A stretch of 37,661 nucleotides of DNA, taken from the NCBI RefSeq assembly GCF_017312725.1, contig NZ_BOPO01000114.1, forward strand, positions 1 through 37,661. Reading direction: 5' to 3'. Below the pieces are notes generated by a model that saw only the letters and a list, made by a program, of their open reading frames with translations, searched no databases and had not been told where the DNA came from. The position numbers and the translations under genes are program-made. Source of the stretch: Actinocatenispora comari (GTDB lineage Bacteria; Actinomycetota; Actinomycetes; Mycobacteriales; Micromonosporaceae). Shown here piece after piece: positions 1-37,661 of this stretch. Each line of letters begins with the position of its first letter. The stretch's first letter is position 1.

Positions 1-622
1 GCCGGGCCGCCCAGTCGTCGCCGGGCAGCGCGGTGAGCACCGCCCGCGGCGCCCGCCCGTCGGCCAGCGCGCGCAGGAACGCGGGCCCCGCCGGGTACCC
101 GCGCCAGCCGTCGCCGCCCGGCGGTGCCACCGGGCCCACCGGTACCGGCTCCGGCTTCGCCCGCTCCGCCCGGGCGTGCCGCGGCGGTACGGCCAGCCGG
201 AGCACGTCGGCGAGCGTCCCGCCGTACCGGTCGGCGACGGCGCGGGCCAGCCGCACCACCTCGGGCGCGAGGATCGGGACGGCGGAGACGACGCGTTCCA
301 GGAAGCCGAGCCGGCCGGTGAAGTCGGTGTCGGCGACCCGGGCCAGCACGAACCCGTCGGCGAGCTGCCCGCCGAACCGGACCCGGACCCGGCAGCCGGG
401 CACCGCCGCCTCGGCCAGGTCGGCCGGCACCAGGTAGTCGAACGGCCGGTCCAGGTGCGCCAGTCCGACGTCGACGGCCACCTGCGCCACCGGCAGTTCG
501 GCCGCCGCCGTCCTGGCCCGCGCCGGGCGTCGGGCCGGCACCCGGCGAGTCGCGGTACGGCTCGCGGACCGTTCCGGCCGGGCGGGCGCGCCGGGCAGCG
601 GCAGCGTCGGGTCGTCGCTCAC
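1..622 (-). CDS. priA: Primosomal protein N' (PriA), N-terminal part, runs off the left edge
   Basis: The first 207 codons of a minus-strand gene are present; the rest lies beyond base 1. PriA remodels stalled replication forks and restarts replication. After a basic, Pro/Arg-rich leader of about 40 residues the translation enters the PriA 3'-DNA-binding domain: VDVGLAHLDRPFDYLVPADL, then RVRVRFGGQLADGFVL, then the Tyr-Gly-Gly-Thr stretch and VLRLAVPPRHAR. I chose the GTG at 622 because it gives MSDDPTLPLPG just ahead of the domain. The helicase core is outside the window. From memory, actinobacterial PriA often lacks intact helicase motifs, which cannot be tested here. It follows metK on the same strand after a hairpin (664-703), so it may be a separate or attenuated transcript. 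Confidence 0.88.
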   Translation of the reverse strand, partial: MSDDPTLPLPGAPARPERSASRTATRRVPARRPARARTAAAELPVAQVAVDVGLAHLDRPFDYLVPADLAEAAVPGCRVRVRFGGQLADGFVLARVADTDFTGRLGFLERVVSAVPILAPEVVRLARAVADRYGGTLADVLRLAVPPRHARAERAKPEPVPVGPVAPPGGDGWRGYPAGPAFLRALADGRAPRAVLTALPGDDWAAR

Positions 623-663
623 CCTGCAGTCCTACCTCGCCGACGTCGGTACGCCGACACGCA

Positions 664-703
664 CCGGGGCGTGTCCCGGCGCACTGCCGTGGACACGCCC
701 CGG
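664..703 (-). terminator. 13-bp perfect inverted repeat between metK and priA
   Basis: CCGGGGCGTGTCC (664-676) is perfectly complementary to GGACACGCCCCGG (691-703) across a 14-base loop. It lies downstream of the metK stop and 42 bases before the priA start. There is no T-run, which is common for actinobacterial terminators. Two short GGCCCGCC-type palindromes at about 740-777 lie just after metK and may add to termination. A terminator or attenuator role is inferred. Confidence 0.5.
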
Positions 704-776
704 ATCACGCGTGGCGCGGAGAAACCCGGGCGGACCGAGGCCCGCCGGGCCTTGCTTGCCGAGGCCCGGGCGGGCC

Positions 777-1970
<1,194 letters not shown>

Positions 1971-2005
1971 CGTACTCCCCGGAGTGTGCGATTTGATGAA
2001 CGGCG

Positions 2006-2032
2006 AGTCTAGCCGGACGACCTCGAGGTGAA
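2006..2032 (-). promoter_or_regulatory. Possible metK promoter
   Basis: Reading the minus strand, TTCACC (2032-2027) and TAGACT (2011-2006) are separated by 15 bases, and TAGACT lies about 35 bases before the metK ATG. The -10 is good but the spacer is short, so this is only a candidate. The same TAGACT hexamer occurs at 16398-16403 upstream of efp. Confidence 0.3.
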
Positions 2033-2069
2033 CTCGCGGGTGGCCACGCCGCAGGAACTGACCCCGAGA

Positions 2070-3293
2070 CTACTCATGCCCGGCGCCCGGGCCCAGCACC
2101 CCGAGCCGGGAAACAACCAGGTCCAGCACCTCGTCGGCCAGTTCGACCTTGCTCATCTCGGTCAGATCGGTCCGACCACCGTCCGCGTCGAGCACCGTCG
2201 CGGCATTGGTGTCGGTACCGAACCCCTGGTCCGGGCCGACCTTGTTGGCCACGATCAGGTCGGCCCGCTTGCGGGCGAGCTTGCCGGCGGCGTTGTCGAG
2301 CAGGTCGTCGGTCTCGGCGGCGAACGCGACGAGCACCTGCCCCGGCCGCTTCGCCGCACCGAGCTCGGCCGCGATGTCGGGGTTGACCGCCAGTTCCAGC
2401 GGCGGCATGGTGCCGTCCGGGCTCTTCTTGATCTTGCTGGTGGCCGGGTGCGCCGGCCGGAAGTCCGCCGGGGCCGCCGCGAACACCATCGCGTCCGCGT
2501 CGGCGACGGCGAGCAGCGCCTGCCGCAGCTGCTCGGTGGTCTCGACCCGCACCAGGTCCGCCCCGGCCGGCGCGGGCAGCGTGACGTTCGCGGCCACCAG
2601 CGTCACCCGGGCGCCCCGGGCCAGCGCCGCGCGGGCGAACGCGTACCCCTGCTTGCCGCTGGACCGGTTGCCGACGAACCGGACCGGATCCAGGTACTCC
2701 CGGGTACCGCCGGCGCTGACCACCACGTGCCGCCCGGCCAGGTCGGCACGCTGCCCGTACCGGCCGGCGAGCACCGCCTCGACCACCTCGTACAGCGCGG
2801 CCGGGTCCGGCAGCCGGCCCTTGCCGGTGTCCGGGCCGGTCAGCCGGCCGACGTCGGGCTCGACCACGATCGCGCCGCGGGAGCGCAGCGTGGCGACGTT
2901 CGCCACGGTCGCCGGGTGCTGCCACATCTCGGTGTGCATCGCCGGCGCGAACACCACCGGACCGCGCGCGGCGAGCAGGGTGGCGGTGAGCAGGTCGTCG
3001 GCCCGCCCGGCCGCGGCCCGGGCGAGCAGGTCCGCGGTGGCCGGCGCGACGATCACCAGGTCGGCGCGCTGGCCGAGTTCGACGTGCTCCACCTCGGGTA
3101 CGTCGTCGAACACGCCGGTGTGCACCGGCTGCCCGGACAGCGCCTCCCAGGTCGGCGCGCCCACGAACCGCAGCGCGGCCGGGGTCGGCACCACCCGGAC
3201 CCGGTGGCCGGCCTCGGTGCACCGGCGCAGCAGCTCGCACGCCTTGTACGCGGCGATGCCGCCGGCGACGCCCAGCACGATGTTTCGGCTCAT
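2070..3293 (-). CDS. coaBC: Bifunctional phosphopantothenoylcysteine decarboxylase/synthetase
   Basis: 407 residues. It carries out two steps of coenzyme A synthesis: joining cysteine to 4'-phosphopantothenate (CoaB, CTP-dependent) and decarboxylating the product with FMN (CoaC). The CoaC half has the flavoprotein start IVLGVAGGIAAYKACELLRR, the active-site histidine region VEHVELGQRADLVIVAPATA (His70) and APAMHTEMW (116-124). The last is the PxMNxxMW motif with Asn replaced by His, which I recall as usual in actinobacteria. The CoaB half has SAGGTREYLDPVRFVGNRSS, AAPADFRPA and the basic KIKK. The ATG at 3293 is preferred. A GTG three codons upstream (3302) is also open, and neither has a strong ribosome site. 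It is downstream of rpoZ on the same strand. Confidence 0.95.
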   Translation of the reverse strand: MSRNIVLGVAGGIAAYKACELLRRCTEAGHRVRVVPTPAALRFVGAPTWEALSGQPVHTGVFDDVPEVEHVELGQRADLVIVAPATADLLARAAAGRADDLLTATLLAARGPVVFAPAMHTEMWQHPATVANVATLRSRGAIVVEPDVGRLTGPDTGKGRLPDPAALYEVVEAVLAGRYGQRADLAGRHVVVSAGGTREYLDPVRFVGNRSSGKQGYAFARAALARGARVTLVAANVTLPAPAGADLVRVETTEQLRQALLAVADADAMVFAAAPADFRPAHPATSKIKKSPDGTMPPLELAVNPDIAAELGAAKRPGQVLVAFAAETDDLLDNAAGKLARKRADLIVANKVGPDQGFGTDTNAATVLDADGGRTDLTEMSKVELADEVLDLVVSRLGVLGPGAGHE

Positions 3294-3320
3294 ACCGCAC
3301 ACTCAACCGCACCGGCGCCG

Positions 3321-3350
3321 CCGCCGTCACCTCGACCGGGTGATCGGCGG
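3321..3350 (-). terminator. Hairpin in the rpoZ-coaBC gap
   Basis: CCGCCGTCACC (3321-3331) pairs with GGTGATCGGCGG (3339-3350), with one bulged T and a 7-base loop. It lies in the 157-base gap between the rpoZ stop and the coaBC start. No T-run follows, so it may be a weak terminator or attenuator. I see nothing else in this gap. Confidence 0.35.
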
Positions 3351-3450
3351 ATCCGGTCACAGCGGCGGACCGGCCCCGGACACGCCGACGGCGCCGCACC
3401 GACCGCCGGAGCGGTGGGACGCGACGCCGTGGAAGTGGTGCGACTCGCCG

Positions 3451-3717
3451 TCAGGCCTCGTTGGTGGGCTCGGCGGTGAGCAGACCGGCGTTGATCTCGC
3501 GAAGCGAGATCGACAGAGCCTTCTCCTGCGGGGTGGTCTCGACCAGCGGTCCGACGTACTCCAACAGGCCCTCGCCGAGCTGCGAGTAGTACGCGTTGAT
3601 CTGGCGGGCGCGCTTGGCGCCGAAAATCACCAGGGCGTACTTCGACGGCGTCTTCTCGAGCAGCTCGTCGATCGGGGGGTTGGTGATGCCTTCGGGACTG
3701 GCCACGGTTCCGGACAC
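3451..3717 (-). CDS. rpoZ: RNA polymerase omega subunit
   Basis: 88 residues. Omega binds and stabilises the beta' subunit during RNA polymerase assembly. The sequence [20 protein letters not shown] followed by [20 protein letters not shown] and [11 protein letters not shown] is characteristic of actinobacterial omega. The reading frame stays open upstream to 3864, but that extension is not omega-like. I chose the GTG at 3717, which gives [20 protein letters not shown] and has TGAGG nine bases ahead. gmk lies upstream on the same strand with 184 bases between, and coaBC follows. The linkage of gmk, rpoZ and coaBC is conserved in many bacteria. Confidence 0.95.
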
Positions 3718-3901
3718 GCGGATCGACCTCAATGCCTGCGATCGTTGGATGGGCGGCGACAGTGTCACATGTCGACCGATGCCGACGGGGCGGCGACTGA
3801 CACCATGGTGAACGACCGATGGTAGCAACAGGTTGTGACCATCGGCGAGGCAACCGCGGGGCACCGTTCGCTTTCTGTGACCGAGGACACGAAGTGGTCG
3901 G

Positions 3902-4501
3902 TCAGGCGCGGTGCGTGGCCGATGCGGCCGGGTCCAGCAGCGCGACGAGTTCGTCGGCCGCCTGGTCGATCGAGTGGTTCACGATCGTGACGTCGAACTC
4001 CGGCTCCGCGGCGAGCTCCTCGCGGGCCAGCCGCAGCCGCCGCTGGATGGTCTGCTCGTCCTCGGTGCCGCGGCCGACCAGCCGGCGAACCAGCTCGTCC
4101 CAGCTCGGCGGGGCCAGGAACACCAGCCTGGCCGCCGGCATCGCGGCGCGGACCTGGCGGGCGCCCTGCAGGTCGATCTCCAGCAACGCCGGCAACCCGG
4201 CCGCCAGCCGCTGCTCCACCGGGCCGCGCGGGGTGCCGTAACAGTTGCCGGCGTACTCGGCCCATTCGAGCAGCTGACCCGCGGCCGCCATGCGGTCGAA
4301 CTCGGCCCGGTCGACGAAGTGGTAGTGCCGGCCGTCAACCTCGCCGGGCCGCGGGGCGCGGGTGGTCACCGAGACCGACAGCCAGACGTCCGGGTATCGC
4401 TTCCGCACCCGCGCATACACGCTGCCCTTGCCGACCCCGGACGGACCGGACAGGACGGTGAGGCAGGCGGGATGCGGCGCGGCGGCGCGGTCAACGGTCA
4501 T
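3902..4501 (-). CDS. gmk: Guanylate kinase
   Basis: 199 residues. It phosphorylates GMP to GDP with ATP. Seen are the phosphate loop GPSGVGKGS (19-27), [20 protein letters not shown] (GMP-binding), [10 protein letters not shown] and [13 protein letters not shown]. The Walker A loop reads GKG-S rather than the usual GK-S/T, the form common in adenylate kinases. The open frame extends 28 codons upstream, but the ATG at 4501 ([20 protein letters not shown]) gives the family length. The ribosome site is weak. It is separated from the upstream mihF gene by a strong hairpin (4614-4650), so it probably has its own promoter or depends on read-through. Confidence 0.95.
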
Positions 4502-4613
4502 GCTTGTTTCTACCGAACATGCTCCAGGCACGTGCAGGGAACTCCCGCGCCAGTGGCATCCGGCGCGGCCCGCGGTGCCGGTCATCGAAACCGTTCTGAT
4601 CGGGGAACTGCTC

Positions 4614-4650
4614 TGAGGGTGTGCCGGTCAACCGCACCGACACACCCTCA
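4614..4650 (-). terminator. Terminator-like hairpin after mihF
   Basis: TGAGGGTGTG (4614-4623) and CACACCCTCA (4641-4650) are perfect complements. After one mismatch the stem can continue with four further pairs. The hairpin starts only seven bases beyond the mihF stop codon. No T-run follows on the minus strand. The tight spacing to the stop makes termination the most likely role. Confidence 0.65.
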
Positions 4651-4656
4651 ACCTAC

Positions 4657-4977
4657 CTACTCGGCAGCGCTGAACTCGGCGAGCAGCGAGGAACGCTGGT
4701 GCTCGCCGAGGCCACGAAGCCGCCGGCTGTCCGCGATGTGCAGCCGCTCCATGATCTGGGCGGCGCGCACCTTGCCAATTCCGGGCAGCGCCTCGAGCAC
4801 CGCCGACACCTTCAGCTTGCCGACGACCTCATCGGTGTCGGCCTGCTTGAGAACGTCGGCGAGGCTCGTGTCCCCCCGCTTGAGCTTGTCCTTCAGCTCA
4901 GCGCGGGCCTTGCGCGCGGCAGCCGCTTTCTCCAGCGCGGCAGCACGCTGCTCAGGGGTGAGCGACGGGAGCGGCAC
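4657..4977 (-). CDS. mihF: Actinobacterial integration host factor
   Basis: 106 residues, small and basic. The family (mIHF in mycobacteria, sIHF in Streptomyces) binds DNA without sequence specificity through a helix-two-turns-helix, organises the nucleoid, and is unrelated to the IHF of Proteobacteria. The lysine/arginine- and alanine-rich N-terminal helix (residues 8-35) is followed by TSLADVLKQADTDEVVGKLK and the DNA-binding LEALPGIGKVRAAQIMERLH. The GTG at 4977 has AAGGAG seven bases ahead, a good ribosome site. It lies between pyrF (upstream) and gmk (downstream) and appears to be a single-gene unit with its own promoter (5037-5066) and terminator (4614-4650). Confidence 0.95.
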   Translation of the reverse strand: MPLPSLTPEQRAAALEKAAAARKARAELKDKLKRGDTSLADVLKQADTDEVVGKLKVSAVLEALPGIGKVRAAQIMERLHIADSRRLRGLGEHQRSSLLAEFSAAE

Positions 4978-5036
4978 GAAGGTCTCCTTGGGTTGCGTGT
5001 GTGAAGAAACGAAACGGATGAACTACCAGCGCGGGA

Positions 5037-5066
5037 AACCTAGCGGGCAATCGCACCAGGAAGCAA
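5037..5066 (-). promoter_or_regulatory. Likely mihF promoter
   Basis: On the minus strand TTGCTT (5066-5061) and TAGGTT (5042-5037) are separated by 18 bases, a good housekeeping-sigma arrangement. The inferred leader is about 50 bases. A 16-base near-palindrome, GTGTCATCGATGTCAC at 5099-5114 (one mismatch between arms), lies about 33 bases upstream of the -35 and could be a regulator site. Confidence 0.5.
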
Positions 5067-5130
5067 CGCCGGCACGCGTGAGCGGTACCCGCTAAATGGT
5101 GTCATCGATGTCACATTCTTGCGGAACAAC

Positions 5131-5985
5131 TCACGCGCTCCGACCCAGCACGCTAGCGCAAGAGCGCCACACCGTGTCGGCGGAGGCACGCAACGCATCC
5201 ACAGCTGGTCCGTTTTGGAGTATTTCACGGGAGTATGCGGGCAGGACCAGCGGCAATGCCGGACCGAACAGATCGGTCAGGTCAGCCGGCCGACCGCCCT
5301 GCGCGCCCAGTCCCGGCGCCAGCAACGGGCCGTTCACCTTCGCCAGATCGTGACCGATTCCGCCCGCTGCGGTCGCTCCGATCACCGCACCGAGCGACCC
5401 GAACGGGGTGGCCCCGGCATTGCGGGCGGCCAGCTCGGCCAGGATCGTGCCGGCCACCGTACGACCGTCCGCGGCCACCGCGCGCTGCACCCCGGCGCCC
5501 TCCGGGTTCGACGTCAGCGCCAGCACGAACACCCCCTTGCCGTGCTTCGCCGCCAGCTCGAACATCGGTTCCAGCGAACCGAACCCCAGGTACGGGCTGG
5601 CGGTCACCGCGTCGCCGGCCAGCGGGCTGGCCGGGTCGAGGTAGGCGTCCGCGTACGCGGCGACGGTCGAGCCGATGTCGCCGCGCTTGGCGTCCACCAG
5701 TACCAGCGCGCCGGCCGAGCGGGCCTCGGCGATCACCGTCTCCAGTACCGCGATGCCGCGGGAGCCGTGCCGCTCGAAGAACGCCGACTGCGGCTTGAGC
5801 ACCGCGACGCGGTCGGCGAGCGCCTCGACCACGGTACGGGCGAACCGGTCCAGGCCGGCCGCGTCGTCGCCCAGGCCCCAGGCGGACAGCAGCCCGGGGT
5901 GCGGGTCGATGCCGACGCACAGCGCCGGCCGGGCGGCACCGGCCGCGGCCAGCCGGGCGGCGAACGAGGTCTGCGGATCGGTCAT
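5131..5985 (-). CDS. pyrF: Orotidine 5'-phosphate decarboxylase
   Basis: 284 residues, the length of the longer actinobacterial/archaeal-type subfamily. It converts OMP to UMP, the last step of de novo UMP synthesis. The catalytic segment [20 protein letters not shown] contains the Lys100/Asp103 pair, CVGIDPHPG (23-31) binds the substrate ribose, and [13 protein letters not shown] lies near the C-terminus. The ATG at 5985 overlaps the pyrD stop in an ATGA, so translation is probably coupled. It is the last gene of the pyr operon. The 153 bases that follow hold the mihF promoter. Confidence 0.97.
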
Positions 5986-7085
5986 CGCGACTCCTGCCTG
6001 CTGTCCGCGGCCACCCGCGGTCGGTACACGGTCTGGCCGACCGCGCGGTTGATCTGGCGGACCAGCTGGGGCCCGCGGTAGATGAACCCGGTGTAGAGCT
6101 GCACCAGGCTCGCGCCGGCGTCCAGCATCCGCAGCGCGCCGTGCGGGTCGAGGATGCCGCCGACCCCGATGACGGGCAACCGGCCACCGGTCTGCCGGTG
6201 GACGAAGTCGACCAGCTGCACGGCACGCTCGTGCAGCGGCCGGCCGGACAGACCCCCGGTCTCGCCGCCGGCCGCGGTGTCCGCGCTGGCCAGGCCGTCG
6301 CGGGCCAGCGTCGTGTTGGTGGCGATGATGCCGGCCACCCCGGCGTCCGTGCAGACCTGCAGCAGCTCGGCCAGCGCCGGCTCGGTCAGGTCCGGCGCTA
6401 CCTTCACCAGCAGCGGGCGGGGCGGCGCGTCGCCGGCCAGCGCCCGGGACTCCGCGGACAGCGCCGCGAGCAGCTCGGCCAGCGCGCCGGCGTCCTGCAG
6501 CGTGCGCAGGCCCGGGGTGTTCGGCGACGAGACGTTGATCGCGAAGTAGTCACCGTGCCGGTACAGGGTGCGCAGCGAGGCGAGGTAGTCGTCGACCGCG
6601 TCGGGCAGCGGCGTCACCTTCGACTTGCCGATGCTGATGCCCAGCGGTACCGGCAGCGGCCCCAGAGCGGCCAGCCGGGCCGCCAGGGCGGCCGCTCCGG
6701 CGTTGTTGAAGCCCATCCGGTTGATCAGGGCGTCCGAGGCCGTCAGCCGGAACAGGCGCGGTCTCGGGTTGCCGGGTTGCGGATGCCGGGTGACCGTGCC
6801 GACCTCGACGAACCCGAAGCCGAGCGCCGGCCAGGCCGGCAGCGCCACGCCGTCCTTGTCCAGCCCGGCGGCGAGACCCACCGGGTTCGGGAACCGAACG
6901 CCGAACGCCTGCACCGGCGCCGACCGGGCGTGCTTGCGGTACCGGGCGGTCGCGGCCCACAGCGCGGTGAGCCGGGCCGGCCCGCCGGCCAGCCCGGCCA
7001 ACGCCCGCAGCGTCGCGGTGTGCGCCACCTCGGCGTCCCCGCCGCCCAGCCGGAACAGCGCCGGGCGCAGCAGCTGCCGGTACAT
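5982..7085 (-). CDS. pyrD: Dihydroorotate dehydrogenase (quinone), class 2
   Basis: 367 residues. It oxidises dihydroorotate to orotate and passes electrons through FMN to membrane quinone. The N-terminal amphipathic stretch [20 protein letters not shown] is the class 2 membrane-association region. The core follows: [13 protein letters not shown] (67-79), [28 protein letters not shown], the active-site serine loop [11 protein letters not shown] (184-194) and IGVGGI plus [13 protein letters not shown] near the FMN phosphate. The reading frame stays open far upstream through carB, but that is an antiphase shadow. The ATG at 7085 shares one base with the carB stop (TGATG). pyrF follows with an ATGA overlap. 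Confidence 0.97.
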
Positions 7086-10000
7086 CAGGCGCCGCGCCGG
7101 GCCGCGTGCAGCGCCTGCAGCGGCCGTACCGTCATCTCGCCGCGGATCAGCGCCTCGATGCCCATGATCGCCGCCGACGCACCCTGCACCGTGGTGATGC
7201 ACGGGGTGTCGGTGGTGACCGCGGCGCTGCGGATCTCGTACCCGTCGGCGCGCGGTCCGGACCCGTGCGGCGTGTTGATCACCAGCGCCACGCCGCCGGA
7301 CTCGATCAACTCGACGGCGTTGGGTCCGGCGTCGCCGGCCGGGTCCTCGAAGTGCTTGCGCACCACCCGGGTGGCGATGCCGTGCCGGCGCAGCACCTCC
7401 GCGGTACCGGCGGTCGCGACGATCTCGAAGCCGAGATCGGCGAGCCGCTTGACCGGGAAGATCAGCGCCCGCTTGTCCCGGTTGGCGGCCGAGACGAACA
7501 CGGTGCCGGCGGTCGGCAGCGAGCCGTACACGGCGGCCTGCGACTTGGCGAACGCGTGGCCGAAGCTGGTGTCGATGCCCATCACCTCGCCGGTGGACTT
7601 CATCTCCGGCCCGAGCAGCGAGTCGACGCCGCGGCCCTCCAGCGTGCGGAACCGCTTGAACGGCAGTACCGCCTCCTTGACCGCGACCGGGGCGCCCGCC
7701 GGCAGCGTGGCGTTGTCGCCGGTGGCCGGCAGCAACCCCTCGACGCGCAGCTGCTCGATGGTGGCGCCGAGCATGATCCGGGCCGCCGCCTTCGCCAGCG
7801 ACACGCCGGTCGCCTTGGACACGAACGGCACCGTGCGGCTGGCACGCGGGTTGGCCTCCAGCACGTACAGCCGGTCGTCCTTCAGCGCGTACTGCACGTT
7901 GAGCAGCCCGCGGACCCCCACCCCGTGCGCGATGGCCTCGGTGTAGCGGCGGACCTGCTCGATGTCGGAGGCGCCGAGGGTGATCGGCGGCAGCGCGCAG
8001 GACGAGTCGCCGGAGTGCACCCCGGCCTCCTCGATGTGCTCCATCACGCCGCCGAGGAACACCCGCTCGCCGTCGCACAGCGCGTCCACGTCGATCTCGA
8101 TCGCGTCGTCGAGGAACCGGTCGACCAGCACCGGGTGCTCCGGCGAGGCCTCCGTCGCGCGGTCGATGTAGCCGCGCAGGGTGTCCTCGTCGTACACGAT
8201 CTCCATGCCGCGCCCGCCCAGCACGTACGACGGGCGCACCAGCACCGGGTAGCCGATCTCGTCGGCGATCTCCTTCGCCTCCTCGAACGAGGTGGCCGTG
8301 CCGTACTGCGGGGCGGCGAGGCCGGCGTCGGTGAGCAGCTTGCCGAACAGGCCGCGGTCCTCGGCCGCGTCGATGCTCGCCGGGCTGGTACCGACCACCG
8401 GCACGCCGGCGTCCGCGAGCCGCCGGGCCAGCCCCAGCGGCGTCTGCCCGCCCAGCTGCACGATCACGCCGACCACGCCGGGGCCGCCGGCCGCCTTGCC
8501 GGACGAGTCCTCGGCGTGCACGACCTCCAGCACGTCCTCGAAGGTCAGCGGCTCGAAGTAGAGCCGGTCGGCGGTGTCGTAGTCGGTCGACACCGTCTCC
8601 GGGTTGCAGTTGACCATGACCGTCTCGTACCCGCCGTCGCCGGCGGCCGGATCGCGCAGCGCCATCACCGCGTGCACGCACGAGTAGTCGAACTCGATGC
8701 CCTGCCCGATCCGGTTCGGCCCGGAGCCGAGGATCAGCACCTTGGGCCGCGCCGACGGCGCCACCTCGGTCTCCGCGGCCGGATCGGTCTCGTACGCCGA
8801 GTAGTGGTAGGGCGTGGTGGCGGCGAACTCGGCCGCGCAGGTGTCGACGGTCTTGTACACCGGGCGCACGCCGAGGCGGTGCCGCAACCGGCGCACCCCG
8901 TCCTCGCCGGCGAGCTCCGGGCGCAGCGCGGCGAGCTGCCGGTCGGACAGCCCGGCCCGCTTGGCCCGGCGCAGCAGCGTCGCGTCCAGCACCGCCGCCT
9001 CGGTGATCTCGGCCCGCAGCTCGACCAGCGCGGCGACCTGGTCGACGAACCACGGGTCCATCCCGGACGCCTCGCACACCGCGGCCACGGTGGCGCCGGC
9101 GCGCAGGGCCCGCTCGACCGTGTACAGCCGACCGTCGTGCGGGGTGCGCAGCGCGGTCAGCAGCTCGTCCACCGTGGCGGGCGCGCCGTCCCGGGTCCAG
9201 AAGCCGGCGGCCTTGGTCTCCATCGACCGCATCGCCTTGTTCAGCGCCTCGCCGAAGCTGCGGCCCAGCGACATCGCCTCGCCGACCGACTTCATCGTGG
9301 TGGTCAGCTCCGGGTCGGCACCCGGGAACTTCTCGAACGTGAACCGCGGGATCTTGACGACCACGTAGTCCAGCGCCGGCTCGAACGCCGCCGGCGTCGC
9401 CTTCGTGATGTCGTTCGGGATCTCGTCCAGGGTGTAGCCGACGGCGAGCTTCGCGGCGATCTTCGCGATCGGGAACCCGGTCGCCTTCGACGCCAGCGCC
9501 GACGAGCGGGACACCCGCGGGTTCATCTCGATCACGATCATCCGGCCGTCGACCGGGTTGACCGCGAACTGAATGTTGCACCCGCCGGTGTCCACCCCGA
9601 CCTTGCGCAGCACCGCGATCGCCAGGTCACGCATCTGCTGGTACTCGCGGTCGGTCAGCGTCATCGCCGGCGCCACGGTGACCGAGTCGCCGGTGTGCAC
9701 GCCCATCGGGTCGACGTTCTCGATCGAGCAGACGACCACGACGTTGTCGTTGCGGTCGCGCATCAGCTCCAGCTCGTACTCCTTCCAGCCGAGTACGGAC
9801 TCCTCGATCAGCACCTCGTGCGTCGGGCTGGCGGCCAGGCCCGCACCGGCGATGCGTTCCAGCTGGTCCGGGTCGTGCGCCATGCCGGAACCCAGCCCGC
9901 CCATGGTGAAGCTGGGCCGGATCACGACCGGCAGGCCGAGCTCGGCGACCGTGTCGCGCACCTCGGCCATCGTGTGACACACCGCGCTGCGCGGCACGTC

Positions 10001-10438
10001 CCCGCCGACCTCGCGGACCACCTGCTTGAACTTCTCCCGATCCTCGCCGCGCCCGATCGCCTCGATGTCCGCGCCGATCAGCTCGACCCCGTGCTTGACC
10101 AGGATGCCCTGCTCGTCCAGCGCGACCGCGGCGTTCAGCGCGGTCTGCCCGCCGAGGGTGGCGAGCAGCGCGTCGATCGGGTGCCCATTCGCCGCCTCGG
10201 TCGCGATCACCTGCTCGATGAACTCGGTGGTGATCGGCTCGACGTAGGTCGCGTCGGCGAACTCCGGGTCGGTCATGATCGTCGCCGGGTTCGAGTTCAC
10301 CAGCGTGACCCGCAGCCCCTCGGCCTTCAGCACCCGGCACGCCTGGGTACCGGAGTAGTCGAACTCGCACGCCTGGCCGATCACGATCGGCCCGGAGCCG
10401 ATCACCAGCACGTGTCCGATGTCGGTACGCCTAGGCAT
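7085..10438 (-). CDS. carB: Carbamoyl-phosphate synthase large subunit
   Basis: 1117 residues. It makes carbamoyl phosphate from bicarbonate, ammonia delivered by CarA, and two ATP, for pyrimidine and arginine synthesis. Two homologous ATP-grasp halves are visible: the first begins [20 protein letters not shown], the second [20 protein letters not shown]. Each has a metal-binding region, [19 protein letters not shown] in the first and [19 protein letters not shown] in the second. The last 150 residues form the allosteric MGS domain ([40 protein letters not shown]), where UMP and ornithine act in characterised homologues. The ATG at 10438 overlaps the end of carA by eight bases. pyrD follows at once. 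Confidence 0.98.
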
Positions 10439-11594
10439 CCGCCGGCCCCCCTTGCGTTGCGGTGGCCGGTCGGGCCTGCCCCTCGATCAATGCGGTGAAC
10501 CTGTCGAACAGGTAGTCGGCGTCGTGCGGACCGGCCGCCGCCTCCGGGTGGTACTGCACGGAGAACGCCGCGGTGCGCTCCCCGTCGGTGACCCGCAGCC
10601 CCTCGACCACGTCGTCGTTGAGGCACACGTGGCTGACCTCGACCCGGCCGTACTCGGTGTCGGTCGCCCGGTCGGCCGGCGCGTCCACGGCGAAACCGTG
10701 GTTGTGCGCGGTGACCTCGACCTTGCCGGTCGTCCGGTCCTGCACCGGCTGGTTGATGCCGTGGTGGCCGTAGCCGAGCTTGTAGGTGCCGAAGCCCAGC
10801 GCGCGGCCGAGGATCTGGTTGCCGAAGCAGATGCCGAAGATCGGCACCTTGCGGGCCAGCAGTGTCCGGGTCAGCTCGACCTGCTCGTCGGCGGTCGCCG
10901 GGTCGCCCGGCCCGTTGGACAGGAACACCGCGTCCGCGCCGGTGGCCAGCACGTCGTCGAGGCTGGCGGTGGCCGGCAGTACGTGCGTGGTGACGCCCCG
11001 GGCGGCCAACCGGCGCGGCGTGTTGCGCTTGATGCCCAGGTCCAGCGCCGCCACCGTGAACCGGTGCGTGCCCTCGGCGAGCACCGAGTACGGCTGCGGG
11101 GTGGTGACCTCGCCGACCAGGTTGGCGCCGACCATCGCGGGTGCGGTCCGCACCTTCGCCAGCAGCGCCGCCGGGTCGGTGTCCACGCTGGACACGCCGA
11201 CCCGCATCGCGCCGCGTTCGCGCAGGTGCCGGGTCAGCGCCCGGGTGTCGATGCCGGCGATGCCGACGACACCCTGCTCGGCCAGCCGGTCGGCGAGCGA
11301 GCCGGTGGCCCGCCAGTTCGAGGCAATCCGGGCCGGGTCCCGGGCCACGTAGCCGGCCAACCACATCCGGCCGGACTCGTCGTCCTCGCCGTTCACCCCG
11401 GTGTTGCCGATGTGCGGCGCGGTCATCGTGACCACCTGGCCGCGGTACGACGGGTCGGTCAGCGTCTCCTGGTAGCCGGTCATGCCGGTGTTGAACACCG
11501 CCTCGCCGAACGTCTCACCGATCGCGCCGAACGCCTCGCCGGTGAAGGTGCGGCCGTCCTCCAGCACCAGGATCGCGGTCTTGCTCGTGCTCAT
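10431..11594 (-). CDS. carA: Carbamoyl-phosphate synthase small (glutaminase) subunit
   Basis: 387 residues. It hydrolyses glutamine and channels ammonia to CarB. The N-terminal domain has [18 protein letters not shown] and [20 protein letters not shown]. The class I glutamine amidotransferase domain carries the nucleophile Cys256 in FGICFGNQ and His349/Glu351 in QYHPEA. I chose the ATG at 11594 because GGAGG sits seven bases ahead and the sequence matches the family from there. The 37 codons open upstream are not CarA-like. It lies 73 bases after pyrC, the only true gap inside the pyr operon, and overlaps carB by eight bases. Confidence 0.97.
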
Positions 11595-11667
11595 CGACGT
11601 TCCTCCTTCGTCGTCACGTCGACGAGACACGACGCACGACGCCCGTGATTCGCTCGCTGGCGCTGGC

Positions 11668-12990
11668 TCACCGTTGCGCCTTCCCGTCCAGTACGGTCGG
11701 CGCACCGGCCAGGAACGTCGCCACCACGCGGCCGGGCAGGGTGCGCCCCGCGTACGGCGTGTTGCGGCTGCGCGAGGCGATCTCGCCGCCGTCCACCGTC
11801 ACCCGGGCCGCCGGGTCGACCAGCGTCAGGTTCGCCGGTACACCGGGGGCCGGGTCGCGGCCGTGCCCGGCCAGGCCGGCGATGCGCGCCGGTCGGCGGC
11901 TCATCCGTTCCGCGACCCCGTCCCAGTCGAGCCGTGCCGGGCCGGGCTCGCCGCCACCGTCGAGCAGCGCGGGGTCGAGCATCGTGTGCAGCACCACCGG
12001 CAGTGCGGTCTGCAGGCCGAGCATGCCGGGCCGCGCGTACGGCCACTCGCACTCCTTGTCCTCGACCGTGTGCGGGGCATGGTCGGTGGCGACCACGTCG
12101 ACCACCCCGTCGGCCAGCGCGGCGCGCAGCGCGGCCACGTCGGCGTCGGTGCGCAGCGGCGGGTTGACCTTGAACACCGGGTCGTAGCTCTCCGCCAGCG
12201 CGTCGGTCAGCAGCAGGTGGTGCGGGGTGACCTCGGCGGTCACCCGGATCCCGCGGGCCTTGGCCCAGCGCAGGATCTCCACGCTGCCGGCGGTGGACAC
12301 GTGGCAGATGTGCAGCCGGGCGCCGACGTGCTCGGCCAGCAGCACGTCGCGGGCGATGATCGCCTCCTCGGCGACCGCCGGCCAGCCGGTCAGCCCCAGC
12401 CGGGCCGACCACTCGCCCTCGTGCATCTGCGCGCCGGCGGTCAGCCGCGGCTCCTCGGCGTGCTGGGCGATCACCCCGTCGAACGCCTTCACGTACTCCA
12501 GCGCGCGGCGCATCAGCCGCGGGTCGGACACGCAGTGGCCGTCGTCGGAGAAGATCCGCACCGCGGCGGCGGAGTCGGCCATCGCGCCCAGCTCGGCCAG
12601 CCGCTCGCCGGCGAGGCCCACGGTCACCGCGCCGATCGGCTGCACGTGCGCCAGCCCGGCGTCCCGGCCCAGCCGGTACACCTGCTCGACCACGCCGGCG
12701 GTGTCGGCGACCGGGTCGGTGTTGGCCATCGCGCAGACCGCGGTGTAGCCGCCCAGGGCCGCCGCGCGGGAGCCGGACTCGACGGTCTCGGCGTCCTCCC
12801 GGCCCGGCTCACGCAGGTGGGTGTGCAGGTCGACCAGGCCCGGCAGGGCGACCAGGCCGTCCGCGTCGATGCGGGTGGCACCGGGCGCGGACGCGCCGGG
12901 CGCCACCTCGGCGACCACGCCGTCGGTGATCACGATGTCGGTCTTGGCGGCGCCCAGGATCCGGGCACCGGTCAGCACGAAGCTGCTCAC
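11668..12990 (-). CDS. pyrC: Dihydroorotase
   Basis: 440 residues, the class I (amidohydrolase) form. It cyclises carbamoyl aspartate to dihydroorotate at a zinc centre. The metal motif [10 protein letters not shown] contains His56 and His58. [46 protein letters not shown] and the catalytic ATDHAPHT follow in the standard order. The GTG at 12990 overlaps the pyrB stop as GTGA, implying translational coupling. From memory, many actinobacteria have a small membrane protein gene between pyrC and carA. Here only 73 non-coding bases separate them. Confidence 0.97.
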
Positions 12991-13901
12991 GACTTTCCCC
13001 CCAGCAGCAGGTAGAGCACGGCCATCCGGACGCTGACCCCGTTGGCCACCTGTTCGACGATCGTGGCCCGGGCCGAGTCGGCGACCTCCGGGGCGATCTC
13101 CATTCCGCGGTTCATCGGCCCCGGGTGCATCACGATCGCGTGCTCCGGCAGCCGCGCCGCCCGCGCCACGTCCAGGCCGTAGCGCCGGGCGTACTCCCGG
13201 GCCGACGGGAAGTACGAGTCGTTCATCCGTTCCCGCTGCACCCGCAGCATCATCACCACGTCGACGTCGCCCAGCACCGCGTCCAGGTCGTACGAGACCG
13301 CGCAGGGCCAGGCGCCGACCCCGACCGGCAGCAGCGTCGGCGGGCTGACCAGGGTGACCTTGGCACCGAGGGTGGCGAGCAGCAGCACGTTGGACCGGGC
13401 GACCCGGCTGTGCAGCACGTCACCCACGATCGCCACCCGCAGCCCCTCGAGAGTGCCGAGCCGGGACCGCATCGTGTACGCGTCGAGCAGCGCCTGGGTG
13501 GGGTGCTCGTGGGTGCCGTCGCCGGCGTTGACCACGCTGCCGTCCACCCACCGGGCCAGCCGGTGCGGCGCGCCGGACGCGGAGTGCCGGATCACCACCG
13601 CGTCGGCGCCCATCGCCTGCAGGGTCAGCGCGGTGTCCTTGAGCGACTCCCCCTTGGACACGCTGGAGCCCTTGGCGGAGAAGTTGATCACGTCGGCACT
13701 CAGCCGCTTCGCGGCCACCTCGAACGAGGTGCGGGTGCGGGTGGAGTCCTCGTAGAACAGGTTCACCACGGTGCGGCCGCGCAGCGTCGGCAGCTTCTTC
13801 ACCTCGCGGCCGGCGACGGTGGCCATCTCGGTGGCGGTGTCGAGCACCAGGGTGGCGGTACTGCGGTCCAGGTCGGCCGCACTGAGCAGGTGGGTGATCA
13901 T
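12987..13901 (-). CDS. pyrB: Aspartate carbamoyltransferase catalytic subunit
   Basis: 304 residues. It condenses carbamoyl phosphate and aspartate, the committed pyrimidine step. The carbamoyl-phosphate loop is [20 protein letters not shown] (Ser-Thr-Arg-Thr-Arg core). [19 protein letters not shown] supplies the second phosphate/Lys region, and [19 protein letters not shown] and HPGPMNRG follow. No pyrI regulatory gene is nearby, which fits an unregulated trimeric enzyme. The ATG at 13901 overlaps the pyrR stop (ATGA) and has GGAGGGGAG ahead inside pyrR. pyrC follows with another four-base overlap. Confidence 0.97.
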
Positions 13902-14557
13902 CGGCGCTCCCCTCCGGCAGCCGGGGCGGTGTCCTCGCTCGGGCCGGCGAGCAGCACCGCGTCGGCGCCGTCGACCTCGCGCAGCAGTACCCGGACGCTT
14001 TCGGCGAGCGAGGTGGGCAGGTTCTTGCCGACGTAGTCGGCGCGGATCGGCAGCTGCCGGTGGCCGCGGTCGACCAGCACCGCGAGCTGCACCTGGCTGG
14101 GCCGGCCGAGGTCGTTGAGCGCGTCCAGCGCGGCGCGCACGGTGCGACCGGAGAACAGCACGTCGTCGGCGAGGATGACCCGCTTACCGTCGATGCCGCC
14201 GGGCGGCAGGTCGGTCGGGCCGACCGCGCGGGTGCGCTGCAGCCGCAGGTCGTCGCGGTAGAGGGTGACGTCCAGGGTGCCGACCGGCACCTGCACGCCC
14301 TCGAAGGCGGCGATCCGGTCGGCCAGCCGGGCGGCGAGCGGGACGCCACGGGTCGGGATGCCCAGCAGTACCGTGTCGGTGGCGCCGCGGGTCTTCTCCA
14401 GGATCTGGTGGGCGATCCGGGCGGTGATGCGGGCGAGGTCCGATCCGGTCAGGATCGGCCGATGGTTTCCGGGATCGGCCGCTTCGGTGGACTTCAACCG
14501 GTTCGCGGCATCGTGATCCGGCCGGCCTTCGGGCAGGCCGGCGGGTGGTGCGGTCAT
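13898..14557 (-). CDS. pyrR: Pyrimidine operon regulator / uracil phosphoribosyltransferase PyrR
   Basis: 219 residues. PyrR binds pyr mRNA in a UMP-dependent way and in many species also has weak uracil phosphoribosyltransferase activity. The PRPP-binding motif is [37 protein letters not shown] and [13 protein letters not shown] are typical PyrR segments, and [20 protein letters not shown] lies in the known RNA-binding face of the family. About 35 residues at the N-terminus are extra and low in complexity. It is the first gene of pyrR-pyrB-pyrC-carA-carB-pyrD-pyrF. The ATG at 14557 has AAGGAG eight bases ahead, and that site is buried in the PyrR-binding hairpin described separately. Confidence 0.96.
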
Positions 14558-14566
14558 GTTCCAGAC

Positions 14567-14600
14567 TCCTTCCCCGCCTCACCGGACGGGCCTTAAAGGA
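14567..14600 (-). promoter_or_regulatory. PyrR-binding hairpin sequestering the pyrR ribosome binding site
   Basis: In the minus-strand leader, a lower stem pairs UCCUUU (14600-14595) with GAAGGA (14572-14567). A purine bulge AAGG (14594-14591) follows on the 5' side. The upper stem pairs CCCGUC (14590-14585) with GGCGGG (14578-14573), and the hexaloop is CGGUGA (14584-14579). This is the architecture of the Bacillus PyrR site: lower stem, purine-rich 5' bulge, upper stem and CNGNGA hexaloop. The 3' arm of the lower stem contains most of the AAGGAG Shine-Dalgarno (14571-14566). Bound PyrR-UMP would therefore block pyrR translation and, through coupling, the operon. Mycobacterium smegmatis is reported to use PyrR-dependent translational repression of this kind. 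The structure is seen; the function is inferred. Confidence 0.82.
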
Positions 14601-14617
14601 CGCCATACGCGCGCTCA

Positions 14618-14646
14618 ACAGTACCAACACTCAAATTGACGCAAGT
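14618..14646 (-). promoter_or_regulatory. Likely pyr operon promoter
   Basis: Minus strand: an extended -10, TGG followed by TACTGT (14623-14618), with a weak -35-like ACTTGC (14646-14641) 17 bases upstream. Transcription would begin near 14611, about ten bases before the PyrR hairpin and 54 bases before the pyrR start. It diverges from the bldD promoter. Confidence 0.5.
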
Positions 14647-14663
14647 TTTCGGGTGACCAGCAC

Positions 14664-14693
14664 TTGACCGACCGTCGCCCTTCCGAATACCGT
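14664..14693 (+). promoter_or_regulatory. Likely bldD promoter
   Basis: TTGACC (14664-14669) and TACCGT (14688-14693) are separated by 18 bases, a good housekeeping-sigma match. Transcription would start near 14700, giving a leader of about 50 bases. The BldD-box-like sequence at 14692-14706 overlaps the end of the -10 and the start point. Confidence 0.55.
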
Positions 14694-14706
14694 CACGCTC
14701 CGTAGC
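14692..14706 (+). promoter_or_regulatory. BldD-box-like operator over the bldD transcription start
   Basis: GTCACGCTCCGTAGC matches eight of ten defined positions of the published BldD consensus nTnACnC(A/T)GnGTnAn, missing only the central G and the last A. It overlaps the bldD -10 and predicted start. BldD represses its own promoter in Streptomyces, so autoregulation is the natural reading, but short GC-rich matches can arise by chance. Confidence 0.45.
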
Positions 14707-14750
14707 GATTGCTGGGGAGAGACCTCGGCCATGTGAGTGGGAGTCAGCGC

Positions 14751-15239
14751 ATGCCGTCTGAGTACGCGAAGTCCCTCGGCGCCCGACTGCGCGCCATCCG
14801 CCAACAGCAGGGGCTGTCCCTGCAGGGGGTGGAGGAGAAGTCGGGCGGCCGCTGGAAGGCAGTGGTGGTCGGTTCGTACGAGCGCGGGGACCGTGCGGTC
14901 ACCGTGGCCCGGCTGGCCGAGCTGGCCGACTTCTACCGGGTTCCGGTAGCGGAGCTGCTGCCCGACGGTGGCGGCACCCGGCAGGAGTCCGCCGGCAAGA
15001 TCGTCCTGGACCTCGAGCAGCTGTACGAGCACACCGCCGACGAGCTCGCGCCCGTCGCCCGGTACGCGCGGGCCATCCAGCAGCAGCGCGGTGACTACAA
15101 CGGCCGCGTGCTGTCGATTCGGGCCGACGACCTGCGGGCGCTCGCGATCGTGTACGACACGTCGCCGTCCGGTCTGGTGGAGCGGTTCACCGAGCTGGGT
15201 GTGCTGGTCGCCGACCCGCGCGCGCTGTTCGGCGGCTGA
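14751..15239 (+). CDS. bldD: Developmental master regulator BldD
   Basis: 162 residues. BldD is a dimeric repressor of sporulation genes in differentiating actinomycetes, activated by cyclic di-GMP. The N-terminal helix-turn-helix (residues 5-70) is nearly unchanged from Streptomyces: SLGARLRAIRQQQGLSLQGV, GGRWKAVVVGSYERGDRAVT and RLAELADFYRVPVAELL. The C-terminal domain carries the cyclic di-GMP signature as RGD (113-115), eight residues, then RADD (124-127). The Streptomyces form is RQDD, so Gln is Ala here while both Arg and the acidic residues remain. I chose the ATG at 14751 (MPSEYAKSLG) with GGGAG seven bases ahead. It is divergent from pyrR and convergent with nusB. Confidence 0.96.
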   Translation: MPSEYAKSLGARLRAIRQQQGLSLQGVEEKSGGRWKAVVVGSYERGDRAVTVARLAELADFYRVPVAELLPDGGGTRQESAGKIVLDLEQLYEHTADELAPVARYARAIQQQRGDYNGRVLSIRADDLRALAIVYDTSPSGLVERFTELGVLVADPRALFGG

Positions 15240-15258
15240 GCCGTAGCGACCCGACGAC

Positions 15259-15288
15259 AACGGCCCACCGGAGTCCCGGTGGGCCGTT
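15259..15288. terminator. Bidirectional terminator between bldD and nusB
   Basis: AACGGCCCACCGG (15259-15271) and CCGGTGGGCCGTT (15276-15288) form a perfect 13-bp stem with a four-base AGTC loop. The flanking A and T bases give a short T-tract in either direction. It lies 20 bases after the bldD stop and 15 bases from the nusB stop, so it serves convergent genes. Confidence 0.85.
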
Positions 15289-15302
15289 TCGTCTGCCGCC
15301 GG

Positions 15303-15755
15303 TCAGTGCGGGTCGCCGCGCAGGGCCTCGGCGATGCTGCCGAGCAGGCCGTTGACGAACTTCGGCGACTCGTCCGTGGACAGCGCGGTGGCCAGCTCGA
15401 CCGCCTCACTGATCGCCACCGCGTCGTCGATGTCGGCACGGTGCGCCAGCTCGAAGATCGCCACCCGGGCGATGTTGCGGTCCACCGCGGGCATCCGGGA
15501 CAGCGACCAGCCCTGTGCGTACGTCGCGATCAGGTGGTCGATCTCCTCGGCGTGCTGCTGGTAGCCCTCCACCAGGGTCACCGTGTACTCCCGGACCGGC
15601 GGCTCGGCCCACTCGACCCGGCGGCGCAGCACCACCAGCGGGTCCTCGGCGCGCAGGTCCGCCTCGTACAGCACGTCGAGGGCGCGCTTGCGGGCCTTGG
15701 TGCGGGTCGACATGCCCGCGGGCGACGCCGGGCCGGATTCGGTCACCGTCGTCAC
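15303..15755 (-). CDS. nusB: Transcription antitermination factor NusB
   Basis: 150 residues. NusB, with S10 (NusE), binds boxA RNA and supports antitermination, mainly of rRNA operons. The all-helical sequence has the N-terminal STRTKARKRALDVLYEADLR, then VEGYQQHAEEIDHLIATYAQ, MPAVDRNIARVAIFELAH and AVELATALSTDESPKFVNGL. The GTG at 15755 lies two bases after the efp stop, a tight operon. An ATG 14 codons later (15713, MSTRTKARK) would also give a complete NusB and is a real alternative. The gene ends against the shared terminator with bldD. Confidence 0.95.
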   Translation of the reverse strand: MTTVTESGPASPAGMSTRTKARKRALDVLYEADLRAEDPLVVLRRRVEWAEPPVREYTVTLVEGYQQHAEEIDHLIATYAQGWSLSRMPAVDRNIARVAIFELAHRADIDDAVAISEAVELATALSTDESPKFVNGLLGSIAEALRGDPH

Positions 15756-15757
15756 GC

Positions 15758-16315
15758 TCAGACCCGGCCGAGGTAACGACCGTCGCGGGTGTCGACCTTG
15801 ATCTTGTCGCCGATGTTGACGAACAGCGGCACCGGCACGCTCGCCCCGGTCGCGACCTCGGCCGGCTTGGTGCCGCCGGTGGAGCGGTCGCCCTGCATGC
15901 CCGGCTCGGTGTAGGTGACCTCGACCTCGATCGAGGTGGGCAGCTCGATGTAGAGCGCGGTGCCCTCGTGGAAGCCGATCGTGACCTCGGCGTTGTCCAG
16001 CAGGTACTTCGCGGCGTCGCCGACGGTGGCGCCGGGCACGTTGATCTGGTCGTAGCTCTCCGAGTCCATGAACACGAAGTCCTCACCGTCCGCGTACAGG
16101 TACTGCATCGTGCGCTTGTCGACGGTGGCGGTCTCGACCTTGGTGCCGGCGTTGAAGGTCTTGTCGACGACCTTGCCGTTGAGCACGTTCTTCAGCGTGG
16201 TACGCACGAACGCACCGCCCTTGCCGGGCTTGACGTGCTGGAACTCCACGACGGTCCACAGCTGCCCGTCCAGGTTGAGAACCAGGCCGTTCTTCAGGTC
16301 ATTCGTGGTGGCCAT
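15758..16315 (-). CDS. efp: Translation elongation factor P
   Basis: 185 residues. EF-P binds between the P and E sites and helps ribosomes make consecutive proline bonds. The three beta-barrel domains are recognisable: [53 protein letters not shown], then [24 protein letters not shown] at the end. The P-site tip reads VKPGKGGAF with Lys32. The actinobacterial subfamily described as working with unmodified lysine is marked by PGKGP, and here the last position is Gly. The ATG at 16315 matches the family exactly. Its ribosome site is weak. A TAGACT hexamer at 16403-16398 is the best -10 candidate in the leader. nusB follows at two bases. Confidence 0.97.
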
Positions 16316-16436
16316 ACGCTTGAATGTCTCTTTCGTCTCGAATGCCGGGAACTCCGGCGTGATGATGGCGGCAGGCTGGGTACAGCAAACCCTGGGAAGT
16401 CTACCGAGCGGCTGGTGGCACGCCGCGGCCCCCGAC

Positions 16437-16465
16437 TCGACCGTAACGGTCGATCGGGGCATGAT
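16437..16465 (+). promoter_or_regulatory. Promoter with overlapping operator before the SRPBCC gene
   Basis: TCGACC (16437-16442) and CATGAT (16460-16465), 17 bases apart, form a plausible promoter. The perfect dyad TCGACCGTAACGGTCGA (16437-16453; 8-bp arms, one central base) covers the -35 and half the spacer, a common position for a repressor site. No regulator gene is adjacent, so the binding protein is unknown. Confidence 0.45.
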
Positions 16466-16492
16466 CGCGACGGTGGATCGTAAGGAGGACGG

Positions 16493-16987
16493 ATGACACA
16501 GCCGCAGGCGGCGTCCGACGAGCCCGGCAGAGCGGCCGGCAACGAGACCGGGCCGGTGCCGCCGGCCCGGATCCGGCGGACCGTGACCGCGCCGCCCGAG
16601 CTCGTCTGGCGTGCCTTCACCGACCCGAACGCGCTCGCGGCCTGGTTCTGGCCGCGCCGGCTCGCGCCCCGGGTCACCGCCGACGCCCGCAAGGGCGGCC
16701 GGTACCGCATCGTCGGGGCCGCCTCGCGCAGCATGACCACCGCCGTGGGCGGCGAGTACCTGCGGGTCGACGAGCCGGAGCTGCTGGAGTTCACCTGGTG
16801 CTGGGAGGGTGCCGAGGAGACGGCCACGGTCACGGTGCGCCTCGCCGCGGCCGACGACGGCACCGAGCTGGACGTCGAGCACGCCGGCTGCGTCGACGAG
16901 GAGGACCGGCAGGCCCAGGAGCGCGGCTGGCGCGACTGCCTGGACCGGCTGCCGGAGTGGCTCACCGCGGCCCGGCGCGCCGGCTGA
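16493..16987 (+). CDS. SRPBCC / AHSA1-like START-domain protein
   Basis: 164 residues. The sequence has the hallmark of the AHSA1-like branch of the START/Bet v 1 superfamily: [61 protein letters not shown] and [13 protein letters not shown] at the end. These proteins form a helix-grip pocket for a hydrophobic ligand. Many are in toxin, polyketide or stress contexts, but no substrate can be read from sequence. The first 25 residues are disordered. AAGGAGG lies five bases before the ATG, a strong ribosome site. It is a lone plus-strand gene between efp and aroQ with its own promoter and a dyad, so it looks independently regulated. The family is sure, the role is not. Confidence 0.85.
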
Positions 16988-17032
16988 GCCGCCGCGAGCG
17001 GGCGCAACCGGCACGGGGGGCGCCCGAGTACG

Positions 17033-17479
17033 TCAGGCCGGCCGGGCGGCGAGGTGACGCAGCGCGAGGCGGTAGCCGTCCAGGCCGAGCCCGCAGATCA
17101 CCCCGGTCGCGATCGGCGAGATCAGCGAGGTGTGCCGGAACGCCTCCCGGGCGTGCACGTTCGACAGGTGCACCTCGATCAGCGGGCCGGTCAGCATCGC
17201 GCAGGCGTCCCGCACCGCGACCGAGTAGTGCGTCCAGGCGGCCGGGTTGAGGACCACCGCGGCACCGGCGTCGGCCGCCTCGTGCAGGAAGCCGAGCATC
17301 TCGTGCTCGGCGTCGGTCTGCCGTACGGTCACCGACAGCCCCAGCTCGGCGCCGGTGGCCTCGCAGGCGGCGACCAGCGCCGCGTAGGTCTGCGAGCCGT
17401 ACACGTCGGGTTCCCGGTGCCCGAGCCGCCCGAGGTTGGGCCCGTTCAACACGTCGACCCGCCGGGCCGCCGCGCTCAC
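17033..17479 (-). CDS. aroQ: 3-dehydroquinate dehydratase, type II
   Basis: 148 residues, the size of type II enzymes, which form dodecamers. It dehydrates 3-dehydroquinate to 3-dehydroshikimate. [18 protein letters not shown] contains the active-site loop with the catalytic tyrosine. [15 protein letters not shown] and [20 protein letters not shown] supply the substrate-binding Asn and catalytic His. The GTG at 17479 starts [20 protein letters not shown] directly before the first strand. The open frame further upstream belongs to aroB read in another frame. It is the last gene of the shikimate operon, 34 bases after aroB. Confidence 0.95.
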
Positions 17480-17513
17480 CGGCGCACCTGCCTGATCACC
17501 AGCCGAGTCGCGT

Positions 17514-18608
17514 TCACTGCTCCCCCTCCGGTACGCAGACGTCCAGGTAGGTTGCCCGCAGCTCGGGCTCGGACAGGTCGGCGACCACGGTCGGCTCGGC
17601 CAGCCCGGCCAACAGCACGAACCGCAGCGTCGTGCCCTGTGCCTTCTTGTCCAGCCGCATCGCCGGCAGCAGCGCGTCGAACGCGTCCGCCCGGTACCGG
17701 GTGGGCAGCCCCACCGACGACAGCACCGCGGCGTGCCGGTCGGCGGTGGCGGCGTCCAGCAGGCCGCGACGCCGAGCCAGCTGCGCCGCGTACACCAGGC
17801 CGACCGAGACCGCGTGGCCGTGCCGCCACCGGTACCCCTCGTGCCGTTCGATGGCATGGCCGAGCGTGTGCCCGTAGTTGAGGACGATGCGCCGGCCGGA
17901 CTCGCGCAGGTCCTCGCCGACCACGTCCGCCTTGACCCGCACGGACCGTTCGACCAGCTCGCGCAGCACCGGACCGGCCGGGTCGGTGGCCGCCGCCGGA
18001 TCGGCCTCGATCAGCTCCAGGATCCGCGGATCGGCGATGAAACCGCACTTGACCACCTCGGCCATGCCGCCGGTCAGCTCCTCCGTGTCGAGGGTGGCCA
18101 GGGTGGCGAGGTCGCACAGCACGGCGGCGGGCGGGTGGAAGGCGCCGACCAGGTTCTTGCCGGCGGCGGTGTTCACCCCGGTCTTGCCGCCGATCGCGGC
18201 ATCGACCATGCCCAGCAGGCTGGTCGGTACCTGCACCAGCCGCACCCCGCGCAGCCAGCAGGCGGCGACGAACCCGGCCAGGTCGGTCACCGCTCCCCCG
18301 CCCACGCCCACCACCGCGTCGGTACGGGTGAAGCCGGCGCGGCCCAGCTGCGCCCAGCACTGCTCGGCGACCGCGACGCTCTTGCCGTGCTCGGCGTCGG
18401 GCACCTCCAGCCGCAGCGGCTTGCGCCCGGCCGCGGCGAGCACCTCGCACAGCCGGTCCACCAGGCCGGACAGCGGCGGCGCGTGCACCAGCGCGACCTG
18501 CGCGGCGTCGGGCAGCGTCTCCGGCAGCGCGTCGAGCAGGTCGGTGCCGACCAGCACCTCGTACGGCGCGGGGCCGGCCACCTTGATCCGGGTGGTCGGC
18601 GTGGTCAT
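17514..18608 (-). CDS. aroB: 3-dehydroquinate synthase
   Basis: 364 residues. It converts DAHP to 3-dehydroquinate using zinc (or cobalt) and catalytic NAD. Typical segments are [20 protein letters not shown] (NAD binding), [48 protein letters not shown] with a metal-site Glu, and [11 protein letters not shown] followed by [13 protein letters not shown] with metal-binding histidines. The ATG at 18608 overlaps the aroK stop as ATGA, so translation is coupled. aroQ follows after 34 bases. Nothing unusual is seen. Confidence 0.97.
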
Positions 18609-19183
18609 GACTGCGCCCGCAGGTCGTCCAGGGCGGCCAGGACCGTCTCGGTGACCTGCTCGGGGTCGATGCGGTCGGTGGGTACCACCACGTCGGCGAC
18701 CTCCTCGTAGAGCGGGCGACGCTCGGCGAGCAGCTGCCGCATCGTCGCGCGGGGGTTGATGGCGAGCAGCGGCCGGGCGGCCGACAGCCCGGTGCGTTTC
18801 GCGGCGTCCGGCAGCTCGACCGACAGGAACACCACCAGGTGGGCGAGCAGCAGTGCGCGGGTGGCCTCGGCCAGGACCGCCCCGCCACCGAGCGCGAGCA
18901 CCCCGCGTCGGGTGGCGAGCGCCTCGGCGACCGCGGCGCGTTCCAGCGCCCGGAAGTGGTCCTCGCCGTCGTCGACGAAGATGTCCGAGATCGGTTTGCC
19001 GGCGGTGCGCTCGATCTGCTCGTCGGTGTCGGCGAACTCGACCCCGAGCCGGGCGGCGAGCAGCCGGCCCACCGTGGTCTTGCCCGCGCCGGGCGCGCCG
19101 ACCAGCACGCACACCGGCCGGTCGACGCCGGGTACGCCGGACTGGCCGGGGTCGGTGGCTGCGGCGGGATCCACCGGGGTCAC
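18605..19183 (-). CDS. aroK: Shikimate kinase
   Basis: 192 residues, with about 22 extra at the N-terminus compared with the core enzyme. It phosphorylates shikimate at the 3-OH. The phosphate loop is [29 protein letters not shown] carries the shikimate-binding Asp, [17 protein letters not shown] the Arg/Glu region, LALGGGAV the Gly triplet and SAARPLL the lid Arg. The GTG at 19183 overlaps the aroC stop (GTGA), and the gene's own stop overlaps the aroB ATG. The gene is thus locked between them in the order aroC-aroK-aroB. Confidence 0.96.
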
Positions 19184-20358
19184 GAGATCACCAGCTCCTT
19201 CCGGTACGCGTCGAGGTTACGGCGCAGCTCGGTCACCGAGTCGCCGCCGAACTTCTCCACCGCGGCGTCGGCCAGCACCAGCGCCACCATCGCCTCGGCG
19301 ACCACCGCACCGGCCGGTACCGCGCACACGTCGGAGCGCTGGTTGATCGCGGTGGCCGGCTCGCCGGTGGCCACGTCGACGGTGGACAGCGCCCGGTTGA
19401 GCGACGAGATCGGCTTGAGCGCGGCGCGCACCCGCAGCGGCTCGCCGATCGACATGCCGCCCTCGACGCCGCCGGCCCGGTTGGTACGCCGGCGCACCCC
19501 GTCGGCGGTCGGGTCCATCTCGTCGTGCGCGACCGAGCCACGGCTGCGCGCCTGGGTGAACCCGTCACCGACCTCGACGCCCTTGACCGCCTGGATCGAC
19601 ATCAGCGCGGCGGCCAGGCGGGCGTCCAAGCGGCGGTCCCACTGCACGTGGCTGCCCAGCCCCGGGGGCAGCCCGTACGCGACGACCTCGACGATGCCGC
19701 CGAGCGTGTCGGCGTCCTTGCGGGCCGCGTCGACCTCAGCCACCATCGCCGCGGACGCGTCGGCATCCAGGCAGCGCATCGGGTCGGCGTCGATCGCGGC
19801 GGCGTCGTCCGGGGTGGGCAGCCGGTCGGCGGGTGCGGCCACGGCGCCGATCTCCACCACGTGCGACACCAGCCGTACGCCCAGGGCCTGGTCCAGCAGC
19901 GCCTTCGCGACGGTACCCAGCGCCACCCGGGCGGCGGTCTCCCGGGCGCTGGCGCGTTCCAGGATCGGCCGGGCGTCGGTGTGCCCGTACTTCTGCATGC
20001 CGGCGAGGTCGGCGTGGCCGGGGCGGGGCCGGCTCAGCGGCGCGTTGCGCGCCTGCCCGGCGAGCTCCGCCTCGTCCACCGGGTCGGCGCTCATCACCTG
20101 CTGCCACTTGGGCCACTCGGTGTTCCCGACCCGGACGGCGAAGGGGCTGCCCAGGGTGCGCCCGTGCCGCAGCCCGCCGATCACCTCCACGGCGTCCTGT
20201 TCGAACTTCATCCGCGCGCCCCGGCCGTACCCCAGACGGCGGCGGGCCAGCTCGGACGCGATTTCGGCACTGGTCAGCTCGACCCCGGCCGGCACCCCCT
20301 CCAGGATGCCGACCAGCGCGGGCCCGTGCGATTCCCCGGCAGTCAACCAACGCAACAC
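19180..20358 (-). CDS. aroC: Chorismate synthase
   Basis: 392 residues. It forms chorismate from EPSP with reduced FMN. The N-terminus [20 protein letters not shown] is diagnostic. [71 protein letters not shown] and the C-terminal [16 protein letters not shown] follow. The open frame continues upstream to 20409, but the GTG at 20358 ([10 protein letters not shown]) gives the family start. There is no Shine-Dalgarno. A CAGACT hexamer ends eight bases before this GTG, so a leaderless transcript is possible. A GTG six codons earlier ([10 protein letters not shown]) is the alternative. aroK overlaps downstream. Confidence 0.96.
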
Positions 20359-20492
20359 AACCAGAGAGTCTGTCACGGACCGCGGTCGTACCGGTGACCA
20401 GAGGCGCACGGTCCCGCAGGGCGGGCCGCCGGTGGCAGCCGGGGTACCACGACCGGGCGGCTCCCGCGGTCCGGACGCGGTCGCTGTCGGGG

Positions 20493-21173
20493 TCAGAACG
20501 CCAGATATCCGGCGGCGAGCCAGTCGCCGGCCAGTACCGCGGTCAGCGCGCCGGCCAGCATCGCCGGGCCGAACGGGATCCGGGTCCGCAGTCCGGCCCG
20601 GCGGGAGGCGAGCAGCACCAGCGCGTACCCGCCGCCGTAGCCGAACCCGAGGACCACCCCCACCGCCAGCGTCGACCAGGACAGCCAGCCCAGCGCCAGG
20701 CCCAGCAGTCCGGCGAGCTTCACGTCACCGAAACCGAGCTGCGAACCGGGCGCCAGGCACAGCAGCAGGTACAGGCCGGCCGCGGCGAGAGCGCCGACCC
20801 CGGCCCGGGCCAGCTCCGCCCACCCCGGCCCGCCGTCGATCGCGCTGGCCACCGCGAGCAGCGCCGCGACCACCGGGTACGCGGGCAGGGTGATGGCGTC
20901 GGGCAGCCGGCGCAGATCGGCGTCGATGACGCACAGCAGCACCCCGGCGGCGGCGAGCACCAGGAACGCGGGCAGCCCGTAACGCCGGACAGGGTCGGGG
21001 ACCAGCCCCACCGCGACGCCGCCGAACGCCACCGCGGTCAGCACGCACACCACCACGGTGCGCCGGCCGCCGGCGGCCACTCCGGGCAGCCGGGCCGCGG
21101 TGGCGGCCAGCGCGGGGCCGACCGCGGCCCCCGCGGCGGCGCAGCCCAGCGCGGCCAGCGAGACGGTGAGCAT
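20493..21173 (-). CDS. Prepilin peptidase (A24 family, membrane aspartyl protease)
   Basis: 226 residues and seven or so hydrophobic segments. Enzymes of this family cleave leader peptides of type IV pilins, Tad/Flp pilins or type II secretion pseudopilins at the inner face of the membrane. Both catalytic aspartate motifs are present: [12 protein letters not shown] (Asp84) and the GxGD motif in [11 protein letters not shown] (Gly147 to Asp150), followed by IPFGPAML. The N-terminal cysteine-rich methylase domain of PilD is missing, so it resembles the short TadV/CpaA or archaeal type. No pilin genes are in the window. It lies nine bases after aroE and 134 before aroC; the link to shikimate genes is positional, not functional. 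Confidence 0.88.
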
Positions 21174-21182
21174 CCGGCCGCC

Positions 21183-22097
21183 TCAGCCGGCCCCGGACGA
21201 CAGCGCGGCGCGCATCGCCTCGGCCGGCGCGGGCACGCCGGTGAACTGCTCGAACTGGCGCACGGCCTGGGCGAGCAGCAACTCCAGCCCGCCAAGGACC
21301 TGGGCGCCGGCGGCGGTGGCGGCGCCGGCCAACGCGGTCGGCCACGGCGAGTACAGCACGTCGAAGACGGTAGCCTCGCGCCGCCACCGTACGGTCGGCG
21401 CGAACGCGTCGGCGGCGCCCGCCGGCAGCGTGGACAGCACCACGTCGGCGCGTCCGGCCGGACCCGGGTCGGTGAACTCGGCGTGCGCCAGCGCCAGGCC
21501 CAGCGCCTCGGCGGCGGGGCGCAGTTCGGCCACCGCGGCCGAGCGGCGGGCGTACACGGTGACGGTGGCGGCACCGAGCCTCGCCGCGGCGTAGAGGCCG
21601 GCCCGGGCGGTGCCACCGGCGCCGAGGATCGCGACCCGCTCCGCGGCGACGGTGCCGCCCCGGGCGAGCGCGTCGACCAGCCCGGGCGCGTCGGTGTTGT
21701 CGGCCCGGCGCACGCCGCCGGCCAGGACCAGCGTGTTGGCCGCGCCGAGCAGCCGCGCGGTGTCGGTCACCTCGTCGGCGATCGCCAACGCGACCTGTTT
21801 GAGCGGCATGGTCAGCGACAGGCCGGCCCACTCGGGTCCGAGGCCGGCGACGAACCCGGCGAGCTCGTCGGCCTCGACCCGGTGCGCGTCGTAGCCCCAG
21901 TCGGCCAGCCCGGCGGCGGCGTAGCCGGCGTTGTGGATCACCGGCGACAGCGAGTGCGCGACCGGGCTGCCCAGCACCGCAGCGCGGTGCCGAATGCCCT
22001 GCACCGCAGCGCGGTGCCGAATGCCCTGCACCGCGGCGCGGTGCCGAATGCCCTGCACCGCGGCGCGATGCGGGACCCGGCCGTCCGCGACGCTCAC
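21183..22097 (-). CDS. aroE: Shikimate 5-dehydrogenase with repeat-extended N-terminus
   Basis: 304 residues as called. It reduces 3-dehydroshikimate to shikimate with NADPH. The substrate domain reads HRAAVLGSPVAHSLSPVIHN, LSLTMPLKQVALAIADEVT (catalytic Lys) and GAANTLV, then RRADNTDAPG. The NADPH fold has VAILGAGGTARAGLYAAARL. The GTG at 22097 overlaps the mltG stop as GTGA, like other junctions here. Directly after the first nine residues come three copies of HRAAVQGIR (residues 10-36) and then the native first strand HRAAVLGSP. Without them the protein would be 277 residues, the normal length. Each copy also contains an in-frame GTG, so initiation inside the array is possible. Confidence 0.93.
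   Translation of the reverse strand: MSVADGRVPHRAAVQGIRHRAAVQGIRHRAAVQGIRHRAAVLGSPVAHSLSPVIHNAGYAAAGLADWGYDAHRVEADELAGFVAGLGPEWAGLSLTMPLKQVALAIADEVTDTARLLGAANTLVLAGGVRRADNTDAPGLVDALARGGTVAAERVAILGAGGTARAGLYAAARLGAATVTVYARRSAAVAELRPAAEALGLALAHAEFTDPGPAGRADVVLSTLPAGAADAFAPTVRWRREATVFDVLYSPWPTALAGAATAAGAQVLGGLELLLAQAVRQFEQFTGVPAPAEAMRAALSSGAG
21963..22070 (-). repeat. 27-bp tandem repeat at the 5' end of aroE
   Basis: Three full 27-base units (22044-22070, 22017-22043 and 21990-22016) encode HRAAVQGIR each. They differ from one another at only one or two bases. A partial fourth unit (21963-21989) encodes the native HRAAVLGSP. The period is a multiple of three, so copy-number change keeps the frame. 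Confidence 0.9.
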
Positions 22098-23263
22098 CCC
22101 GCGGCGCCGTTTTGCTTGGCCTTCTCCTCGTTGGCCTTCTGCTCGTCGTAGGTCTCGGCGAACGCCGACTTGCCCGACTTGTCGATCCGGACGAAGTACA
22201 GCCACTTGCCGTCCGCGGGGTGCGCGGCGGCCTTCATCGCGGTCGCGCCCGGGTTGTCGATCGGCCCCGGCGGCAACCCGGCGTGGGTGTGGGTCGAGTA
22301 CGGGTTGCTCGTGTCGTGCAGTTCGGCGTACGTCAGCTGGCTGGAGTCCTTGGCACCCTTGCCCTTCAGGTCCAGCCAGTAGTTGGTGGTCGAATCGAAC
22401 TGGAGCTTCTGCAGCCACGGCTGGTCGGTGTCGCCGAGCCGGTTGTAGACCACCCGGGTCACCTTCGGCATGTCCGAGTTGATCGCCTCGGCCTGCGCCA
22501 GCGACGCGACGATCAGCGCCTCGTACGGCGCGATGCCCTTCGGCTTGTCCAGCCCGCTGTCCGCCGCGGCCTTCATGAAGTGCGAGACCATCTCGCTCAG
22601 CGCGTCCTTGGCGGTGGTACCCGGGTCGAACAGGTACGTGTCCGGGTAGAGGAAGCCCTCCACCCCCTTCGCCGCCTGCTTGTGGTCGTCGCGGTCGAAC
22701 CAGCCCTTGTCGATGCCGAGCGCGGCCGGGTCCTTCGCCGCCTTCTGGAAGTCCGACAGCGGCAGCTTGAGTCCCTTCGACAGCCGGCTCAGCGTCGCGT
22801 TCACGGTCAGGCCCTCGGGGATGGTGACCTTGGTGGCGATCCGGTTCTTCAGGTCCAGCAGCGCGGTGACCGCCAGTGACGCCTTCATCTGCTTGTGCAG
22901 CTTGTACCAGCCGGGCTGGATGGCGGTCGCGTTCGGGTTCTTGTTGGACGCGTCGACGAACGCCTTCGCGCTCTTGACGACGTCCTTCTTGTACAGCGCG
23001 TTGGCCATGTCGCTCAGCCCGTCGCCGGTCTTGATCTGCACCTGGACCGAGCCGTGGCCGGAACCGGAGTAGTCGGGCGCGACCAGGAATCCGCGCAGCG
23101 CGTGGTAGCCCAGGTAACCGCCGCCACCCAGCACCCCGAGCAGCACCACCACCAGGACCAGCGCGAACAGCGACTTCCCGCGGCCCGACTTTCGTCGCCG
23201 GTGCCGGCCGGGGCGCATCGCGGCGTCGCCGTCGTCGTAGCCCAGATCCAGCCCATCAAGCAT
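22094..23263 (-). CDS. mltG: Endolytic peptidoglycan transglycosylase MltG (YceG-like)
   Basis: 389 residues. MltG is anchored in the membrane and cleaves nascent glycan strands, helping to end their growth. A short Arg/Lys-rich cytoplasmic tail is followed by one membrane helix (about residues 31-58) and the YceG domain: IKTGDGLSDMANALYKKDVV (LysM-like part), VTIPEGLTVNATLSRL, EGFLYPDTYLFDPGTT and the catalytic segment ALIVASLAQAEAINSDMPKV, then VVYNRL. In E. coli the catalytic glutamate lies in ASIVEKE. Here that position is Gln257, with a Glu at 259. The ATG at 23263 has GGAGG eight bases ahead and overlaps the end of ruvX by eight bases. aroE overlaps its stop. Confidence 0.94.
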   Translation of the reverse strand: MLDGLDLGYDDGDAAMRPGRHRRRKSGRGKSLFALVLVVVLLGVLGGGGYLGYHALRGFLVAPDYSGSGHGSVQVQIKTGDGLSDMANALYKKDVVKSAKAFVDASNKNPNATAIQPGWYKLHKQMKASLAVTALLDLKNRIATKVTIPEGLTVNATLSRLSKGLKLPLSDFQKAAKDPAALGIDKGWFDRDDHKQAAKGVEGFLYPDTYLFDPGTTAKDALSEMVSHFMKAAADSGLDKPKGIAPYEALIVASLAQAEAINSDMPKVTRVVYNRLGDTDQPWLQKLQFDSTTNYWLDLKGKGAKDSSQLTYAELHDTSNPYSTHTHAGLPPGPIDNPGATAMKAAAHPADGKWLYFVRIDKSGKSAFAETYDEQKANEEKAKQNGAAG

Positions 23264-23735
23264 CCGTCCGCCTCCGGTGCGCATCGAGCCACGACTGCAG
23301 GATCTCCACGGCGGCGGCCTGGTCGACCACCGCGCGGCGACGCTTGCCGCGCACGCCACGATCGGACAGCCTACGGGTTGCCACCGCGGTGGACATCCGC
23401 TCGTCGGCGAACACGATCGGTACCGGCGCGATGCGGTCGGCCAAGCGCGCCGCGTAGGCCCGTACGTCTCGCGCGGCGTAGCTTTCCTGGCCACTCAGCG
23501 TGACCGGCAGGCCGACCACCACCTCCACAGGGTGATACTCCTCGACGAGATCGGCAAGCTCCGCCAGATCTCGCGCGGCGGGAGTGTCGGCGTCCCTACC
23601 GCGATCGCGCTGCACGGTGACCACCGGTGAGGCGAGCAGTCCGGACGGATCGCAGCTGGCCACGCCGATCCGGACGGTGCCGACATCCACCGCGAGCCGC
23701 ACGCCGGGGGCGAACCCGGCACGATCGTCGTTCAT
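23256..23735 (-). CDS. ruvX: Holliday junction resolvase-like protein RuvX (YqgF)
   Basis: 159 residues. It has an RNase H-like fold; E. coli YqgF acts in 16S rRNA 5'-end maturation and homologues cut Holliday junctions. The first catalytic strand is RLAVDVGTVRIGVASCDP (Asp17). VEVVVGLPVTLSG, IVFADERMSTAVATRRL and the last motif VVDQAAAVEILQSWLD complete the active site. The ATG at 23735 follows the alaS gene by 84 bases, which contain two competing hairpins. mltG overlaps the 3' end by eight bases. The alaS-ruvX-mltG order is conserved in Gram-positive bacteria. Confidence 0.94.
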   Translation of the reverse strand: MNDDRAGFAPGVRLAVDVGTVRIGVASCDPSGLLASPVVTVQRDRGRDADTPAARDLAELADLVEEYHPVEVVVGLPVTLSGQESYAARDVRAYAARLADRIAPVPIVFADERMSTAVATRRLSDRGVRGKRRRAVVDQAAAVEILQSWLDAHRRRTDA

Positions 23736-23736
23736 C

Positions 23737-23793
23737 GCCGCACCGCCCCCGATCCGGCCGCCACGGTGCGGCTCGGGCCGGGGGCGGCCGGAT
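23737..23793 (-). promoter_or_regulatory. Two interleaved hairpins in the alaS-ruvX gap
   Basis: ATCCGGCCGCC (23752-23762) is complementary to GGCGGCCGGAT (23783-23793), a perfect 11-bp arm. GCCGCACCG (23737-23745) is complementary to CGGTGCGGC (23764-23772), a perfect 9-bp arm. The arms alternate, so the stems either form a pseudoknot or compete. The second stem ends one base before the ruvX ATG and would cover its upstream region; the first could act as a terminator. The pairing is seen, the function inferred. Confidence 0.5.
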
Positions 23794-23819
23794 GGTTCAG
23801 CTCGGTGCCGGGCGGCATC

Positions 23820-26507
23820 TCAGGCGGGAACCGCCGCGGCGACCAGCTCCCGGATCGAGGCCAGCAGCGCCGGCGCCTGCTCGGCCGGTACGCCGCCGCC
23901 CTGGGCGAGGTCGTCGTTGCCGCCGCCGCGGCCGGACAGCGCCGACTTCACCAGATCCTTCGCCGACAGGCCCTGCTCGCGGGCGGCCTTGTTGACGGCC
24001 ACCACCAGCGACGCCTTGCCGCCGTTCGCGGCGGACACCGCGACCACCCCGGCCCGGCCGGCGGACAACCGGCCACGGATCTCCTGGACCAGGGTGCGCA
24101 CGTCACCGCTGGACGCGCCGCCGGGTGCCTCGGTGGCGACCAGCGCCACGCCGCGCACGTCCTCGGCGCCCGACGCGAGGCCACCGGCGTTGGCCAGCAC
24201 CATCTGCGCGCGCAGCTTCTCCAGTTCCTTCTCCGCGTCGCGCAGCTGCGAGATGGTCTGCGCGACCCGGTCGCCGACCTCCTCCGGCTTCGCCCGGAAC
24301 GTGTCGGCCAGCTGCGAGACCAGCAGGTGCTCGCGGGCCAGGAAGTTGAACGCGTCGATGCCCACCAGCGCCTCGACCCGGCGCACCCCGGCGCCGACCG
24401 ACGCCTCGTGCAGAATCTTCACCACGCCGAGCTGGCCGGAGCGGGCCGCGTGCGTACCGCCGCACAGCTCGCGGGCGTAGTCACCGACCTCGACGACGCG
24501 GACCTCGTCGCCGTACTTCTCGCCGAACAGCGCCATCGCGCCGAGCTTGCGCGCCTCGGCCATCGAGGTGACGAACGCGTGCACCTCCAGGTCGGCCATC
24601 AGCACCTCGTTGACCTGCTGCTCGACGTCGTTGAGCACGCTGGCCGGCACCGCGCCGGGGGTGTTGAAGTCGAACCGCAGCCGGCCCGGCGCGTTCAGCG
24701 ACCCGGCCTGCGTGGCCGACTCGCCGAGGAAGTTGCGGATCGTCTGGTGCACCAGGTGGGTGGCGGTGTGCGAGCGCGAGATCGCCCGGCGGCGCCGGAT
24801 GTCGATCTCGGCGAAGCCCGCCTCGCCGGTGCGCACCTCGCCGCGCAGCACCTTCGCCCGGTGCACGACCAGCCCCGGCACCGGCTGCTGCACGTCGTAC
24901 ACCTCGACCTCGCCGCCACCGAGCTGGATGCGACCCCAGTCGGCCTGCTGGCCGCCGCCCTCGGCGTAGAACGGGGTGGTGTCGAGCACCAGCTCGACCT
25001 CGTCGCCCTCGCCCGCACCGGCCAGCGGCTCACCGCCGGCCAGCACCGCGCGCACCGTCGACTCGCGGGACACCTCCGCGTACCCGGTGAACTCGACGGC
25101 GCCGCCGGCGTCCAGCACCGCGCGGTAGGCGGACGTGTCGGCGTGGCCGGTCTTGCGGGCCTGCGCGTCGGCCTTGGCCCGGGTGCGCTGCTCGGTCATC
25201 AACCGGCGGAAGCCGTCCTCGTCGACCGACAGCCCCTGCTCGGCGGCGATCTCCAGGGTCAGGTCGATCGGGAAGCCGTACGTGTCGTGCAACTGGAACG
25301 CCTGCGCGCCGGACAGGGTGGTGCCACCCGAGGACCTGGTGTCGGCGATCGCGGTGTCCAGGATGGTGGTACCGGACTTCAGCGTCGCGAGAAACGCCTC
25401 CTCCTCGCCGTACGCGTACTGCGAGATGCGGTCGAAGTCCGCGGCCAGCTCCGGGTAGGACGGGGCCATGCAGTCGCGCGCCACCGGCAGCAGCTCCGGC
25501 ATCGCCGGCTGCTCGAAGCCCAGCAGCCGGATCGCCCGCACCGCGCGGCGCAGGATCCGGCGCAGCACGTACCCGCGGCCCTCGTTGGACGGGGTCACCC
25601 CGTCGCCGATGAGCATCAGCCCGGTGCGCACGTGGTCGGCGACCACCCGCAGCCGCACGTCGTCGGGGTGCGACTGGGCCGCGATGTGGCTGGTCGACAC
25701 GCCGTAGCGCTTGCCGGTCAGCTCCGCTGCGCGGTCCAGGATCGGCCACACCTCGTCGATCTCGTACAGGTTGTCGACGCCCTGCAGGTAGGCGGCGACC
25801 CGCTCCAGCCCCATCCCGGTGTCGATGTTCTTCGCCGGCAGGCCACCGAGGATCTCGAAGTTCTCCTTGCCGACCCCCGGACCCCGCTCGTACTGCATGA
25901 ACACCAGGTTCCACAGCTCGACGTAGCGGTCCTCGTCGACGGTCGGGCCGCCCTCGGCGCCGTACTCCGGGCCGCGGTCGACGAAGATCTCCGAGCACGG
26001 GCCGCACGGGCCGGGCACGCCCATCGACCAGAAGTTGTCCTTCTTGCCGCGCCGCTGGATGCGCTCCGCCGGCACCCCGGCCACCCGCCGCCAGATCTCG
26101 TACGCCTCGTCGTCGTCGACGTAGACGGTCGGCCACAGCTTGTCGCCGTCCAGCCCCAGGCCGCCGTCGGCGACCGAGCCGGTCAGCAGCTCCCAGGCCA
26201 GCTTGACGGCGCCTTCCTTGAAGTAGTCGCCGAACGAGAAGTTGCCGTTCATCTGGAAGAACGTGCCGTGCCGCGAGGTCTTGCCGACCTCGTCGATGTC
26301 CGGGGTGCGCACGCACTTCTGCACGCTGACCGCGCGCGGGAACGGCGGCGTCACCTGGCCCAGCAGGTACGGCTTGAACTGCACCATGCCGGCGTTGACG
26401 AACAGCAGGTTCGGGTCCTCGAACGGCAGCGGCGCGCTCGGCACCACCGTGTGGTCGTTGTTCTCGAAGTGCGCCAGGAACCGACGCTTGATCTCCGCGG
26501 TACGCAT
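23820..26507 (-). CDS. alaS: Alanyl-tRNA synthetase
   Basis: 895 residues, full length. It charges tRNA-Ala and edits mischarged Ser and Gly. The class II catalytic core begins [19 protein letters not shown] and contains [35 protein letters not shown] and the motif 2 region [18 protein letters not shown]. The editing domain has SHTATHLVH (His580, His584) and a zinc Cys at 682 in [10 protein letters not shown]. The C-Ala domain contains the glycine-rich [12 protein letters not shown]. The ATG at 26507 has no strong Shine-Dalgarno. A small membrane protein gene lies 48 bases upstream, and ruvX follows after the paired hairpins. Confidence 0.98.
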
Positions 26508-26555
26508 GGGGTCTCGCCTGCTCGCTTTCGTGTGCGGGTGCTGCCGGGTGTCGGG

Positions 26556-26804
26556 TCAGTCGTGCGGCCGGGCGCTGCGATCCTGGCCCGCCGCGACGGC
26601 GTCGAGGATCTGCTCTTCGCGCTCGGCCATGGAAGCTCGCACGTCGGACACGAACGACCGGACCTCGTCCAGCGCACCCACCGCCGAGGACTGCAGCGAC
26701 GCGGCGACACCCTGCGGCGAGTACGCCTGCGCGGTCTGACTGATCTTGCGCACGGCGACGACACCGACCGCGACGCCCAACCCCAGCCAGAACAGTCGCC
26801 GCAT
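26556..26804 (-). CDS. Small membrane protein of the alaS neighbourhood (DUF6167-like)
   Basis: 82 residues. One N-terminal hydrophobic helix (MRRLFWLGLGVAVGVVAV) is followed by a polar helical tail, RKISQTAQAYSPQGVAASLQ and DEVRSFVSDVRASMAEREEQ. Short proteins of this shape sit between the DUF948 gene and alaS in many actinobacteria. I recall the label DUF6167, without certainty. The function is unknown. The ATG at 26804 shares one base with the upstream stop (TGATG). A GTG one codon earlier (26807) is also possible. GGGAAAGGG upstream is a fair ribosome site. The overlap makes it translationally coupled to the DUF948 gene. Confidence 0.75.
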   Translation of the reverse strand: MRRLFWLGLGVAVGVVAVRKISQTAQAYSPQGVAASLQSSAVGALDEVRSFVSDVRASMAEREEQILDAVAAGQDRSARPHD

Positions 26805-27376
26805 CACACGTCCCTTTCCCCGACTCCCGCACCGACGGCGGACCGCTTGGCCAGCACCCGCCGGAACAACGCGCGGCCGGCCGCCGCCGGGATCGACCCC
26901 CGGGCGCTCGACGCCGCGCTGGACCTACGCTGCCTCACCAGCGTGCCACGCCCGGCCCGCCGGGCGGCACCGGACCGGGGCTCGCCGCTGCGCCGGGCCG
27001 CGGTGGTCTTGCGCACGCCGTACCCGAAGGCGGCGGCCTTGACCAGCGGGCTGCGGGTGGCGCCGGTGACGATCGTGGACACCTCGGCCACGTTGCCGGA
27101 CACCTGCGCCAGGTGACCGCTGATCACATCCAACCGGGCCAGCTGCGCGTTCACCCCGTCCAGCGAGGTGTGCACCTGCTCGATCGCGGTGCCCATGCCG
27201 TCCAGGGTGCGCTGCGCGTCGGACAGGATCGGGCCGCTGCGGTCGGCCAGCTCGGTCAGCGCCCGGGTGGCCGCGTCCACGGTGCGTCGCAGTTTCAGGA
27301 TCGGCACCAGCAACGCGCCGACCAGCAGCAGAAACGCCAGCGCCGCGATCAGCGCCGCGAGTTCGGTCCCGGACAC
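26804..27376 (-). CDS. DUF948-type membrane protein
   Basis: 190 residues. An N-terminal membrane helix (MSGTELAALIAALAFLLLVG) is followed by heptad-like helical sequence (VDAATRALTELADRSGPIL, DGMGTAIEQVHTSLDGVNAQ, GHLAQVSGNVAEVSTIV), which is typical of DUF948 proteins. The C-terminal third is basic and disordered, with many Arg, Ala and Ser. No enzymatic motif is seen. A scaffold or envelope role is often guessed for this family but not shown. The GTG at 27376 has GAGGGGG upstream. It lies 78 bases after rarA and overlaps the next small gene by one base. Confidence 0.8.
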   Translation of the reverse strand: MSGTELAALIAALAFLLLVGALLVPILKLRRTVDAATRALTELADRSGPILSDAQRTLDGMGTAIEQVHTSLDGVNAQLARLDVISGHLAQVSGNVAEVSTIVTGATRSPLVKAAAFGYGVRKTTAARRSGEPRSGAARRAGRGTLVRQRRSSAASSARGSIPAAAGRALFRRVLAKRSAVGAGVGERDV

Positions 27377-27454
27377 CTGTTCCCCCTCGATGCGATTCTC
27401 GCCGGACCGGGTCGACCCGGCGGCGTCGCCCCGGCGCCTGCGACGGAACAGACC

Positions 27455-29032
27455 CTACCGCCCGGCGCCGCCGGTATCGGGACTGGCGTCCGGCGTGGGC
27501 GAGTCGGCACCGGCCGCCGTCGCGTCGGGGTCGCGCACCCCGCTCAACGACCCGGCGGCGGGCGGCGTCGCGGCACCGCGCACGATCTGCCGGATCTTCG
27601 GCAGCCGGTCGGCCACCGCTCGCTCCGCACCGTGCCGGGACGGCGTGTAGTAGTCGCGGCCGGCGGCCTCGTCCGGCGGGTACTGCTGGGTCACCACCCC
27701 GCGCGGATCGTCGTGCGGGTAGCGGTAGCCGGTGCCGTGGCCGAGCCCGCGGGCGCCGGAGTAGTGCGCGTCGCGCAGCGCCCGCGGCACCAGCCCGGTG
27801 CGCCCCGCCTGTACGTCGGCGATCGCGGCACCGACCGCGGTGGTCACCGAGTTCGACTTCGGCGCCGTCGCCAGGTGCACCACCGCCTGACCGAGGTTGA
27901 GCTTCGCCTCCGGCAGTCCGACCCGGTCCAGCGCCTCCGCCGCGGCCACCGCCACCGGAAGCGCCTGCGGGTCGGCCATCCCGACGTCCTCGCTGGCGAA
28001 GATGATCAACCGGCGGGCGATGAACCGCGGGTCCTCCCCCGCCACGATCATCCGTGCGAACCAGTGCAGCGCCGCGTCCACGTCCGACCCGCGCAGGCTC
28101 TTGATCAGCGCGGACGAGATGTCGTAGTGCCCGTCGCCGTCCCGGTCGTAGCGCACCGCGGCGGTGTCGACGGCCGCCTCCGCGGTGGCCAGGTCGATCT
28201 CGACCGGTTCGGCGGTGTCGGCGCCGGCCGGCTCGACGCCGTCCGGACGGTCGGTGTCGGCACGGTCCGGGTCGTCGTCGCGGCCCGGGGGTGAGCCGTC
28301 GAGGTGGTTGGCCAGGGCCGAGCCGGCCGCCGCCTCCAGCGCGGTCAGCGCCTTGCGGGCGTCCCCGCCGGACAGCCGGACCAGGTGGTCCTCCGCGTCC
28401 GGGGTGAGCCGCACTCGCCCGGCCAGCCCCCGCTCGTCGACGACCGCCCGGCGCACCAGCTGCCGCACCGAGTCGGACCCCAGCTGCTGCAGGGTCAGCA
28501 GCACGCACCGGGACAGCAGAGGCGAGACGACCGAAAAGTACGGGTTCTCGGTGGTGGCGGCGAGCAGCGTGACGGTGCGGTCCTCCACCGCGGCGAGCAG
28601 CGAGTCCTGCTGGGTCTTGGTGAAGCGGTGCACCTCGTCGATGAACAGCACGGTCGGGTCGCCACCGCGACGGCGTGCCGCACGGGCGGTCGCGATGACC
28701 TCCCGCACCTCCTTGACCCCGGACGACAGCGCCGACAGGGCCACGAACCGCCGGTTGGTCGCCGCCGCCACCAGGTGCGCGATCGTGGTCTTGCCGCTGC
28801 CCGGCGGCCCCCACAGGATCACCGACAGCGGCGCGTCGCCCTCGACCAGCCGGCGCAGCGGCGCGCCGGCGGCCCGCAGGTGGTCCTGACCGACCAGCTC
28901 GTCGATGTCACGCGGCCGCATCCGCACCGCCAGCGGCGCGTCCGCCGGCGGCGGCTGCGGCTCGGACCCGGCCCGGTCCGGCTGCGCCGGACCGGCCACC
29001 GCGTCAAGATCGAAAAGGCCGGCCGATTCCAC
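27455..29032 (-). CDS. rarA: Replication-associated recombination protein A (MgsA/RarA AAA+ ATPase)
   Basis: 525 residues. RarA is a clamp-loader-like AAA+ ATPase that acts at stalled forks. After about 35 disordered residues come [20 protein letters not shown], Walker [10 protein letters not shown] (75-83), Walker [10 protein letters not shown] (129-137), the sensor [18 protein letters not shown] and sensor 2 [12 protein letters not shown]. The C-terminal tetramerisation region includes [33 protein letters not shown] and YKYP-like [10 protein letters not shown]. An acidic, Asp/Pro-rich insert of about 36 residues (241-276) splits the region after sensor 2 and is not usual. The start is the GTG at 29032. 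The last 45 residues are also low in complexity. Confidence 0.96.
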
Positions 29033-29124
29033 ACGGCGACCCTACCCGGGCCCACCGACAACCCCGAACGAGCGCACGCCCACCCCCGCCGCGCGAGCCG
29101 GCCAGCGTCCGGCCTGCCAGCGTG

Positions 29125-29148
29125 CCGGCCGGTCGGCGGTCCGGCCGG
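29125..29148 (-). terminator. GC hairpin downstream of the dha operon
   Basis: CCGGCCGG at 29125-29132 and again at 29141-29148 (self-complementary octamers) can form an 8-bp stem with an 8-base loop. It lies about 60 bases after the dhaM stop and 90 before rarA. Termination of the dha transcript is inferred. The rest of this 176-base gap holds the 15-bp repeat listed next and no recognisable promoter. Confidence 0.35.
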
Positions 29149-29160
29149 TCAGCGCCGACT

Positions 29161-29205
29161 GGGGCGGCGGCGACCGGGGCGGCGGGGACCGGGGCGGCGG
29201 CGCCG
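29161..29205. repeat. Three tandem 15-bp GC-rich repeats after dhaM
   Basis: Units 29161-29175, 29176-29190 and 29191-29205 all begin GGGGCGGCGG and differ only in the last five bases. They end three bases before the dhaM stop codon, outside the gene. The period equals five codons. Confidence 0.75.
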
Positions 29206-29208
29206 CGG

Positions 29209-31473
29209 TCAGTCGGCCAGGGCGGCGCGGACGCCGGCCAGCAGTGGGGCGGCCATGCTCAGCTCGGCGACCCCCGCGGTACGCAGCAGCGCCGCGTACT
29301 CCGGGTCGCCGGCGAGATCGCCGCACACCGCGACCGGCACCCCGGCCGGGGCGGCCGCCGCGACCAGGCCCGCCACCAGGTCGGGCACCAGCGCCTCGCC
29401 CGCCCGGTACACCGCCGCCACCTCGGGCACCGTCCGGTCCGCCGCGGTCAGGTACTGCACCAGGTCGTTGCTGCCGACCGAGACGAAGTCGACGTCCGGC
29501 AGGAACGGCGCCGGCCGCAGCGCCGCGGTCGGGATCTCCACCATGATCCCCACCGCCGTGGGCTCCGCGTACGCCGTACCGTCGGCGCGCAGGCTCGCCA
29601 CCGCCGCCGCGAGCGCCGAGCGGGCCGCGGCCAGCTCGGCCGGCTCGGTCACGAACGGGAACATCAGCTCGATCGGCCGCATCGCCGCCGCCCGCAGCAC
29701 CGCCCGCAGGTGGGTGGCGAACAGCGCCGGCCGGGCCAGGCACAACCGCAGCCCGCGCTCGCCCAGGAACCCGTGCCGAACCGGGTCCAGCCGCAGCCCC
29801 GGTACCGGCTTGTCGCCGCCCAGGTCGACGGTGCGCACCACCACCGGCCCCTCCGGGCACGCCGCGAGCACCGCGGACAGCCACTCCACCTGCTCGTCCT
29901 CGTCCGGCAGCGCGGACCGGCCGGTGAACGCGAGCTCGGTCCGCACCAACCCCACCCCGGCGGCACCCGCCGCCACCGCCGCCTCGGCATCGGCCACCGA
30001 ACCGACGTTCGCCGACAGCCGCAGCTCGCCGCCGTCGGACCGGCGGATCCGGGTGGTCCGCGGCACCGTCCGGGCCGGCGGCGTCGACACCGCGGCCGAC
30101 TCGTCCGGGGACACCAGCACCTCGCCGGTCCCGCCGTCCACCAGGACCGGGGTGCCGTCCGGTACCGCGTCGAGCGTGTCGCCGGCGGCCACCACCATCG
30201 GCACGCCAGCCGCCCGGGCCAGTACCGCGGCGTGCCCGCGCACCCCACCGGCGCGCAGCACGAAGCCGACCACGCCCGCCTCGACCAGTTCCGGCACCAG
30301 CGACGGTGCCAGGTCGTCGGCCAGCAGCACCGCACCGGCCGGTACCTCCGGGCGCACCGGGCGGCCGAGCAGCGCGCCCAGCACCCGTTGCCCCACGTCG
30401 ACCACGTCCACCGCCCGGCCGGCGATCACCGCGTCGCCGCTGGCCGCCAGCTGGTCCGCGGTCCGGCGCACCACCCGCCACCAGGCGCTCGCCGCCGGCA
30501 CCCCGGTACCGATCAGCTCGTCGGCCGCTCCGGTCAGTTCCGGATCGGCCAGCAGCACCCGGTGCGCCTCGGTGATGTCGCCGCCACCGACCAGCTGGTC
30601 ACCCGCCTGCCGTAGCGCCGCGGCCAGCCGGCCCCGTTCGGTCGCCGCGCCGGCGAAGGTCTCCGCCGGTGGCTCGATCCCCGCCGCGCCGGGTCGGTGC
30701 AGCGGCCCGGACCGGCGGCCCGGAGCCGCACCGACCACGCCCGGCCGGGTCGCGACCGTCTCCGCCGGCACCTGCTCGCCGGTCGCCGACGAGAGCGCCG
30801 CCACCACCCGCGGTACCGCGAGCGCCGCGTCCCGGCCGGACCCGGCGACCAGCACCTCGGTACCCACCGGGGCGGCGAGCCGCAGCAGCGCGGACAGGCT
30901 CGCCGCGGACGCCACCACGTCACCGGCGGTGACCGTGACCGTGGCGTCCAGCCCGGCCAGCGCCCGCACCACCGCCGCCGACGGTCGCGCGTGCAGCCCG
31001 GCCGGGTCGGTCAACACGAGCCGCTCGGTGACCGCCGCCGTGCCGTCGGATTGCGCCGCGGCTGTCGGAGCCGGCGCGCCGTCGGCCGCCGGGCCGCCCG
31101 CAGCAGTGGTCCGTGCGGCCGCGGCGACCTGGTCCAGTGCCTGCTCGCCGGCCGCGGCGGCGCCGGCCGCGACCGCGCCCTCCACGAACGAGGCGTCCAC
31201 CAGCCGGGTCCGGTCGGCGAGCTCCGGTTCGGCGAACTCCAGCGCCAGCTCGGCCGCCATCCGGGCGCTGCCCAGGTCGTACAGGACGACCACGCCGGCG
31301 CCCCGGTCGGCCGCGGCCATCGCGTCGGCGACCCGGTCCGCGCTGGTACCCAGGCCACCGTCGACGTCACCGCCGGCCGGCACCACCGGTACCGCCGGCG
31401 CCATCTGGCCGACCAGCTCGGCCAGGCCCGTCGCGAGCGCCGCGCTGTGCGAGACGAGGACCAGACCGATCAC
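29209..31473 (-). CDS. dhaM: DhaM: EIIA-HPr-enzyme I fusion, PEP phosphodonor for dihydroxyacetone kinase
   Basis: 754 residues. Three PTS modules are fused. The first is EIIA of the mannose/Dha type, MIGLVLVSHSAALATGLAEL, with the phospho-His at 9. The second is HPr, LVLTDPAGLHARPSA, with His161. The third is a whole enzyme I: the swivelling phospho-His domain GGVRGHAAVLARAAGVP (His414) and the PEP-binding barrel with GAAGVGLVRTELAF, LGGDKPVPGLRL, SVGSNDLVQYLTAADR and the acid/base Cys717 in VAVCGDLAGDPEY. It should take phosphate from PEP and pass it to the ADP on DhaL. E. coli DhaM lacks the enzyme I barrel. The GTG at 31473 overlaps the dhaL stop (GTGA). Open sequence upstream is not coding. 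Confidence 0.93.
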   Translation of the reverse strand: MIGLVLVSHSAALATGLAELVGQMAPAVPVVPAGGDVDGGLGTSADRVADAMAAADRGAGVVVLYDLGSARMAAELALEFAEPELADRTRLVDASFVEGAVAAGAAAAGEQALDQVAAAARTTAAGGPAADGAPAPTAAAQSDGTAAVTERLVLTDPAGLHARPSAAVVRALAGLDATVTVTAGDVVASAASLSALLRLAAPVGTEVLVAGSGRDAALAVPRVVAALSSATGEQVPAETVATRPGVVGAAPGRRSGPLHRPGAAGIEPPAETFAGAATERGRLAAALRQAGDQLVGGGDITEAHRVLLADPELTGAADELIGTGVPAASAWWRVVRRTADQLAASGDAVIAGRAVDVVDVGQRVLGALLGRPVRPEVPAGAVLLADDLAPSLVPELVEAGVVGFVLRAGGVRGHAAVLARAAGVPMVVAAGDTLDAVPDGTPVLVDGGTGEVLVSPDESAAVSTPPARTVPRTTRIRRSDGGELRLSANVGSVADAEAAVAAGAAGVGLVRTELAFTGRSALPDEDEQVEWLSAVLAACPEGPVVVRTVDLGGDKPVPGLRLDPVRHGFLGERGLRLCLARPALFATHLRAVLRAAAMRPIELMFPFVTEPAELAAARSALAAAVASLRADGTAYAEPTAVGIMVEIPTAALRPAPFLPDVDFVSVGSNDLVQYLTAADRTVPEVAAVYRAGEALVPDLVAGLVAAAAPAGVPVAVCGDLAGDPEYAALLRTAGVAELSMAAPLLAGVRAALAD

Positions 31474-32102
31474 GCGGCCGCCCAGGCCGCGAAACAGTCG
31501 AACAGCAGCCGGCTGGAGACCGCACCGGGATCCCGGTGCCCCTCGCTGCGCTCGCCCAGGTAGCTGGCCCGCCCGCGCCGGGCCTGCCACGGCACCAGCT
31601 GCTGCTCGGCGGCGTCGGCCGCGATCGACGCCGCGGCCAGCACCGCCGCCAGTCCGTCGCCGAGCGCGGCGTCGGCGGCGGCGCTCGCCGCGGTCCACAC
31701 GTCGTACATCGTCTTGTCGCCGGCGGCGCACTTGCCGCGCTCGGCGATGCCGGTGGTGGCGTCGCGCAGTACCGCGGCGAAGCCGGCCGCATCCAGCTCC
31801 GGTGCCGCGCCGGCCGCCTTGGCGGCCCGCAGGAACGCCGTGCCGTACAGCGCGCCGGACGCGCCGCCGACGGTACTGACCAGCCGCCGGCCGACCAGGT
31901 TGAACACCGCACCGGGAGTGTCCGGCGGGGTGGCGTCGAGGGCCTCGACCGCGGCGCGCATGCCCCGGTCCAGGTTCGTCCCGTGGTCGCCGTCGCCAAC
32001 CGCCGTGTCGAGGTCGGTCAGCAGGTCGCGGTCGCGCTGCACCGCCTGCTGGAAACCGCGGAACACCGCCGTCACATCCGTCGCGGCAAGCCGTTCGGCC
32101 AT
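31470..32102 (-). CDS. dhaL: Dihydroxyacetone kinase subunit DhaL (ADP-binding)
   Basis: 210 residues. DhaL keeps ADP bound as a cofactor, receives phosphate from DhaM, and transfers it to dihydroxyacetone held by DhaK. The metal/nucleotide loop is LLTDLDTAVGDGDHGTNLDR, with its Asp cluster. STVGGASGALYGTAFLRAAK is the phosphate-binding glycine loop, and GDKTMYDVW and QARRGRASYLGERSEGHRDP follow in family order. I chose the ATG at 32102 because GGGGGG sits seven bases ahead. A GTG at 32108 overlaps the dhaK stop and is the alternative. dhaM overlaps downstream. Confidence 0.95.
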   Translation of the reverse strand: MAERLAATDVTAVFRGFQQAVQRDRDLLTDLDTAVGDGDHGTNLDRGMRAAVEALDATPPDTPGAVFNLVGRRLVSTVGGASGALYGTAFLRAAKAAGAAPELDAAGFAAVLRDATTGIAERGKCAAGDKTMYDVWTAASAAADAALGDGLAAVLAAASIAADAAEQQLVPWQARRGRASYLGERSEGHRDPGAVSSRLLFDCFAAWAAA

Positions 32103-32104
32103 CG

Positions 32105-33109
32105 TCACGCCCCCCATCGCAGCGCCGCGGTGTGCACCGGCGCGTCCCATAACTCGGCGAGCTGCTCGTCGAGCACCAGTACCGTCAACGACACGCCGAG
32201 CATGTCCAGCGACGTCATGTACGACCCGACCAGGTTGCGGGCCACCCGCAGTCCGCGCCGGTCCAGCTCCCGCACCGCCCGGCGGGCCACGATCGAGCAC
32301 TCCAGCGGCGTCGCCGAGCCGAGCCCGGTGACGAACAGCAGCACCTCACCGGTCAGTACGCCGGGGTCGAAGTCGGCGCAGATCGCCGCCATCGCCCGGT
32401 CCACCAGCGCGTCGACCGGCTCCATCGGCCGGCGCTCGCGCCCGGGCTCGCCGTGGATGCCGACGCCGAACTCGATCTCGTCGTCCGGCAGCTCGAAGCT
32501 GCGCCGCCCGGTCGCCGGCACCGTACCGGCCCTCAGCGCGAACCCGAGCGATCGGCTGCGCGCAGCCACCCGGCGGCCCAGCTCGGCGACCTGCGCCAGC
32601 GAGTCACCGCGCGCCGCGGCGGCCCCGCAGACCTTCTCCACCAGTACCGTCGCGCCGACGCCGCGCCGCCCGCTGGTGTACGTGGAGTCCTCGACCGCCA
32701 CGTCGTCGGCGACCAGCACCGTCTCGGTCTCGACGCCATCGGCGGCGAGCAGCTCGGCGGCCATCTCGAAGTTCATCACGTCGCCGGAGTAGTTCTTCAC
32801 CACCAGCACGGTGCCGGCGCCGGCGTCGACCGCCCGTACCGCGGCCTCGACCTGGTCGGCGGTGGGCGAGGTGAACAGCTCCCCCGGGCAGGCCGCGGAC
32901 AGCATGCCGGGGCCGACGAACCCGACGTGCATCGGCTCGTGCCCGGAACCGCCACCGGAGACCACCGCGACCCGGTCGGCGACCGGTGCGTCGACCCGCG
33001 CCACGTACGTCGGGTCGTGGGCCAGCCGCAGCAGCTCGGGATGGGTCAGCGCCATCCCCTCCAGCGCTTCGGACACCACCGTGTCGGGCGAGTTGTACAG
33101 CCTCTTCAT
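32105..33109 (-). CDS. dhaK: Dihydroxyacetone kinase subunit DhaK (substrate-binding)
   Basis: 334 residues. DhaK holds dihydroxyacetone as a hemiaminal on a histidine. That residue is His219 in EFGVGIHGEPG. SGGGSGHEPMHVGFVGPGML (51-70) forms the rest of the site, and VVKNYSGDVMNFEMAAELL and YTSGRRGVGATVLVEKVCG are typical. The ATG at 33109 (MKRLYNSPDTVVSEALEGMA) is preceded by AGGTGGG. The open frame to 33217 is not DhaK-like. It is the first gene of the dhaK-dhaL-dhaM operon, which converts dihydroxyacetone to its phosphate for glycolysis. The 201-base leader region contains a palindrome at 33158-33169 but no clear promoter. Confidence 0.95.
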   Translation of the reverse strand: MKRLYNSPDTVVSEALEGMALTHPELLRLAHDPTYVARVDAPVADRVAVVSGGGSGHEPMHVGFVGPGMLSAACPGELFTSPTADQVEAAVRAVDAGAGTVLVVKNYSGDVMNFEMAAELLAADGVETETVLVADDVAVEDSTYTSGRRGVGATVLVEKVCGAAAARGDSLAQVAELGRRVAARSRSLGFALRAGTVPATGRRSFELPDDEIEFGVGIHGEPGRERRPMEPVDALVDRAMAAICADFDPGVLTGEVLLFVTGLGSATPLECSIVARRAVRELDRRGLRVARNLVGSYMTSLDMLGVSLTVLVLDEQLAELWDAPVHTAALRWGA

Positions 33110-33157
33110 CGGCCCACCTGCCTGTCGCCTCATCCGTGGCCGCCCATCATTCCAGCC

Positions 33158-33169
33158 CCGGACGTCCGG
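33158..33169. promoter_or_regulatory. 12-bp perfect palindrome upstream of dhaK
   Basis: CCGGACGTCCGG is a perfect palindrome 48 bases before the dhaK ATG. It could be an operator, but palindromes of this composition are not rare in such GC-rich DNA. I could not identify a convincing promoter nearby. Confidence 0.25.
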
Positions 33170-33295
33170 ATCGGCGTGTGGTGTCCGCCCCGCCGGCTCG
33201 GCCGTGTCGTGCGGCACCGCGCCTACTGCTTCCTAGGTAGCTGGACCGATACTGAAACCCAGGCCACCGGCGCGTCCGCGACGACCCGGCCGGGA

Positions 33296-33310
33296 CCGCA
33301 CCGGGTGCGG
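33296..33310 (-). terminator. Short dyad right after the monooxygenase stop
   Basis: CCGCACC (33296-33302) and GGTGCGG (33304-33310) surround one base, immediately downstream of the stop codon of the FAD monooxygenase. In RNA it could form a small hairpin of about five pairs. This is weak support for termination. Confidence 0.25.
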
Positions 33311-34372
33311 TCAGCCCGCCGCCGGCGGGCCGGAGCGGACCGCCAGCCGCAACGCCGCGTCGCGCAGCCAGACCAGGTGGTGCACCTGCCCGAGCCGACC
33401 GGCCAGCCGGGACATCCGCACGATCCGCTGCGTGCGCCGCCGCCGGCTCCGGTCGTACGCGGCCAGCCCGGTCGCCGGGTCCGCCCCGTCGGCGAGGCAG
33501 TCCGCGAGCGTCACCGCATCCACGATCGCCTGGCAGCCGCCCTGGCCGAGATCCGGCGTCATGGCATGCGCCGCGTCGCCCAGCAGCACCACGCTGCCCG
33601 CCACGTACGACGGCAGCGGTGGGCGCAGGTCGACGATGTCGTGCCGCAGCAGTTCCGCCGGGTCGATGCCGGCGACGATCGTCGGTACCGGCTCGGCCCA
33701 GCCGCCGAACAGCCGCCTCAGCTCGGCCAGATCGTCGGCCGGCCGCCAGCCGGCCGGCGCGCGCGAGACCGCGTAGAAGTTGGTCCGGCCGTCGTGCTGC
33801 GGGGTGTAGCCGAACTTCGTGCCACTCCCCCACACCTCGGCCCCGGAGGGCAACCGCAGCGGTACCGAGCCGCGCCAGGCGAGCGTGCCGACCGGCCGTG
33901 GCGCGTACCGGGGGCCGAACGCCGCGGTGCGCACCGCGCTGTGCACCCCGTCGGCGCCCACCACCAGGTCGTACCGCGCCCGCAGCGCGTCGAGGTCGGT
34001 GACCGGGGCGCCCAGCCGTACCGTCCCGGCCGGGAGCGCGTCGAACAGCAGCCGCAGCAGCACCGGGCGGGTGATCAGCCGGACCGGCTCGCCGACTCGG
34101 GCGGTCAACGCGTCCATGTCGATCGCGGCGAGGGGCGTCCCGTCCGGCCGCAGCAACGCGCCGGACGGCTGCGGCCGGCCGACGGCCCGGGCGTCCACGC
34201 CGATCCGCTCCAGCGCGCGCAGCGCGGTGGGCCAGATGCCCAGGGCCGTGCCGGTGGCGGGCAGCGCCCCGGCCCGCTCGTACCCGGTGACCTGCCAGCC
34301 GGCCCGGCGCAGGGCGATCGCCGCGGTCAGCCCTCCGATACCGCCGCCGACGACGGCCGCTGTTCTTTCCAT
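33311..34372 (-). CDS. FAD-dependent monooxygenase (PHBH/UbiH-like)
   Basis: 353 residues. It has the three fingerprints of group A flavin monooxygenases. The dinucleotide fold is AAVVGGGIGGLTAAIALRRA with a Glu at the end of the second strand (VTGYERAG). The DG motif is DLVVGADGVHSAVR. The GD motif is GSVVLLGDAAHAMTPDLGQG with GGCQAIVDAVTLADCL after it. The C-terminal thioredoxin-like domain of phenol hydroxylases is absent. Such enzymes hydroxylate aromatic compounds or inactivate drugs such as tetracycline or rifamycin. The substrate cannot be deduced. It is divergent from a TetR gene across 54 bases holding two identical-type dyads, so it is probably the regulator's target. Confidence 0.88.
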   Translation of the reverse strand: MERTAAVVGGGIGGLTAAIALRRAGWQVTGYERAGALPATGTALGIWPTALRALERIGVDARAVGRPQPSGALLRPDGTPLAAIDMDALTARVGEPVRLITRPVLLRLLFDALPAGTVRLGAPVTDLDALRARYDLVVGADGVHSAVRTAAFGPRYAPRPVGTLAWRGSVPLRLPSGAEVWGSGTKFGYTPQHDGRTNFYAVSRAPAGWRPADDLAELRRLFGGWAEPVPTIVAGIDPAELLRHDIVDLRPPLPSYVAGSVVLLGDAAHAMTPDLGQGGCQAIVDAVTLADCLADGADPATGLAAYDRSRRRRTQRIVRMSRLAGRLGQVHHLVWLRDAALRLAVRSGPPAAG

Positions 34373-34383
34373 GGCCCGACCGT

Positions 34384-34418
34384 ACTACAGATGTAGTCAC
34401 CGAGACTACTGCTGTAGT
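34384..34418. promoter_or_regulatory. Twin TetR-type operators between the monooxygenase and its regulator
   Basis: ACTACAGATGTAGT (34384-34397) is a perfect dyad with a two-base centre. ACTACTGCTGTAGT (34405-34418) is the same dyad with one arm change. They start exactly 21 bases apart, two helical turns, so bound dimers would lie on one face. The second overlaps TAGTGT (34415-34420), a -10-like hexamer six bases before the regulator's GTG. Confidence 0.72.
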
Positions 34419-34426
34419 GTCTGGTC

Positions 34427-34993
34427 GTGGCGACCGACCGGCGACAGCGGATCTGCGATGCGGCGATCGACGTACTCGGCACCGGCGGCTCCCGGCAGCT
34501 CACCCACCGGGCCGTGGACGCCGCCGCCGGCCTGCCGCTGGGCTCCACCTCGAACGTGTTCCGCACCCGGGACGCGCTGCTGGCCGGCGTGCTGGACCGG
34601 CTGCTGGAGCGCGAGACGGCCGGCTGGCGCCAGCTCACCACCGCGGGCATGCCCCGCGACGTCGACACGTTCGCGGCGCTGCTCGCCGGGCTGATCGAGG
34701 AGCTGACCGGGCCGCAGCGGATGCTGTCGCTGGCCCGGCAGGCGATCTTCCACGAGGCCGCCTTCCGGCCCGACCTGCAGCGGCGCATCGACGCCGCCCA
34801 ACGCGACCTGCTGCACTGGGGCGGGGGTTGGCTCGCGGCACTCGGCTCGACCCGGCCGGAACGCGACCTGCGCGCCCTGCTGGCCCTCATCGACGGTGTC
34901 CTGATGCTGCGCCTGGCCAACCCGCACGACGCGCCACCCACGGCACCGATGTTCGCCGCACTGTTGCGCGGCCTGCGCGCCGACGTGTCCTGA
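34427..34993 (+). CDS. TetR/AcrR-family transcriptional regulator
   Basis: 188 residues. The N-terminal DNA-binding domain is DRRQRICDAAIDVLGTGG, then RQLTHRAVDAAAGLPLGSTS and NVFRTRDALLAGVLDRL, the standard TetR helices with the recognition helix at about residues 37-43. The remaining 130 residues form a helical ligand-binding domain with no close match I can name. The GTG at 34427 lies six bases after a -10-like TAGTGT and has no Shine-Dalgarno, so the message is probably leaderless. It is divergent from the FAD monooxygenase. The twin dyads between them suggest it represses both genes until a ligand, perhaps the enzyme's substrate, binds. Confidence 0.9.
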   Translation: MATDRRQRICDAAIDVLGTGGSRQLTHRAVDAAAGLPLGSTSNVFRTRDALLAGVLDRLLERETAGWRQLTTAGMPRDVDTFAALLAGLIEELTGPQRMLSLARQAIFHEAAFRPDLQRRIDAAQRDLLHWGGGWLAALGSTRPERDLRALLALIDGVLMLRLANPHDAPPTAPMFAALLRGLRADVS

Positions 34994-35053
34994 CGGGGGA
35001 CACCCGGATGGGCGATCGATACGACCGGGTTGCCCGTTGTGAGGTAAATCATG

Positions 35054-35090
35054 GCTGTACCTTGGTTACAGCTCAGCAAATTCTTAAACT
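35054..35090 (+). promoter_or_regulatory. Sulfotransferase promoter with dyad over the -35
   Basis: TTGGTT (35062-35067) and TAAACT (35085-35090) are 17 bases apart, a good promoter in an AT-rich pocket (about 35040-35095). GCTGTA (35054-35059) and TACAGC (35067-35072) form a dyad that brackets the -35. Transcription would start near 35097, giving a leader of about 15 bases. Confidence 0.6.
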
Positions 35091-35111
35091 GTCTCCTTAC
35101 CGTGCGGCTCG

Positions 35112-35936
35112 ATGAAGGTGAAGCAGAAGATCAACACGGCGCTGGGCCGCACCACCGGTTTCGAACTGGTCCGGGTCCGCGGCCCCCGTCGTCGGCGCCC
35201 GGTGATCCGCGGCGAGCGGCTGCTGAAGCAGCCGGTGTTCCTGTTGTCCTCGGTGCGCTCCGGCTCCACCCTGTTACGGGTCATCCTGGACAGCCACTCG
35301 CAGCTGTACGCGCCGCACGAGCTGCACCTCGGCGACGTCGAGGCGAAGGCCAAGGGCTGGTTCGCCGAGCACGCGATGAGCGATCTGGGCTTCGACGACA
35401 ACGAGCTGACCGCGTTGCTGTGGGACCGGCTGCTGGACGAGGCGCTGCGCCGCAGCGGCAAGAAGATCCTGGTCGAGAAGACCCCCAACCAGGTGTTCCG
35501 GACCAAGCGGCTGCTCGACATCTGGCCGGACGCGCGCTTCGTGTTCCTGCTGCGCCACCCCGCGTCGATCCTCGCGTCCTGGCGGGAGGCCCGCCCCCAG
35601 CTGTCCCGGGAGGAGGGCATCGCCGACATCCTGCGGTACCTGACGTCCCTGCAGGAGGCGCGCGAGCAGCTGACCGGCGTGGACGTGCGGTACGAGGACC
35701 TCACCGAACGGCCCGCGGACGAGACGCGCCGGCTGTGCGAGTTCATCGGCGTCGAGTGGGAAGCGTCGATGCTCGAGTACGGCGACAACGGGCACACGAG
35801 CTTCCGGCGCGGCCTCGGCGACTGGAGCGAGAAGATCAACTCGGGCCGGCTGCAACCGCCCCGGCCGGTACCCGACGACGTGCCGGACGAGTTCGGCCCG
35901 TTCTGTGCCGCCTGGGGGTACACCGCGTCGGCCTGA
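35112..35936 (+). CDS. PAPS-dependent sulfotransferase family protein
   Basis: 274 residues. The 5'-phosphosulfate loop is FLLSSVRSGSTLLRVILDSH (43-62) and the 3'-phosphate site is ARFVFLLRHPASILASWREA (141-160). These are the two cofactor signatures of cytosolic and bacterial Stf-type sulfotransferases, and a conserved-type ILVEKTPNQVFR lies between them. VDVRYEDLTERPADETRRLC is the usual distal segment. It would transfer sulfate from PAPS to a small molecule or glycan; the acceptor is unknown. The first 30 residues are basic. The ATG at 35112 has no evident Shine-Dalgarno and only a short leader. It is a single gene with its own AT-rich promoter; no PAPS synthesis genes are nearby. Confidence 0.86.
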   Translation: MKVKQKINTALGRTTGFELVRVRGPRRRRPVIRGERLLKQPVFLLSSVRSGSTLLRVILDSHSQLYAPHELHLGDVEAKAKGWFAEHAMSDLGFDDNELTALLWDRLLDEALRRSGKKILVEKTPNQVFRTKRLLDIWPDARFVFLLRHPASILASWREARPQLSREEGIADILRYLTSLQEAREQLTGVDVRYEDLTERPADETRRLCEFIGVEWEASMLEYGDNGHTSFRRGLGDWSEKINSGRLQPPRPVPDDVPDEFGPFCAAWGYTASA

Positions 35937-36007
35937 CCGCCGGATGCGCCTCCGCCCCGGATGACCGATGATGGACTCGACATCCGGTCCTCCCGCGGAG
36001 GTGGCAC

Positions 36008-36562
36008 GTGACCTGGTACGGCTCGGCAACCCCTGAACCGCCCCGGCCACCGGCCGGCGAGGCTGCCGACACCCGCGGCTACGCCGAGCCGGAGCCGGCC
36101 CGGGCACGGCGCGAGGCGACGTTCTCGGCGACCCGGCTGTGGACCGGCGGCGTCGTCACCGCCGTGATCGCCGCGCTGCTCGCGGTCGTCGGGTTCCTGA
36201 TCGTCGGCAACGTGCTCGGCCAGAGCGTGCTCGGCGTCAAGCCCGGCGGCGACCCGTTCGCCCCGTCGATGGTCGCGTACGCCTTCTCCGGCGCGGTCGC
36301 CGCACTGCTCGCCACCGCGGTGATGCACCTGCTGCTGGTCGGCACCCCGCGACCGCTGTTCTACTTCGGCTGGATCGGCGCGCTGTGCACCGCGATCCTG
36401 GTCCTGATCCCGCTCGGCGTGCACACCCGCGAGGGCGGCTACCTCACGGTGCTGCCCACCGTGATCATCAACCTGATCGGCGGCATCGCCATCACCGCGA
36501 TCGTGCGCGGCACCGCCGCCGCCAGTCTGACCAACCGCCGGGGCCTGCCGCCGGTCCGCTGA
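36008..36562 (+). CDS. Four-helix membrane protein (DUF6069-like)
   Basis: 184 residues. A Pro/Glu-rich cytoplasmic leader of about 40 residues is followed by four hydrophobic helices at about 47-70, 86-111, 116-138 and 145-166. RLWTGGVVTAVIAALLAVVG opens the first. The arrangement and the Arg-Leu-Trp start of helix 1 resemble small actinobacterial proteins I recall as DUF6069, but that label is from memory. No catalytic motif is visible and the function is unknown. The GTG at 36008 has GGAGGT upstream, a good ribosome site. It is 71 bases after the sulfotransferase on the same strand and might be co-transcribed. A terminator follows. Confidence 0.75.
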   Translation: MTWYGSATPEPPRPPAGEAADTRGYAEPEPARARREATFSATRLWTGGVVTAVIAALLAVVGFLIVGNVLGQSVLGVKPGGDPFAPSMVAYAFSGAVAALLATAVMHLLLVGTPRPLFYFGWIGALCTAILVLIPLGVHTREGGYLTVLPTVIINLIGGIAITAIVRGTAAASLTNRRGLPPVR

Positions 36563-36568
36563 CCGTCC

Positions 36569-36595
36569 GGGGTCGGTTGTCCGCCAACCGATCCC
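36569..36595. terminator. Bidirectional terminator between convergent genes
   Basis: GGGGTCGGTT (36569-36578) pairs with AACCGATCCC (36586-36595) across a 7-base loop, with ten pairs including one G-U. It begins seven bases after the membrane-protein stop and ends 11 before the stop of the oppositely transcribed reductase. Confidence 0.7.
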
Positions 36596-36606
36596 GGCCA
36601 CACCGT

Positions 36607-37461
36607 TCAGGCAAGGAACTCGGGTGCGCCGCGCAGCCTGGTGGTCAACAGCTTCCGGGCGAGGGTCGAGTCCAGCCGGTTGTCCCGCGGGATCACGACG
36701 TCGAGCTCGCCCGCGCGTGCCGCGGGCACCAGCGCCGGGTCGAGCCCCTGCCGGCGCGCGATCAGTTCGCCGAGCCGATGGAAGCTGACGGTGTCCGGGC
36801 CGGCCACGTTCAGCACGCCCGCATGCTCGCCGGCCGGGGTGCCCGCGGTGGCCAACTCGAGCAGCGCGTCGCTCAGGTCGGCCACGTGGATCGGCGATCG
36901 GTACGCGTCGACGAACAGCGCGCCGGGCTGTCCCGCGATCAGCGCCGGCGTCATCCGCTCGTACTTGCTGTCGCCGTCGGTCCCGACGATCAGCGGCACC
37001 CGCACGATCGCCGCGTCGGGCGCCACCGCCTTGACGACGGTCTCGGCCGCCGCCTTGCCCGCGCCGTACCGGTAGACCGGGTCCGGGAGCGCCGACTCGT
37101 CGTAGGGCGGCTGCCGGCCGGACAGCACAGCGTCACTGGACACGTGCACCAGCCTGGCGCCCACCGCGGCGCTGGCGACCGCGACGGTACCGGTGGCGTC
37201 GGCGACCGCGGCCCAGTCGCCGCGGTCCCGGCCGGTGGCGGTGTGCACCACGGCATCGGGCCGGACCCGCTCGAGCAACGCGACGGCGGCCGCCCGATCG
37301 ACCAGATCGATCCGCTCCACCCGCACGCCGTCGATCGAGCACTCTCCACCATGGACGGTGCCGACGACCGACCAGCCGGCCCGCACCGCCCGCGTGGCCA
37401 GGCGGCTGCCCAGGTACCCCGAGACGCCGGTGATCAGCATGGTGCTCGCCATGACGCGCAT
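36607..37461 (-). CDS. RmlD-like NAD(P)-dependent sugar reductase/epimerase (extended SDR)
   Basis: 284 residues. The Rossmann start is MLITGVSGYLGSRLATRAVR, and VRVERIDLVDRAAAVALLER and RPDAVVHTATGRDRGD follow. LVHVSSDAVLSGRQPPYDES leads to the catalytic YGAGKAAAE (Tyr-x-x-x-Lys), then VRVPLIVG and SPIHVADLSDALLELA. This order fits dTDP-4-dehydrorhamnose reductase (RmlD) and relatives. No other rhamnose gene is nearby, so the substrate is open. Three ATGs (37461, 37452, 37440) could start it and none has a clear ribosome site. I give the longest, and the last would begin directly at MLITG. It converges on the membrane protein gene. Confidence 0.85.
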   Translation of the reverse strand: MRVMASTMLITGVSGYLGSRLATRAVRAGWSVVGTVHGGECSIDGVRVERIDLVDRAAAVALLERVRPDAVVHTATGRDRGDWAAVADATGTVAVASAAVGARLVHVSSDAVLSGRQPPYDESALPDPVYRYGAGKAAAETVVKAVAPDAAIVRVPLIVGTDGDSKYERMTPALIAGQPGALFVDAYRSPIHVADLSDALLELATAGTPAGEHAGVLNVAGPDTVSFHRLGELIARRQGLDPALVPAARAGELDVVIPRDNRLDSTLARKLLTTRLRGAPEFLA

Positions 37462-37485
37462 CGTACGCGGCGGCCGAGCCCGCCG

Positions 37486-37661
37486 GCCGGCGCGACGTCG
37501 CGGCCAGCCGGCGTCGCGGCCAGCCGGCGCGCCGGTCGGCAGGCATGGCGATCCACCGGTGTCGCGCTCGGCCGGCGTCGCAGTCGGTCGGCATGGTGAT
37601 CCGCCGGTGTCGTGGTCAGTCGGCGTCGCGGTCGTCGGCGTCGCGGTCGTCGGCGTCGCGG
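37486..37661. repeat. GC-rich tandem repeat block at the right edge
   Basis: At 37495-37526 two copies of a 16-base CGTCGCGGCCAGCCGG-like unit are visible. At 37543-37590 and from 37591 a 48-base unit beginning GCATGGYGATCC is repeated. The last 45 bases are three copies of a 15-base unit containing TCGGCGTCGCGG. The block runs off the window. No gene start signal is seen in it. Confidence 0.75.
37616..37661 (-). CDS. Possible C-terminus of a minus-strand gene with RDADD repeats
   Basis: Read on the minus strand, the edge sequence translates as RDADDRDADDRDAD followed by a TGA at 37618-37616. A strictly periodic, acidic/basic pentapeptide ending in a stop is consistent with a low-complexity C-terminal tail of a gene beyond the window. 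With only 14 codons visible and repeats that stay open in other frames too, this is a guess, and the neighbouring sequence is needed. Confidence 0.25.
   Translation of the reverse strand, partial: RDADDRDADDRDAD

Follow-up and report, generated by a model that had tools for sequence, protein, structure and literature searches.

The analyzed stretch of Actinocatenispora comari DNA, hereafter the window, is 37,661 nucleotides long and carries a pyr cluster in which a bulged hairpin lies directly 5′ of pyrR (Table 1). The PyrR protein is intact and has relatives of solved structure, its nearest named matches being from Paractinoplanes, Salinispora, and Micromonospora. The residue just before its RIAH motif, which we take to be near the RNA-binding surface, is Ala, compared to Thr in the aligned ancestral PyrR, a difference that counts against PyrR control. 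The pyrR gene is oriented divergently from bldD, which encodes a developmental regulator, and the two genes have a common intergenic region of about 190 bp (14558-14750). A sigma-70 scan found no pyrR promoter. By eye, the TACTGT sequence is a candidate −10 element, from which transcription would be expected to start near 14611, on the 5′ side of the hairpin.

Table 1 Features of the pyr cluster and of the hairpin preceding pyrR in the window
Feature	Coordinates	Strand	Basis
pyrF	5131..5985	-	TIGR02127, 255.2 bits
carB	7085..10438	-	NF003671, 1612.3 bits
carA	10431..11594	-	TIGR01368, 436.1 bits
pyrC, 4-nt overlap with pyrB	11668..12990	-	NF006836, 726.4 bits
pyrB, 4-nt overlap with pyrR	12987..13901	-	NF002032, 418.9 bits
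pyrR, bifunctional pyr regulator/uracil phosphoribosyltransferase	13898..14557	-	NF003547, 284.8 bits (cut-off 230)
Shine-Dalgarno AAGGAG of pyrR (AAGGA within the lower-stem 3′ arm)	14566..14571	-	Sequence
PyrR-type bulged hairpin	14567..14600	-	Sequence, fold, covariance model, covariation
Hairpin lower stem, UCCUUU/GAAGGA	14600-14595 / 14572-14567	-	Sequence and fold
Hairpin bulge, AAGG, 5′ side	14594-14591	-	Sequence and fold
Hairpin upper stem, CCCGUC/GGCGGG	14590-14585 / 14578-14573	-	Sequence and fold
Hairpin loop, CGGUGA	14584-14579	-	Sequence and fold
Proposed pyrR −10 element, TACTGT	14618..14623	-	By eye
bldD, divergent neighbor	14751..15239	+	NF050110, 275.2 bits (cut-off 250)

The anatomy of the hairpin was read from the sequence and agreed with the fold. 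A preliminary description of the window had given it a lower stem, an AAGG bulge, an upper stem, and a CGGUGA loop, and all four were found, on the minus strand, which that description had left unstated, the minimum free energy and centroid structures from RNAfold both being this bulged hairpin, at −14.8 kcal/mol. The consensus of the PyrR-binding RNA element, which we take to be two stems, a purine bulge on the 5′ side, and a CNGNGA loop, is matched in each of these parts, and the likeness drawn earlier to the hexaloop and bulged layout of the Bacillus PyrR sites holds. The ribosome-binding site had been placed in the 3′ arm of the lower stem, and it is there: AAGGA of the AAGGAG sequence (14571-14566) is paired in that arm, and AAGGAG is followed after 8 nt by the pyrR ATG (14557-14555). 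The overlaps claimed for the pyrB and pyrC genes were confirmed as well. The energy of the hairpin was ordinary for its composition, with 55 of 200 shuffles of the 43-nt stretch equally stable (z = −0.43). The 161-nt leader was, if anything, less stable than its shuffles (z = 0.97), and the plus strand of the hairpin stretch folded no better than shuffles. Since folding energy alone is at chance level, the significance of the hairpin comes from comparison across genomes.

Between 14450 and 14750, the Rfam PyrR family (RF00515) gave the better of two matches below the gathering score, at 28 bits (E = 0.046) compared to the 54 bits set for the whole model. The alignment spans the whole model, the second, terminator-like half aligning poorly, inside pyrR. 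A match to U2 snRNA in the region was rejected (15.9 bits against 100). We built a covariance model, R1, from 19 gap-free aligned sequences, namely, the window and 18 of 80 named pyrR loci that are of the window's class as far as their titles tell. When R1 was run on the 7.96-Mb assembly of A. comari, the window site, itself one of the 19 rows, scored 61.5 bits (E = 5.7e-14), and the next match had an E value of 2.23. R1 sites were present in all 101 genomes of the family, one each and our own included, at an E value of 1e-4, and in 97 of 98 genomes of the class, again including our own, at an E value of 0.01 (the miss was G179). Three class genomes (G159, G193, and G215) had a second match; that of G159 was rejected because it scored 30.7 bits and lay antisense within an open reading frame (ORF) resembling an acyl-CoA ligase. 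Each of the 80 named loci had one R1 match near the pyrR start, for 18 of them partly by construction because these loci are in R1.

Sites were also sought across the phylum, in an even draw of 149 genomes, 144 of which had a PyrR over the family cut-off. The 143 loci examined omit our own genome and G139, where the match begins at a contig edge, and include G137 twice. A hairpin was placed in 129 of these loci, in 118 by the model, accepted at E values up to 1 so that some placements are weak, and in 11 by pattern only. Among the 14 loci with no placed hairpin, L145 is strongly matched by the model (46.5 bits). By eye, hairpin-like stretches can be made out in three other unplaced loci (L132, L156, and L218), that of L132 being a variant hairpin. 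A PyrR over the family cut-off with no hairpin accepted by model or pattern was seen in family f38 (L106, L118, L126, and L127) and in family f17 (L130, L132, and L141).

Further analysis of the stems showed covariation. Among the 19 rows of R1, the stems are nearly invariant, with one pair changed on both sides. For the wider comparison, 208 loci yielded 95 distinct upper-stem sequences; a 5-nt loop had led to the exclusion of 2 of the 129 phylum loci. In this set, 93.3% of the upper-stem cells were paired, compared to 76.3% in shuffled sets, and the compensatory changes that the preliminary description had named as a check in related genomes were found, with 102 doubly changed cells compared to 31.6 on shuffling; none of 500 shuffles reached the observed value of either, although the shuffles ignore relatedness and the figures are not probabilities. 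Four of the six upper-stem pairs were changed on both sides, and slid partners paired in at most 51.2% of cells. The outermost pair is loose, being unpaired in 30 of the 95 sequences. Because the loop was used in selecting this set, its fixed positions in the 95 sequences result from that selection. In the lower stem, where the comparison uses printed arms only, the automatic pattern having misread many arms, CCG/CGG is found in eight loci (L206, L207, L211, L219, L220, L221, L222, and L224) and CCU/AGG in most others. Such a variety of pair types would be hard to explain without a structure.

In the class of the window, the hairpin as a rule lies directly before the start of pyrR. A pyrR-frame start codon is present 8 to 15 nt past AAGG in 76 of the 80 named loci; the remaining four failed only the protein-motif test, and their start codons are visible by eye. 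AAGG stands at the arm position in 79 of the 80, followed by AG or GG in 69 and by the more weakly matching TG or CG in 10. This weaker in-arm Shine-Dalgarno sequence (AAGGTGG or AAGGCGG, 10 of 80 loci) counts against reading the arm as an occluded ribosome site. Among 35 further loci of the class, an open pyrR frame was read in 28, beginning at the hairpin in 27 and at an ATG just past it in L231, and in the other 7 the pyrR motif was not found by the script.

Across the phylum, three layouts could be separated by a rule of thumb in which a locus is "direct" when the pyrR frame has a start codon 4 to 14 nt past the arm. By this rule, the 129 loci comprise 39 direct loci, 46 with a leader ORF, and 44 others. 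Because four of the last group (L195, L208, L214, and L215) have the start codon at 15 to 17 nt, the direct loci number 43. These 43 include every one of the 12 further genomes that the draw contains from the window's class, with the pyrR-frame start 8 to 17 nt past the arm. The remaining 31 lie outside the class; for example, all 13 loci of family f16 are direct. A terminator-like hairpin followed by a T-run was found in 1 of the 39 rule-sorted direct loci, compared to 23 of the 46 leader-ORF loci and 22 of the 44 others.

The leader ORF was examined in the 74 non-direct loci that have 50 to 140 nt up to the PyrR domain. In 34 of these, all from other classes, an ORF of 13 to 40 codons begins with ATG or GTG 6 to 13 nt past the arm and ends near the pyrR start; 50 shifted controls averaged 4.2 such loci, with 13 as the maximum. 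As we read it, the maximum occurred at shifts where the search interval catches the GTG of the loop. The ORF was uniform in some families (9 of 9 loci in f13, 6 of 6 in f14, 3 of 3 in f15, and 3 of 3 in f19) and absent from others (0 of 8 in f23 and 0 of 6 in f7). Examples are L096, L100, L101, L108, L113, L117, L124, L146, and L188 in f13, and L178, L179, L182, L185, L202, and L203 in f14. The N-terminal extension of PyrR may be a former leader peptide. In family f23 (L082, L086, L089, and L092), inspection by eye shows a Bacillus-like arrangement, with an intrinsic terminator after the hairpin and a possible antiterminator that would pair with its 3′ arm.

A second copy of the hairpin was found before carA in f67, another family of the window's class. 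Here the PyrR site is present in 79 of 80 genomes, and two sites are present in 19 of the 80; the PyrR of one member, G193, is closest among the 80 named loci to that of Nocardioides, at 84% identity. Each of the 19 two-site genomes has a hairpin before pyrR and another before carA. The carA hairpin (17 pairs plus G193 and G215; loci L259, L260, and L268-L301) has AAGGAG in its 3′ arm, with a start codon in the carA frame shortly after. This arrangement, a hairpin over the ribosome site in pyrR and in carA alike, is what translational repression predicts. Where there is one site and carA was found (n = 59), 57 genomes have carA on the strand of the hairpin, 2.7 to 3.6 kb downstream, and 2 have it on another contig or strand. 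Where there are two sites (n = 19), 14 genomes have carA 4.2 to 16.3 kb away from the pyrR hairpin, 4 have it at the spacing of an operon (2.9 to 3.0 kb), and 1 has it on a different contig or strand. This means that the second site mostly, but not always, accompanies the separation of carA. The carA gene of the window has no PyrR hairpin, R1 giving only one match below an E value of 2 in its own genome.

The most likely explanation of the window site, and in our judgment a highly probable one, is that PyrR with UMP would lock the hairpin over the Shine-Dalgarno sequence, with coupling carrying the effect to the overlapping genes. The leader of pyrR-pyrB-pyrC-carAB would contain a single PyrR-binding hairpin, the 3′ arm of which is the pyrR ribosome-binding site. 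At high levels of pyrimidine nucleotides (UMP), PyrR would bind and stabilize the hairpin and bar the 30S subunit from the Shine-Dalgarno sequence, leading to less translation of pyrR and, through coupling at the 4-nt overlaps, of pyrB and pyrC. At low levels, PyrR would leave and the ribosome would open the lower stem. The coupling need not reach carAB because carA starts 73 nt past pyrC and has its own Shine-Dalgarno sequence, AAGGAGG. We infer the binding of PyrR, its dependence on UMP, and the spread of repression to pyrB and pyrC. The repression of translation by PyrR that had been predicted for this operon thus gains support, in that the anatomy, the conservation, the covariation, the lack of a terminator, and the re-use at carA all fit occlusion.

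Transcription attenuation of the Bacillus type, in which bound PyrR would favor a terminator downstream of the hairpin, has its precedent in Bacillus, where PyrR is the attenuation protein (PMC4347634), and pyrR is preceded by a terminator-like hairpin in many loci of other classes. The window itself contains a GC-rich inverted repeat with 8-bp arms (14542-14521) in pyrR codons 6 to 13, where the terminator half of RF00515 aligns. However, this repeat has no T-run, and by eye it is absent from the stretches of up to 45 nt past the hairpin in related loci. No terminator-like site was found in 14400-14800, as the preliminary description had maintained, and the terminator-like element is missing from 38 of the 39 direct loci. 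We consider attenuation very unlikely here.

The stem alone covers the Shine-Dalgarno sequence, and a hairpin of this kind could in principle tune pyrR translation constitutively or by temperature, independently of PyrR. The unaided hairpin would already hide the site, which counts against a reading of PyrR control. However, the loop and bulge letters are constant while the stem letters vary, which is expected for protein recognition (the constancy of the loop comes partly from selection), and the same element is also found before carA. We consider tuning with no part for PyrR very unlikely. It is scarcely credible that the operon is regulated mainly at transcription, from the intergenic region common to bldD and pyrR, with the hairpin a minor modulator. 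The divergent bldD gene, with about 190 bp in common, would allow for this, but 97 of the 98 class genomes have the hairpin.

In the 2007 work of Fields and Switzer, the first ribosome-binding site is reportedly occluded by a hairpin, with no antiterminator or terminator, and the same mechanism is said to be expected in many other bacteria. In Mycobacterium smegmatis, uracil repression reportedly needs pyrR and is seen in translational and not in transcriptional fusions. A PyrR-dependent repression of translation has been published for the pyr operon of M. smegmatis (Fields and Switzer 2007, J Bacteriol 189:6236), as cited in PMC13328217, PMC6455119, PMC12369341, and PMC10672894. PyrR mutations in Mycobacterium tuberculosis or M. 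smegmatis are described, in the last of these, as leading to loss of the regulatory function and overexpression of the operon (PMC10672894). The window resembles this system in being an actinobacterial pyr leader with a PyrR hairpin over the first ribosome-binding site and no terminator, and it differs in coming from another family and in that its repression is predicted from sequence. Occlusion of a ribosome site by PyrR is not new, and the window would be a further example of the published mycobacterial mechanism. The preliminary description had drawn a contrast with the Bacillus attenuators only, whereas translational repression by PyrR was already in print.

Two other systems bear comparison. 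For the pyr leader of Thermus ZO5, PyrR was reportedly thought in 1997 (Van de Casteele) to act via translation next to the hairpin, and a leader ORF and a terminator before pyrR, with involvement of the translating ribosome, are said to have been proposed. The likeness lies in PyrR action through translation beside a hairpin. The difference is that the start codon after the hairpin in the window is that of pyrR itself and there is no terminator, whereas loci in other classes of the phylum do have a leader ORF and a terminator. Bacillus has three PyrR sites. The bulged hairpin, the purine bulge, and the CNGNGA-type loop of the Bacillus attenuators and RF00515 are also found in the window, which differs in having no antiterminator or terminator, one site in its genome, and an overlap of the site with the pyrR ribosome-binding site. 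The Bacillus mechanism is described in PMC4347634, and the PyrR motif, RF00515, is listed among surveyed families in PMC3766115. A literature search by title or start of abstract, whose coverage excludes most subscription journals, found, among the titles listed, no report of the leader-ORF or carA versions in actinobacteria.

These comparisons link the mechanism reported in mycobacteria to a site that almost every sampled genome of the class contains and that covariation supports. Beyond this, we lean toward the view that the PyrR hairpin of actinobacteria serves as a portable operator of translation, copied before carA over the ribosome site in lineages whose carAB genes are no longer part of the pyr operon or may be on their way out of it. 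The layouts of the phylum would then form a series. At one end stands direct occlusion, which prevails in the window's class and occurs in some others, and the series would also take in terminator attenuators and PyrR-gated leader ORFs running up to the pyrR start. The carA copies offer a natural way to test whether the element acts through its placement over a ribosome site. Finally, the presence of several layouts of one element in one phylum allows the switch between transcriptional and translational control by one RNA-binding protein to be compared directly.
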